IMG/VR virus record: IMGVR_UViG_3300024520_000223
Location: 1 to 37,505 of that record
Length of the DNA: 37,505 nt
Strand: one strand, 5' to 3'
Origin: a virus
The notes under the pieces are model-generated. The model worked only from the letters and a program-made list of their open reading frames with translations. It ran no database searches and was not told where the DNA came from. A program made the translations under genes and the position numbers. Below are positions 1 through 37,505 of the stretch, piece by piece. Positions within the stretch are counted from its first letter, which is position 1; the number at the start of each line of letters is the position of its first letter.

Positions 1-288
1 GCGCGGGTGATGGGTGGGGGTATGGCTGAAATGGTATGGACAGATCCCCCCTACGGCGTGGCGGTAGGTGATAAAAATAAATACCTCAACTCGATTGCTC
101 CGAGCAATCGAGTTGAGGAGAATGGCGAAATTATCTTGGATCCTTTCTCTGGTTCTGGCACAACCATCATAGCCGCCGAAAACCTTTCCCGTCAATGCCG
201 CGCCTGCGAGATAAGCCCACCATATGTTGCGGTAACATTGCAACGCTACCAAGACGCATTCAACATTACGCCGGAGTTAGTATCATGA
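1..288 (+). pseudogene. C-terminal part of a phage DNA methyltransferase, internally deleted
   Basis: The gene enters from upstream of the window and ends at TGA 286-288. It shows the N6-adenine/N4-cytosine methyltransferase motif IV (TDPPYG) followed about 25 residues later by the SAM-binding motif (ILDPFSGSGTT) and the usual tail ending in QRYQD. In the family these two motifs are normally separated by roughly 100 or more residues that hold part of the target-recognition and fold elements. The frame stays open across the junction, but the protein is probably inactive. The junction lies at the right end of a perfect 17-bp inverted repeat (84-118). Phage methyltransferases of this type often sit just upstream of terminase, as here. 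The family call is good; the loss of function is inferred. Confidence 0.75.
84..118. repeat. Perfect 17-bp inverted repeat, 1-nt spacer
   Basis: Bases 84-100 are the exact reverse complement of 102-118, with a single C between them. The palindrome lies inside the methyltransferase frame and encodes residues normal for the family (around NSIAPSNR), and it ends where the missing central part of the enzyme should begin. A hairpin of this strength could promote slipped-strand deletion. Confidence 0.9.
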
Positions 289-887
289 CCCCCCAACACG
301 ATGCCATTCTGGCGGCAGGGCAGGAATATGTTAAACGCCTTGCAGAATGGTTGCAAAAAAACCCAAATGCAAACGAGGCAACCGTCGCCCTTGCGATGGC
401 AAATGGCGAGATTCCGATAGGTGAGCCAAGAGGAGACGGCCGTCCTACAAAACTAAACGAAACGACACACCAGATCATTATTGATGCTGTGAGAGAGGGG
501 GCGTATTATGAAGATGCGGCGAATGCGGCGGGGGTTGAATATAGAACACTCCGCAATTGGTGTACACGAGGTGAGAGAGAATCAGAACGGCGCAAAAGCA
601 AACGCGTAAAAGACGGTACAAAACAATGGGAACATGAGGAAAAATACTTTCAGTTTTTTCACGCCTTAAAAAAAGCAGAAGGGGATGCGGTCATTGGGAA
701 TCTTGCTGGAATAGGCAAGGCGGCGAAAGATGGACATTGGCAGGCTTACGCCTGGAAACTGGAGCGACGATACCCGAAACGATACGGCCGTCATCACCAT
801 ACAGCAGATATTACCAGCGATGGAAAACCTATTCCTATTGCTATTGTCAACATGGACGTATCAAAATTAAAGGGTAGTGACGAATGA
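285..887 (+). CDS. Terminase small subunit-like DNA-binding protein
   Basis: This 200-residue protein begins at an ATG overlapping the previous TGA (ATGA), with GGAG 8 bases upstream. An in-frame ATG at 195 lies inside the methyltransferase and is less likely. A helix-turn-helix sits around residues 45-85 (from the GRPTKLN segment through the TLRNW helix), followed by a charged region and a basic stretch near the C-terminus. Small terminase subunits recognise the packaging site on phage DNA and recruit the large subunit. The assignment rests on the HTH, the size and the position directly before the large subunit, with which it overlaps by 4 bases. Confidence 0.75.
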   Translation: MTPQHDAILAAGQEYVKRLAEWLQKNPNANEATVALAMANGEIPIGEPRGDGRPTKLNETTHQIIIDAVREGAYYEDAANAAGVEYRTLRNWCTRGERESERRKSKRVKDGTKQWEHEEKYFQFFHALKKAEGDAVIGNLAGIGKAAKDGHWQAYAWKLERRYPKRYGRHHHTADITSDGKPIPIAIVNMDVSKLKGSDE

Positions 888-2272
888 CGGCCGTTATTGC
901 TATTTCAGAAGCAGGATTTATTACCTATGGCGGAGCGCGTGAAGCGTTTTATGATACCTCGCCAGAGGTTATGTTATCGGGGCCATACGATACGGGGAAA
1001 ACACTATCGGCATTGCACAAATTAAACATCTTAATGGGCATGTTTCCAAACGCCCGCGCCTTAATGGTTCGCAAAACCTATAAATCACTTATCAATTCTG
1101 TTGTTGTGACGTGGGAACGAAAGGTGCATAATGAACGTATCGGGCTTGATCCTACCTATCCAATAACCAAACATGGGGGTAGCAAGCCAGAATGGTATGA
1201 CTATCCCAACGGTTCGCGCATCGTTTTAGGCGGGATGGATAACCCGCAAAAAACGCTATCAGCAGAGTATGATTTTATTTATGTGTCACAAGCCGAAGAA
1301 TTAATAGAGGATGAATGGCAAGCGTTGACCCGTGCCGCCTCAGGGCGTGCGGGGAATATGCCCTACACTCAGGTCATGGGGGATTGCAATCCAGACGTAC
1401 CCGAACACTGGATTTTGCAGCGGGAAAGAATAAACCTTTATGAGTCTCGCCACGAAGATAACCCCACTATTTTTGAGCGAGATGAGTTTGGAGAGTTGAC
1501 GGGTGAGTATGAAATGGGGGGCGGTTCACGAATGGCAGCACTTGACGCCATGACAGGGGTGAGGTACAAGCGTGGCCGATTGGGTTTGTGGGTTGGGCGT
1601 GAGGGGCAGGTGTACGAATATGATCCGGCCGTTCATTTGATCAACTTGAAAGACTGCCCCCTATTCGTGAACCGTTACCGTGTTGTTGATTTTGGATTTA
1701 CAAACCCATTTGTTTGTCAATGGTGGGGAGAAGATGGAGACGGCCGTTTGTATATGTATCGTGAAATATATATGAGCCAACGTACAGTTAAGGTACACGC
1801 AGAACAAATCAACAAACTGAGCGAGGGCGAACGGTATGCCTTGCCGTCTATTTGCGATCATGACGCAGAAGATCGGGCAACTCTGGAAGAAAACGGGATT
1901 CCTACTATCCCGGCGATTAAATCAGTACGGCAGGGTATTGACGAAGTAACAGAAAGGCTTAAGATATTAAGAGATGGCAAACCACGTTTGTATATTTGCC
2001 GTGACGCACTGGCTGAAGCCGATCCTGCTATGAAAGCATCGCGGCGACCGACTTCTACTGAACGCGAATTTTCGGGATATGTTTGGCCTACTGTGAAAAC
2101 TGGCAGGGCGGCAGACGAAAAACCCGTAAAGTCGGACGATCACGGGATGGATGCCATGCGGTATATGGTTATGCAGTTTGCTAATAAAATAGACTATGAT
2201 GTTTACAGAGGGTTGGGCGAGCTTGACAATAAACCTATTTTTGACAGGGGAGTAAGTGACAGATGGCGATAA
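884..2272 (+). CDS. terL: Terminase large subunit (packaging ATPase/nuclease)
   Basis: This 462-residue protein is the motor that pumps DNA into the prohead and cuts the concatemer. The Walker A motif is GPYDTGKT at residues 33-40. The Walker B-like strand is FIYVSQAEEL at 131-140, with catalytic Glu in the EE pair, and a coupling motif MGDCNP follows. The RNase H-like nuclease half shows acidic motifs VVDFGFTNP (about 265-274), DHDAED, and DDHGMDAMRY near 417-427. Length and motif order match PBSX-type and Mu-type phage terminases. It overlaps its neighbours on both sides by 4 and 10 bases. Confidence 0.95.
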   Translation: MTAVIAISEAGFITYGGAREAFYDTSPEVMLSGPYDTGKTLSALHKLNILMGMFPNARALMVRKTYKSLINSVVVTWERKVHNERIGLDPTYPITKHGGSKPEWYDYPNGSRIVLGGMDNPQKTLSAEYDFIYVSQAEELIEDEWQALTRAASGRAGNMPYTQVMGDCNPDVPEHWILQRERINLYESRHEDNPTIFERDEFGELTGEYEMGGGSRMAALDAMTGVRYKRGRLGLWVGREGQVYEYDPAVHLINLKDCPLFVNRYRVVDFGFTNPFVCQWWGEDGDGRLYMYREIYMSQRTVKVHAEQINKLSEGERYALPSICDHDAEDRATLEENGIPTIPAIKSVRQGIDEVTERLKILRDGKPRLYICRDALAEADPAMKASRRPTSTEREFSGYVWPTVKTGRAADEKPVKSDDHGMDAMRYMVMQFANKIDYDVYRGLGELDNKPIFDRGVSDRWR

Positions 2273-4047
2273 GACGAAACGACAACGGGACAGTATTAAA
2301 CAGGCCACAAACGCAAAAGAAACGGGCGGGCGTATTTGGCGAGATAGGTACATCGGGAATTGAAGCGTGGTCGGGTATTATCCGCCAGGCATACATTGCC
2401 GATCTAACGTGGCCGAGTGCATGGCCTACGTACAGTCGGCTCTATCGCGCTGACGATGAAATTACGATTATCCGCCAGGGTTATACCATGTTTGCACGGC
2501 GACTTGACCTGACAGTAGAGCCGCCAAAAGACCCCAGTGATGACGATTTGGCTGTCGCCGAATATGGCTTGCAGATGTTTGGTGAAATGGAGGGCGGGTC
2601 ACATTCGTTTATTGAAACGGTAATCAAGACGGCATTCTATGGATGGACATGGTTTGAAACGGTGATGGGGATGCGAAACGGCCGTAACTTTGATGGCTGG
2701 GTTAGTCAGTACGATGACGGATTGCCGGCTATCCGCAAATTGGCATTCCGCGATCATTCCTCATTTGTCCGGTGGGATATGGATGATGCGACGGGTACAC
2801 TTCACGGGATGGAACAGATGGATGCACCTAACCCGTCTATCGTTATTCCGCTAGACCGATCAATACACGTCACTTACGGCGACCCCAGCAATCCAGAGGG
2901 ATTGTCACCTATGGAGGCACTATACAGATTAGAGCGCATCAAATGGGGATTGACGAATATTTTTGGTATTGGTTCTGAGCATACAGCGGGGCATTTGTCC
3001 GTTACTAGCGAGAAGCCGTTGGGAGACCTAGACACGCCTGTCATTCGTCAAGCGGCGCAATCAATACAGGCGGCACAAGAGAACAACTTTGCTATGTGGC
3101 CGCCTGGTGTGAATGGCGAACTTATCGACACTCCATTCTCGGCAGCGGCTGTGCTTTTGGAAGGAATCAAACACTGGGGCATGTTGAAGCTCCAAATATA
3201 TAATATGCAACATGTCGCTATGAGCACCACCTCTGGCGCGGGTTCGTTTGCCGCCATGAGCGACGCGTCCGCAATGGCTGTCATGATGTTTAACGGCATG
3301 ATGGAAGGGATGTTCAAACAGGTGAGCCAGCAGGTGGGCGAACAATTATTTAATCATCCGCTTGTGAGGAAACGCTATCCAGGCATGACCGGACTCCCCA
3401 CTGTTGGCGTGACAAAGATTGAAAAGTCAATCTCACTCACAGAGCTGTCAACATTCGCCAATCAAATGTTCCCCATCATGCCGATGGGTGACGATGATAT
3501 TATCGCCATTAGAAAAAAATCAGAATTTTTGCCAACAACGCTACCAGAGGAAACGGCCGTTTCCCCCACCCCGCCAGCATCGCAACCAGACGATGAACCA
3601 GAAGAGGGTGAGCCAGATGAAGATGACAGTGCAGAATTCCACGTCTCCGATTGGTGGGCTTTGCGACAAGAGATTTTTACAGATCGCAACCTGCAACAGG
3701 ATGATTTAATTAAATTATTAGACGCTGCAACAACGCGCGGGGACTTGAAGATGATTCGGCATGAATTGGCGCAATCGAAAACAGATAAAAAAATTGTCAA
3801 TGATTATGGTGATGAAATCGCATTGCTGGTTATGAAGGCGGACGACAGGAGATTGACCAAGCAAGAATTTATAGGCAAGATGCGCGAAACTGTATTCAAT
3901 AATATTGAATTGATGTTTAGGCGCGGAGCGAATATAGATTCACGACAGTTATTATTGCCACATGAAATCGATGTATTAAACGAAGAACTTGAAACTCACT
4001 TTGACAGCATTGAAAAAATGGCAGACGAATTATATGACAATGAATAA
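2263..4047 (+). CDS. Portal protein, Mu gp29-like (DUF935 type)
   Basis: This 594-residue protein follows terminase and has the look of Mu gp29/DUF935 portals: a conserved core with segments such as YGWTWFETV and HVTYGDPSNPEGLSPMEALYR, then an alanine/glutamine-rich stem region and an acidic linker (residues about 435-455). The portal forms the ring at one head vertex through which DNA enters and leaves, and to which connectors bind. The C-terminal about 130 residues after the acidic linker are helical and could belong to the following head-morphogenesis function. Start ATG 2263 has GGGGAG upstream and overlaps terminase by 10 bases. Confidence 0.85.
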   Translation: MAIRRNDNGTVLNRPQTQKKRAGVFGEIGTSGIEAWSGIIRQAYIADLTWPSAWPTYSRLYRADDEITIIRQGYTMFARRLDLTVEPPKDPSDDDLAVAEYGLQMFGEMEGGSHSFIETVIKTAFYGWTWFETVMGMRNGRNFDGWVSQYDDGLPAIRKLAFRDHSSFVRWDMDDATGTLHGMEQMDAPNPSIVIPLDRSIHVTYGDPSNPEGLSPMEALYRLERIKWGLTNIFGIGSEHTAGHLSVTSEKPLGDLDTPVIRQAAQSIQAAQENNFAMWPPGVNGELIDTPFSAAAVLLEGIKHWGMLKLQIYNMQHVAMSTTSGAGSFAAMSDASAMAVMMFNGMMEGMFKQVSQQVGEQLFNHPLVRKRYPGMTGLPTVGVTKIEKSISLTELSTFANQMFPIMPMGDDDIIAIRKKSEFLPTTLPEETAVSPTPPASQPDDEPEEGEPDEDDSAEFHVSDWWALRQEIFTDRNLQQDDLIKLLDAATTRGDLKMIRHELAQSKTDKKIVNDYGDEIALLVMKADDRRLTKQEFIGKMRETVFNNIELMFRRGANIDSRQLLLPHEIDVLNEELETHFDSIEKMADELYDNE

Positions 4048-4387
4048 TGACGCGATTGAATTGGGTCGCTTGCTGGATGCCTTGAAGAAAAGGTTGCCTA
4101 ACCTTGCAAACCGCATACGCATTTGGAAAAATAAACTTTTTGGCGTGCGCACTCGGGGGCAGGTTCAAATAAGGACAGAGGTGTTTCTTATGTGGGAGTT
4201 GGGTCTTACCGAAAAGCATTGCGTTGATTGTCTTAGATTGAACGGACAAATACATAGTGCTTCGGCATGGCGCGGCGCAGGCATTCAACCGCAATCACCC
4301 GATCTTGAATGTGGGGGCTGGCACTGTGATTGTGAGTTGATTCAAATGCCAAGCGATTATGACGGTGGGGAATCGGGAGAATTTTAA
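4034..4387 (+). CDS. Short MuF-like minor head protein with Cys/His cluster
   Basis: This 117-residue protein matches the C-terminal signature of phage head-morphogenesis (MuF/SPP1 gp7) proteins: C63-x2-C66, then LNGQIH (H74), a conserved Trp, PQSPDLECGGW, and C93, C98 and C100. The cysteines and histidine probably bind zinc. Family members usually carry this as the end of a larger protein. Here the body may be the C-terminal extension of the portal, whose reading frame it overlaps by 14 bases, so the pair could be a split gene. ATG 4040 in the same frame is an alternative start, and neither has a strong ribosome binding site, which suggests translational coupling. Confidence 0.7.
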   Translation: MTMNNDAIELGRLLDALKKRLPNLANRIRIWKNKLFGVRTRGQVQIRTEVFLMWELGLTEKHCVDCLRLNGQIHSASAWRGAGIQPQSPDLECGGWHCDCELIQMPSDYDGGESGEF

Positions 4388-4390
4388 TTT

Positions 4391-4582
4391 ATGTATACCA
4401 AACCTACCATAACAAAAGAGAAACGGCCGTTGTCTCCCGCCGAAATCAATCTAATAAGGCGCGCCCGCAGTCTCGCCCGCACGGGCGATAGTATACATAA
4501 TTTACAGTTTGTTGTGACGAATAGGGTTTGGAGCTTGTCTGTCGATGGTGGCAAGCTGGAGAGGTTGGGCAATAATGAATGA
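4391..4582 (+). CDS. Small hypothetical protein (63 aa)
   Basis: I do not recognise this protein. It is basic at the N-terminus, has a predicted helix (LSPAEINLIRRARSLART) and a strand-rich end. It starts 4 bases after the previous stop and overlaps the next gene, consistent with co-translation in the operon. It carries one copy of the ACGGCCGT octamer. It is likely a real but uncharacterised operon member. Confidence 0.55.
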   Translation: MYTKPTITKEKRPLSPAEINLIRRARSLARTGDSIHNLQFVVTNRVWSLSVDGGKLERLGNNE

Positions 4583-4859
4583 CGTAGCACATGACCTTAA
4601 AAGTTTTGTTGTAGATACTAATGCTATTGAAAATCTTCGTGAGGTAATGATTACCACATTTCCTACTATAAAAATGTACGGGGTTACCGTATCGCAGATG
4701 GATATAGATGAGAAGATGACGGAATATGGGCGGTCATTTAATCACGGCCGTCCACGGAAGGTATCTCTTAAACGGCCGTCTCCTCAACTGAGTCGTAGAA
4801 AATTAGAGACTTTCAGGGCATTGGCAATATTGGAAAGCACTATGAGGCAAAATGAATAG
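4575..4859 (+). CDS. Hypothetical protein (94 aa)
   Basis: The start chosen is ATG 4575, which overlaps the previous stop by 8 bases. An upstream in-frame ATG at 4545 lies deep in the previous gene. The protein has a soluble, mixed helix/strand N-terminal half and a basic C-terminal half (two Arg/Lys-rich segments around HGRPRK and SRRKLE). That could suggest nucleic acid or capsid contact, but no family is recognised. Two ACGGCCGT octamers lie within 35 bases of each other in it. Confidence 0.55.
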   Translation: MNDVAHDLKSFVVDTNAIENLREVMITTFPTIKMYGVTVSQMDIDEKMTEYGRSFNHGRPRKVSLKRPSPQLSRRKLETFRALAILESTMRQNE

Positions 4860-5166
4860 GTGTAAATCGTGCAAACACTGGACAGAATCGGAAGATCATT
4901 TCCTCTCGCACTTGATGAAACCCTATGATTGGGAGGCTGAGGAACCTATGAAATTTGACTTTGAGGTGCGCTACTGTGATTCACCCTCGCTTTTGTTTTC
5001 TCAGCGACCGCTATATGCAAATGAGGCAGCCGTTGCAGACGCAAGCGACTATATGGCATCTATGCTGACAGCAGAAGGGTTTGGGTGCGTGAACTGGGAG
5101 GAATCGGGAAACAATGAACGACAGAAAAGCCAGAAAGAAGAAAAAAGAACGAAACAAACATTTTAG
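4852..5166 (+). CDS. Small cysteine-motif protein (104 aa)
   Basis: The N-terminus has C-x2-C-x-HW, followed later by an isolated YCDSP and a C-terminal FGCVNWE. This arrangement (CxxCxxW ... C ... GFGCVxxE) recurs in small phage proteins and suggests a metal-binding knuckle; the role is not known. The final about 20 residues are strongly charged (Lys/Glu) and probably disordered. It overlaps the preceding gene by 8 bases and the following one by about 50, in a different frame. Confidence 0.55.
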   Translation: MNRCKSCKHWTESEDHFLSHLMKPYDWEAEEPMKFDFEVRYCDSPSLLFSQRPLYANEAAVADASDYMASMLTAEGFGCVNWEESGNNERQKSQKEEKRTKQTF

Positions 5167-5431
5167 ACGCTTGCAGCAATCTAACGAGATACTGCAAAGG
5201 GCGGGTATGTCCGATGAGGACATTGTAACCGGACGATTGCAGAATCAAATGCAACAGACGATGAATGACACGCTGTTGATAGGTAGGCTTATGACCGCCT
5301 GTGGTGAGGTGTTGCGTGATGATTTTGGATTTAGTCAGGGGCAATTACGAGAGTTTGCAACGGCCGTTTCTGTGAAGGGACGAGAAATGGCAAAGGATCG
5401 GAATGATGGCGCAGCAACTAACGGCGGATGA
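5114..5431 (+). CDS. Hypothetical basic/helical protein (105 aa)
   Basis: The first 25 residues are very rich in Lys and Arg, and the remainder is predicted helical (NQMQQTMNDTLLIGRLMTACGEVL). No known domain is recognised. It overlaps the previous gene by 53 bases; its start ATG 5114 has a GGAGG-like run (GGGAGGAATCGGG) upstream, which supports it. Confidence 0.5.
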   Translation: MNDRKARKKKKERNKHFRRLQQSNEILQRAGMSDEDIVTGRLQNQMQQTMNDTLLIGRLMTACGEVLRDDFGFSQGQLREFATAVSVKGREMAKDRNDGAATNGG

Positions 5432-5621
5432 GTTTCTTTTGATTGCTATCAAAAAAGAGTTTGTTACCAAGAAGGTAGCCAGGGTTAAAGTCAGATTGCA
5501 GCTTGGCGATCTTACCATCGAAGAGTCGGGTGTTGAACTGGCGTTTTTTCTTAGAGAGATGGGTAGCATTACTACCCTCGAGGAGATGGGCAAGTGGAAA
5601 GATCGGCAGCATTGGTTATAG
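5403..5621 (+). CDS. Small hypothetical protein (72 aa)
   Basis: Tandem ATG codons at 5403 and 5406 could both be used. The protein is amphipathic and mixed helix/strand, with no recognised family. It overlaps the end of the preceding gene by 29 bases and is the last gene of the packaging operon: the next signals downstream are a promoter and a terminator. Confidence 0.5.
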   Translation: MMAQQLTADEFLLIAIKKEFVTKKVARVKVRLQLGDLTIEESGVELAFFLREMGSITTLEEMGKWKDRQHWL

Positions 5622-5626
5622 ATGCT

Positions 5627-5655
5627 TGACACTATCCCCCTCCCTACTGTAAAAT
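5627..5655 (+). promoter_or_regulatory. Sigma-70-type promoter for the head/tail operon
   Basis: TTGACA at 5627-5632 and TAAAAT at 5650-5655 are separated by 17 bases, close to the ideal housekeeping promoter. Predicted transcription starts near 5662. It lies in the first real gap after the packaging genes and points into the virion structural genes, although a terminator intervenes at 5715-5749. Confidence 0.75.
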
Positions 5656-5714
5656 AAGAACAAGCGAATATTAACGGCCGTCCACCATAGCGGCAAGACT
5701 GGCGACACAATGAC

Positions 5715-5749
5715 ACAGCCCGTATCTAATTTAGATACGGGCTGTTTTT
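5715..5749 (+). terminator. Strong intrinsic terminator, possibly an attenuator
   Basis: Arms 5716-5729 and 5731-5744 are perfectly complementary (14 bp) and are followed by a run of five T residues at 5745-5749. The hairpin lies about 55 bases after the start predicted for the promoter at 5627-5655 and only 12 bases before the head protease start codon. It could end read-through from the packaging operon, attenuate the structural operon, or release a short leader RNA. Confidence 0.85.
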
Positions 5750-5761
5750 GTTTGGAGTGCT

Positions 5762-7081
5762 ATGACTACTAATTTATTTATGATTGATTTGGCAGGGGTT
5801 GACTTGACAGAAGGTCAACCGTTTGACGGTATGGCGTTTGGCGAATTCATTGACATGATGGGTAGAGAGGTAGAGCTATCCATCGACGATGCAGATACAT
5901 TTGTCACCAATACACAAGCCGCTATTGATGCCACAAAAACAGAGGGCGGCGAGTTGGTTGGGTTGCCTATTGATGCCGGAAACCATGACAAGGGGGATGC
6001 GGCTGGTTGGATTGTAGCCGTTGAACTAGTAGATAAAATCATCCGCTTTACTCCCAAATGGACAAAGATCGGCATTGAATTGATAGGTGAGGGATTACGA
6101 CGTTTCTTCTCCCCCACCGTCAATAATCGGGATAAGGTCGTTCTGGGTGGGGCGTTAGTAAATTGGCCTGCCACAACCGACGCAACGGGCAAGGTGCTAC
6201 TTCGCCCGATTGAACTATCACAAGAGTTGCAATCATTCCAGCATTTTGATGACGGCGCACCCCCTACAAAAGAGATGACGGGGGGGGAGCATGACTTTGA
6301 AATGGTCGTTGGTAACGGCGTGACTTATGCTCAGGTTGGCACACAAGAGCCGCTTCCATTTTCTGTTACAACTACATCGGACAGCACCACTGGCTATATA
6401 AACGTAAGTGCTTTTGACAATGTGAATAGCGGGGGCAATGAGCCACCCGATAATGATGTCGGTGACATCGAAGAGGAAGATATTATGACAATTGAATTAA
6501 CACAAGAGGCTCTTGACGAACTTGTGGACACGCGAGTACGTGAAGCCCTCGAAAATCATGAGCCGGATGGCGATACGGTTGATTTGAATCAATTGGCGGA
6601 GTTGATGGGTATCAACATTGACAGTGCGGCCGATGGACAAATTAATCATTACAAGGAGCTGGCAGAGCTGGCACAGCAGCAGGCTGAAATGAAATTCAAA
6701 AATCAGCTTGCAGAGTTGCAGCGGTCTAATCGTTACGCCGAACTGGCGCAGCGAGTGACGGGCGGGTCGCCAGACGTACCGCGCGGCGTTCCTGTTGATC
6801 CCGATACGCTTAAATCTGAATTGATGAAATTGAATCCAGAGCAAGCGGAATTTTGGGGCGGGTTGCTTAGTACCATCACCAAAGCTGGTTTGACGGAGTT
6901 TACAGAGTTGGGGCATGGCAAGCAGGTCAAACAATTGTATCCCGTGCCTGAACATGCCGAACGGATTTTGGAAACGGCCGTCAAGGGCAATCCAAACCTT
7001 GATTTTGAGGCATGGTTTGAAGCTGCTGGGTTAGATAGCCCGTCCAACTACGATCTTAGTAAATATAGGGAGGTGAAATAA
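5762..7081 (+). CDS. Mu-like head maturation protease with C-terminal scaffold
   Basis: This 439-residue protein has an N-terminal domain like Mu gpI protease: the segment GLPIDAGNHDKGDAAGW places a conserved His at residue 75 and AGW at 81-83, followed by the RFTPKW and RRFFSPTV segments typical of the family. A low-complexity linker (about 170-240) leads to an acidic, coiled-coil-rich C-terminal half (about 242-330) like a scaffolding domain. In Mu the scaffold (gpZ) is made from an internal start in the protease gene. Here an ATG at 6485 (codon 242) follows GAGGAAG, so the same arrangement is likely. Confidence 0.85.
   Translation: MTTNLFMIDLAGVDLTEGQPFDGMAFGEFIDMMGREVELSIDDADTFVTNTQAAIDATKTEGGELVGLPIDAGNHDKGDAAGWIVAVELVDKIIRFTPKWTKIGIELIGEGLRRFFSPTVNNRDKVVLGGALVNWPATTDATGKVLLRPIELSQELQSFQHFDDGAPPTKEMTGGEHDFEMVVGNGVTYAQVGTQEPLPFSVTTTSDSTTGYINVSAFDNVNSGGNEPPDNDVGDIEEEDIMTIELTQEALDELVDTRVREALENHEPDGDTVDLNQLAELMGINIDSAADGQINHYKELAELAQQQAEMKFKNQLAELQRSNRYAELAQRVTGGSPDVPRGVPVDPDTLKSELMKLNPEQAEFWGGLLSTITKAGLTEFTELGHGKQVKQLYPVPEHAERILETAVKGNPNLDFEAWFEAAGLDSPSNYDLSKYREVK
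6485..7081 (+). CDS. Probable internally initiated scaffold protein
   Basis: The in-frame ATG at 6485 within the protease gene has a good ribosome binding site (AGAGGAAG, about 8 bases upstream) and lies right at the boundary between the linker and the acidic coiled-coil region. Initiation here would give a 198-residue protein: an acidic helical first half with repeated LAEL/ELAQ patterns and a C-terminal domain ending just before the decoration gene. Mu makes scaffold gpZ in this way. That it happens here is inferred from layout and ribosome binding site. Confidence 0.5.
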   Translation: MTIELTQEALDELVDTRVREALENHEPDGDTVDLNQLAELMGINIDSAADGQINHYKELAELAQQQAEMKFKNQLAELQRSNRYAELAQRVTGGSPDVPRGVPVDPDTLKSELMKLNPEQAEFWGGLLSTITKAGLTEFTELGHGKQVKQLYPVPEHAERILETAVKGNPNLDFEAWFEAAGLDSPSNYDLSKYREVK

Positions 7082-7536
7082 TGGCTGATTTAACAGCAGA
7101 TGCATATGTCAAAATTCAGGGTGAGGCTACATCCGAAATGTGGGTGTTGGATAATTCAGTCGCTCAGACAATCTACAAGGGTCAGCCGATGATTCTGGAC
7201 ATATCGGCAGATACGGTTTATGTGCGTGGCTTTGTAGATGCGACCGTCGTCGCCTCCGATGATATTTTCATCGGTATCGCGGCCGAAGGGGCAACCGTCG
7301 CCACCGCTGATACTGAAACGGATAATGAAATTGAAATTTTTATCGAGCCTACAATCGTAGGGATTCCGGGTAGCACTTTCACCGACGCCGATGTCGGTGA
7401 CACGATGTACATGAGTGACAGTGCTACATTATCGGCTACAGCAGCCGATAATCCAGAATTAGGGACATTAAAACGGGTGCGAGACGGTTTTCAGTATGTG
7501 CGTCTTGTTAGTCCGAAAGTGACAACGGGAGCATAA
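7081..7536 (+). CDS. Head decoration/stabilisation protein (DUF2190-like)
   Basis: This 151-residue, strand-rich, acidic protein is translationally coupled to the scaffold (TAATG). Features typical of capsid-decorating proteins in this position include a Val/Ala/Gly-rich core with segments such as FIGIAAEGATV and VGDTMYMSDSATL. Such proteins bind the outside of the expanded head and cement it. The family is inferred from composition, length and position between protease and major capsid. Confidence 0.65.
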   Translation: MADLTADAYVKIQGEATSEMWVLDNSVAQTIYKGQPMILDISADTVYVRGFVDATVVASDDIFIGIAAEGATVATADTETDNEIEIFIEPTIVGIPGSTFTDADVGDTMYMSDSATLSATAADNPELGTLKRVRDGFQYVRLVSPKVTTGA

Positions 7537-7538
7537 TT

Positions 7539-8432
7539 ATGGCTATTTCTGGAAACTTACCGAAACACCTTGAAGTCGCCGCACGCACGGGCGTACTGGG
7601 GGCAGTTGCACAAGATGATATGCCATATCGGCGTGTCGCTCTGGAGGTTGACCTAACAGCCGCTTCGACTACGTTTGTTGATTTGGGCGGGATGCCAATC
7701 CCAACCGAAGATCCAGCGGCGGTTGATACGATGATTGAGAAGGGGAAAACGGTTGCGCCTGAGGATTGGCATTTGACCGTTTCTATTTCTCAAAATGCGA
7801 TTGACGATGATCAAACAGGAATGCTAGAAAGTCGTTTTCGTAATGTCTTACCAGCGTTTCAGCGACATATCAATGATCGGACATTTGTTGTATTAAATGC
7901 TGGCGATACGTCAACATACGGCACGGGCATCACCAATGAGACAGAATTTTTTGCCGATGCTCATTTGTATGTGGGTGCCAAGAATACCACCTCACAAGAC
8001 AACCTGGCGGCGTTAACCTTATCTCTTGACAACTTCAATACGGCATGGGTCGCCTTCTCTCAATTCAAAGACGATCAAAGCAACTACTACAATTTGAACG
8101 GCAGTTTACTGGTTTGCCACCCGACCAACAATGTCATAGCGGCCAACATCACAGGCAACAACCAGGCAATGGATACCGCCAATCGTGAAATGAATCCATA
8201 TACAGGAACGCAGTATTTTACCGTTCCTCAATTTGATACAACCGCATGGGTTTTGATTGATGAGGGTTATCCCGTGAAGCCAATTTTTGTAGCAATTCGC
8301 AAGCGGCCAGAATTACAGGATATGTGGTTTGATTCGCAGCAGCCAGACGGCGGCAAGCATTATTTCAAATATCACGGCCGTTATGTGGTTGACTACGGCG
8401 ATCCTTTGCTCGCATATATGGGAAATTCATAG
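7539..8432 (+). CDS. Major capsid protein, Mu gpT-like
   Basis: The 297-residue protein sits where the major head subunit is expected, directly after scaffold and decoration genes, with a GGGAGC ribosome binding site. Features consistent with Mu gpT-type HK97-fold subunits are the DRTFVVLNAG segment of the spine helix region, a mid-protein FADAHLYVGAKNT loop, NLNGSLLVCHPTNN, and a C-terminal strand ending in GDPLLAYMGN. These proteins assemble into the icosahedral shell. Confidence 0.8.
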   Translation: MAISGNLPKHLEVAARTGVLGAVAQDDMPYRRVALEVDLTAASTTFVDLGGMPIPTEDPAAVDTMIEKGKTVAPEDWHLTVSISQNAIDDDQTGMLESRFRNVLPAFQRHINDRTFVVLNAGDTSTYGTGITNETEFFADAHLYVGAKNTTSQDNLAALTLSLDNFNTAWVAFSQFKDDQSNYYNLNGSLLVCHPTNNVIAANITGNNQAMDTANREMNPYTGTQYFTVPQFDTTAWVLIDEGYPVKPIFVAIRKRPELQDMWFDSQQPDGGKHYFKYHGRYVVDYGDPLLAYMGNS

Positions 8433-8441
8433 GAGGCAATC

Positions 8442-9002
8442 ATGGCGGTAACAAACTTGGATTCTCTTACTCTGTCCGATACGCTTATCTATGGTACGTT
8501 GAATGACGGCACGACCGCATTAACCGCATCGGTTGCTGAGCTTAACGCCGTTGCTGATGTTTCGGCAGGTGGTATTGTAGACGCGACGGCCGCAACATTA
8601 ACGGTAACGGCCGCTCTTCATGCCAATAAAATCGTCACGCTAAACCGAGCGGCGGGCGTGACCGTAACATTGCCCGCTGCAACGGCCACCGGACACATTT
8701 ATCGTTTTGTTATTGGCACTGCCGCAACGTCAAACGCAAACATCATTGAAACTTCTGCTACCTCTGAACACATGACCGGCTCATTACGAGCGGTTGACGA
8801 TGACGTAGAGGGGGCAACGGGCTTCCAATGGAACGCCGAAACAAGCGACGATACCATCACAATGGATGGCACGGCAACGGGCGGCAAGGCTGGCGATACG
8901 ATTACCATTATCGACTATGAAGCTACAAACTTCACAGTTGACGGACACCTAACGCAAAGCGGTGGCTCAGAGGTTACACCATTTAGCGCGGCGGTGAGCT
9001 AA
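8442..9002 (+). CDS. Head-associated structural protein (186 aa)
   Basis: It has a strong ribosome binding site (AGGAGGCAATC) and is rich in Thr, Ala and Val with almost no basic residues. The segment from about residue 50 to 130 (AATLTVTAALHANKIVTLNR ... GHIYRFVIGTA) resembles strand-rich virion surface modules seen after capsid genes. It is likely a head fibre or decoration protein, though no exact family is recognised. It ends in a TAATG coupling to the next gene. Confidence 0.55.
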   Translation: MAVTNLDSLTLSDTLIYGTLNDGTTALTASVAELNAVADVSAGGIVDATAATLTVTAALHANKIVTLNRAAGVTVTLPAATATGHIYRFVIGTAATSNANIIETSATSEHMTGSLRAVDDDVEGATGFQWNAETSDDTITMDGTATGGKAGDTITIIDYEATNFTVDGHLTQSGGSEVTPFSAAVS

Positions 9003-9310
9003 TGAAGATGCGCGTAAGGCCGGACTGTAAACATTCAATAATCAATGCCTTTGCGGGTCGGGAGTTTGTAAAATACGAATGGCGTGACGTTCCTGTTGGA
9101 AATGAGGTAGAGGCAGGAAGTCACCCATTCTTGGAAATTCAATCGCCCGACGACGAAGTTGATTTCACTCTTCCCCCTGGCTCTATAGATGACGCTTATC
9201 CTAAAGCCACGCCGTCAAAGCCCGCAGCTAAAAAAACGGCCGTTAAGAAGCCACCGGTTAGACGCAAGCGCAAACCAAAGAAGGCAGCAAAAGGGCGTGG
9301 TAATGGTTAA
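9002..9310 (+). CDS. Hypothetical protein with histone-like Lys/Ala/Pro tail
   Basis: Residues 1-65 form a small mixed domain, and residues about 66-102 form a Lys/Arg/Pro/Ala-rich tail with repeated PAAKK, AVKK and RKRK motifs, like an H1-type tail. In the head gene cluster this might bind packaged DNA or capsid interior. The protein is translationally coupled to the preceding gene (TAATG) and overlaps the next by 8 bases. The function is inferred only from composition. Confidence 0.55.
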   Translation: MKMRVRPDCKHSIINAFAGREFVKYEWRDVPVGNEVEAGSHPFLEIQSPDDEVDFTLPPGSIDDAYPKATPSKPAAKKTAVKKPPVRRKRKPKKAAKGRGNG

Positions 9311-9677
9311 ATCACAGTATCTATCAGGCACGACAGACGCAGCAGGCGACGCCACGATCAACGCGACAGTTCCGGCTTACGGCCGTTTGGTGGCTGTTGA
9401 ATGGATTGATGGTGACTTGGCCGATGGCGTTGACGCGGTGCTATCCGTTACGTCAACAGATAGCAGCGTTGATAATACGCTGTTGACTTTGACTGATGCC
9501 AATATCGACGCCTGGTATTACCCTCTCGCAGCCGCACATGATAACGCGGGCGCGGGCGTGACGTTTGACGGCGCAAATGAAATATATGTGCAGCAGGTTG
9601 TCAATGGAATGCTTAAGCTGGTTATCTCTAGTGGCGGTGATACCAAGACCGGCGGCGCGGTTGTCTACTATGAGTAA
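9303..9677 (+). CDS. Small structural protein (124 aa), probable virion component
   Basis: The start chosen is ATG 9303, overlapping the previous stop; the longer reading from 9189 would lie over the basic tail gene. The protein is Gly/Ala/Asp/Thr-rich with alternating strands (LVAVEWIDGDLADGVDAVLS, VQQVVNGMLKLVIS), similar in style to small jelly-roll virion proteins. Its position between head and connector genes suggests a head or neck component. Confidence 0.55.
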   Translation: MVKSQYLSGTTDAAGDATINATVPAYGRLVAVEWIDGDLADGVDAVLSVTSTDSSVDNTLLTLTDANIDAWYYPLAAAHDNAGAGVTFDGANEIYVQQVVNGMLKLVISSGGDTKTGGAVVYYE

Positions 9678-9680
9678 GCG

Positions 9681-10193
9681 ATGGCTCTAGCTACTAATTC
9701 ATACGGTTCATTGGCTGAAGTTGCGGCATTGGTGCCACGATATGCAAACAAGGCGGGGATGTTTGATGCGACTACAAACCCACCAGCTATTCGTGTTGAG
9801 CTAATGGTTGATCGCATTTCTGCATTGGTAAATGGATGCCTGGCATCTATCGGATTTCAAATACCGATTACGCAAACGGACGCCGCCCTGATTATGGACA
9901 ATATCGTCGTAGAACATGTGGCGATAATGGTTGAGGGTGTCAACGGCACGGGTCGATATGCTCCGCAATCCAAAGCGATAGCCAAGCGTTCCCCGATTGC
10001 CATCATTGATGAAGAGATAAAAACGTTTTTAGAGGGCATTGCACCAGGATTAGAGGATTTGGGCGCAAGTCGTGAAACGTCGGTCATGGGTCGCATGGGA
10101 TTCCGTCAATTCGATAACGCTGGGGATGAGGTTACGCCAATGTTCCAGCGTAAGGCGTTTGGTAATAAGATTAAGGATTGGGATACGGCATGA
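9681..10193 (+). CDS. Head-tail connector/adaptor protein
   Basis: This 170-residue, mainly helical protein starts with the SYGSLAEVAALVPRYA motif typical of head-tail adaptor proteins that form the first ring below the portal (gp6/gp15-like and Mu gp36-like groups). Its location after the capsid genes and before the tail-completion protein supports this. The next gene starts within its stop codon (ATGA). Confidence 0.65.
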   Translation: MALATNSYGSLAEVAALVPRYANKAGMFDATTNPPAIRVELMVDRISALVNGCLASIGFQIPITQTDAALIMDNIVVEHVAIMVEGVNGTGRYAPQSKAIAKRSPIAIIDEEIKTFLEGIAPGLEDLGASRETSVMGRMGFRQFDNAGDEVTPMFQRKAFGNKIKDWDTA

Positions 10194-10723
10194 TATATTG
10201 GGAATTTCTCAAGTCGCTAATGAGGCATAAATATTATGTATTTTTGGCTGGATTAAAAACGGGCGTTCCTATCTGGCGGCTAATTATCCATGATTGGCAA
10301 AAGTTTACGTTGTCTGAATTCCCCCAGTATGCCCGTTATTTTTTTGGTGGCAAGCAGGAAAAGGACAAAGAATCTTTTATGTTGGCTTGGTTGCATCATG
10401 TTCATTACGGAAAGCATCACTGGGAACATTGGCTATTAAACCCTAACTATAATTTTTCAACGGGTATCAACGGGAAATTACCAATGCCAGAAACCTATGT
10501 GCGAGAAATGGTAGCGGACTGGATGGGCGCAAGTAAAACTTATACAGGTTCCTGGAATATGGCTGTATGGTTGTCTAACAATGGGTCACGCATGGAAGCG
10601 AATATGCACAAAGATACGATAGATTTGGTTCATAAGGTTTTAATCGAACTAGACTACTTTTTTACAGATAACGCACCTTGGATTTGCATGTATGGGCATA
10701 TTGATAATGCGGAGATGGCATGA
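10190..10723 (+). CDS. DUF5662 family protein
   Basis: This 177-residue protein starts at ATG 10190, overlapping the previous TGA. It shows the DUF5662 signature: HKYYVFLAGLKTGVPIW, then HDWQKF with a following EFPQYARYFF, and AWLHHVHYGKHHWEHW. The conserved His/Asp/Glu pattern resembles a metal-dependent helical fold of HD type, but the activity is not established. It occurs scattered in phage genomes, and here it interrupts the connector genes, so it looks like an inserted accessory gene that has kept tight translational coupling on both sides. Confidence 0.8.
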   Translation: MIYWEFLKSLMRHKYYVFLAGLKTGVPIWRLIIHDWQKFTLSEFPQYARYFFGGKQEKDKESFMLAWLHHVHYGKHHWEHWLLNPNYNFSTGINGKLPMPETYVREMVADWMGASKTYTGSWNMAVWLSNNGSRMEANMHKDTIDLVHKVLIELDYFFTDNAPWICMYGHIDNAEMA

Positions 10724-11253
10724 CGCGCTTTACCGTCGAATCGAGGCCGACCTTTAGGGATTTAGGCGGGCGGTTTGCAAGGGCAAATGATGACTTGCTT
10801 GATATTCGACGCGAAGAGCTACGAACAGAGGGGCGGTTTCTTGTCAACCTTACCAAGAAGAAACTAAAAGACAAAACCGCTCCATACAGTAGCTCTAAAT
10901 TAGAAAATGCTATTCGCTTCAATACGCGCAGCGACGGTCAAACGGTACGCTTGTCGGTGACAACGCCATCACAGGCGGGGCCACATAAAATCGCGCCACT
11001 AAACGCGCAGGCATTGGCATTTAACTGGCCGCGTGTCGGCATGATGACTTTTGTCCCACGCGGCGGCGGCTTCAAAACGCACGTCAGGGCGGGGCAACTG
11101 TGGGTAGGTAAAGGTTATGTAGATCATCCTGGCGGGTCGCTTGTACCCCTATTTACGCCATTGCTAGAAGATGCGAATAGTGAGTGGAGTAACACGCGCG
11201 GGCGCGCGGTATTGAATCGGATTAGCTTGCGTTACGTGAAGTCAATTACATAA
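10720..11253 (+). CDS. Neck/tail-completion protein, HK97 gp10-like
   Basis: This 177-residue basic protein has an N-terminal helical region (ELRTEGRFLVNLTKKKLK) followed by a strand-rich part with Gly-rich turns (FVPRGGGFKTHVRAGQ and GYVDHPGG). Position and pattern match gp10-type proteins that join the connector to the tail terminator. It overlaps the DUF5662 gene by 4 bases and the next gene by 1. Confidence 0.65.
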   Translation: MTRFTVESRPTFRDLGGRFARANDDLLDIRREELRTEGRFLVNLTKKKLKDKTAPYSSSKLENAIRFNTRSDGQTVRLSVTTPSQAGPHKIAPLNAQALAFNWPRVGMMTFVPRGGGFKTHVRAGQLWVGKGYVDHPGGSLVPLFTPLLEDANSEWSNTRGRAVLNRISLRYVKSIT

Positions 11254-11708
11254 TGGCTACTGAAAAACAGGTAGAAGAGGGTATGCGGGATAGTTTCTTA
11301 GAAATATCAGAATATTTTGACGGCGATTCCGTGCTGATTAATGAGGCTATATTTCTTGATAAATCAATTCAGTATATGCCCGCCGTCAACATTTTAACAA
11401 GCGATGAATTTACAATCATTCAGGATGCACCAACGGCAGAATTATCATATCCAAAGCCTGTATTACTATACGTCGCTTTTGTAGATTGGAAAGTTTCCCG
11501 TGACCAATTCAGGGATGTCAGGCAGGCGGTGTTTGATAAATATAACGAGGTAGGGACGGCACGAAGCGCGGGCGGTCTGGATGGCGTGACGATTGATAAC
11601 ATCCGCAACGTATCAAATATTATCGGCATGGGATACGCAGGTGAACCTGCCCCCGTGCAGCCCGTCTATCTGGTGCAGGAACTTGTTTTCGAGGTGAATT
11701 TGTTCTAA
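11253..11708 (+). CDS. Tail terminator-like protein
   Basis: The 151-residue protein lies in the tail-terminator slot between the gp10-like protein and the tail tube genes. It has mixed helix/strand character with a central LLYVAFVDWKVSRDQFRDVR stretch and a C-terminal strand (LVQELVFEVNLF), as in gpU/gp11-type proteins that cap the tail tube. Assignment is mainly by gene order. Confidence 0.55.
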   Translation: MATEKQVEEGMRDSFLEISEYFDGDSVLINEAIFLDKSIQYMPAVNILTSDEFTIIQDAPTAELSYPKPVLLYVAFVDWKVSRDQFRDVRQAVFDKYNEVGTARSAGGLDGVTIDNIRNVSNIIGMGYAGEPAPVQPVYLVQELVFEVNLF

Positions 11709-11884
11709 TGGCAAAAAAGAAATCATTATCATTTATCACCTATGAGGTATTGATACCTATCAAAAACGACAAAACGGCCGTTTCCTTTGACGTTGGCGAG
11801 ACGGTAACGGTAAAGGATTTTAGTGCAAAGGTGATTAAAAACTGGCTGGATATAACGCCACCGGTTTTAAGGATTAAAAAATAA
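11708..11884 (+). CDS. Small hypothetical protein (58 aa), tail region
   Basis: A short gene fills the space between two TAATG junctions. It has a Lys-rich start (MAKKKSLSF), then ITYEVLIPIKNDKTAVSFDVGE and a KNWLDITPPVLRIKK end. It overlaps both neighbours by 1 base, contains an ACGGCCGT octamer, and its composition is protein-like. Similar 50-70-residue proteins (beta-sheet, ending in a hydrophobic Pro/Leu motif) often sit before the tail tube gene. No function is known. Confidence 0.7.
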   Translation: MAKKKSLSFITYEVLIPIKNDKTAVSFDVGETVTVKDFSAKVIKNWLDITPPVLRIKK

Positions 11885-12165
11885 TGGCGAGTCAAGCTGT
11901 TAATAAAATTCGAATTACGCCAATAATAGATGAAAATGTGCGCATGGGTATGTACAACGTATTTTTGAATGACATTGATATATCATCATGTGTGCGTGGT
12001 GTAACGTTTGATCATGAGGTGGGAATGGCTCCAATGATAACGCTAAAATTGATACCTGCATTTTTTGAAATCTCAGAAAACATGGGAATGCACGTAAGGG
12101 GTCATATTGATGGAAGTGATTTTATTTCTAGTGCAATTGAGGAAATAAAAGAGGCTGTAAAATAA
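11884..12165 (+). CDS. Hypothetical protein (93 aa), tail region
   Basis: The protein has alternating strands (RITPIIDENVRMGMYNVFLN) and a motif (CVRGVTFDHEVGMAPMITLKLIP) found in small conserved phage proteins next to tail tube genes. It is coupled to both neighbours by TAATG overlaps. It lacks the octamer and is more AT-rich than the flanking genes, hinting at later insertion. Confidence 0.6.
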   Translation: MASQAVNKIRITPIIDENVRMGMYNVFLNDIDISSCVRGVTFDHEVGMAPMITLKLIPAFFEISENMGMHVRGHIDGSDFISSAIEEIKEAVK

Positions 12166-12914
12166 TGGCGGCTACCGCATCTGGAAAAGACAAGATATTA
12201 CGCTGGACGCGGATATATGTCGGTGGCTACGACCTCTCCGGTGATTCTCGCACGTTTTCAAGTGCTGACATCATTTATGGCGAGGCAGACGTGACGGGAT
12301 GGTCGGAGGCGGTGACGAATTTTCTAAGAGACGGCCGTCTCGCAACGGGCATCCGTGGCTATCAAGCATTGTTAAACGATGCGACAGGACGCGCCTATAC
12401 CATCCTTCAGGCGGGCAATGCTCAAAACGTCTCATTGCTATTTGGCGGCGGTGGGGAGCCAGCCATCCCCGATCCAGCGTACCTAATTCCATCTGTACAA
12501 ATGATGGATAACGCAACTATAGACGGCAATGTGGCAATGATTAACGCCGATTTTATCCCACAGGCGGGGGCGGTTGATACGGCCGTCGCCAATCCTTTTG
12601 GGGTTCTGCTTTCACCTGCAACGTCAATCAGCAGCACAACGACGGGAGCAAGTCATGACAATGAGGGTGCAACGACAGGCGGCTGGCATTCAATTATTCA
12701 TATTACGGCCACCTCATCGGGTAATTTTGCATTTACGATTGAACACTCAACAGACGACAGCGCATGGGCAACACTAGGAACATTTACAACGACAGGCGGC
12801 AGCGTGACAAGCGAATATCTGTCAGGTAGTGGAACCGTTAATCAATATACTAGATTTTTAGCAACACGAACGGCAGGAACGGTTACGCCTGTTGTTTCAT
12901 TTGCAAGGGGTTAA
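12165..12914 (+). CDS. Major tail tube protein (first paralog)
   Basis: This 249-residue protein has the tail-tube arrangement: an N-terminal tube domain (about 1-150) and a C-terminal strand-rich domain (about 155-249: HNEGATTGGWHSIIHIT, then FTIEHSTDDSAWATLGTF) like an added surface domain. The segment VTGWSEAVTNFLRDG matches TGVSEAVNNFLRG of the next gene, so the two are paralogs. Tail tube proteins stack as hexamers on the tape measure. Confidence 0.65.
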   Translation: MAATASGKDKILRWTRIYVGGYDLSGDSRTFSSADIIYGEADVTGWSEAVTNFLRDGRLATGIRGYQALLNDATGRAYTILQAGNAQNVSLLFGGGGEPAIPDPAYLIPSVQMMDNATIDGNVAMINADFIPQAGAVDTAVANPFGVLLSPATSISSTTTGASHDNEGATTGGWHSIIHITATSSGNFAFTIEHSTDDSAWATLGTFTTTGGSVTSEYLSGSGTVNQYTRFLATRTAGTVTPVVSFARG

Positions 12915-12917
12915 AAG

Positions 12918-13382
12918 ATGGCAACCGGAAAAAACAAAGTTGAACGAGGTTTTAGACTTCTTTTTGATGACAGCGGCGGTACAGCGCGCGACTTAAGCGG
13001 GGATTTAGTCCCTGGCAGCGTATCGGGCGGCGGATTGACATTTGATGAGGCAAACATGACGGGCGTGAGTGAGGCGGTAAATAATTTCTTGCGCGGTCAT
13101 GCGACCAGCGAGATAGCCGCAAACTTCCACATGAATGACACGGCCACGACGGGGGCGACTACCGTCCTGAATGGTCAATCACTGCCATCTGTGGCAGGAA
13201 CTGGAACGCTTACGCTTCAGTGGGGGGCGTCTAGCGCAGCCCCCACAAATCCAGATCCTGAGTGGGAGGGTGAATATATTTTATTGTCTAGTAATATCGC
13301 CCTTGAGGGTAATAAACATGTGCATCAGGTCGTGTTCAAACCTACCGGTAGCACGGCTCCCGCATTTGGAACCGTCGCATAA
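12918..13382 (+). CDS. Tail tube protein (second paralog)
   Basis: The 154-residue protein shares the SEAVxNFLR core and overall strand pattern with the upstream gene but lacks its extra C-terminal domain. Two adjacent tube-like genes could form a mixed tube, or one could be the tube and the other a decorating or initiator ring. It is coupled by TAATG to the chaperone gene. Confidence 0.6.
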   Translation: MATGKNKVERGFRLLFDDSGGTARDLSGDLVPGSVSGGGLTFDEANMTGVSEAVNNFLRGHATSEIAANFHMNDTATTGATTVLNGQSLPSVAGTGTLTLQWGASSAAPTNPDPEWEGEYILLSSNIALEGNKHVHQVVFKPTGSTAPAFGTVA

Positions 13383-13741
13383 TGATCATTCCCTGCCCCG
13401 TCGATGGTTTCACCGAACAAACGGCCGATAACAAACCCGTCTATTTTTTAGACGTGCCGGACGAATGGCTAGGTAAGCATCTATCTGTTCGTGACACGGC
13501 CGTAACTGGGTTGGCAAACGGTGAAGCGGCAGGGATGCCCATCGAGTTCAAAACATTTGCCATTTCATTAGCCCTTGCCGACAACTGGAACCTGCCAGGC
13601 GTAACGGGCAAAATGGAAAGCGTTGATTTTAATATGCTCAATTTGTCCATAATGGCGTGGGTGAATTATACGGTGTGGGGGAGCTTTAATAGGTGTTTTA
13701 ATGTCCCAAAAAACTCATCACCTCCGTTACCGAATGGGTAG
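13382..13741 (+). CDS. Tail assembly chaperone, zero-frame product (G-like)
   Basis: This 119-residue protein lies between the tail tube and tape measure genes, the lambda G position. It is not like a virion protein: it is acidic with amphipathic helices (LGKHLSVRDTAVTGLAN, LADNWNLPGVTG). Near its end the codons Lys-Asn at 13709-13714 form the slippery run AAAAAAC, after which the frame stops within 9 codons. G and GT coat the tape measure during tail tube assembly. Confidence 0.8.
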   Translation: MIIPCPVDGFTEQTADNKPVYFLDVPDEWLGKHLSVRDTAVTGLANGEAAGMPIEFKTFAISLALADNWNLPGVTGKMESVDFNMLNLSIMAWVNYTVWGSFNRCFNVPKNSSPPLPNG

Positions 13742-14028
13742 ACGGAGGGGTAGGGAAAGGGGAAAGCGTCTGGACGTTTGATAATGGTGGGGCAATGGCA
13801 TATATGAGCGGTAGCGTGTTTTCGATGTGGCAAGCATACAGGTACAAAAACATTCTACCCAGATCGGGCGGCTGGGAGAATCAGCCGCTTTTTGTTTTAG
13901 CACAGATTGAGGCGATAGATTTGATATACAGCACATGGCGATATATCAGATCGGATAATTCTGATTGGGGCAAATTATCAGCGACACAAACGGAGATTGT
14001 TAAACAGGTTGAGTTATGGCTAGTATAA
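13382..14028 (+). CDS. Tail assembly chaperone, -1 frameshift product (GT-like, 215 aa)
   Basis: Slippage at 13708-13714 shifts the ribosome to the -1 frame, which stays open from 13714 to the stop at 14026-14028 and adds about 104 residues, beginning with the LITSVTEWVDGG segment and ending in a helical WRYIRSDNSDWGKL...VELWLV tail. The downstream frame on its own has a poorly placed ATG (13795) with no clear ribosome binding site, which further supports fusion. In lambda the T extension binds the tail tube subunit while G binds the tape measure. The fused frame overlaps the tape measure start by 13 bases. Confidence 0.85.
13708..13748 (+). promoter_or_regulatory. Programmed -1 ribosomal frameshift signal
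   Basis: The heptamer A-AAA-AAC (13708-13714) is exactly in phase for -1 slippage. Six bases later a perfect 7-bp stem begins: CCTCCGT 13721-13727 pairs with ACGGAGG 13742-13748, with a 14-base loop. Slippery site, spacer and stem-loop all match the consensus arrangement for phage tail chaperone frameshifting. Confidence 0.9.
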
Positions 14029-15908
14029 AAACCGAACTAATCATCAGCGCAGTTACAAAAGGCTTCAAGGCCGTTGAAACTTCCGTTAAGGGTTTGGGGA
14101 AATCATTTGAAACGGCCGCCGAAAAAGCATCTACGGCTGGCAAGAAACTTGACGGATTAGATGTAGCCGCCAAAAATATCGCCAAAGCTGGATTAGCGGC
14201 AGGTGGTGCGGCTTTGCTTGCTTTTGGCAAGGCATCCATAACGGCCGCCTCTGATGTTGAAGAAATGCAGTCAAAGTTTGACACTGTTTTTGGTTCATTG
14301 GGCGGAGAAGTCACCGACGATTTGCAGGGATTTGCAGATGCTGCCAATCGTTCCATTTTTGACCTACAGGGATTCGCCGCCACGCTACAAGACACCTTTA
14401 AGCCGTTAGGGTTTGCCGGTGATGCAGCCGCCGACATGTCGGTCAATATGGTGCAACTGGCAACTGATTTGGGGAGCTTTAACAATATTGACACGGCGAC
14501 GGTTGTCAACGATCTTCAATCTGCACTGGTTGGAAATACCGAAACTCTCCGCAAATACGGGATTGTTGCCAGTCAGTCAGCTATTGATAACGAGGCTTAT
14601 GCACTCGGCCTGAACTTTACAAAAGGCAGAATGGACGCTCTGACAAAGGCAACGGCTATCCAGTCTATCATTATGAAGTCAACCGTTGACGCGCAAGGTG
14701 ATGCGATTAAAACGGCCGATAGTTTTGCTAATCAGATGGTTGGACTAAAAGCCGCCGTGCAAGAATTGAGCGTCACATTTGGCGGGGCATTATTACCAGC
14801 GGCAACGGCCGTTGTCGGTAAATTGACGGAAGCGACCGATGTCGTCAAGGGTTTGCAGGGGCAAATGGGGCAGATGGCGGAAGCATCAGACGACGGCACC
14901 TCTGCATTTTCTAACGTGCTAGTTGTCATGAATGAAATTAATAAGGCGGTGGGTGGTATCCCCGTCGATGATTGGATTGCAGGGATACGCGGCGGCGAGA
15001 GAGCCGCTAATGCAGGGGCAATTGCTACAGCTGAACTAGCGGCGGAGATTGAAGAATCCGACAGCGTATTGGCAGCATTGACGCAAACAACGCTTGACAA
15101 CATTGCGGCCGATGAAAGAGCTGCTGCCGCACATGATTTACTTGTATTATCAATACGCGACGGGTTAGATGATGGTGAGCGTTTAGCCGTTACATGGCAG
15201 GATGTGAAGGCGGCGGAAGAAGCGCGGCTTGAGACTGCCGAACGAATGAAAGAAGCTGATGAGGAAAGTGCATTGGCTTTATTTGAATTAGAACAGGCAC
15301 AGGCGGGATATTTTCAAACGGCACTTGATGGCTCGCTGGTGCAAGACGATCTTAATAACGCCATCTTTGACGCAGCCGCAGCAGCGGGGGCAAGTGCGAC
15401 AGAGTTAGCTTTACTTGGTGGGGCGTTGGGATTGTATAGTGAGGATGCTGTAAATGCCGCGCTTCAATCGGCGTTGATTCAGGCAAAGATAGCTGAATTG
15501 GCGGGGTCATTTGCACGGGGCGAAACCACTATCACCGAAATGAGGGCAGAGCTGAACGGGTTTATTTCTGACATCCAAAACGTTCCAACGTCAAAGACAA
15601 TTGATTTTCATTTGAATATACCCAAGATACCGCCATCGTTAGGCGGTAGCGTTGTTCCTGGCGGTAGTGCCGTTGCAGCGGCTGGCGGGGCAGATTTTAC
15701 CGTCCCCGCTGGCTTTCCCAACGATTCATTTCCGATTCTTGCACAATCAGGCGAGCATGTAAAGATTACACCAGCAGGGCAAAATGGAGGCGTTGGTGGG
15801 CTTACCGCCAATATAAACATTAGTATTCAAAACGGCGACCCTGCTACCGTCAGAGGGTCAGTGACTGACGGATTGCTAGAAGCGTATCGACGTAAGGGGG
15901 AGGTATAA
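14016..15908 (+). CDS. Tape measure protein (short)
   Basis: This 630-residue, Ala/Gly-rich, largely helical protein follows the chaperone pair. It has the typical tape-measure start (amphipathic helices around KAVETSVKGLGKSFETAA), a hydrophobic segment near 55-70 (IAKAGLAAGGAALLAFG) and an early conserved block (EMQSKFDTVFGSLG, NRSIFDLQGFAATLQDTFKPLG, SALVGNTETLRKYGI). It sets tail length and ends in a Gly/Pro-rich region before a globular tip. At this length the tail should be relatively short for a siphovirus. Confidence 0.9.
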   Translation: MASIKTELIISAVTKGFKAVETSVKGLGKSFETAAEKASTAGKKLDGLDVAAKNIAKAGLAAGGAALLAFGKASITAASDVEEMQSKFDTVFGSLGGEVTDDLQGFADAANRSIFDLQGFAATLQDTFKPLGFAGDAAADMSVNMVQLATDLGSFNNIDTATVVNDLQSALVGNTETLRKYGIVASQSAIDNEAYALGLNFTKGRMDALTKATAIQSIIMKSTVDAQGDAIKTADSFANQMVGLKAAVQELSVTFGGALLPAATAVVGKLTEATDVVKGLQGQMGQMAEASDDGTSAFSNVLVVMNEINKAVGGIPVDDWIAGIRGGERAANAGAIATAELAAEIEESDSVLAALTQTTLDNIAADERAAAAHDLLVLSIRDGLDDGERLAVTWQDVKAAEEARLETAERMKEADEESALALFELEQAQAGYFQTALDGSLVQDDLNNAIFDAAAAAGASATELALLGGALGLYSEDAVNAALQSALIQAKIAELAGSFARGETTITEMRAELNGFISDIQNVPTSKTIDFHLNIPKIPPSLGGSVVPGGSAVAAAGGADFTVPAGFPNDSFPILAQSGEHVKITPAGQNGGVGGLTANINISIQNGDPATVRGSVTDGLLEAYRRKGEV

Positions 15909-15911
15909 ACA

Positions 15912-16328
15912 GTGGGTAAGGCGGTATTTTTGGCCTCATTTGGAGCGCAAACGCTAAAAGATGGCACGGATTTTAAGCAGAAATCTGTAGACGACGGCGG
16001 AGACGTGCCGCGTACTAGTTTATACGAAACGATTGACGGCTCATGGTTTGATGCGGCCGCATCGGGTGCAAATACATTAGTGCCTGGTACTGTCTCGTGT
16101 GAGATAGCCGTTACAGGATCAAGCGATGCCAACTTCAAAACCAATACCAATCTGATTGACGCTCTGAACGGTACGAAGGCCACCTTGACGGGGACATATG
16201 CAGATGCGACCACAGTGACATGCACAGCGCGCTGTACTGTTGGCTCCGTTTCAATCAATACATCCTCTCATCTAATCCCCGTCGCATTTTATAGGTTGAG
16301 TTTTCAAAAAACAACAAGCTGGGCGTAA
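15912..16328 (+). CDS. Distal tail protein candidate (138 aa, GTG start)
   Basis: The start is GTG 15912, with GGGAGG at 15897-15902 upstream; there is no better ATG. The protein is strand-rich and acidic, with an early FGAQTLKDGTDF motif and two Cys in the C-terminal part. Located directly after the tape measure, it takes the place of a distal tail or tail-tip adaptor protein. This is assigned by position and style only. Confidence 0.5.
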   Translation: MGKAVFLASFGAQTLKDGTDFKQKSVDDGGDVPRTSLYETIDGSWFDAAASGANTLVPGTVSCEIAVTGSSDANFKTNTNLIDALNGTKATLTGTYADATTVTCTARCTVGSVSINTSSHLIPVAFYRLSFQKTTSWA

Positions 16329-16331
16329 ATT

Positions 16332-19214
16332 ATGGGTAATGTCACCAACGTACAGGTAGAAATCTTCAACGGCTCCGATGTCAGTCAGGGGACGATTGAC
16401 GGTGACAAACTGTTGAGTTTCAAAACTAAAGCCATGTTGAGCGGCATCGGGAAAGGCGAGTTTGTTGTCGCGCTAGATGATACGGAAAGCACGGCCTTGG
16501 TGACAAGAAACGCTATAGCCGTTCTGTCATTAGATACAACGCGCATCTCGGGCATCATTGTACAAGCATTTATTATTCAGGAAATCAAGCAGGATATTTT
16601 AGCAAGCGGCCGTGCCGTCTTGCGCGTGTCCGGTGCTGACATGCTCTATGAATGGACATATACCAACCTGGGTTATACGGTCATTGATGATGGTGCGGGG
16701 GGTGAAATATCAAATATTGTTGATAATATTGTAACCAATTTCGACCCAGGCATTGGCGGCGGCTGGGGTCATACCAATTTCCATTTTTCAGCGGGACAAG
16801 GCGATGGGTATCACGTCCCAAGCGCGGAGACAGCATGGCAAGCAATTAGTCAGCTTGGTGGGGCGCGGGGGATTTATTATTCGCTAGGATTAAATGATGC
16901 CTCTTATTCTGGCGTAGGCATTCCCGACCGCCGCATCATTGAGTGGGGTAGCTTCCAGGTCACAAACAGCCCCCCGCCGGCCTCTGTATTTGATACGATG
17001 ATCCTGATGTTAGCTCCATCTGCAACGGGTGAGCGGCCAATTCTTGACGGTACGTTTAGGATTATCAATGAACCAAGTGAGGTTGTGACGCGGGTATATG
17101 TTTATGGCGCGGGGCAGGGTAATGACCGTTTTACATTGGCAGATAAAACAGACGCTGATCCTACCGGATTCACAACCACGGCAGCCGATTCTCTCATTGT
17201 AAATACAACGCTGGAAGCCGTTTCAGACCAGCCGCAAATCACGCGCGTGACTCATTTCTCGTCTATCAAGCCAGAGGATATTAGCGATGCCACAATGAGG
17301 GCAACGGCCGCCAACCAATTGTTACAAGCAGGCGTGTCCTATCTAACCGAACGTGATGGTTCTAATAAAGTTTATTATCAAATGGACACGCTCCCAGACG
17401 GCCGTCATATACCAGGCCAACTTGTCACCCTGACATACACACGCACTTCGCCGTGGGATAGTGCGGGGGCAGAGATCGATACAGACATTATATCAATCAG
17501 CGATACGTTTTTACTCCTCGAATATAGCACGACGATGGATAGTAATAACAACTGGGTAGCTACCGTTTTGTTGGGTGACGTGCCGGAATTACCAGAGCAG
17601 GGCGATAGCATGACGGCCAAGCGGATTGTCAAACTGGAGGAGACGCTTAGACATTCAACCTCTGGACAATCATCACCCACAAAACCCGTGGACGGTGATA
17701 CTTACCTTAAATCAGCAGGATCGCCGCCGAACCTGACGGGTAACATGGTGGTTGATGCTGGCATCACGATTGACACGGTAGACATTAGTGCCGCCAATGC
17801 ACAATCATTTTTGATGGTGAATGCAAGTAGCGAACATGAATTTGAACGCAGCGTTAACTTTAGTGCCGACTTTACCATTACCGATAACGGCGCAAACAGC
17901 ACTTATGACATTGACCTCAACGCAGGATCGGGGGCATTGCATGACGCCTTAACGTTGGGTACAAATGCGTCCGCATTTCTTGAATTGACCGGCCAACTTT
18001 TAGGATTAGACACACAAACAGCCAATACGGGTTTCTTTGGCCCCACTACTGGCGTCGCGGCCGATCCCGCCTTTCGGGCGATGGTATTTGCCGATGTGCC
18101 AACAGACAGCGACCCCACGGGCGAGGCGGTATTAGCGAGTGATAGCAACGGCCGTTTAGGATTGGAGGGGTTGGGCATCCTGACCGCACCTGACGGCGAC
18201 TATATCAAAATTACCAGCGGTGTGACGGCTATCGGGCTGGCGAATTCAGGCGCGGCGCGGTTGGAATTTACAAACGCGGTCACCGATTTACTAGAATTAC
18301 ATGACGGCAACTTTAACCTAGTAAACAGCGGCGTGACCAAATTGCAATTGCGATTTGGCGGGGATGTATCAGCGACAGAAAGCGACATATACGCCGCCGA
18401 TGCAATGGGGTTAGCTGCTGACGATGATATAGCTGTATTCATAGATGCAAGCAATGGCAGTACTGCCCGTTCATTTAAGGTAATGAAAGACGCCGAGGAT
18501 GTAGCCAGCGCAACCGAGCTGATGCGCGTAAATGAGAGTGGCGAATTATTGTTAGGGGCAACGGGCAACAGCGGAACTACTGTAGGGGTTACTATCAATC
18601 AGGCCAACCTTGATGACGAGGCTCTCGCATTGCAGGATTCAACCCAGATCGCCACCGGACATACAGCATTTACAAAAACGGAAACATACGGCCGTCTCTT
18701 AAAATGGGTGGGTGCATCGGGCGGCTTACGGGTTGAGGGGTTTACAGAGGCATCGGGCGGGTTGGTATTAATTGGACGCGCCACAAATGAAGTGACGACC
18801 GATACATCCGCCTCAACAGGGAACGTCATTTTACGCGCCGCATTAAAAAGCGGCGTATCGTCTACTACACACGGCAGTACCGGCAATTTATTGGTTGTTC
18901 AAAACAACGCCACGACACGATTCTTAATCAAAGGCAACGGAGACATTCATGCAACCAATACCGTCATAACGGCACTTGATGATTATGATGACGTAGCGTT
19001 GTTGCGAACACTTGACAGAGAAACAACTTTATCTGGTATGATAGAATCTAGTTGGGATAAATTTATAAATTATAATCGCTCTCATTTGGAAGAGGCGGGC
19101 GTAATTGTTGGTGATTTTATCAGTATGCAGGGACACCAACGATTAACGAGCGGAGCTATCTGGCAGCTTCACGAGCGATTGGCGGAAATGGAGGCGAAAA
19201 TTGGCAACGTCTAA
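16332..19214 (+). CDS. Tail tip/baseplate protein with fibre-like C-terminal half (960 aa)
   Basis: Residues 1-430 resemble the siphovirus hub proteins of the ReqiPepy6 gp37/Tal type: two strand-rich modules, LRVSGADMLYEWTYTNLG, and a conserved ITRVTHFSSIKPEDISDATM helix region. After a Ser/Pro/Thr linker (about 435-460), the second half looks like a trimeric fibre body with repeated NSGAARLEFTNAV / NSGVTKLQLRFGG-type turns, and it finishes with a helical coiled coil (SGAIWQLHERLAEMEAKIG). It probably contacts the cell surface. ATG 16332 has an AAATT spacer with no strong ribosome binding site, so translational coupling is likely. Confidence 0.65.
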   Translation: MGNVTNVQVEIFNGSDVSQGTIDGDKLLSFKTKAMLSGIGKGEFVVALDDTESTALVTRNAIAVLSLDTTRISGIIVQAFIIQEIKQDILASGRAVLRVSGADMLYEWTYTNLGYTVIDDGAGGEISNIVDNIVTNFDPGIGGGWGHTNFHFSAGQGDGYHVPSAETAWQAISQLGGARGIYYSLGLNDASYSGVGIPDRRIIEWGSFQVTNSPPPASVFDTMILMLAPSATGERPILDGTFRIINEPSEVVTRVYVYGAGQGNDRFTLADKTDADPTGFTTTAADSLIVNTTLEAVSDQPQITRVTHFSSIKPEDISDATMRATAANQLLQAGVSYLTERDGSNKVYYQMDTLPDGRHIPGQLVTLTYTRTSPWDSAGAEIDTDIISISDTFLLLEYSTTMDSNNNWVATVLLGDVPELPEQGDSMTAKRIVKLEETLRHSTSGQSSPTKPVDGDTYLKSAGSPPNLTGNMVVDAGITIDTVDISAANAQSFLMVNASSEHEFERSVNFSADFTITDNGANSTYDIDLNAGSGALHDALTLGTNASAFLELTGQLLGLDTQTANTGFFGPTTGVAADPAFRAMVFADVPTDSDPTGEAVLASDSNGRLGLEGLGILTAPDGDYIKITSGVTAIGLANSGAARLEFTNAVTDLLELHDGNFNLVNSGVTKLQLRFGGDVSATESDIYAADAMGLAADDDIAVFIDASNGSTARSFKVMKDAEDVASATELMRVNESGELLLGATGNSGTTVGVTINQANLDDEALALQDSTQIATGHTAFTKTETYGRLLKWVGASGGLRVEGFTEASGGLVLIGRATNEVTTDTSASTGNVILRAALKSGVSSTTHGSTGNLLVVQNNATTRFLIKGNGDIHATNTVITALDDYDDVALLRTLDRETTLSGMIESSWDKFINYNRSHLEEAGVIVGDFISMQGHQRLTSGAIWQLHERLAEMEAKIGNV

Positions 19215-19458
19215 AGTAATAACATTAACTGACATCACGCAGGGGCGGCTATACATTGATCCGCTAAGCGACGGCAATCTAACCGTGCAACGCGACTACT
19301 CATTTGTGAGTGGCGATCCGCTTGTGGCAGAGTTATCAGATCGGGCGTTTGCTGCTGTCGTACCGTGGGCTGACGTGCCTGCAAATATCCAACAAGCACT
19401 AATTGATATTGACGCATGGACATATGAGCAGATTTTAGAAAGCGAGGACATGACATGA
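19201..19458 (+). CDS. Small tail-region protein (85 aa, TTG start)
   Basis: The gene starts at TTG 19201, supported by GGAGG 6 bases upstream inside the preceding gene. The protein begins SKVITLTDITQG and is strand-rich, then ends with a helix (ANIQQALIDIDAWTYEQIL). It overlaps the tail tip gene by 14 bases and the next gene by 4, so it belongs to the tail operon. The role is unknown. Confidence 0.6.
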   Translation: MATSKVITLTDITQGRLYIDPLSDGNLTVQRDYSFVSGDPLVAELSDRAFAAVVPWADVPANIQQALIDIDAWTYEQILESEDMT

Positions 19459-19670
19459 ACGATTTAGAGGAATTGATTAATAAGTGGATAGCAAAACGAG
19501 ATGATTTTATCGTGCAGGCAAATAATGAAATTGCATTAATTAACGGCCGTATAGCACAGTTGAAGGATTTGATTGAAGCTCAAGGGCAAGCGCAAGAATC
19601 CCAAAACGGCCGTGTAGATGATACGACAGCCATCGGTACGTTACCAGAGGAACTTGTCAATGAGGGCTAG
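19455..19670 (+). CDS. Short coiled-coil protein (71 aa)
   Basis: Residues 1-45 form a heptad-repeat helix (NDLEELINKWIAKRDDFIVQ then EIALINGRIAQLKDLIEAQG), followed by a Gln/Asp-rich polar end. ATGA overlap with the previous gene. Small coiled-coil proteins in this place are sometimes fibre chaperones or connectors, but nothing in the sequence decides that. Confidence 0.6.
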   Translation: MNDLEELINKWIAKRDDFIVQANNEIALINGRIAQLKDLIEAQGQAQESQNGRVDDTTAIGTLPEELVNEG

Positions 19671-20694
19671 GTTCGGGGTAGTTATTGGTCTACTGTCAAT
19701 CGTCTTCGTTATCATGAGTATTGACGTATTGGCGGTTGATTATACCGAACCTATCCCCCTGCCCCAGCTAGGAACAGACACCTATTTGGGTGTAGTCGGC
19801 GGTCTATATCCGAATGGTTCCAACAATGTACCGAACGGGTATGCTGACGATGCATTTCTCGCCTTGCAAAATGACGACGATATACACGTTCTCTGTTTAG
19901 GTATGTCGAACATGAAATCTACGTGCGAGAATTTCATCAATAAGGCGGCGGGGGAAACGGCCGTTGCCAACAATGTTACAATCCACAATGGGGGTAGACC
20001 CGGACGCGCTCAGCAGGCATGGGGCGGCGGGGTAAGCGATCTCTATACCAACCTGAAGCGGGCGGGTGTATCGGTTCCAGAGGTCGATGTAGTGATCTAT
20101 TTCAACGCGTGGGGGTATCCGTCTGGCGATTTTCAAAGCCATTATGACGAAATGTATGGCAGCTTAACAGAGACAATGGCGAATATCAATAGCGTCTATC
20201 CCAATCTGAAACTAATTTACGTCACATCCCGTGAATATGCCCCACCATGGGCAGCGTCGTTAAATCCTAACCCGTATGCCTATGAGGAGGGGTTTGCTTT
20301 TCGGGATATTGTGACGGGTCGAATCAATGGCAATCTGTCAGGCGTTCCGATTCTGTGGGGTGCATACCAGTACGATCCATCATGGCCTGATTCTTACTTC
20401 AAGGCATCGGACGGGGTGCATTTAAGCAGCGCGGGGCTAGATGTGGCCGGGCAACTGTGGCTTGATTTTTATTTAACACAGAGTTGGTTTGTTGACGGCA
20501 ATCCGTCACCGACAGCAACGCCAACGGCCGTTTCCACAGCTACGCCGACAGGGGGGGCGACGGCAACCCCGACCCCCTTTCCAGCTACGCCTACCCCTGA
20601 TGTTGAGCCAACCATGACGGCAACCAGTGGCGGGTGGCCTCCCCCCGATTGGTGTGAGACTCATCCACAATTACGGATGTGTCAGGAGAAATAG
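19660..20694 (+). CDS. Secreted SGNH/GDSL-type hydrolase with Pro/Thr-rich linker
   Basis: The start is ATG 19660, with AGAGG upstream, overlapping the previous stop; it gives a 344-residue protein with a signal peptide (MRARFGVVIGLLSIVFVIMS then a hydrophobic-to-Ala end). SGNH blocks are visible: block I LGMSN with Ser83, a GRPGRAQQ block II, block III YFNAW with Asn149, and block V DGVHLS with Asp251 and His254. After the enzyme comes a PTATPTAVSTATPT-style linker (about 285-315) and a short Cys-containing tail. Such enzymes remove acetyl or other ester groups from polysaccharides. An export signal is unusual for a virion enzyme, so it may instead act at the host envelope, or have been captured from the host. 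Confidence 0.75.
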   Translation: MRARFGVVIGLLSIVFVIMSIDVLAVDYTEPIPLPQLGTDTYLGVVGGLYPNGSNNVPNGYADDAFLALQNDDDIHVLCLGMSNMKSTCENFINKAAGETAVANNVTIHNGGRPGRAQQAWGGGVSDLYTNLKRAGVSVPEVDVVIYFNAWGYPSGDFQSHYDEMYGSLTETMANINSVYPNLKLIYVTSREYAPPWAASLNPNPYAYEEGFAFRDIVTGRINGNLSGVPILWGAYQYDPSWPDSYFKASDGVHLSSAGLDVAGQLWLDFYLTQSWFVDGNPSPTATPTAVSTATPTGGATATPTPFPATPTPDVEPTMTATSGGWPPPDWCETHPQLRMCQEK

Positions 20695-20697
20695 TAA

Positions 20698-21372
20698 ATG
20701 GCTATTGTTGTCACGGCCGTTGGCGTAGGTACAAATACGAGTAGTAGCACTGTCGTTTCTGGTTCAGTGACTCATGACTCTGCCTCTGTATTTGTAGCTA
20801 TAGTTTCCATTTATGATGTATCTGATACTGTATCTGGTGTGTCTGGAATGGGATTAACCTGGAACGAGGTTCCAACGGATAGTCCGCAGGCTATAAGCAA
20901 TATGGAGCACGCCGTATTTGTTGCTTACGGCTCGGGTTCTAACGGTGCGGTAACCGGTACTGCTACCGGTACATCCAATAGTTTGCTAATTAGAATAATA
21001 GAAATTACGGGAGTGATTCAGCAAGCCGCTGAAGCAGACGAAGGTGCTACTGGCACTTCTACGTCATCTACAGACGATATAACGACCGTTACGGACGGGG
21101 CAGTAATCATTAGTTCACAGGTTTCTGCAAGAGCAATTACGAGCATTGATGATGGATTTACGACCTTAGATATTACAACAACGGCTGGCAGTGGCCCGAC
21201 ACTAATCAATCACGGGTCGGGTTATTTAATATTGGCAACGGCAGGTGCACAAACAAGCTCATATACTCTGGCGGGTAGTGCCAGGGATTGGGCTATAATT
21301 CTGATTGCTTTTGAGGAAGAGGCGGTGGGCGGCGCAGTAGCGATTATGACACCGAATAGGGGCATATGGTGA
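20698..21372 (+). CDS. Tail/fibre-associated protein (224 aa)
   Basis: This Ser/Thr/Gly/Val-rich, strand-rich protein resembles a jelly-roll or concanavalin-like surface module (VTHDSASVFVAIVSIYDVSD, MGLTWNEVPTD, DWAIILIAFEEE). Good ribosome binding site (AGGAGAAATAGTAA). It sits between the SGNH hydrolase and the repeat fibre, suggesting a role in adsorption. No family is named with confidence. Confidence 0.55.
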   Translation: MAIVVTAVGVGTNTSSSTVVSGSVTHDSASVFVAIVSIYDVSDTVSGVSGMGLTWNEVPTDSPQAISNMEHAVFVAYGSGSNGAVTGTATGTSNSLLIRIIEITGVIQQAAEADEGATGTSTSSTDDITTVTDGAVIISSQVSARAITSIDDGFTTLDITTTAGSGPTLINHGSGYLILATAGAQTSSYTLAGSARDWAIILIAFEEEAVGGAVAIMTPNRGIW

Positions 21373-21382
21373 GGATAATATT

Positions 21383-24343
21383 ATGAGTGACAATTTGATC
21401 ACGCAGACAACTGTGTCAACAGTACCGAGCGGCAGCGTTATAGCAACAGAGGATATAGGCTCTGCTCATTATCAAAAAGTCGTAGTTGCATTAACCGACG
21501 GCACAACAATCAACGGCTTGCTTGACGTTGGGCAGTTGGCAATGGCGGCATCTATTCCCGTCGTCATTGCCTCCGATCAATCTTCGATTACCGTTGATTT
21601 ATCAGCAACCGATAACGCGGTATTAGACCAGATTGAAGTTAATACCAGTTATGGAGACAACACGGGCGGCGGTGTTGAAGCTGGTTCATTGCGAGTTACG
21701 TTAGCAAATGACTCAACGGGATTACTATCTGTAGACGATAACGGCGGATCGTTGACGATTGATAACGCTGATATAACCACCATCGCAGGTGCGGTTTCTG
21801 GCTCTGAAATGCAGGTGGACGTAATAACATCTGCCCTGCCCACGGGTGCGGCAACAGCAGCTAACCAGTTGGCAGACGGTCATAACGTGACGATTGACAA
21901 TGCCTCTGGCGGTTCGGCCGTCAATATTCAAGACGGTGGAAATTCGATTACAGTTGATAATGGCGGTACGTTTGTGGTACAGGAAGATGGTGCAGCTTTA
22001 ACCGCCTTGCAATTGATAGACGACGCGGTAGCTACGCTAGGGACTTCTACTTATTCAGAAGCAACAACCAAAGGAAATATCATTGGTGCGGTTCGCAATG
22101 ACACATTGGCCGCACTCGCAAATACAGATAACGAGATTGCACCTTTGCAGGTAAACGCCTCTGGCGCACTATACATTCAGGAAGGCACGGCACTAGATGT
22201 AAGTGGGGCAACGGTAATAGTAGACGGGTCTGGGGTTACGCAGCCAATAAGTGCGGCAAGTTTACCGTTGCCAAGCGGGGCAGCTACAGCGGCGAATCAA
22301 TCCACTGGTAACACAAGCCTGTCAACTATTGCGGGGGCGGTTTCTGGCACCGAAATGCAGGTCGATGTTTTAACGATGCCATCGACGGCCGTTACCAACA
22401 CAGGTACTTTTGCGGTGCAAGAGGATGGCGCGGCATTAACGGCTTTACAGTTGATTGATGATACCGTCTATACCGACGATACAAGCACACATGCCACCGG
22501 AACCAGCAAAGGGCTGGGCATGATGGCGGCAGCAACGCCAACCGATGGGTCGGTTGATGCAAATGACATTGGGATGCTTTCCATGTCAACCGACAGACGG
22601 CTGTTAGTTGATTCTCAAATTGTAGGCACGGATGCGGCTCTTGACGTAAGCGCGGCAACGGTAACGGTTGACGGCTCGGGGGTTACGCAACCAATAAGCG
22701 GAACAGTTACCGCTAATCTATCGGCAACTGACAATGCAGTTTTGGATCAAATAGAAGTCAATACCAGCTATGGAGACAACACGGGCGGCGGTGTTGAGTC
22801 CGGCTCGTTGCGGGTTACGTTAGCAAATGATTCAACGGGATTACTATCTGTAGACGATAACGGCGGATCGTTGACGATTGATAACGCTGATATAACCACC
22901 ATCGCAGGTGCGGTTTCTGGCTCTGAAATGCAGGTGGACGTAATAACATCTGCCCTGCCCACGGGTGCGGCAACAGCCGCTAATCAATTGGCAGATGGTC
23001 ACAATGTAACTGTTGATAATGCCTCTGGCGGTTCGGCCGTCAACATTCAAGACGGTGGTAATTCGATAACGGTTGACAATGGTGGTACGTTTGCCGTTCA
23101 GGTTGACAACATGGGGAGCGCGGTTGATACCAATAACTCAACTACAACGCCATTAGGGGGCAGTGCAACTTACACCGGAACCGGAACCGATATGTTGGGA
23201 TATGCCGCCGTTGCCATTACGCTATACGCCGATGTGGACAGCGCGACCGATGGCATGACGTTTCAATTTAGCACGGATAACACAAATTGGGATGATATTT
23301 ATACCTTTACGATGGATGTCTCCGCCAGCGATACGCGACGTTTTCAATTCTCCGTAACGGCTCAATATTTTAGAGTCGTTTATACCAACGGCGGCGGTGC
23401 ACAATCTGCATTTAGAGTACAAACAATTTTGCACACGGTTGACATTGACACGTCAATCCACAGGTTGGTTGATAATGTATCGCCTGACAGATCGGCAAAT
23501 GTTGTTAAATCGGCACTCATTGCACAGGCAGCGGGATCGGGCAATTTTGTACCAGTGGCGGCGACGTCAGGCGGCAACCTGAAAATGTCTGTACAAGAAT
23601 TTTCAGACGGGGTTGACGTTGGCAATGGGGCGGTAGGTTCTGAAACATTACGGGTCACGATTGCAAGCGATAGCACGGGTCTGATTTCTGTTGACGACAA
23701 CGGAGGTAGCCTCACAGTTGACAACGCAGCCCTAAGCATCGCGGGCGGCGGGGTTGAGGCTTCAGCTTTGCGTGTGACGTTGGCAAGCGACAGCACAGGG
23801 TTGTTGTCAGTCGATGATAACGGCGGATCATTGACGGTTGACGGTACGATTACGGCTAGTAATGCGGCGGGTGATGTAGCCCACGATGCGGCTGATTCTG
23901 GAAATCCCATCAAAACGGGCGCAAAGGCGGTCAACTTTGACGGCACGGCTCCAGGAACGGCCGTGGCAGAGAATGACAGAGTAAATCATATTGCTGATGT
24001 TTACGGCCGTCAATTTGTGGAAACGGCACACCCCAACCATTGGCATGTTTCGGCAGATTACGCAAGCGCACAAACAAACACAACCGTCAAGGCCGCACCA
24101 GGGGCAGGGCTTAAACTATACATTACCGACATTGTAATTAGCAATGGGGCAACGGCTGGAAATATTACGTTGCTTGACGGTTCCGGTGGATCGGTTGTGT
24201 TTGAATTATACCCAGCAGTCAGTGGCGGGGCAGCTATGCCATGGAGAACGCCGATTGATCTAACTGCTAATACGCTATTGGCAATTACCAGCACGACAGT
24301 AACAACACACTCAGTCACGATTAGCGGATACACGGCTCCATAA
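21383..24343 (+). CDS. Repetitive fibre-like virion protein (986 aa)
   Basis: This acidic Gly/Ser/Thr/Asp-rich protein is built from repeated strand motifs: SLRVTLANDSTGLLSVDD and GGSLTIDNADITTIAG appear in a long repeat at residues about 73-200 and again at about 446-572, with shorter partial copies near 750-830. A different globular C-terminal domain (from about residue 890: VKAAPGAGLKLYITDIVISN through TITSTT-like strands) ends the protein and resembles the jelly-roll tips common in environmental phages. It is likely a tail fibre or surface appendage that binds the host. RBS GAGGATAATATT. Confidence 0.65.
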   Translation: MSDNLITQTTVSTVPSGSVIATEDIGSAHYQKVVVALTDGTTINGLLDVGQLAMAASIPVVIASDQSSITVDLSATDNAVLDQIEVNTSYGDNTGGGVEAGSLRVTLANDSTGLLSVDDNGGSLTIDNADITTIAGAVSGSEMQVDVITSALPTGAATAANQLADGHNVTIDNASGGSAVNIQDGGNSITVDNGGTFVVQEDGAALTALQLIDDAVATLGTSTYSEATTKGNIIGAVRNDTLAALANTDNEIAPLQVNASGALYIQEGTALDVSGATVIVDGSGVTQPISAASLPLPSGAATAANQSTGNTSLSTIAGAVSGTEMQVDVLTMPSTAVTNTGTFAVQEDGAALTALQLIDDTVYTDDTSTHATGTSKGLGMMAAATPTDGSVDANDIGMLSMSTDRRLLVDSQIVGTDAALDVSAATVTVDGSGVTQPISGTVTANLSATDNAVLDQIEVNTSYGDNTGGGVESGSLRVTLANDSTGLLSVDDNGGSLTIDNADITTIAGAVSGSEMQVDVITSALPTGAATAANQLADGHNVTVDNASGGSAVNIQDGGNSITVDNGGTFAVQVDNMGSAVDTNNSTTTPLGGSATYTGTGTDMLGYAAVAITLYADVDSATDGMTFQFSTDNTNWDDIYTFTMDVSASDTRRFQFSVTAQYFRVVYTNGGGAQSAFRVQTILHTVDIDTSIHRLVDNVSPDRSANVVKSALIAQAAGSGNFVPVAATSGGNLKMSVQEFSDGVDVGNGAVGSETLRVTIASDSTGLISVDDNGGSLTVDNAALSIAGGGVEASALRVTLASDSTGLLSVDDNGGSLTVDGTITASNAAGDVAHDAADSGNPIKTGAKAVNFDGTAPGTAVAENDRVNHIADVYGRQFVETAHPNHWHVSADYASAQTNTTVKAAPGAGLKLYITDIVISNGATAGNITLLDGSGGSVVFELYPAVSGGAAMPWRTPIDLTANTLLAITSTTVTTHSVTISGYTAP
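21601..21980 (+). repeat. First copy of a ~380-bp intragenic repeat
   Basis: This segment of the fibre gene is repeated at about 22720-23099. A 146-base core (21713-21858) is identical base for base to the second copy, while the flanks of the repeat differ mostly at codon third positions. Confidence 0.9.
22720..23099 (+). repeat. Second copy of a ~380-bp intragenic repeat
   Basis: This is the partner of 21601-21980. The identical core is 22832-22977. Outside the core the protein sequence is conserved but the codons differ, so the core appears to have been homogenised recently. Confidence 0.9.
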
Positions 24344-24531
24344 TGACGCTTTTAATATTATTTGCCGGCTCAGATAGCGCAGTAGTTGTCATTATTGTCG
24401 GCGCGGCCGAAGATGCGGCGTTTGTGAGAAAGGCAAAATTGGCCGCTAATGTCAATAATGAGAGTGTGCTATATGGATTTGTCACAAAAGAAGAGGCGGC
24501 TAATGTGGATGAAGGTTTTGCGAGTAGCTAA
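24343..24531 (+). CDS. Small hypothetical protein (62 aa)
   Basis: The protein starts in a TAATG overlap with the fibre gene. The first 20 residues are hydrophobic (LLILFAGSDSAVVVIIVGAA), the rest helical and mixed-charge. It could be a minor virion or fibre-adaptor component. No family recognised. Confidence 0.5.
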   Translation: MTLLILFAGSDSAVVVIIVGAAEDAAFVRKAKLAANVNNESVLYGFVTKEEAANVDEGFASS

Positions 24532-24543
24532 TCAGAGGCAACT

Positions 24544-24888
24544 ATGGCGACAAAAGTAAAAGAATTACACAATGCAGATGTTGATTTTAGATATGTTATC
24601 TGGTGCGACCTGGACAGCACAAACGACGGCACGGCGGCAGATAATGGCTATCTGCAAGGGGCAACTATTAGCACATCCGTGTGGACGCTGGAAACGGGAT
24701 TAACTGAGGTGTCAGAGGACAGCGCATCTGTCACGATTGGCGGCATAACCTACGACGTTAATACGGTGGCGACGATAAAGGTTAGCACGTCTAGTACCTA
24801 TGTCGGGCAAACATTGACGGCAACCAACAAAATCGTAACATCTGATGCCCGGACATTGAATCATACATTATTGATTCCTATTGTATAA
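24544..24888 (+). CDS. Small structural protein (114 aa)
   Basis: This is a strand-rich, Thr/Ser/Asp-rich protein (FRYVIWCDLDSTNDG, then GITYDVNTVATIKVSTSS). Ribosome binding site CAGAGGCAACT precedes ATG 24544. It is the last gene of the fibre cluster and its style matches small beta-sandwich virion accessory proteins. No exact family recognised. Confidence 0.55.
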   Translation: MATKVKELHNADVDFRYVIWCDLDSTNDGTAADNGYLQGATISTSVWTLETGLTEVSEDSASVTIGGITYDVNTVATIKVSTSSTYVGQTLTATNKIVTSDARTLNHTLLIPIV

Positions 24889-24960
24889 TTAAAGGTATTT
24901 AACAGGTGATTGATAGGTGGTTGATAGACAATTGCCATATAATTAAAGGAGATTTGAAAG
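24882..24960 (+). other. Short gene-free spacer with duplicated 12-mer
   Basis: The 12-mer TATAATTAAAGG occurs at the end of the previous gene (from about 24884) and again from 24938, just before the holin-like start codon, where its AAAGGAG end serves as ribosome binding site. The second TATAAT could be a -10 element, but no TTGACA-like box lies at 16-18 bases, so I do not call a promoter. Between them is a short direct repeat of GGTGRTTGATAG. Confidence 0.5.
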
Positions 24961-25230
24961 ATGGATATTTTGGGAACGGCACTATTATTAGCAGTGGCAA
25001 ATACAAAAATTGTGGATTTTTTTGCAAATCCCGCTAAACAAAAATACGCAAATGTAGATTTTTGGTGGCTTATTTATGTCGCACTAGCAACGGGGGCAGC
25101 AATTGCCTGGTTTGCTGACATCAATTTGTTTGCTGATGTAATCGCGGATGTATTAGCAGGTCGAATTTTGACGGCTGTATTAATTGGCGGAGGGTCTAGC
25201 TTAATCCATGACGTATTTGATAATTCATAA
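24961..25230 (+). CDS. Holin-like membrane protein (89 aa)
   Basis: Two hydrophobic segments are visible (about residues 35-54, WWLIYVALATGAAIAWFA, and about 65-82, ILTAVLIGGGSSLI), with an N-terminal amphipathic part. Strong ribosome binding site AAAGGAGATTTGAAAG. Size, membrane topology and location between the tail genes and the lysis enzyme fit a class II-type holin that would permit endolysin to reach the cell wall. Confidence 0.65.
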   Translation: MDILGTALLLAVANTKIVDFFANPAKQKYANVDFWWLIYVALATGAAIAWFADINLFADVIADVLAGRILTAVLIGGGSSLIHDVFDNS

Positions 25231-25240
25231 TGGATAATGA

Positions 25241-25450
25241 ATGGACACGGCCGCTTACGCTTTGCTGGATGAATCATTGCAGCAACTATCGGAGTACAGT
25301 CAGCGAGCGAAAGGCGGCTTGTCTTTTATACAACGCCAACAAATTTGTACTGAAATGATTAACATCCTATATCGTGTTGAGGTTTTGGTGGAATCAATCA
25401 TAGGCGAGATGGGATGCGAGGAAGATAGATATGACCCCTGCCGAGATTAA
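25241..25450 (+). CDS. Small helical protein (69 aa)
   Basis: It is predicted almost entirely helical (LDESLQQLSEYSQRAKGGLS, ICTEMINILYRVEVLVESII). Short start region after the holin-like gene, overlapping the next gene by 20 bases. It could be a lysis accessory, but no motif supports that. Confidence 0.5.
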   Translation: MDTAAYALLDESLQQLSEYSQRAKGGLSFIQRQQICTEMINILYRVEVLVESIIGEMGCEEDRYDPCRD

Positions 25451-25679
25451 ACAAGCGTTTATGACTGATCATGAATTTCAAATACAAGAAGAAGTGTTAG
25501 ACTTTGATGAATTAACCAATAGGCTGATCGCGCTGGAGCAGCAACACGAAATATCTTCGTTAGAGATATTCAAGAAATATTTACGTGGTGAACTGACAGA
25601 TGACGTTATGACAGAGGCGTGGACAGGCTTGTTTTTCCTTTACCTAGGTACGGCTGAAATTAGATCGTATTCTTGTTAG
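25431..25679 (+). CDS. Helical protein starting MTPAEIKQAF (82 aa)
   Basis: The first ten residues are identical to those of the gene beginning at 25692, so the two N-termini look duplicated. The remainder is helical (DELTNRLIALEQQHEISSLE) and ends with a short hydrophobic patch. It overlaps the previous gene by 20 bases. No family recognised. Confidence 0.55.
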   Translation: MTPAEIKQAFMTDHEFQIQEEVLDFDELTNRLIALEQQHEISSLEIFKKYLRGELTDDVMTEAWTGLFFLYLGTAEIRSYSC

Positions 25680-25691
25680 ATGGGGTAATGT

Positions 25692-25874
25692 ATGACACCG
25701 GCTGAAATCAAACAAGCATTTGCTAGTATCTTTGCTGAAATCAAAAAAACACAGGAGCTAATCAGTCAAGAGCTAACATACAACCGGCTTCTTGCTGAAA
25801 AAAGGTTTCGAGATTTTGGAGAAAACAGTCAGGAATCAGGCATTATCTATCGCAAAACTTCAGGAACAAGTTGA
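25692..25874 (+). CDS. N-terminal coiled-coil part of a frame-split EAD-like protein
   Basis: This 60-residue frame begins MTPAEIKQAF like the previous gene, then continues as a helix (AEIKKTQELISQELTYNRLLAEK). At the six-A run at 25798-25803 the helical pattern is lost in this frame but continues in the +1 frame (EILEKTVRNQALSIAKLQEQVD). With one A fewer the two frames would join into a single protein of about 155 residues. Either this is a sequence error, a genuine frameshift mutation, or slippage on the A-run. Confidence 0.5.
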   Translation: MTPAEIKQAFASIFAEIKKTQELISQELTYNRLLAEKRFRDFGENSQESGIIYRKTSGTS

Positions 25875-26166
25875 TAAACAGGCGAGATACTGGCAAGCAA
25901 TTGGCGAGCCTGTACGTAAGAAGCATGACACGGGATACTTTCAAGATCGGGGCAAACTTCTAGCGCAGATTGTGGAATTATTCTCAATGGATGAGCTAAC
26001 GGCCGTATGCTTTGAGATTGGTGTCTTTTGGGATACATTGGCAGGGGATACGCTTCAATACAAAACGCGGTCACTGATTGAAAGTTTGGAGCGGGAAGGG
26101 CAACTGTACAAACTGCTAGACGAATGTGGACGGCAGAGACCTGAGGCAGAATGGCCTATGCTATAG
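25792..26166 (+). CDS. Effector-associated-domain-like (death-like adaptor) protein
   Basis: Residues about 50-124 carry LLAQIVELFSMDELTAVCF, EIGVFWDTLAGDT, SLIESLEREGQLYKLLDEC and RPEAEW. This closely follows the pattern of the small helical effector-associated domains (EADs) that link sensor and effector proteins in bacterial conflict systems, which are abundant in Chloroflexota and cyanobacteria. Residues 1-35 are coiled coil. Taken alone the frame starts at TTG 25792 without a clear ribosome binding site, and it is more plausibly the continuation of the gene starting at 25692. A free EAD in a phage could bind host conflict proteins through like-with-like contact, either as an inhibitor or a decoy; that role is inference. 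Confidence 0.65.
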   Translation: MLKKGFEILEKTVRNQALSIAKLQEQVDKQARYWQAIGEPVRKKHDTGYFQDRGKLLAQIVELFSMDELTAVCFEIGVFWDTLAGDTLQYKTRSLIESLEREGQLYKLLDECGRQRPEAEWPML

Positions 26167-26181
26167 GCAAGAAAAGAGCCC

Positions 26182-26328
26182 TTAGTGACAACGTTCGCAT
26201 AATTCGCAATCATTGCAGATTGCCGTGATTCTGCCACACAATGCACAATTTTCGTCATAGCGAGTACCGCCCCATTTACAACCAGGCCGTTCTTCGATTA
26301 CCAGCTCCCCACTGGCGATCATATCCAT
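26182..26328 (-). CDS. Possible small Cys-rich protein (48 aa)
   Basis: On the - strand, ATG at 26328 (with AGGGTGAAG upstream) opens a frame ending at 26182. It has a KWGG segment and then six cysteines in the last 21 residues, in C-x2-C, C-x2-C and C-x2-C-type spacings typical of zinc ribbons (ENCALCGRI, CNDCELCERCH). The frame stays open upstream without a start. A + strand frame at 26241-26441 overlaps it but looks less protein-like over most of its length. Either could be false. Confidence 0.35.
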   Translation of the reverse strand: MDMIASGELVIEERPGCKWGGTRYDENCALCGRITAICNDCELCERCH

Positions 26329-26442
26329 CACTTCACCCTGCACGGGGGATTCCCCGTCATAGGGTGATAGGGGAATGGGTAATTGATGACGCCGTAGGAT
26401 TAGTTGATGAATTCGTCGAATTAGAAAAACAAAGGAGATAAA

Positions 26443-26742
26443 ATGGATAACCTAGAAAAAGCAAAGCAGTTGGCAAACAGACCCTATGTGGTGGAAATGT
26501 ATCGGGACAACACAACAGATGGTAAGGGCTTTGTGTTTTTAGCAGTTAATCCAGAAATTAAACGTTGTAAAGCTCAAGGTCTAACAATGGAGGAGGCCTT
26601 AAGTAACCTAGATGATGTTCGCATTATCCTTTTTGAGCATTTTCTTGACCATAACTTGATTATTCCTGCCCCAGCATGGGAACCGGATTCAACCAAATCT
26701 GACTATTTCATAATATCTTTCAATGCCGTTTCCAATAATTGA
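26443..26742 (+). CDS. HicB-like protein (99 aa)
   Basis: The protein shows the HicB partial RNase H-like fold pattern: a strand pair (YVVEMYRDN, GKGFVFLAVNPEIKRCKAQG), then the characteristic LTMEEALSNLDDVRIILFEHFLDHNLIIPAP helix-loop. HicB proteins neutralise the HicA RNA-cleaving toxin, but no HicA-like gene is adjacent here, so it is an orphan, possibly an antitoxin mimic or a regulator. Strong ribosome binding site AAAGGAG, 5-6 bases from ATG. Confidence 0.65.
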   Translation: MDNLEKAKQLANRPYVVEMYRDNTTDGKGFVFLAVNPEIKRCKAQGLTMEEALSNLDDVRIILFEHFLDHNLIIPAPAWEPDSTKSDYFIISFNAVSNN

Positions 26743-26941
26743 TCATCCGTTAAACAAGTGTCAAGCAAAGATTAGATACCCGAGCCGGCGTACTGCTAAT
26801 CGTGACGCGAAATACAGAACCCAAAAAAGCGGGATTATTTTTGAGCCATATGAATGTCCTGTCTGTTTTTGGTATCACCTAACATCATTTGGATTTGTGG
26901 GGCAAGATCAAAAAGAAATAAAGAGGCTTTTACGGAGGTAG
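26723..26941 (+). CDS. Small zinc-finger-like protein (72 aa)
   Basis: The protein is basic and has C-x2-C-x3-H with the surrounding YECPVCFWYHLTS, a signature of many small phage proteins (CPxCxxWHLT). An earlier Cys at about residue 13 may complete the site. It overlaps the HicB-like gene by 20 bases. Probably nucleic acid binding; not further known. Confidence 0.6.
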   Translation: MPFPIIDHPLNKCQAKIRYPSRRTANRDAKYRTQKSGIIFEPYECPVCFWYHLTSFGFVGQDQKEIKRLLRR

Positions 26942-26943
26942 AA

Positions 26944-27114
26944 ATGTGGCAAAAAATATTGTGGTATCTAAAGCAATTGATTCCATTATCATATTGGACA
27001 ACATACACACAAAACGGCAACCGGATCATTGTATTTTGGCGCATGTGGTTTGGACATAGCTATGACATCCTCGAATTTAATGTTGAGCCTGTGTCCGAGC
27101 AAGAAGCTGCATGA
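26944..27114 (+). CDS. Small aromatic-rich protein (56 aa)
   Basis: The start chosen is ATG 26944, directly after GGAGGTAGAA; an in-frame ATG at 26854 would overlap the previous gene. The protein is rich in Trp, Tyr and Phe, mildly amphipathic, and ends in an acidic tail. It could be membrane-associated. No family recognised; overlaps next gene by 4 bases. Confidence 0.5.
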   Translation: MWQKILWYLKQLIPLSYWTTYTQNGNRIIVFWRMWFGHSYDILEFNVEPVSEQEAA

Positions 27115-27533
27115 TCCACATCTGTCTCTGTCTTGTCACGATTTCCCTTGCCCTTGCCCCCTCCCCGCCGCCGCTTGATACATTGCCGCTATTAGTCACC
27201 GTGTACGATACCGCGCTGTGTGCGCCAAATACACCTTGTCTGCAAGGCAACGGAGATGGGTACTTTGCCAGCATGATACCTGTGTCTGGCGAATGGTATG
27301 GCCGCATGGCAGCATGTAACCCATCTCTATTCGGTCGCTGGCTTTCAATTGACGGCATTGGTGAGGTTTATTGTGGTGATAATTTTGGTATGATTGATGG
27401 CGTTCCTGTTGAAACAATTGTCATGATTGACGGGGAATGGGTGGCACGGATAGATACTTTTTGGCCTGTTGCAGAGCAAGGTTATCCTGATTGGAATTAT
27501 TACAGGTTTTACAATTGGCGGGTGTTACCATGA
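27111..27533 (+). CDS. Secreted double-psi/3D-like protein (140 aa)
   Basis: Residues 1-20 form a signal peptide (IHICLCLVTISLALAPS). The mature part has VTVYDTALC, then WYGRMAACNPSLFGRWLSIDG, GEVYCGDNFG and a final acidic and aromatic part. The AAC...LFGRxxxIDGxG...YCxD pattern resembles the 3D/RlpA/barwin double-psi beta-barrel group, some of which act on peptidoglycan. The catalytic Asp pattern is not complete enough for me to call an enzyme. It may help breach the host envelope. Confidence 0.55.
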   Translation: MIHICLCLVTISLALAPSPPPLDTLPLLVTVYDTALCAPNTPCLQGNGDGYFASMIPVSGEWYGRMAACNPSLFGRWLSIDGIGEVYCGDNFGMIDGVPVETIVMIDGEWVARIDTFWPVAEQGYPDWNYYRFYNWRVLP

Positions 27534-27757
27534 GGCATAAATTAAGCATCATAAATCATGTAGACGATACGCTGAAGATGATCGGCTGTGAAACGTGTAG
27601 CCTCCGTTTTATGGTAGAGATTGCCGAGAACGGCCGTTTCGTTTCGGGCTCAAAGATAAACATCAATCCAGGTGATGTTGACGCGGCACATACCCTATTT
27701 TTAACGCCTGACGTTGATTTGGTTATGGATGTCAGGGTTGGGGTCGAACAGCCTTAA
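27530..27757 (+). CDS. Small hypothetical protein (75 aa)
   Basis: The start chosen is ATG 27530, overlapping the previous TGA. A CETCS motif near residue 20 and a strand-rich C-terminal half (LFLTPDVDLVMDVRVGV) are visible. No family recognised. It is the last gene of the + strand accessory operon, ending about 25 bases before a convergent - strand gene. Confidence 0.5.
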   Translation: MRHKLSIINHVDDTLKMIGCETCSLRFMVEIAENGRFVSGSKININPGDVDAAHTLFLTPDVDLVMDVRVGVEQP

Positions 27758-27780
27758 AAATCTTCGTCATTTTCTCATGA

Positions 27781-27984
27781 TCAATTAGCAACAGGAAAAT
27801 CACCTATGATTTGACCGCAATCTAAGCACCATTCAAACCAGATATAGTCTCCTGCCCCGATGCCAATATCATCTGGCACATAGCCCTCGAATTCAACCCC
27901 ATCAATTTCACCACTATTTCTATCACTGCTTTTTGCCGCAATTGATGCAGATCGTTCACTGCTGCATTGTTTGCATTTCGCCAT
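27781..27984 (-). CDS. Small zinc-ribbon-like protein (67 aa)
   Basis: The protein has C-x2-C near the start (MAKCKQCSS) and C-x2-C near the end (WCLDCGQIIGDFP), with EFEGYVPDDIGIGAGDYIWF between. The C-terminal motif is recurrent in small phage zinc ribbons. Ribosome binding site GGAAGGGCGAG precedes ATG. It overlaps the upstream gene by 29 bases. Confidence 0.65.
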   Translation of the reverse strand: MAKCKQCSSERSASIAAKSSDRNSGEIDGVEFEGYVPDDIGIGAGDYIWFEWCLDCGQIIGDFPVAN

Positions 27985-28171
27985 CTCGCCCTTCCTTCGC
28001 CTTCTTCAACAACCTACGGACAATAATAATATCATCCAAGCCCGCACTGAATACTGCATCTATGAATTCCTTTTTCGCCGTCTTGCCGTGAAAGCCGAGT
28101 GCCGCCAATGTGGATGATAGCTTTTGGCGGTATTCAGCCGAACGTTGCTTGCCTGATTTTGGTTTACTCAT
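27956..28171 (-). CDS. Small basic helical protein (71 aa)
   Basis: The protein is Lys/Arg-rich and helical (SAEYRQKLSSTLAALGF, KKEFIDAVFSAGLDDIIIV, RRLLKKAKEG). Good ribosome binding site GGAGG before the ATG. It might bind nucleic acid. No family recognised. Confidence 0.55.
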   Translation of the reverse strand: MSKPKSGKQRSAEYRQKLSSTLAALGFHGKTAKKEFIDAVFSAGLDDIIIVRRLLKKAKEGRDGEMQTMQQ

Positions 28172-28207
28172 CTAATGCCTCCATTACTTCATTGCAATCT
28201 TCATAGT

Positions 28208-28235
28208 GCGAACGAGTTTTCTTGTCATCGTTCGC
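28208..28235. repeat. Intercistronic 8-bp inverted repeat
   Basis: GCGAACGA (28208-28215) and TCGTTCGC (28228-28235) are exact inverted repeats with a 12-base spacer. It lies between two - strand genes and could form an mRNA hairpin. No T-run follows on the - strand, so a terminator is not supported. Confidence 0.6.
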
Positions 28236-28257
28236 TTTCTACGCTTTTGTGACTTGC

Positions 28258-28461
28258 TCAGGTTTTTTGTTGATCTAACTCTTCGTAAATTGAGTTTGCC
28301 AGTTTTTCGTTTTCATCGGTCGGCCATACCCTGTCACATTCTGCCAGAATCTCTTTTTTTGATTTATTAGCAAACCAATCTTCTATCCAATTCCACCCAC
28401 CCTCGGCAGAGCCAGTATATTCAATTATCTCATCTCGGTTATAAATGTCGCTTGAATTCAT
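28258..28461 (-). CDS. Small acidic protein (67 aa)
   Basis: The protein is acidic and Trp-rich (GWNWIEDWFANKSKKEILA), helical, ending in EELDQQKT. Strong ribosome binding site AAAGGAGATTTGAA. It is the first gene of the - strand trio and its promoter should lie in the divergent region 28462-28575, where a - strand TATACT is seen at 28507-28512. Acidic phage proteins of this size can be DNA mimics or inhibitors, but nothing decides that here. Confidence 0.6.
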   Translation of the reverse strand: MNSSDIYNRDEIIEYTGSAEGGWNWIEDWFANKSKKEILAECDRVWPTDENEKLANSIYEELDQQKT

Positions 28462-28518
28462 TTCAAATCTCCTTTTGTGTTAGTTGTTCGTTTCTTAATT
28501 AACTACAGTATACCACCT

Positions 28519-28569
28519 GTTACGTAACGACAGTGTAAACTACTTTACACTTGACACCTCAATTATAAT
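28519..28569 (+). promoter_or_regulatory. Divergent control region: -10 box, two palindromes, leaderless start
   Basis: TATAAT at 28564-28569 lies so close to the ATG at 28576 that the transcript would start at or next to the start codon, and no ribosome binding site is visible. Just upstream are an inverted repeat AGTGTAAA (28532-28539) / TTTACACT (28544-28551) and a palindrome GTTACGTAAC (28519-28528), which look like operator sites overlapping the expected -35 region. A TTGACA (28551-28556) is too close to the -10 to be its partner. A - strand TATACT (28507-28512) would serve the opposite genes. Confidence 0.6.
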
Positions 28570-28575
28570 ATTCAT

Positions 28576-31074
28576 ATGGTTACTTCGTTTCACGTTGGGA
28601 TTGGTGGCAATAAAGACGGTATCGGGCAATGGATGCGTTCTCTAAACGATGCTGGTATCCCCTTCCCGCTTAAATCCGTTGACGAATACGGCGTATTATT
28701 TGAGGCATTGACGGTTGGCATCGAGCGCAATATTACCAACTGGCTTGTCTACCGCATGAGTGAATTTGAACACAGCGCGGCGGGCGTGCGAGAAACGCCC
28801 GACTATACCCTCCCCCCCTACGATGCGGCCGTTAAACATTGGCTACCTATCGAAGCTGCCCTCCCTCCTGAGTTTGATAAGATGGCCGTTTACATAGAAC
28901 CGTTTAACGAAATCCGCATGAAAAAATCGCCCGACGATGTGCAATATAAGGATATGAACGCCGCCGACTGGATGGGTGAATGTTGTTATCATCTGGCGAC
29001 ATTTGCCAATGAACGTGGGTATAAGGTTGCCTTGCCAGCGATTAACAGCGGGGAACCTGGCGAAAAAGACGCTGGCATGATGGATGTCGTCACTCAGTAC
29101 AGTCAACCGGGGATGCTAAAACTCATCGCCTACGCCGCCGAACATCCTGATATGTGCCTCCTGTCAATTCACGAGTACATTTGGGACAGATATTTGCATG
29201 AGGATGAATCGTGGGCAGACTGGTATCCATATTTATTTGGGCGTTTTGAGGGGTTGATAGCCGCCGCTGACAATGCGGGGATACCACGGACATTCAAGTG
29301 CATTGTAAGCGAGTGGGGATTTGACCGCGAAAAAGCACCGCGCTGGAATGAGGCCAAGCCGATCATAGAACAATACACGGCATGGATGGTACGATGGGCG
29401 CAAATCATCGTCGGCACTACCGCTTGGACATTACAAAACGGAGAGGGCGGGGTTGACAATGACGTACAGACATGGATAGAGCCACTCATCCATTACACGA
29501 TATATGAACGGCCGTTACCCGCCGAACAGCCGCAAATCACACATGAATTATTTGGATCCACCCTACCGCAACAGGAGAAACCACCGATGATTAACACGCA
29601 AACAATAGACATCCCTGAGGATGCTACAAATTTTGAGATTGGCATTGTAAACAAAAGCGGGGAGATTATCGACCCTACGATATTTTATGATGGCGAAAAC
29701 CTCCCTATTCAGATCATGGTTACTAGCACACTGAGCGGCGAGATACCGCCGCCACAATTCCCCGCTATTGTCCCAAATGCTTTAGGTGTCGATGTGTCCG
29801 CTCATCAGGGCAAATTTGATTGGGAAACGGCCGTTTCCAATGGTGTCACCTATGCCATTATCAGATCATCAAATGGACTAGGCAGTACGTCAACAGATCA
29901 AAACGGCCGTGACGAACAGCTATTCAGAAACGCAGGTAGATTGACGGAGCGAAATATGCCGTGGGCAGTCTATCACTTTTTGCAGGATGGGCAGAGCATT
30001 GTCAAACAGGCGGAACTTGTCAATGATATTCTGGCAGAATTAAAGGCATTGCATATGTATCCAAAAACGGCCGTCTTTAACAATGGCGTGACATTGCCAA
30101 CGCTGTTTATTGACGTTGAAAAGGCGACATTGACACCCGATCAAATTAAACTATTTGCTGATAATATCCCGTTTAGATACGGCATCTACACACGTAAATC
30201 ATTATGGAATCCTATCATGGCAGGAACGGCCGTTTGGTGGGAAAATATTTGTTGCTGGGTAGCTGCATATGGTAAAAACGATGGCAGTGTTCCGCCGTGG
30301 AAACCTGGAACGCCATATGGATTTAAGCGTAATACAATTTGGCAATACACAAGTCAGGGCGGGCATATCATCGGCTCAACCGCTGGCCTGGATTTGAATA
30401 TAGCAACCCCATTTGAACAGGAAACCGAACCGCCTGACATTGACCCCCCTACTGGCAAAACATACGATTTGTTGGGCTACATGATGGGCGACGGCCGTTT
30501 ATTCGAGTTCCAGCTATCTGATGCCAACAGAAACGCCACAAACCAAGAGCGCAATCAAACGCAGTCTGAGGGTGAATTATTTTATATTGTCAAGGGGGAG
30601 AATCAGGGCGTGTGGGAGCGATACCATTACAATGACGAATACATTTTACAAGATACGGATACATCACCAGCCAACGCCAGCGACGGTACAGAACGATATT
30701 ACCAAGTGCGGAGAGCGGATGGCGTGACTCTGGTTCCGTATACCAAACGACATATGAAAATTGGCGAGAAGTTTATCGGTTCCCCCCACTGGGTACAATT
30801 CTACAGAAAATCAGATTGTGAGCTGCATCCTGAAAACAGCGGTGAAGCCACAAATGTGACGACGCTAATTGCTCATTATGATTTTTATGAATTTGATAAA
30901 TTAACAGTTGCAGATGTAGTTGTGGTTGAGTCGGGCGGAGAAACACACTGGTTTGCACGGGGATACGGCCGTGTCGCCTGGTATTCAATCTGGGGTAATG
31001 CTGAAATCAGCGAGGAGCATGCGCCAGGGCAACGGCCGGATATAGTGAGGGAGGTTATCGGGTGCTTGGATTAG
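28576..31074 (+). CDS. Two-domain endolysin: clan GH-A-like glycosidase plus GH25 muramidase
   Basis: This 832-residue protein has an N-terminal TIM-barrel-like domain (about 1-310) with catalytic-type glutamates at E112 in EPFNE and about E246 in SEWGFD, spaced as in clan GH-A. A linker leads to a GH25 lysozyme domain (about 403-600) with DVSAHQGKFDW, FIDVE (about 510) and WQYTSQGG (about 588) followed by DLN. GH25 enzymes cut the sugar backbone of peptidoglycan. A C-terminal domain of about 200 residues of unknown type may bind the cell wall. There is no signal peptide, so export likely depends on the holin-like protein. Its 3' end overlaps a convergent gene by 20 bases. Confidence 0.85.
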   Translation: MVTSFHVGIGGNKDGIGQWMRSLNDAGIPFPLKSVDEYGVLFEALTVGIERNITNWLVYRMSEFEHSAAGVRETPDYTLPPYDAAVKHWLPIEAALPPEFDKMAVYIEPFNEIRMKKSPDDVQYKDMNAADWMGECCYHLATFANERGYKVALPAINSGEPGEKDAGMMDVVTQYSQPGMLKLIAYAAEHPDMCLLSIHEYIWDRYLHEDESWADWYPYLFGRFEGLIAAADNAGIPRTFKCIVSEWGFDREKAPRWNEAKPIIEQYTAWMVRWAQIIVGTTAWTLQNGEGGVDNDVQTWIEPLIHYTIYERPLPAEQPQITHELFGSTLPQQEKPPMINTQTIDIPEDATNFEIGIVNKSGEIIDPTIFYDGENLPIQIMVTSTLSGEIPPPQFPAIVPNALGVDVSAHQGKFDWETAVSNGVTYAIIRSSNGLGSTSTDQNGRDEQLFRNAGRLTERNMPWAVYHFLQDGQSIVKQAELVNDILAELKALHMYPKTAVFNNGVTLPTLFIDVEKATLTPDQIKLFADNIPFRYGIYTRKSLWNPIMAGTAVWWENICCWVAAYGKNDGSVPPWKPGTPYGFKRNTIWQYTSQGGHIIGSTAGLDLNIATPFEQETEPPDIDPPTGKTYDLLGYMMGDGRLFEFQLSDANRNATNQERNQTQSEGELFYIVKGENQGVWERYHYNDEYILQDTDTSPANASDGTERYYQVRRADGVTLVPYTKRHMKIGEKFIGSPHWVQFYRKSDCELHPENSGEATNVTTLIAHYDFYEFDKLTVADVVVVESGGETHWFARGYGRVAWYSIWGNAEISEEHAPGQRPDIVREVIGCLD

Positions 31075-31291
31075 TAAGACGGCCGTTCAATTCGCGGCGT
31101 ATGTATTCCTGCGAATCACTCACGCCCCTCAGAACAGCAATAGCAGCTTGTGCCATAAATGTATGAACATCACCTCCGACAACTGGCATCATTGACCATT
31201 CGAGGTCATTACTATCCTGTATTTTGTCCCACCATTCACCAACTGCGGCGGTTAGCGACACTTCCAACTGTGCAATATCTGAAACTTTCAT
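31055..31291 (-). CDS. Small hypothetical protein (78 aa)
   Basis: The protein is predicted mainly helical (AQLEVSLTAAVGEWWDKIQD, AQAAIAVLRGVSDSQEYIRREL). Ribosome binding site AGGGAGAAATC. It is the last gene of the - strand recombination operon. No family recognised. Confidence 0.55.
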   Translation of the reverse strand: MKVSDIAQLEVSLTAAVGEWWDKIQDSNDLEWSMMPVVGGDVHTFMAQAAIAVLRGVSDSQEYIRRELNGRLTNPSTR

Positions 31292-31345
31292 GATTTCTCC
31301 CTGACTTCAGTACGAGGCCGCAGAAACGGCCGTTTATTGGGTTGT

Positions 31346-32164
31346 TTACTCATAGGTAAACAAATCATCATTATCCCCGTATTCCTCTTCCCAATCGGGG
31401 GATGGGGGTGGTTCTAACAATGGCTGGCTTGAGACTTCTTCCGTTTCTGCATCGTCGTTAAATTCCAAAATACGTATATTGCTTGGCTGCTTGCTGGCAA
31501 AATTCTCATTAATCAGACTGAGGGCGCGGTATACATCCTGCTCTGCTCGTTTGTTTGCCACCCACTCCCATGTTCGGCCGTTTGGCGGATCAATGGGGTC
31601 GCCCTTTGCCCTGCTTTTGGTTGCCTTTCTGGCGACCATATCCGCCTTTTTGATGACACCGATCCCCGTTCTACATACCATCTGTTGAGCAACTAGCCAG
31701 GGGACGCCCGATTCAACTAATTTCAGATACTCGCTCAGGCGGTACGCTTTGCAAATTGAAGCGACGTCACCAGCTAAAATATGGTACTGCTGCCGTTCCT
31801 CGCCTACCATTGTACGCGGTTCATAAACGCGCCGCGTCTGGTCGGTGTCCTCATTGTCAATATACCAGATGGGTGTATCAACTTCCCGCGCCTTGCGTCG
31901 CCAGAAAGCAATTCCCAACATGACGACATTTTTCCCCTTCCAGTCCTTCCAAATATGAATTTCCCCCGTTGTCGGCAGGGGATTAGCCCCCGACATAATA
32001 GCCAACTGAGCGGCTGCAATCATACCGCTCTTGCCTACATCTTCATAGGCGGGATGAAATGCCATCATGCGATCTGATAATTCCCTAATCTCATTACGCT
32101 CCCCGTAATTCGCCAATGCCGTACCGTCTACCTTTTCTAATGCCTGCGTATTATTTTCACTCAT
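31346..32164 (-). CDS. RecT/Bet-like DNA annealing protein candidate (272 aa)
   Basis: The start is ATG 32164, which has GGAGG 5 bases upstream; in-frame ATGs at 32176 and 32188 lie inside the previous gene and have none. The core has AAQLAIMSGANPLPTTGEIH followed by VVMLGIAFWRRKARE, then an LSEYLKLVESGVPWLVAQQM helix and an ADMVARKATKSRAKGDPIDP region, ending in an acidic Pro-rich tail. The G-x-NPL-x-GEI pattern resembles RecT/Bet-type annealing proteins that pair single strands in phage recombination, and an acidic C-terminus is typical of proteins that contact partners. The family call is tentative. Confidence 0.5.
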   Translation of the reverse strand: MSENNTQALEKVDGTALANYGERNEIRELSDRMMAFHPAYEDVGKSGMIAAAQLAIMSGANPLPTTGEIHIWKDWKGKNVVMLGIAFWRRKAREVDTPIWYIDNEDTDQTRRVYEPRTMVGEERQQYHILAGDVASICKAYRLSEYLKLVESGVPWLVAQQMVCRTGIGVIKKADMVARKATKSRAKGDPIDPPNGRTWEWVANKRAEQDVYRALSLINENFASKQPSNIRILEFNDDAETEEVSSQPLLEPPPSPDWEEEYGDNDDLFTYE

Positions 32165-32165
32165 G

Positions 32166-32432
32166 TTATCCTCCATAGATTGACGCATCGTTTACCGTCG
32201 CGTCATAATCCTGCTCAATTAACATCTCGTCCAATTCGACTGGCGGAAGCAAATCTTTGATCTTTTGCTCTGCCTGTTCTACATAAATAACCGCTTCAGT
32301 ATCTTTTTGAGCATACTCTCTTAGGGCTTTGAGTTCCCGCTGATAATGATTTGCCCATCGTGCCTTGTATGCCCTTTGTTTGGTTGTTCCTGTGAATTGA
32401 CTTGCAACGTAGTGATGTGTTACTGTTGTCAT
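32166..32432 (-). CDS. Hypothetical helical protein (88 aa)
   Basis: The protein is basic in its first half (TTKQRAYKARWANHYQRELK) and acidic in the second (EQAEQKIKDLLPPVELDEML). Ribosome binding site ACAGGAGAAATCAC. It overlaps the start region of the annealing-protein candidate, suggesting joint function in recombination or replication. Confidence 0.55.
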   Translation of the reverse strand: MTTVTHHYVASQFTGTTKQRAYKARWANHYQRELKALREYAQKDTEAVIYVEQAEQKIKDLLPPVELDEMLIEQDYDATVNDASIYGG

Positions 32433-32456
32433 GTGATTTCTCCTGTTGTGAGAACT

Positions 32457-32489
32457 AGCCCGATCTTTTCTGGGAGGTCGGGCTTTTTT
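32457..32489 (+). terminator. Intrinsic terminator-like hairpin (+ strand) / 5'-UTR hairpin of the - strand operon
   Basis: AGCCCGA (32457-32463) pairs with TCGGGCT (32478-32484), with T residues through 32489. Read on the + strand it is terminator-like; read on the - strand it is a hairpin in the untranslated leader of the operon that starts near 32503. It would block + strand read-through into the divergent promoters. Confidence 0.6.
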
Positions 32490-32509
32490 GTTGCCTGTGT
32501 CTACCTATT

Positions 32510-32537
32510 ATTATACACATTTTGGACTGTTTGTCAA
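32510..32537 (-). promoter_or_regulatory. Promoter of the - strand recombination operon
   Basis: On the - strand, TTGACA (32532-32537) and TATAAT (32510-32515) are 16 bases apart, both perfect. Start near 32503, giving a 5' leader of about 70 bases with the hairpin 32457-32484. Confidence 0.75.
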
Positions 32538-32574
32538 GTCGGCTTTACGCAGAGGGACATTGCCCTTGACAAAC
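32529..32574. repeat. 10-bp inverted repeat covering two divergent -35 boxes
   Basis: GTTTGTCAAG at 32529-32538 is the exact reverse complement of CTTGACAAAC at 32565-32574. Each arm holds the TTGACA box of one of the two divergent promoters, so a single regulator could bind both. Confidence 0.7.
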
Positions 32575-32594
32575 TATGTAATATCCATTAGTAT
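32566..32594 (+). promoter_or_regulatory. Divergent + strand promoter for the small regulator
   Basis: TTGACA (32566-32571) is 17 bases from a weaker -10 (TAGTAT, 32589-32594). The expected start falls within a few bases of ATG 32602, so the transcript may be leaderless or nearly so. Confidence 0.55.
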
Positions 32595-32601
32595 AGAGGG
32601 C

Positions 32602-32850
32602 ATGAGTAATGAAAAAGTATTAAAAAATGACATTGCCTATATTTTAGGCATAACTCGCCAGTATTTTTATATGCTAGGGCGCGATGGGGTTTTATCCAGT
32701 GGTGATATAACCGTTAGTGAGTTACAAACAATCGTGTCTGAGTTTGTCAAAATTAAGCAAATGCGACTGGATAAGGAAAAGGAGCAAATTGAGCGGCGGC
32801 TCAAGATAATTCAGCAGCGATACACACCCAAGCTAGAAGTAACTATGTAG
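32602..32850 (+). CDS. Small HTH-like regulator (82 aa)
   Basis: The ATG at 32602 was chosen because the reading before it overlaps the divergent promoters. Residues about 10-35 (AYILGITRQYFYMLGRDG) look like a helix-turn-helix of a Cro/YdaS-type protein, and the C-terminal half is a charged coiled coil (RLDKEKEQIERRLKIIQQR) suitable for dimerisation. As the first gene from a divergent promoter pair whose -35 boxes lie in an inverted repeat, it is a plausible autoregulator of the lysogeny or early switch type. Confidence 0.55.
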   Translation: MSNEKVLKNDIAYILGITRQYFYMLGRDGVLSSGDITVSELQTIVSEFVKIKQMRLDKEKEQIERRLKIIQQRYTPKLEVTM

Positions 32851-32883
32851 GATTATCCGCATCGTCGGGATACTTGTTCCCTC

Positions 32884-32988
32884 TTATCCCTCCCCCTCTT
32901 GACTGGCGATGCGATCATCAATTTTGTTGTGGGGCTGCCTACCTTCTCTGGCGGCTTCACAGCAAAGCGGGTGATGTAGTCCGCTTAT
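32884..32988 (-). CDS. Possible 34-aa micro-ORF with AUA start
   Basis: On the - strand, an ideal ribosome binding site (AAAGGAGG) is followed 6 bases later by ATA 32988, which begins an open frame reading ISGLHHPLCCEAAREG and ending TAA at 32884. The frame looks protein-like, and a CC-E-A-A-REG motif is typical of short phage proteins. AUA is not a usual start. It may be a mutated or mis-sequenced ATG, or the site may be chance. Confidence 0.3.
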   Translation of the reverse strand: MSGLHHPLCCEAAREGRQPHNKIDDRIASQEGEG

Positions 32989-33080
32989 TGTTTACCTCCT
33001 TTTTGTTGAGGGGGCGGTTGAGATGACGGCCGTTCCCCCATTAAGGAGTAGTCTACTTTGGAGTATGTAACGTGAAATCA

Positions 33081-33155
33081 AGCCAGTGAGTCACAAAATT
33101 GTCAAGCAGACTTGTCTGCAACGGTGGCAACCATCTGCAATTGATGGCACTGGCT
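33081..33155 (+). ncRNA. tRNA-sized, tRNA-like module in the large RNA
   Basis: An 8-bp acceptor-like stem (AGCCAGTG with CACTGGCT) encloses exactly 75 bases. The 3' half is a 5-bp stem with a 7-base loop (CCATC, TGCAATT, GATGG; 33131-33147) placed directly against the acceptor stem like a T arm, and TGCAATT keeps the T-loop pattern U...A. The middle hairpin (33106-33119) has a 4-base loop, so there is no usable anticodon and this is not a functional tRNA. Confidence 0.5.
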
Positions 33156-33250
33156 CATGGGTATATACCGATTTTTGATGGTACGTGATCTGCAACACGC
33201 CCCTTTGCGGAGATGTTTCCGGATCATCGCAAAACCGGATTTAACAACAC

Positions 33251-33393
33251 GCCACCGGTGGCGAAAGTGGTCGCCACAATACCACCTGAGACTGAACGAG
33301 ATTTGACGGCGAAAGTCAGATAGAAAGCCGCTCGGCTCTACTCAAGGTCTGATGGATTTACCAGTTGGTTCGGTTCGACTCCGGCCGGTGGCT
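33251..33393 (+). ncRNA. Second tRNA-like module with expanded central domain
   Basis: GCCACCG (33251-33257) pairs with CGGTGGC (33386-33392) as an acceptor stem. A D-arm-like hairpin follows (33258-33277, loop AAAGTGGT), and the 3' end has the loop TTCGACT (33374-33380), a perfect T-loop sequence, on a partly paired stem. The region between, where an anticodon arm belongs, is replaced by a branched domain of about 65 nt (33284-33348 with two hairpins). It is not a normal tRNA. Confidence 0.45.
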
Positions 33394-33768
33394 CACACTG
33401 CGGAAACCATGACCGCCGTGTAAAACTATCCCAAATTGGTGACAGCCGGAGAGTACGGCATTACAGTATGGTTGGGTACATTTACCGCTGTTCTTAGGAA
33501 ATGCCAGTGGACGCTACTTAGTGCGAGTGGGGATGGCGACTTGCGACCGCCATCTTAAATGAGCAACGTTAAACCGCCCATATTAACAGAATAATAGCGG
33601 CATAAGAAACGGACTATGCAAAATCTCATGCGGGAGATTCAAGAGGCGTCGGCCACACTGTCTCCGAGTGCAAGCGAGTGTACATAGCTGGATAGGAGTA
33701 TACGCAGCCAAATTAGCGACTGGCCTATTATTCTGTTTTTAATACCTTTCCTTGCAGGAGCGATTGAA

Positions 33769-33993
33769 ATGTATACACTTGAACTTGCGAACTGTGAACA
33801 AATACTGCTGGATGAGATTGCCGACAAGGCGATGAGGCAAAAAGACGTTGCCCAGAGCTATGCACTGGCAATACTGTCTAGCGAAAAGCCTGACTGGATA
33901 GTTGTGAATAGGGCTATCATAGGACGCTGGTCACATTCAGGATTACAGCGCATAAAAAGGATGGCGTGGTCTGGTAAATGTTTTGATGATTAA
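33769..33993 (+). CDS. Small hypothetical protein (74 aa)
   Basis: The protein is helical (ELANCEQILLDEIADKAMRQ, DVAQSYALAILSSEKPDWIVVNRAIIGRW) with a basic C-terminal part ending KRMAWSGKCFDD. Ribosome binding site GCAGGAGCGATTGAA. It begins 30 bases after the closing helix of the structured RNA. I do not recognise the family; the helical core could be DNA-binding. Confidence 0.6.
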   Translation: MYTLELANCEQILLDEIADKAMRQKDVAQSYALAILSSEKPDWIVVNRAIIGRWSHSGLQRIKRMAWSGKCFDD

Positions 33994-34028
33994 CAATTTA
34001 GTCACTCGAGTAAATAAACAACACAATA

Positions 34029-34271
34029 ATGAAATACACAATTGTACGACCCAACAAAAGAATAACCCCTTCAATGACATTTGATCGTATAATGTTGCTT
34101 CACATAATCATTATACCAAACACAACCACATGTTGCGGCCGAAATGCCGAAGGGTGGGACTTGCCATTCAGGTATACAAAGCGTGGTATGCCATCGCTCA
34201 ATGAAATAATAAAAAATGAGAAGGAGTTTTGCCTAAGCTGTATTCAATCAATCAAAAAATCGCTCGAATAA
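34029..34271 (+). CDS. Small Cys-containing protein (80 aa), uncertain
   Basis: The frame has a CC pair (TTTCCGRNAEGW is the region around 34-45) and C-x2-C near the end (FCLSCIQS), so a metal site is possible. No ribosome binding site is visible before ATG 34029. The sequence around its stop, CTCGAATAAATAAACA, nearly repeats the CTCGAGTAAATAAACA found upstream of its start at about 34006. Confidence 0.4.
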   Translation: MKYTIVRPNKRITPSMTFDRIMLLHIIIIPNTTTCCGRNAEGWDLPFRYTKRGMPSLNEIIKNEKEFCLSCIQSIKKSLE

Positions 34272-34305
34272 ATAAACAGTGTCGGAAATAAAGTATACAA
34301 TTAGT

Positions 34306-34332
34306 TGGTGTCTGTGAGCCACCGAAGCGGCT
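34306..34332 (+). promoter_or_regulatory. Leader element copy 1 (hairpin before gene at 34354)
   Basis: The segment TTGGTGTC...GAGCCACCGAAGCGGCT (34305-34332) closely repeats 34681-34707. AGCC/GGCT and inner pairs form a small hairpin, about 20 bases before a ribosome binding site. The repetition ahead of two consecutive genes suggests shared regulation. Confidence 0.5.
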
Positions 34333-34353
34333 GTATAAACTTTGAAGGACAAA

Positions 34354-34668
34354 ATGAATAAGAATCAGCTTCCCTTGAACATTAGAGTACAAAAATTTAT
34401 AGTTGGTTATTTGGAAAATCATTATCATACTGATATTTGTGACACTCAACTCCACGATGAGTTTTTCCAGGAGTTTGGGGGAAAGAGGAAACGCGCAAAT
34501 TGGGGAGCAGAGCGTGTATACAAAATATCCTTTTGGTTAAAAAGACTTTTTGACGAAGGCGTTTTGGATCGGGGCATCGTCTCTCTCTCCGGAAGCTGGC
34601 ACCCTGGATTTCCGAAGTGGGTATATGGATACACACTGTCAAAATCGTGGAAAGCAAATGTCAAATAG
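34354..34668 (+). CDS. Winged-helix-like DNA-binding protein candidate (104 aa)
   Basis: The start chosen is ATG 34354 after GAAGGAC; an upstream TTG at 34342 has weaker support. The order of helices (RVQKFIVGYLENHYHTD, DTQLHDEFFQEFGG, AERVYKISFWLKRLFDEGVLDRG) followed by a two-strand end is like a winged helix. It is preceded by a leader element also found before the next gene. Confidence 0.5.
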   Translation: MNKNQLPLNIRVQKFIVGYLENHYHTDICDTQLHDEFFQEFGGKRKRANWGAERVYKISFWLKRLFDEGVLDRGIVSLSGSWHPGFPKWVYGYTLSKSWKANVK

Positions 34669-34680
34669 ACCACACTCCTT

Positions 34681-34717
34681 TTGGTGTGATGAGCCACCGA
34701 GGCGGCTAAATTTTTTT
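34681..34717 (+). promoter_or_regulatory. Leader element copy 2 with T-run
   Basis: This is the second copy of the leader element (34691-34707 GAGCCACCGAGGCGGCT), here with a better-paired hairpin and followed by seven T residues at 34711-34717, so it can act as an intrinsic terminator or attenuator immediately ahead of the LexA-like gene. Confidence 0.6.
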
Positions 34718-34731
34718 GGGGAATGGAAGTG

Positions 34732-35127
34732 ATGGATGAAAACAAGTACGAAAGGGCACCGTGCGTGAAATGCGGAGGAACATGGTTTTATAAAAGCCAT
34801 AATAGTTGCGTTGCCTGCAATAGGTTAAGATCGCGCAAGTGGCACCATAATAACTATGTATCAGTTGGTATATATAGAAAATACGATACGGATGATATTT
34901 TGAAATTCATCATTGATTCATGGCAAGAAAATGGGTTCCCCCCGACAATTAGGGAGATATGTCGCGGATGTAACATCTCATCGACAAGCGTCGTGTCCTA
35001 TCATTTGGATATTTTGGAAAGGCGCGGCGAGATAGAGCGCAATCCGGCCGTGTCTCGTGGGATTCGATTGTGTAACTGGCGTGTTGTTTTGGAGCCAGTA
35101 GCACAAGAGAAACTTTTGACACCATAA
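34732..35127 (+). CDS. Zinc-ribbon plus LexA-like winged-helix protein (131 aa)
   Basis: ATG 34732 has GGGGAA 8 bases upstream; ATG 34723 is a second option. Residues 11-29 carry C-x2-C and C-x2-C (CVKCGG, CVACN), a zinc ribbon. Residues about 55-113 follow the LexA N-terminal wing-helix pattern: ILKFIIDSWQENGFPPTIREI, then SSTSVVSYHLDILERRGEIER and RGIRL. There is no self-cleaving peptidase domain after it. It probably binds LexA-like operators, either as a repressor or as a competitor of host SOS control. Confidence 0.7.
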   Translation: MDENKYERAPCVKCGGTWFYKSHNSCVACNRLRSRKWHHNNYVSVGIYRKYDTDDILKFIIDSWQENGFPPTIREICRGCNISSTSVVSYHLDILERRGEIERNPAVSRGIRLCNWRVVLEPVAQEKLLTP

Positions 35128-35145
35128 CGTCAAATTTAGTATAAT
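35116..35145 (+). promoter_or_regulatory. Perfect consensus promoter for a structured RNA
   Basis: TTGACA (35116-35121) and TATAAT (35140-35145), spacing 18. Both hexamers are perfect. Expected start 35152-35153 coincides with the first base of helix 1 of the RNA below. Confidence 0.85.
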
Positions 35146-35151
35146 GTAGGA

Positions 35152-35318
35152 AGCTCGTAGGGATGGCGAACCTACAGATGAGCATTAAAAATAAGAGTGT
35201 GCGGCATCATACAAGGCATCTACCTTGTGCGCTGCGGTTTACCCCTACCAATTAGCCGTTGGTAGCTATTAAATCGCACACTCGCTTAAACCGCAGCGCA
35301 CAGAGCAGATGTTTTTTT
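35152..35318 (+). ncRNA. Pseudoknotted RNA of about 167 nt, or cis-regulatory leader
   Basis: Helices: H1 35153-35156/35180-35183 with 35157-35161/35171-35175; A 35195-35203/35275-35283 (9 bp); H2 35211-35216/35223-35228; B 35226-35241/35287-35302 (16 bp); H3 35245-35251/35259-35265 (7 bp, 7-base loop). A and B interleave, so the fold is a pseudoknot, and H2 and B share three bases, so they compete. A run of seven T at 35312-35318 follows. The gene at 35340 starts 22 bases later behind GGAGG, so the RNA may act in trans as a separate molecule or in cis as an attenuator. Confidence 0.7.
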
Positions 35319-35339
35319 GTTACCTATCGGAGGAAAGCC

Positions 35340-35555
35340 ATGAATAAACCAACAATGAAGCGAGAATTAGCCGTATCGTGTTCATATCCATCGACAGGAA
35401 CTATTCATTTTTCAGCAACAAACGACGCAGCCAGTGATGTAGCGCAATTCGGTGTTTTGCATAGCTTTGGCGATGGTAATTACCATCTAATCGTTGATCC
35501 TCGCTATGATTTTGAGGAGGTCGAGGCGTGGATTAGGGGATATGGCGAAAATTAG
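35340..35555 (+). CDS. Small hypothetical protein (71 aa) after the pseudoknot RNA
   Basis: ATG 35340 follows a perfect GGAGG; the longer frame from 35259 would overlap the structured RNA. The protein is strand-rich (ELAVSCSYPSTGTIHFSATN, HLIVDPRYDFEEVEAWIRGY) and compact. No family recognised. Its position after the regulated leader suggests the leader controls it. Confidence 0.6.
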   Translation: MNKPTMKRELAVSCSYPSTGTIHFSATNDAASDVAQFGVLHSFGDGNYHLIVDPRYDFEEVEAWIRGYGEN

Positions 35556-35566
35556 CGGGGGTGATC

Positions 35567-35845
35567 ATGAAGATAACACTGGATGACGGTCAACTAAATG
35601 TCGATGCTGTTAGAGCGATGTGGGAGCAGCCAAAATTAGCAAGTCTTGAAGATGTTCTGACGGCAGTTATTTATTTTATGGATGACATCGGTCGTGACGG
35701 ATACATCGGTCATGATGGGTATATAAACTATGATCGTATTTCTGCTGCCGGCATGTTGAGATATTTGTGCAATGTAGCTATATCAGAATTGCCCTCAGAA
35801 GATAGATCCGAGGCGATGGAAGGGGCAATCTATGACACAATATGA
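35567..35845 (+). CDS. Small acidic protein (92 aa)
   Basis: ATG 35567 is preferred over GTG 35561; GGGGTGA precedes. The protein is acidic with helices (DVLTAVIYFMDDIGRDG, AAGMLRYLCNVAISEL) and a loop with two GYI-type repeats (DGYIGHDGYINYD). No family recognised. It overlaps the HNH gene by 14 bases. Confidence 0.55.
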   Translation: MKITLDDGQLNVDAVRAMWEQPKLASLEDVLTAVIYFMDDIGRDGYIGHDGYINYDRISAAGMLRYLCNVAISELPSEDRSEAMEGAIYDTI

Positions 35846-36182
35846 CGACTATATACAGTCTGATGAATGGGACATAAGGCGCAAAGAACGGTTGGCAATT
35901 GATGAGTATACATGTCAGGATTGCGGGGTGACGGGTGTCTCGTTAGATGTTCATCATTTAACGTATGATCGTCTGGGCAACGAGCCAATGTATGATTTAC
36001 TTTCTCTCTGCCGTCAATGCCACAACATAGAGCACGGATTAGAGGCGCGGGAGTATGGCATCTGTCAAACGTGTGGCGAGTATTTAATGATAGTCATCAA
36101 AAAAATTAAAGTGCTGGGTGTCAAGTGGGTTGATTATATCTGCCAAGATGGGCATTTTTGGAGCCATAAAAATGATGAATAA
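35832..36182 (+). CDS. HNH endonuclease
   Basis: This 116-residue protein has C28-x2-C31, then DVHHLTYDRLGNEP (His41, His42), and LSLCRQCHN (C60, C63, H64): a complete zinc-stabilised HNH motif. The N-terminal part (YIQSDEWDIRRKERL) matches phage HNH proteins that nick or cut at terminase-type or replication sites. A second C-x2-C (about 78-81) and a final Cys/His pair may form another zinc knuckle. It overlaps the following primase start by 11 bases. Confidence 0.9.
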   Translation: MTQYDDYIQSDEWDIRRKERLAIDEYTCQDCGVTGVSLDVHHLTYDRLGNEPMYDLLSLCRQCHNIEHGLEAREYGICQTCGEYLMIVIKKIKVLGVKWVDYICQDGHFWSHKNDE

Positions 36183-37140
36183 ACGGCCGTTACCCTCAGA
36201 CATCATTGATCGCTTTGGTCATTTACCAGATGCTACACACAGAACGGGCGATGAATTTTCGTCATCTTGCCCCCAATGTGGCGGCGGCCGGGGCGGGAAT
36301 GATTTATCAGACCGCTTTAGAATGTGGGAGAGGCAGGGACAAGCTAGTAGCTTTTGGTGCCGTCGATGTGGGTATCAGGGATTTACAGATGATAACCAAC
36401 CTAACCAAAAACCAGACCCAGCGCGTATTTTAGAATTAGAAGAAATCAGGCAACGCGAAGCCACAAAAGAAGAACAGCGATTAAAAAACCTCATTTGTGA
36501 TTTACGAGAAAAAGCATACTGGCAGGGGTGGCACGATGCAATGGGGGAGAGCCAGCGGCAGCTATGGCGCAACGAGGGCATCCCTGACGAATTCCAGGCA
36601 TATTGGCAGCTAGGGTACAAAGCAGAGTATCGGGGCAGGGGGTTTGTTTCCCCTGCTATGACCATCCCTCACTTTAACGACGAGTGGGAAGCATTGACAA
36701 TACAATACCGTCTATTGTCTCCGCCAACGCCATCGGATAAATATAGATTCCAGGCGGGGTTACACTCTGCCTTATGGCAAGCAGACCCGTCAACCGAAAT
36801 CAAAAATAGCGTTATTGTGTGCGAAGGGATGAAAAAAGCGGCCGTTACCTTTATTGAGTTAGTAGCAAGAGGAAACGGCCGTTTTTGTATTGTCTCTGTC
36901 CCTAGCAAGATGCCAAGCCAAGAATTGATCGACGTGTTGAATAATGCAGACCCACTTTACATTGTATTAGACCCCGATGCGTTTACAGGTAGGAAGCCGG
37001 CAATAAACCGATTTGCCAAAATGGTGGCAGCACCTAAACGTATTGTAAAACTCCCCGTCAAGGCAGATGACTTTTTTACGCTACACGGTGGGATGCCAAT
37101 TGATTTTATCAATTATCTGAATGTAGGAAAGCCAGTATAG
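36172..37140 (+). CDS. DNA primase with zinc ribbon and TOPRIM-like domain (322 aa)
   Basis: Start ATG 36172 has GGAG 8 bases upstream (ATG 36175 is also possible). N-terminal zinc ribbon: C33-x2-C36 and C63-x2-C66 with GGGRGGNDLSDRF between. After a charged helical region comes a TOPRIM-like core with VIVCEGMKKAA (Glu218) and LYIVLDPDAF (Asp about 268-270). Primases make RNA primers at the fork. The catalytic core is short, so it may work with a helicase elsewhere. Confidence 0.75.
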   Translation: MMNKRPLPSDIIDRFGHLPDATHRTGDEFSSSCPQCGGGRGGNDLSDRFRMWERQGQASSFWCRRCGYQGFTDDNQPNQKPDPARILELEEIRQREATKEEQRLKNLICDLREKAYWQGWHDAMGESQRQLWRNEGIPDEFQAYWQLGYKAEYRGRGFVSPAMTIPHFNDEWEALTIQYRLLSPPTPSDKYRFQAGLHSALWQADPSTEIKNSVIVCEGMKKAAVTFIELVARGNGRFCIVSVPSKMPSQELIDVLNNADPLYIVLDPDAFTGRKPAINRFAKMVAAPKRIVKLPVKADDFFTLHGGMPIDFINYLNVGKPV

Positions 37141-37148
37141 AGGTTGCC

Positions 37149-37505
37149 ATGAGTAATCAAAGATTTAGCATAACGCCAGCCAGCGCAGTATCAGATGAGA
37201 GTTTAACAGACAGCATTTATAGAACGCTGGCAGCAATTGGCCTATATGGTGATAAAAACGGGTGGTGTTGGCCGCGCCAGACTACGCTTGCAAAAATCAG
37301 GGGAGTATCAAGAAAGACAATCAATATCCACATTAAAGAATTAACTGGATTGGGCTACTTAAATATTCAGCCGCGCTACGATGAAGAAACAGGAGCGCAA
37401 AAAAGCAATATGATGCAGGTCAAATTCGATAATAATTATCAAAACGTTACGGGGGGTGTAACCCCTAGGAGGTTACAGGGGGGTGTAACCCCTAGGAGGT
37501 TACAG
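37149..37505 (+). CDS. HTH replication protein, N-terminal part (runs off window)
   Basis: ATG 37149 follows AGAGG. Residues about 20-80 form a winged-helix module typical of phage replication initiators (SLTDSIYRTLAAIGLYGDKNG, TTLAKIRGVSRKTINIHIKE LTGLGYLN). From about residue 101 the protein enters in-frame nine-residue tandem repeats GGVTPRRLQ encoded by 27-base repeats. Such proteins usually bind the phage origin and load replication proteins. Confidence 0.75.
   Translation, partial: MSNQRFSITPASAVSDESLTDSIYRTLAAIGLYGDKNGWCWPRQTTLAKIRGVSRKTINIHIKELTGLGYLNIQPRYDEETGAQKSNMMQVKFDNNYQNVTGGVTPRRLQGGVTPRRLQ
37451..37504 (+). repeat. Tandem 27-bp repeats in the replication gene, possible iterons
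   Basis: Two exact 27-base units (37451-37477, 37478-37504), with a third starting at 37505, lie in the replication gene and encode GGVTPRRLQ repeats. Each junction contains a dyad (GGTTACA ... TGTAACC, arms 37471-37477/37484-37490). This resembles the arrangement in lambda, where origin iterons lie inside gene O. The number of repeats beyond the window is unknown. Confidence 0.8.

Follow-up and report, generated by a model that had tools for sequence, protein, structure and literature searches.

The genome of the virus recorded in IMG/VR as IMGVR_UViG_3300024520_000223 (37,505 bases, hereafter referred to as the window) contains a stretch of 918 bases (positions 32851-33768) without any ORF of at least 70 amino acids on either strand, raising the question of whether a large structured RNA is encoded there. 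This stretch is the largest gap of a gene-dense phage genome of ~49 kb; the runner-up within the window spans 404 bases, and none of the gaps in an additional 11.9 kb exceeds 350 bases. These 11.9 kb, missing from the window, are supplied by a second contig, IMGVR_UViG_3300024518_000002 (49,347 bases), which is circularly permuted relative to the window and corresponds to the same virus (99.96% identity across 12.2 kb). The gene-free stretch is identical in both contigs, which argues against an assembly error.

The source virus is a tailed phage, with genes encoding a large terminase, a GH25 lysin domain, a LexA-type DNA-binding protein, a primase, a replication initiator, a DnaB-like helicase, a DNA methyltransferase and RusA. 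No integrase gene was seen, and the 49 kb relative yielded neither a tyrosine nor a serine recombinase domain (controls positive in 14/14 and 10/14 genomes). We take the (T/A)TPTP-rich linkers of one phage protein as a hint of a Chloroflexota host. According to the ORF list only, positions 21383-24343 encode a 986 amino acid protein with long internal repeats, in what is presumed to be the tail/structural region. On the minus strand, positions 31346-32188 encode a 280 amino acid protein that is reminiscent of RecT-type annealing proteins, although it matched nothing in Pfam, PHROGs or phage records.

The first-pass annotation had described a gene-free stretch of about 900 bases, and our analysis bears this out. 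Besides lacking ORFs of the above length, positions 32851-33768 show no 3-base periodicity (0.4-1.6, versus a genome median of 3.3), have dense stop codons in all frames, and gave no Pfam match in six-frame translations with stops masked. This is a real gap, non-coding by every test made.

The best evidence for a functional plus strand RNA fold at this locus comes from a 5' structured domain located at positions 32851-33065 (z = -4.85 on the plus strand and -1.03 on the minus strand). For the slightly longer segment 32851-33075 the value was -4.77, and 0/200 shuffles folded as well. The core of this domain is a long hairpin (32914-32975) whose 18 + 6 bp include several G-U pairs, and the region around it (32909-32982) reached a z of -5.76 on the plus strand and -0.63 on the minus strand; the asymmetry arises because the G-U pairs form only in the plus strand RNA. 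A structured plus strand RNA is therefore likely within the first 215 bases of the gap. The interval originally proposed, 33075-33740, begins 3' of this domain and misses the strongest strand-specific structure, so that its boundaries were wrong. When the complete region is folded, the z is -4.1 for 32851-33745 (20 shuffles) and -2.0 for 32851-33740 (60 shuffles).

Taken alone, positions 33075-33740 fold at chance level. Their minimum free energy differs little from the values obtained for dinucleotide shuffles (z = -1.5 against 20 shuffles and -1.1 against 200, 26 of which were as good), and local 120-nt windows average a z of -0.29, compared with -0.26 elsewhere in the window. Folding of the minus strand scored as well as that of the plus strand, or better. 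The first-pass annotation had counted at least 14 nested helices over about 660 bases, a claim that stands as far as the ~1.5-fold enrichment of short perfect stems over shuffles is concerned and is not confirmed at the level of the overall fold. Specifically, 20 perfect short-range stems of at least 5 bp were found, versus 13.4 ± 3.4 in shuffles (7/200 reach this number), and 30 under a looser loop limit, versus 18.3 ± 4.2 (0/120), although some of the small chance values given here are optimistic, as a single sequence was examined for several features. It should be noted that the proven ROOL RNA of the L. salivarius plasmid pMP118 has a whole-fold z of -1.5 and no stem enrichment, so that a weak z neither supports nor refutes an RNA of this kind.

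Individual elements within this interval are better defined. The 13-bp helix reported near its 3' end is present as an inverted repeat, AACAGAATAATAG/CTATTATTCTGTT, at positions 33585-33597/33725-33737, and exceeds what was found in all 200 dinucleotide shuffles of one test; in another, 1/120 shuffles reached a helix of at least 13 bp. This helix closes a 3' domain (33585-33740, plus strand) with pairing probabilities of 0.77-1.0 and a whole-domain z of -2.0 on both strands. The T-run said to follow is also present (TTTTT), but the arms of the helix are separated by 127 nt, and no terminator-like site was called near 33740. At the other end of the interval, a three-way-junction-like domain (33081-33155, plus strand) is closed by AGCCAGTG/CACTGGCT and includes the hairpin GCAGACTTGTCTGC, with a pairing probability of 0.99 (33083-33153) and a local z of -2.9 (33075-33155). 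A possible H-type pseudoknot, read from the sequence alone, combines CATTT/AAATG with CCGCTG/CAGTGG at positions 33479-33510 of the plus strand. An internal repeat of ~134 bases was also tested and rejected.

In the middle of the gap, ARAGORN with introns allowed detected a tRNA-like cloverleaf (33251-33394, plus strand) at 95% of its default threshold. This element comprises an acceptor of 8 bp (GCCACCGG/CCGGTGGC, 33251-33258/33385-33392), a D-like arm (33260-33275) and a T-arm (33369-33385) with the loop TTCGACT, placed directly 5' of the 3' strand of the acceptor, and the acceptor and D-arm have pairing probabilities of ~0.9. A 64-nt insert sits in the anticodon loop. Matches of this level occurred in 0/300 shuffles on the plus strand and in 1/300 on both strands. 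Against a tRNA-like module, CCA is not encoded and the element was not reported at the default threshold; moreover, the window holds one further match of the same level (28750-28829, minus strand), making the cloverleaf only suggestive. Positions 33386-33397 are complementary over 12 nt to a hairpin at 34313-34324, a match that chance could explain. No tRNA or tmRNA gene was found in the window (ARAGORN, default settings) or in the missing 11.9 kb, unlike the tRNA islands in which GOLLD and ROOL are usually set; this sub-threshold cloverleaf is the only tRNA-like element near the candidate RNA.

Regarding transcription, the only good plus strand promoter found upstream is a sigma-70-like TTGACA-17-TAGTAT (32566-32594), with 10/12 consensus matches; promoter-like sites in this region are as numerous as expected by chance, so that it counts as a consensus match and not as functional evidence. 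It precedes an ORF of 82 amino acids (32602-32850, plus strand), located directly upstream of the candidate RNA, which has no Pfam match and whose sole IMG/VR relative belongs to the same virus. No promoter-like site was called between this ORF and position 33075, and a weak terminator-like site is located at 32965-32986. The candidate RNA is probably co-transcribed with the 82 amino acid ORF or processed from that transcript.

Several other regulatory elements were observed around this locus. Positions 32510-32594 carry divergent promoters, TTGACA-16-TATAAT on the minus strand (12/12) and the TTGACA-17-TAGTAT described above on the plus strand (10/12), which separate a minus strand gene pair (32432-31346) from the plus strand genes ahead of the RNA, an arrangement that looks like an early control region. 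Further downstream, two near-identical hairpins, TGAGCCACCGARGCGGCT, follow short genes at 34315-34332 and 34690-34707, the second then followed by a T-run; both are probably terminators. Finally, positions 35116-35318, 1.4 kb downstream, likely correspond to a small RNA or leader attenuator (RNA at ~35152-35318), a cleaner candidate, with a perfect promoter (TTGACA-18-TATAAT, 35116-35145), a strong fold (35150-35325; z = -4.3, 0/200 shuffles) and a terminator hairpin (35226-35241/35287-35302) followed by TTTTTTT. A 9-bp helix in it (35195-35203/35275-35283) would make a pseudoknot or switch with the terminator hairpin, and Rfam gave no family at cut-off for 35116-35318.

Our preferred reading, to which we assign a probability of about 0.45, is that positions 32851 to ~33740 encode a single plus strand structured non-coding RNA of ~0.9 kb with a tRNA-like module. 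Such an RNA would be produced from the promoter at 32566 on a transcript shared with the 82 amino acid ORF, or released from that transcript by processing, and would be arranged as a strong 5' domain (32851-33065), a middle part with a tRNA-like cloverleaf whose anticodon arm is expanded (33251-33394), and a 3' domain with the 13-bp helix (33585-33737). We infer its transcription, its ends and its unity as one RNA rather than several elements, as well as its function. During infection, it would most likely work as a scaffold or decoy that is stable and made of RNA only, as could be the case for GOLLD and ROOL, and its tRNA-like part might interact with ribosomes, with enzymes of tRNA processing or with aminoacyl-tRNA synthetases. 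Against a single RNA are the chance-level fold of 33075-33740, equal on both strands, and the lack of a close promoter of its own, of a terminator near 33740, of an Rfam match and of a homologue.

The closest competitor, possible and less probable than a single RNA, confines the functional RNA element to 32851-33065, where it could serve, for example, as a 3'-UTR stabilizer or as a processing or termination structure of the 82 amino acid ORF transcript, leaving the remaining 700 bases as spacer, DNA sites and chance helices. The confinement of the strand-specific fold to this domain, the weak terminator-like site within it and the chance-level fold of 33075-33740 are all in line with this explanation. 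However, a spacer of 700 idle bases would be unusual for a phage, and the 13-bp helix, the stem enrichment and the cloverleaf all lie in the 3' part.

To look for homologues of the candidate RNA, we performed blastn searches, which found none, whether among phage and plasmid records or among 50 virus records related by their terminase; the best chance matches in two other records fell inside protein genes. Apart from the terminase itself, the terminase-related records have little in common with this phage and are consequently poor sources of homologues, and a 733-base gap in a related phage (5020-5752) turned out to contain unrelated, partly repetitive sequence. Scanning IMG/VR with three 16-mers gave about as many matches as expected by chance, none of them extending along the candidate RNA, a 28-mer recovered the same virus only, and a 20-mer had no match among the GTDB genomes; such scans sample short exact words only, and diverged relatives may exist. 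Neighboring proteins used as bait retrieved the same virus only, and with the capsid one short relative, 83% identical and without this region, was retrieved, while GTDB genomes yielded no prophage. Covariance models, each built from the single sequence of the 5' or the 3' domain, recovered nothing but the domains themselves. Since no homologue was found and the second copy is identical, the helices of the candidate RNA are predicted from a single sequence. This narrow distribution, one identical virus without relatives in the collections searched, together with the dense stops in all frames, would suit a decayed protein gene or a functionless sequence of recent acquisition. We consider this unlikely, given that no frame matches Pfam with stops masked, that residual 3-base periodicity is absent and that the fold is strand-specific.

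The locus had also been compared with the large RNAs GOLLD, ROOL, HEARO and OLE. Of these, ROOL and GOLLD form homo-oligomeric RNA cages. Rfam cmscan at gathering thresholds found no family in either the window or the remainder of the genome, none of these four appeared at E ≤ 10 in 32850-33800, and dedicated searches with the ROOL (RF03087) and GOLLD (RF02032) models were empty at E ≤ 10; a positive control was made for ROOL only, the RF03087 model scoring 130 bits on the genuine ROOL of pMP118. A large structured RNA is plausible from the lack of coding signal, the strand-specific 5' fold, the 13-bp helix and the cloverleaf, whereas membership in a known family is unsupported.

In GOLLD RNAs, a variable linker connects the 5' and 3' regions and sometimes holds tRNAs (PMC12286853), and ROOL RNAs, of ~500-660 nt, are found in phages, prophages and a megaplasmid and have many short helices and pseudoknots (PMC12286853, PMC5643018). 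The candidate RNA resembles GOLLD in being large (>800 nt) and phage-borne and in having a tRNA-like part in its middle, which recalls the GOLLD linker (PMC12286853), but it differs in having no RF02032 match, no genuine tRNA nearby, no homologues, and its better supported domain at the 5' rather than the 3' end. A layout with a cloverleaf in the middle is worth noting beside GOLLD by analogy, and homology between the two is unsupported. With ROOL it shares the phage context, the many short helices and the weak whole-fold z, yet the RF03087 model does not recognize its helix layout. Likewise, tmRNAs and intron-bearing tRNAs have an acceptor stem, a T-arm and an enlarged insert replacing the anticodon arm; the candidate, in contrast, has no Rfam or default ARAGORN match, lacks CCA, has an insert of only 64 nt and a D-stem, and its cloverleaf is embedded in a far longer candidate RNA. 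That the candidate is a GOLLD or ROOL too diverged for the Rfam models is very improbable despite the similar size, the phage context and the tRNA-like part reminiscent of GOLLD linker tRNAs (PMC12286853), as neither model matches at E ≤ 10 and real tRNA genes are absent nearby.

We suggest, as a rather doubtful extension of the single-RNA reading, that this locus defines a novel class of phage RNAs of ~0.9 kb, which would have no sequence relationship to GOLLD or ROOL and would carry a tRNA-mimicking cloverleaf in the middle. Least probable of all, and hardly credible, is that the tRNA-like piece represents the core of an attP site, copied from a host tRNA gene at its 3' end: the T-loop TTCGACT followed by CGGTGGCT resembles a tRNA 3' end, but no recombinase domain of the tyrosine or serine type was found in the 49 kb relative and the 5' acceptor strand and D-like arm, unneeded by such a core, are also present.

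Judging from the comparison with ROOL, whole-length folding energy may serve poorly as a filter for large phage RNAs, because even a proven member of that family lies only a short way outside its shuffles. To our knowledge, only a handful of classes of very large structured RNAs have been described in phages, none of them with a settled function. A further, unrelated class, if true, would provide an independent case for inferring what such RNAs do, and an embedded tRNA mimic, if true, would bear on whether they act on translation.

Follow-up and report, generated by a model that had tools for sequence, protein, structure and literature searches.

Two tRNA-like modules lacking a normal anticodon arm in a gene-free gap of a siphophage genome: candidate non-decoding tRNA mimics

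What two tRNA-shaped folds, neither of them with a normal anticodon arm, might do in a gene-free gap of a phage genome is the question raised by this locus. The window, i.e., the whole stretch of 37,505 bases of DNA that was analysed, comes from a siphophage (terminase, portal, protease, major head protein, and primase were found). The IMG/VR record G001 of 49,347 bp has the same sequence as the window and an exact 106-bp terminal repeat, and it contributes a part of the genome that is absent from the window. ARAGORN calls no tRNA in the window and none in the pieces carrying this missing part. At the window end (37484-37505) tandem repeats are encountered and the sequence departs from that of G001, a difference that suggests assembly trouble or a variable repeat.

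The gap extends over 918 nt on the plus strand (32851-33768), is devoid of ORFs of at least 70 aa, being the largest such stretch among the pieces scanned, and is considered a candidate noncoding RNA region. Nine of the 12 listed stop-to-stop frames overlapping it were compared with Pfam and gave no match at the curated cut-off, on which grounds a degenerate protein gene was rejected; two weak Pfam matches in gap frames have E-values of 0.051 and 0.11. Directly upstream, an ORF for 82 aa of no known family (32602-32850, plus strand) is preceded by a sigma-70-like promoter directed towards the gap (TTGACA, 17 nt, TAGTAT; 32566-32594, plus strand), which is assigned by consensus match only, at 10 of 12 positions. 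A divergent sigma-70-like promoter matching at 12 of 12 positions lies on the minus strand at 32510-32537. Downstream, a 74-aa ORF follows (33769-33993, plus strand). Proteins encoded in the neighborhood, the 82-aa ORF among them, have relatives only in an identical phage, except for the 74-aa ORF, which has two relatives in other phages, and neither blastn nor a descriptor search finds such an RNA beside these two. Folding of the 906-nt region is more stable than that of its shuffles (z -2.28, 20 shuffles), mostly owing to the first 200 nt, as the 5' part (32851-33050, plus strand) folds strongly, with a long hairpin of about 16-17 bp and z of -5.07 and -4.59 in sliding segments. The last domain of the gap (33585-33737, plus strand) is closed by an inverted repeat of 13 bp without a mismatch (33585-33597/33725-33737) and has a T run behind it, and in the middle of the gap, the site of the larger tRNA-like module, folding energy is near background. 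Four of 400 Chloroflexota genomes match the hairpin region around GATGGCGACTTGCGACCGCCATC (33517-33553) over short lengths, the best one over 31 nt (E 2.8e-4).

The larger module, here called module 2 (33251-33392, plus strand), is confirmed as a real feature at these positions. The first-pass annotation had described an acceptor-type helix of 7 bp (33251-33257/33386-33392), a D-arm-like hairpin with GG in its loop, and an exact T-loop TTCGACT, and all three are present. The seven acceptor pairs are Watson-Crick without exception, and sequence and enforced fold add an eighth (33258/33385), so that the helix comprises 33251-33258/33385-33392; its pair probability is 0.96-1.0 in three of four contexts and 0.70-0.73 in the fourth. 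The D-arm-like hairpin GGCG-AAAGTGGT-CGCC (33260-33275, plus strand) has a 4-bp stem (33260-33263/33272-33275; pair probability 0.91-0.97) and the loop AAAGTGGT. The T-arm TCGG-TTCGACT-CCGG (33370-33384, plus strand), with the T-loop at 33374-33380, is seen in the sequence at a pair probability of 0.09-0.32; its stem, formed in about one third of the ensemble, consists of four pairs, one of them G-T, and the fifth position is mismatched. Acceptor and T stem together would stack to 8 + 4 = 12 bp, as in tRNA, and the full tRNA-type fold (-50.3 kcal/mol) is less stable than the unconstrained minimum (-51.5) by 1.2 kcal/mol. In place of the anticodon arm, there is a branched insert of 94 nt (33276-33369, plus strand). 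Here the earlier description holds inasmuch as no normal anticodon arm exists, and the three-way junction that it had put in its place appears in the minimum-energy fold only. Overall stability of module 2 is unremarkable, with z of -1.63 for 33240-33400 and -0.69 for 33251-33410. The 24 nt at 33371-33394 match the 3' end of a tRNA-Thr gene from a Planctomycetota MAG at 23 of 24 positions, and in that MAG the tRNA-Thr 3' half occurs at L302:485-558 and again at L301 near 1501-1524 (G065 contig C97). Furthermore, all 12 nt of 33386-33397 are complementary to 34313-34324 in the space that precedes an ORF at 34342-34668, and 33321-33332 has an 83% complement at 34326-34337; from base complementarity, an RNA-RNA contact of module 2 with this space is possible.

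Module 1 (33082-33154, plus strand) is tRNA-sized and consists of a 7-bp acceptor (GCCAGTG/CACTGGC), a T-arm with a 5-bp stem and the loop TGCAATT (CCATC-TGCAATT-GATGG), and, at the anticodon position, the hairpin GCAGA-CTTG-TCTGC (33106-33119, plus strand) of 5 bp with a 4-nt loop. A D-loop GG is not evident in it. Modules 1 and 2 both start with GCCA and finish with TGGC-TCA. An outer helix is predicted around module 1 (33063-33168, plus strand; 33063-33069/33162-33168 and 33071-33075/33155-33159), with pair probabilities of 0.61-0.99 locally and 0.46-0.93 in the full region, and since the acceptor of module 1 runs on into this helix, its ends may act differently from those of a free tRNA. 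The view of the first-pass annotation that two tRNA-like modules in a row are unusual is borne out, as both lie in one gene-free gap of the DNA and such an arrangement is rare, and the absence of a normal anticodon arm applies to both modules; its interpretation as a whole is partly supported.

Modules of this kind exceed the chance expectation for the gap. When 20,000 dinucleotide shuffles of the gap were searched with a descriptor containing the D arm, 1 matched under the requirement of a Watson-Crick acceptor and 20 matched with G-U pairs allowed. A looser descriptor, comprising only acceptor and T-arm, gives exactly two matches in the window, 33082-33154 and 33251-33392, and none on its other strand; among 5000 shuffles of the gap, 11 contained at least one match and none contained two. 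In 738 kb of other phage DNA the same descriptor matched 11 times outside called tRNAs, corresponding to 0.007 matches per 918 nt on one strand. The descriptors were composed after the modules had been seen, though their parts are ordinary tRNA rules, and these chance figures are therefore somewhat optimistic.

Searches for homologues yielded one other copy of the region, which is 100% identical and hence gives no covariation. In blastn of the 906-nt region against phages and plasmids only the identical phage was found, and module 2 alone gave one 26-nt match among phages (E 0.5). Fifty of 79 related viral records provided only matches of 14-34 nt (best E 0.025), the exact D-arm/T-loop pattern occurs in IMG/VR only in the identical phage, and 38 genomes with related terminases gave a tRNA-Thr match only. 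Short matches exist in 31 of 400 Chloroflexota genomes (best E 2.8e-4), and no homologue was established among them.

Two of the 11 matches in other phage DNA form a pair in a single phage, IMGVR_UViG_3300025949_000002 (G034), whose 49% terminase identity was the reason for using it as a control. Its 60,719 bases contain no match other than these (module A, L121:5919-6007; module B, L121:6189-6263), and both sit in a GC-rich stretch of about 737 nt (L121:5722-6458) with short ORFs only, which were judged implausible. Two matches were found in none of 5000 shuffles of this stretch, and in 170 partly overlapping loci (2.45 Mb) no pair of non-tRNA matches within 600 nt was seen other than this one and that of the window. 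The fold of module B is a complete cloverleaf with a 6-bp hairpin and the loop UGCA at the anticodon position; like module 1, it shows no evident GG of a D-loop. Two forms of module A can be drawn, an outer and an inner one, the latter (L121:5951-6010) with a 6 + 6 bp acceptor/T stack, a GG D arm, a T-arm, and a 9-nt linker replacing the anticodon arm. When module A is folded with its outer strand (L121:5915-6012), other pairings are preferred, which counts against it, and the folding z of the G034 region is -0.26. G034 and the phage of the window have the terminase group and an HNH protein in common and little else, their two module types follow each other in opposite order, and no integrase was found in G034. 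We regard G034 as a parallel to the window phage with homology unproven, and the two pairs may be independent.

A scan of 4.27 Mb of sequence for cloverleaves with anticodon loops of 3-6 nt gave 211 matches, 193 inside ARAGORN calls and 18 outside. Two of these 18 are one and the same site in the window phage itself, here called module 3 (L100:12598-12681, also in L008; 24997-25080 of G001), located outside the window in a short intergenic space, whereas some of the others appear by eye to be simple repeats or normal tRNAs whose stem was placed out of register. In module 3, a 7-bp acceptor lengthened to 9 bp is combined with a D arm, a variable arm, a T-arm with UUCAAUU, and a 7-bp hairpin with the loop UCGG at the anticodon position (fold z -2.60). 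It scores 23.8 bits with the Rfam tRNA-Sec model, below the gathering score of 47. If the stem is taken as 5 bp, the loop grows to 8 nt, and module 3 might then be a frameshift-type tRNA. Three modules thus have 4-nt loops at the anticodon position, i.e., module 1 (CTTG), module B of G034 (TGCA), and module 3 (TCGG). ARAGORN called none of the five modules under any of five settings. No further pair was found in 23 more loci (481 kb; prophages and phages with related terminases) or in 16 pieces (110 kb), and L102, a related phage with a long gene-free gap, has no such module.

With a probability of roughly 0.35, we propose that the plus strand of the gap encodes a candidate noncoding RNA with two non-decoding tRNA mimics whose elbow attracts RNase P, RNase Z, or both. 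The mimics would keep the parts that these enzymes read, i.e., the 12-bp acceptor/T stack and the T-loop, plus the GG D-loop in module 2, and would dispense with a usable anticodon loop. Such an elbow could draw RNase P and/or RNase Z to the phage transcript, and cuts at the module edges might release RNA ends or fix their position, in the manner of mascRNA and MALAT1. We infer that the gap is transcribed, that the modules fold inside the cell and are cleaved, and that the phage benefits. In all five modules the elbow is kept and a normal anticodon loop is absent. Passages in PMC11693755 describe mascRNA as having a reduced D arm, a longer stem at the anticodon position and a compact loop, with an elbow built with two D-loop guanosines, and as being cut by RNase P and RNase Z, and part of PMC11143913 reports that model substrates consisting of acceptor and T-arm are cleaved by bacterial RNase P. 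It is because of this precedent and of such cleavage that processing signals or processed mimics are favored. Against processing, the sequences at the 3' sides, TCACA and TCATG, do not contain the RCC(A) preferred by bacterial RNase P, and the predicted outer helix continues the acceptor of module 1, unlike the end of a tRNA. Since RCCA is missing, module 1 has its outer helix, stability is ordinary, and no divergent homologue was found, we make no firm claim.

The same loss of the anticodon loop with retention of the elbow in all five modules would also be expected of decoys, tRNA-shaped RNAs that bind synthetases, EF-Tu, or the anticodon nucleases of abortive defence and that can neither be cut nor decode. 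No tRNA is called in the phage itself, and the combination G1-C72, C2-G71, C3-G70 with T73 belongs mostly to tRNA-Thr in phage DNA (67/82 matches, 80 of 120 loci), although the tRNA library had been picked by a pattern that favors the Thr signature. Mimicry for binding to a synthetase is known from the thrS operator, but threonine identity also requires anticodon bases (both from passages of PMC9976931), and these are absent here. The acceptor of module 3 differs as well, and we find a decoy function rather unlikely. Nor do we claim a threonine origin of the modules, given the pattern-selected library and given that module 1, aligned in full to 540 phage tRNAs, does not score above its shuffles (52 of 300 reach its score). 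Phage tRNA genes are often gained and lost, and the modules might instead be decayed tRNA genes, relics without a present function. This would agree with the near-identity of the module 2 3' end to a real tRNA-Thr gene and with the anticodon hairpin of module 1, which resembles what we take to be a Thr arm with three bases missing. Decay should, however, strike all arms alike, yet the acceptor and T stems are intact, an argument that is partly circular as the descriptor demands these very stems; moreover, the same loss is common to five modules in two phages. To decay, too, we accord only a small chance.

Resemblance to a tRNA-Thr 3' end would equally be expected if module 2 were the attP core derived from a host tRNA-Thr gene and placed in a regulatory DNA region. 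The gap is gene-free, and the Planctomycetota MAG repeats the matching tRNA-Thr 3' end at a distance of 39.5 kb, as in an integrated element. The corresponding 25-mer (at most one mismatch) occurs in none of 294 Planctomycetota and none of 400 Chloroflexota genomes, however, and the D-arm, the 5' acceptor strand, and module 1 would be left unexplained. As neither a tyrosine integrase nor a serine recombinase was found in the window or in G001, the attP reading, which we consider very improbable, was rejected. Coincidental folding in a gene-free and partly repetitive gap would account for the near-background folding energy and for an acceptor that reuses the palindrome GCCACCGGTGGC, and the post hoc construction of the descriptors speaks for it as well. 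Shuffles and real DNA as controls, the recurrence of a pair in G034, and the third cloverleaf in the phage of the window argue against coincidence and make it quite improbable.

It is conceivable, though short of probable, that the non-decoding mimics represent a new class of phage noncoding RNA, in which paired tRNA mimics have the anticodon loop exchanged for a tetraloop or another domain, and which occurs in unlike phages, escapes tRNA finders, and uses the host machinery for tRNA processing or tRNA binding beyond decoding. Among the open-licence PMC papers listed by literature searches, no title or abstract deals with paired tRNA-like modules in phage RNA, which does not by itself prove novelty. 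Mimicry of tRNAs is already well known from plant RNA viruses and mascRNA. If the modules are functional, they would extend it to DNA phages by means of anticodon-less RNAs that standard annotation misses, raising the question of whether RNase P and RNase Z serve as scissors for phage transcripts or whether phages make tRNA-shaped decoys.

Compared with known systems, the modules share with canonical tRNAs the 12-bp stack and the T-loop TTCRANY, exactly in module 2 and at 6 of 7 positions in module 1. They lack the 7-nt anticodon loop on a 5-bp stem, in place of which module 1 has a 4-nt loop on 5 bp and module 2 the 94-nt insert, and neither ARAGORN nor the Rfam tRNA model calls the modules of the window. 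The topology of tmRNA comprises an acceptor, a T-arm, and a large domain replacing the anticodon arm, with G3-U70 and A73 for alanine identity. Module 2 is like tmRNA in this topology, the tmRNA side of the comparison being general knowledge, and unlike it in having a D stem, C3-G70, T73, and only a 94-nt insert; neither ARAGORN nor Rfam makes a tmRNA call, which would include a tag reading frame and pseudoknots. GOLLD is a large phage noncoding RNA whose linker sometimes holds tRNAs, according to part of PMC12286853. The present candidate would likewise be a large noncoding RNA in a phage, as are GOLLD and ROOL, but its inserts are tRNA-like and not tRNA genes, and its stability is modest beyond the first 200 nt. 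The identities of tmRNA, GOLLD, and ROOL were rejected as no Rfam match was obtained. T4 RNAC and RNAD, described in a portion of PMC9697503 as small phage RNAs of unknown function, can be likened to the modules by description only. In contrast to the thrS-operator mimic, there is no threonine anticodon, since the loop of module 1 is CTTG and module 2 has no anticodon arm. The tRNA-like structures of plant viruses terminate an RNA genome on its 3' side and undergo aminoacylation. The modules described here lie inside a DNA phage genome, with no CCA encoded after the acceptor, and resemble the plant-virus structures in the 4-nt loop at the anticodon position, as in the tRNA mimic TLS-Tyr of BMV with its 4-nt pseudo-anticodon loop (in passages of PMC9976931). 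The mascRNA-menRNA model of Rfam (RF01684) has no match in the window, and module A of G034 reaches 23.1 bits with it (E 0.15), below the gathering score of 42.5. Unlike the phage modules, mascRNA and menRNA are products of human lncRNAs; they lie, as the phage modules would, within a long noncoding transcript and combine an elbow of acceptor and T-arm with a reduced D arm and a hairpin of long stem and compact loop. An elbow of this type with a compact hairpin at the anticodon position is found in modules 1 and 3, and module 2 combines the elbow with a large insert.

Follow-up and report, generated by a model that had tools for sequence, protein, structure and literature searches.

A candidate cis-acting transcription attenuator in the 5' leader of an early operon of an uncultured tailed phage

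Genomic context of the locus

The locus lies between a small LexA-like gene and a run of genes on the same strand, and its features are collected in Table 1. The window (the whole stretch of DNA analysed, 37,505 nt; IMGVR_UViG_3300024520_000223) is part of an uncultured tailed phage with a GC content of 47%. A second record, IMGVR_UViG_3300024518_000002 (G001; 49,347 bp), is the same phage, complete and circularly permuted; it is 99.97-100% identical to the window across the shared parts and joins the window's two ends. The permuted ends of this record fall within the region of a large ORF (21383-24343) that contains internal repeats of approximately 250-390 bp at 90-93% identity. The terminase is approximately 45% identical to the terminases of Streptomyces and Thermobifida phages, and it matches many IMG/VR contigs with identities reaching 63%. 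Relatives of the terminase in the genomes of several phyla, including Poribacteria, Chloroflexota, Planctomycetota and Actinomycetota, pick out no one host.

The genes downstream of the leader follow one another on the same strand without sizeable gaps, and in G001 the run continues with a replication initiator, a DnaB-like helicase, a DNA methyltransferase and a RusA-like resolvase. This gene run is an early or replication module. The second protein of the run (94 aa), like the first, has no family match in searches of Pfam, PHROGs, PADLOC and NCBIfam. An IscB omega RNA was considered and rejected: the HNH protein (35832-36182) resembles the IscB model over the HNH part alone, with a score far under the cut-off. 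An RNA-guided nuclease is rejected because the protein is too short and its match is limited to that part. No tRNA or tmRNA was found.

The stop codon of the upstream LexA-like gene overlaps the promoter region. The NCBIfam lexA match to the encoded protein is limited to residues 55-115 and lies under the cut-off, and the protease domain is absent as judged by Pfam and NCBIfam. On these sequence matches, the protein is a candidate repressor. Two perfect copies of the inverted repeat TTGAC-N8-GTCAA occur in the window, one of which is the promoter copy, and 6 copies are present at no more than one mismatch versus 1.1 expected; the repeat is a possible operator for the LexA-like protein. Promoters with 12/12 matches number only two in the scanned 10 kb.

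Several other elements were observed in this part of the window. An 18-nt hairpin, TGAGCCACCGA(A/G)GCGGCT, is repeated at 34315-34332 and 34690-34707, each time shortly upstream of a small gene; the second copy precedes the LexA-like gene and is followed by seven Ts. Back-to-back promoters are found at 32510-32594, with 12/12 matches on the minus strand and 10/12 on the plus strand, and their -35 elements sit in a perfect 10-bp inverted repeat (GTTTGTCAAG/CTTGACAAAC). This region is likely a control region between divergent operons. Additionally, approximately 900 nt between plus-strand genes (32851-33768) contain no ORF of at least 60 aa. This segment folds with a z of -2.3 (20 shuffles), has no Rfam match even at E<5, and holds a T-arm-like GGTTCGACTCC near 33367 together with complementary GCCACCG/CGGTGGC segments; it is a candidate for a large non-coding RNA.

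Table 1. Positions of features at the leader locus, in window coordinates
Feature	Position	Strand	Remarks
Upstream gene, small LexA-type winged-helix protein	34732-35127	+	Pfam LexA_DNA_bind, E 1.2e-14
Sigma-70 consensus promoter, TTGACA-18-TATAAT	35116-35145	+	12/12 matches; -35 TTGACA 35116-35121, 18-nt spacer, -10 TATAAT 35140-35145; predicted start ~35153
Inverted repeat TTGAC-N8-GTCAA	35116-35133	.	Covers the -35 hexamer
5' hairpin GCTC-GTAGG...CCTAC-(AGAT)-GAGC	35153-35183	+	First base is the predicted +1
H1 (P1) 5' arm, GAGTGTGCG	35195-35203	+	9-bp helix
P2 arm of the branched state	35204-35235	+	Overlaps the H2 5' arm
Competing 6-bp hairpin, ACAAGG/CCTTGT	35211-35228	+	Inside the P2 arm
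Terminator hairpin, H2 + CATCT/AGATG	35217-35311	+	Adjoins the U-run
H2 5' arm, TGTGCGCTGCGGTTTA	35226-35241	+	16-bp helix, interleaved with H1
Apical hairpin, CTACCAA/TTGGTAG	35245-35265	+	Common to both states
H1 (P1) 3' arm, CGCACACTC	35275-35283	+	Closes the branched domain 35195-35283
H2 3' arm, TAAACCGCAGCGCACA	35287-35302	+	16-bp helix
U7 tract (T7)	35312-35318	+	Predicted transcript end if terminated
Shine-Dalgarno GGAGG	35329-35333	+	Upstream of ATG 35340
First operon gene, 71 aa	ATG 35340, to 35555	+	No family in Pfam, PHROGs, PADLOC or NCBIfam
Same-strand gene run: 94-aa protein, HNH nuclease, DNA primase	35561-37140	+	Family searches

Sequence elements of the leader

An earlier note on this DNA had described a consensus promoter with its start at the first base of a hairpin, and the coordinates, the full match to the consensus and the predicted start were verified. 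The hairpin at the 5' end has a folding energy of -9.3 to -11.0 kcal/mol (z -2.2) and is plausible as a 5'-end stabiliser. The 9-bp helix H1, the 16-bp helix H2 that interleaves with it, the competing 6-bp hairpin and the run of seven Ts reported in the same note are all present where it had placed them, and the elements are far beyond chance, as detailed below.

H2 is prolonged across two A.C mismatches into CATCT (35217-35221) and AGATG (35307-35311) and ends at T7, and the whole therefore constitutes a 25-nt inverted repeat with 88% complementarity. The loop of this terminator hairpin is approximately 45 nt, unlike that of a canonical short-loop terminator. H1 and H2 have the core 6-mer TGTGCG/CGCACA in common and share no base; their flanks differ, and from a reading of the sequence the strongest pairing of each arm is with its proper partner.

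A Shine-Dalgarno sequence and an ATG follow the T7 tract, as the note had pointed out, although 21 bases were counted between T7 and the ATG in place of the 22 that it gave. This distance is too short for a second promoter between U7 and the ATG, which is thereby ruled out. Ribosome-mediated attenuation via a leader peptide (ATG 35163 to TAG 35255) is unlikely, because approximately 10 nt lie 5' of this ATG in the predicted transcript and no Shine-Dalgarno sequence is present there.

Two competing folds of the nascent transcript

The transcript was folded stepwise at each length (nested folding of the nascent chain). With the RNA exposed to 35284-35296, a branched domain closed by H1 is predicted with a probability (P) of 0.96, and in this state the 5' arm of H2 is taken up by the P2 hairpin and the junction. 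The P2 arm has a P of approximately 1.0 in nascent transcripts ending at 35230-35296 and is lost after H2 and its extension form. The P of H1 is 0.4 at 35299, approximately 0 at 35302 and 0 from 35305 onward; H2 rises to 0.98, and H2 with the CATCT/AGATG extension reaches 0.97-0.99 by 35314. The apical hairpin has a P of 0.99 in either state.

These results bear on the earlier proposal that the interleaved helices form a pseudoknot. The interleaving stands, whereas a pseudoknot is not needed to account for it, since nascent folding makes H1 and H2 alternatives; mutually exclusive states in nested folding would be the simplest reading of the arrangement. At full length, enforcing H1 costs approximately 11 kcal/mol relative to the terminator state (the isolated H1 duplex has -14.8 kcal/mol), which indicates that kinetics or a bound factor would be needed to keep the RNA in the H1 state. 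For the same reason, termination may be the default without a stabilising factor.

Chance tests on the arrangement

Dinucleotide shuffles of the window contain neither a 16-bp inverted repeat within 110 nt (0/100) nor an interleaved 9/12-bp pair (0/100), and outside this phage, approximately 1.4 Mb of fetched phage sequence contains the 9/16 interleaved arrangement just once, in a G-tract repeat. The full leader RNA is more stable than its shuffles, with z values of -4.2 to -5.3. The H1 domain 35195-35283, taken without the H2 3' arm, has -35.9 kcal/mol (z -4.7; 0/500 shuffles), and the terminator hairpin has -43.0 kcal/mol (z -7.7; 0/500 shuffles).

When the H2 5' arm and the apical hairpin were held fixed and the rest was shuffled, the H1-state energy was reached in 1 of 2000 shuffles, and in 8 of 2000 with the 6-bp hairpin held fixed as well. 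Shuffling of the H1 3' arm alone reached the observed energy in 2 of 2000. Because these conditional shuffles seldom reach the H1-state energy, H1 is no accident of a strong terminator. A contribution of the lower P3 helix was rejected, as shuffling of 35266-35274 leaves the H1 domain no weaker. By energies alone, several other genome windows also rearrange strongly, and no genome-wide uniqueness is claimed for the leader on energy.

Searches for relatives and leaders of related phages

Blastn against phage and plasmid records gave no true relative, and IMG/VR searches with the LexA-like, primase and helicase proteins returned the same phage only. Searches of DNA for the RNA's sequence pattern, exact or with gaps, likewise gave no true relative, the extra matches being coding sequence or ordinary terminators. 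The LexA-like protein has no relative in 50 terminase-related phage records. A covariance model of the leader (R1) found no relative in these 50 records, in 14 bacterial genomes or in 301 further ones; these empty searches are weak evidence because R1 was built on one sequence. No match at the gathering threshold was obtained among the 4227 families of Rfam, and at E≤5 only a miRNA hairpin appeared, far under its gathering score and on the other strand.

Promoters with at least 11/12 matches were counted in the terminase-related set (n=48), together with canonical terminators within 200 nt. A terminator lies downstream of 13 of the 48 promoters, a number that includes two near-duplicate locus pairs and hence somewhat fewer independent cases, and upstream of 3; approximately 1.2 are expected from terminator density. 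The phage itself has a second unit at 5626-5765, in which the promoter (5626) is followed by a terminator (5719-5749), an ATG and a head-maturation-protease gene, and in some relatives, e.g., L066 and L065, two or more consecutive terminators follow the promoter. This recurrent order of promoter, terminator and gene is consistent with terminated leaders, with small RNAs or with processive antitermination.

Inspection by eye had suggested that the leaders of the relatives L066, L058 and L131 are bistable switches as well, and this idea was rejected. Antiterminator pairing in the relatives' leaders is not above chance (mean z +0.15, 20 leaders), and the bistable design therefore seems peculiar to the 35116 leader. 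Two other RNAs were observed on terminase-related contigs. L080:4414-4645 comprises a 12/12 promoter, a structured RNA of approximately 200 nt with no Rfam match, and a strong terminator, after which scaffold/capsid-type genes follow; L058:2281-2346 corresponds to the Rfam int-alpA RNA (RF02996).

Comparison with known systems

The leader resembles attenuators and transcriptional riboswitches in its promoter-proximal position, its two exclusive folds, and a hairpin and U-run just before the Shine-Dalgarno sequence and ATG. It differs from them in its loop of approximately 45 nt and in having no homologues found, and the comparison with riboswitch models proposed in the earlier note was negative, the leader matching no Rfam family, known riboswitches included. 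Judged by the modelled folds, the leader would work like an attenuator, and no membership in a named family is claimed. In lambda-type late leaders (PR'-tR' with Q), a terminator stands soon after the promoter, ahead of the operon. The promoter of the leader is likewise closely followed by a terminator before an operon; however, this operon is early/replication, and no Q-like protein was identified among the phage proteins searched.

Riboswitches have been called a rare feature in phages, and glutamine riboswitches are encoded by the Pelagibacter phage Mosig and the methylophage Melnitz, in the latter together with a tmRNA gene (PMC9004378). The leader is similar to these in being a predicted RNA switch carried by a phage, whereas it has no glnA-type match and its context is a replication operon. 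The put RNA of HK022 is approximately 70 nt long with two stem-loops, and putL follows closely on an early promoter (PMC9378689). Both put and the leader are structured RNAs with which a phage early transcript begins, and terminators follow both; unlike put, the leader is 166 nt long, has interleaved helices and carries a U-run of its own, and does not consist of two stem-loops.

The type III toxin-antitoxin system ToxIN has the order promoter, structured RNA, Rho-independent terminator and gene (PMC5086642), and the leader has the same order. The suggestion of a ToxI-type RNA nevertheless failed: the leader contains no tandem repeats and has no Rfam match, and no ToxN/CptN/TenpN-type endoribonuclease or other toxin family is recognised downstream, where the 71-aa and 94-aa proteins are without family match. 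The antidefence role that had been raised with it also gained no support, the comparison, which was confined to known families, being negative.

Discussion

Computation establishes the sequence elements of the 35153-35318 RNA, its two competing folds, its excess stability and its position. We give about an even chance to the interpretation that this RNA is a 5' leader acting in cis as a transcription attenuator of the early (replication) operon, and we infer that transcription ends at H2 with U7, that the H1 fold works as the antiterminator and that some signal selects between the two. A host-type sigma-70 promoter would start transcription at the 5' hairpin, and as the polymerase proceeds, H1 would close the branched domain and occupy the H2 5' arm. 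If the H1 domain persists over the next ~16-22 bases, H2 would form too late and read-through into the operon would result; if it does not persist, the 25-bp hairpin would form at U7 and transcription would stop approximately 21 nt before the first start codon. The state might be set by a small molecule, by a protein of the phage or its host, by an antisense RNA, or by elongation speed alone.

In keeping with an attenuator, the 35116 promoter and the Shine-Dalgarno-ATG (35329-35342) belong to one transcription unit, a GC-rich hairpin is directly followed by a U-run, albeit with an atypically large loop, and the H1 domain provides a terminator-precluding fold of beyond-chance stability. The order of promoter and then terminator, enriched in terminase-related phages and seen again at 5626 in this phage, also speaks for it. 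Counted against it are the failure of the searches to find a homologue, the ~45-nt terminator loop, and the relatives' leaders, which show no above-chance antiterminator pairing. Additionally, termination may be the default, as is also expected of a stand-alone small RNA.

The earlier note had left open a small RNA or an attenuator, both founded on the pseudoknot. That shared basis is not required, and the attenuator is the better supported of the two because H1 and H2 compete, H2 ends at the U-run, and the U-run lies 21 nt before the ATG. The main rival, a stand-alone phage small RNA of approximately 166 nt that would act in trans on an RNA or a protein of host or phage, is possible, though somewhat unlikely. 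The locus has the full layout of such a gene (promoter, structured body, hairpin and U7), related phages commonly have promoter-terminator units that lack antiterminator features, and the full-length RNA favours the terminated fold at equilibrium; the operon would then rely on leaky read-through or on promoters lying further upstream. However, a small RNA alone leaves unexplained why the upstream helix H1 competes with the terminator and why the RNA ends 21 nt before the Shine-Dalgarno-ATG with no room for a second promoter, and no homologue with a conserved trans-acting body was found. Processive antitermination, in which the leader RNA itself (as in HK022 put) or a phage protein (as in lambda Q) alters RNA polymerase close to the promoter and thereby lets it pass the leader's terminator and later ones, is quite unlikely. 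It would suit the promoter closely followed by a terminator, seen again at 5626 and in relatives, and the location of HK022 putL just 3' of an early promoter, but the layout of the 166-nt leader is unlike the ~70-nt, two-stem-loop put RNA (PMC9378689). Moreover, no common motif was seen in the leaders of the phage or its relatives, and the phage proteins searched included no recognisable antiterminator.

RNase III often processes phage early mRNAs, and the 25-nt nearly perfect stem and the hairpin at the predicted 5' end would be consistent with an mRNA-processing or stability element in which RNase III cuts the long duplex and the early mRNA is shielded by its 5' hairpin, with no switching. 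Such an element is very unlikely, as it does not explain the U7 adjoining the stem or the excess stability of H1. A true pseudoknot, with H1 and H2 formed together in a compact protein-binding RNA of the ToxI kind, is highly improbable. The two helices have no bases in common, and by estimate the -14.8 kcal/mol of H1 added to the H2 fold could outweigh a typical penalty at equilibrium. Nevertheless, H1 forms first, the H2 3' arm is still attached to the polymerase at that stage, pairing over 16-25 bp would mean threading this strand through the H1-closed loop, the connection between H1 and H2 with the CATCT/AGATG extension is 13 nt only, and neither the tandem repeats nor the toxin of a ToxI-kind system was found.

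One extension of the attenuator interpretation, which we regard as doubtful, is that the H1-closed domain could be an aptamer of a kind so far undescribed: on sensing a signal from the host or the phage, it would gate the replication operon during transcription elongation, in concert with the LexA-like repressor at the promoter. Few phage-encoded RNA switches are known. If the attenuator is real, a leader deciding the transcription of replication genes would give an uncultured phage a checkpoint on its lytic growth at the RNA level. The recurrent promoter-then-terminator units point to an early-transcription strategy in related phages.
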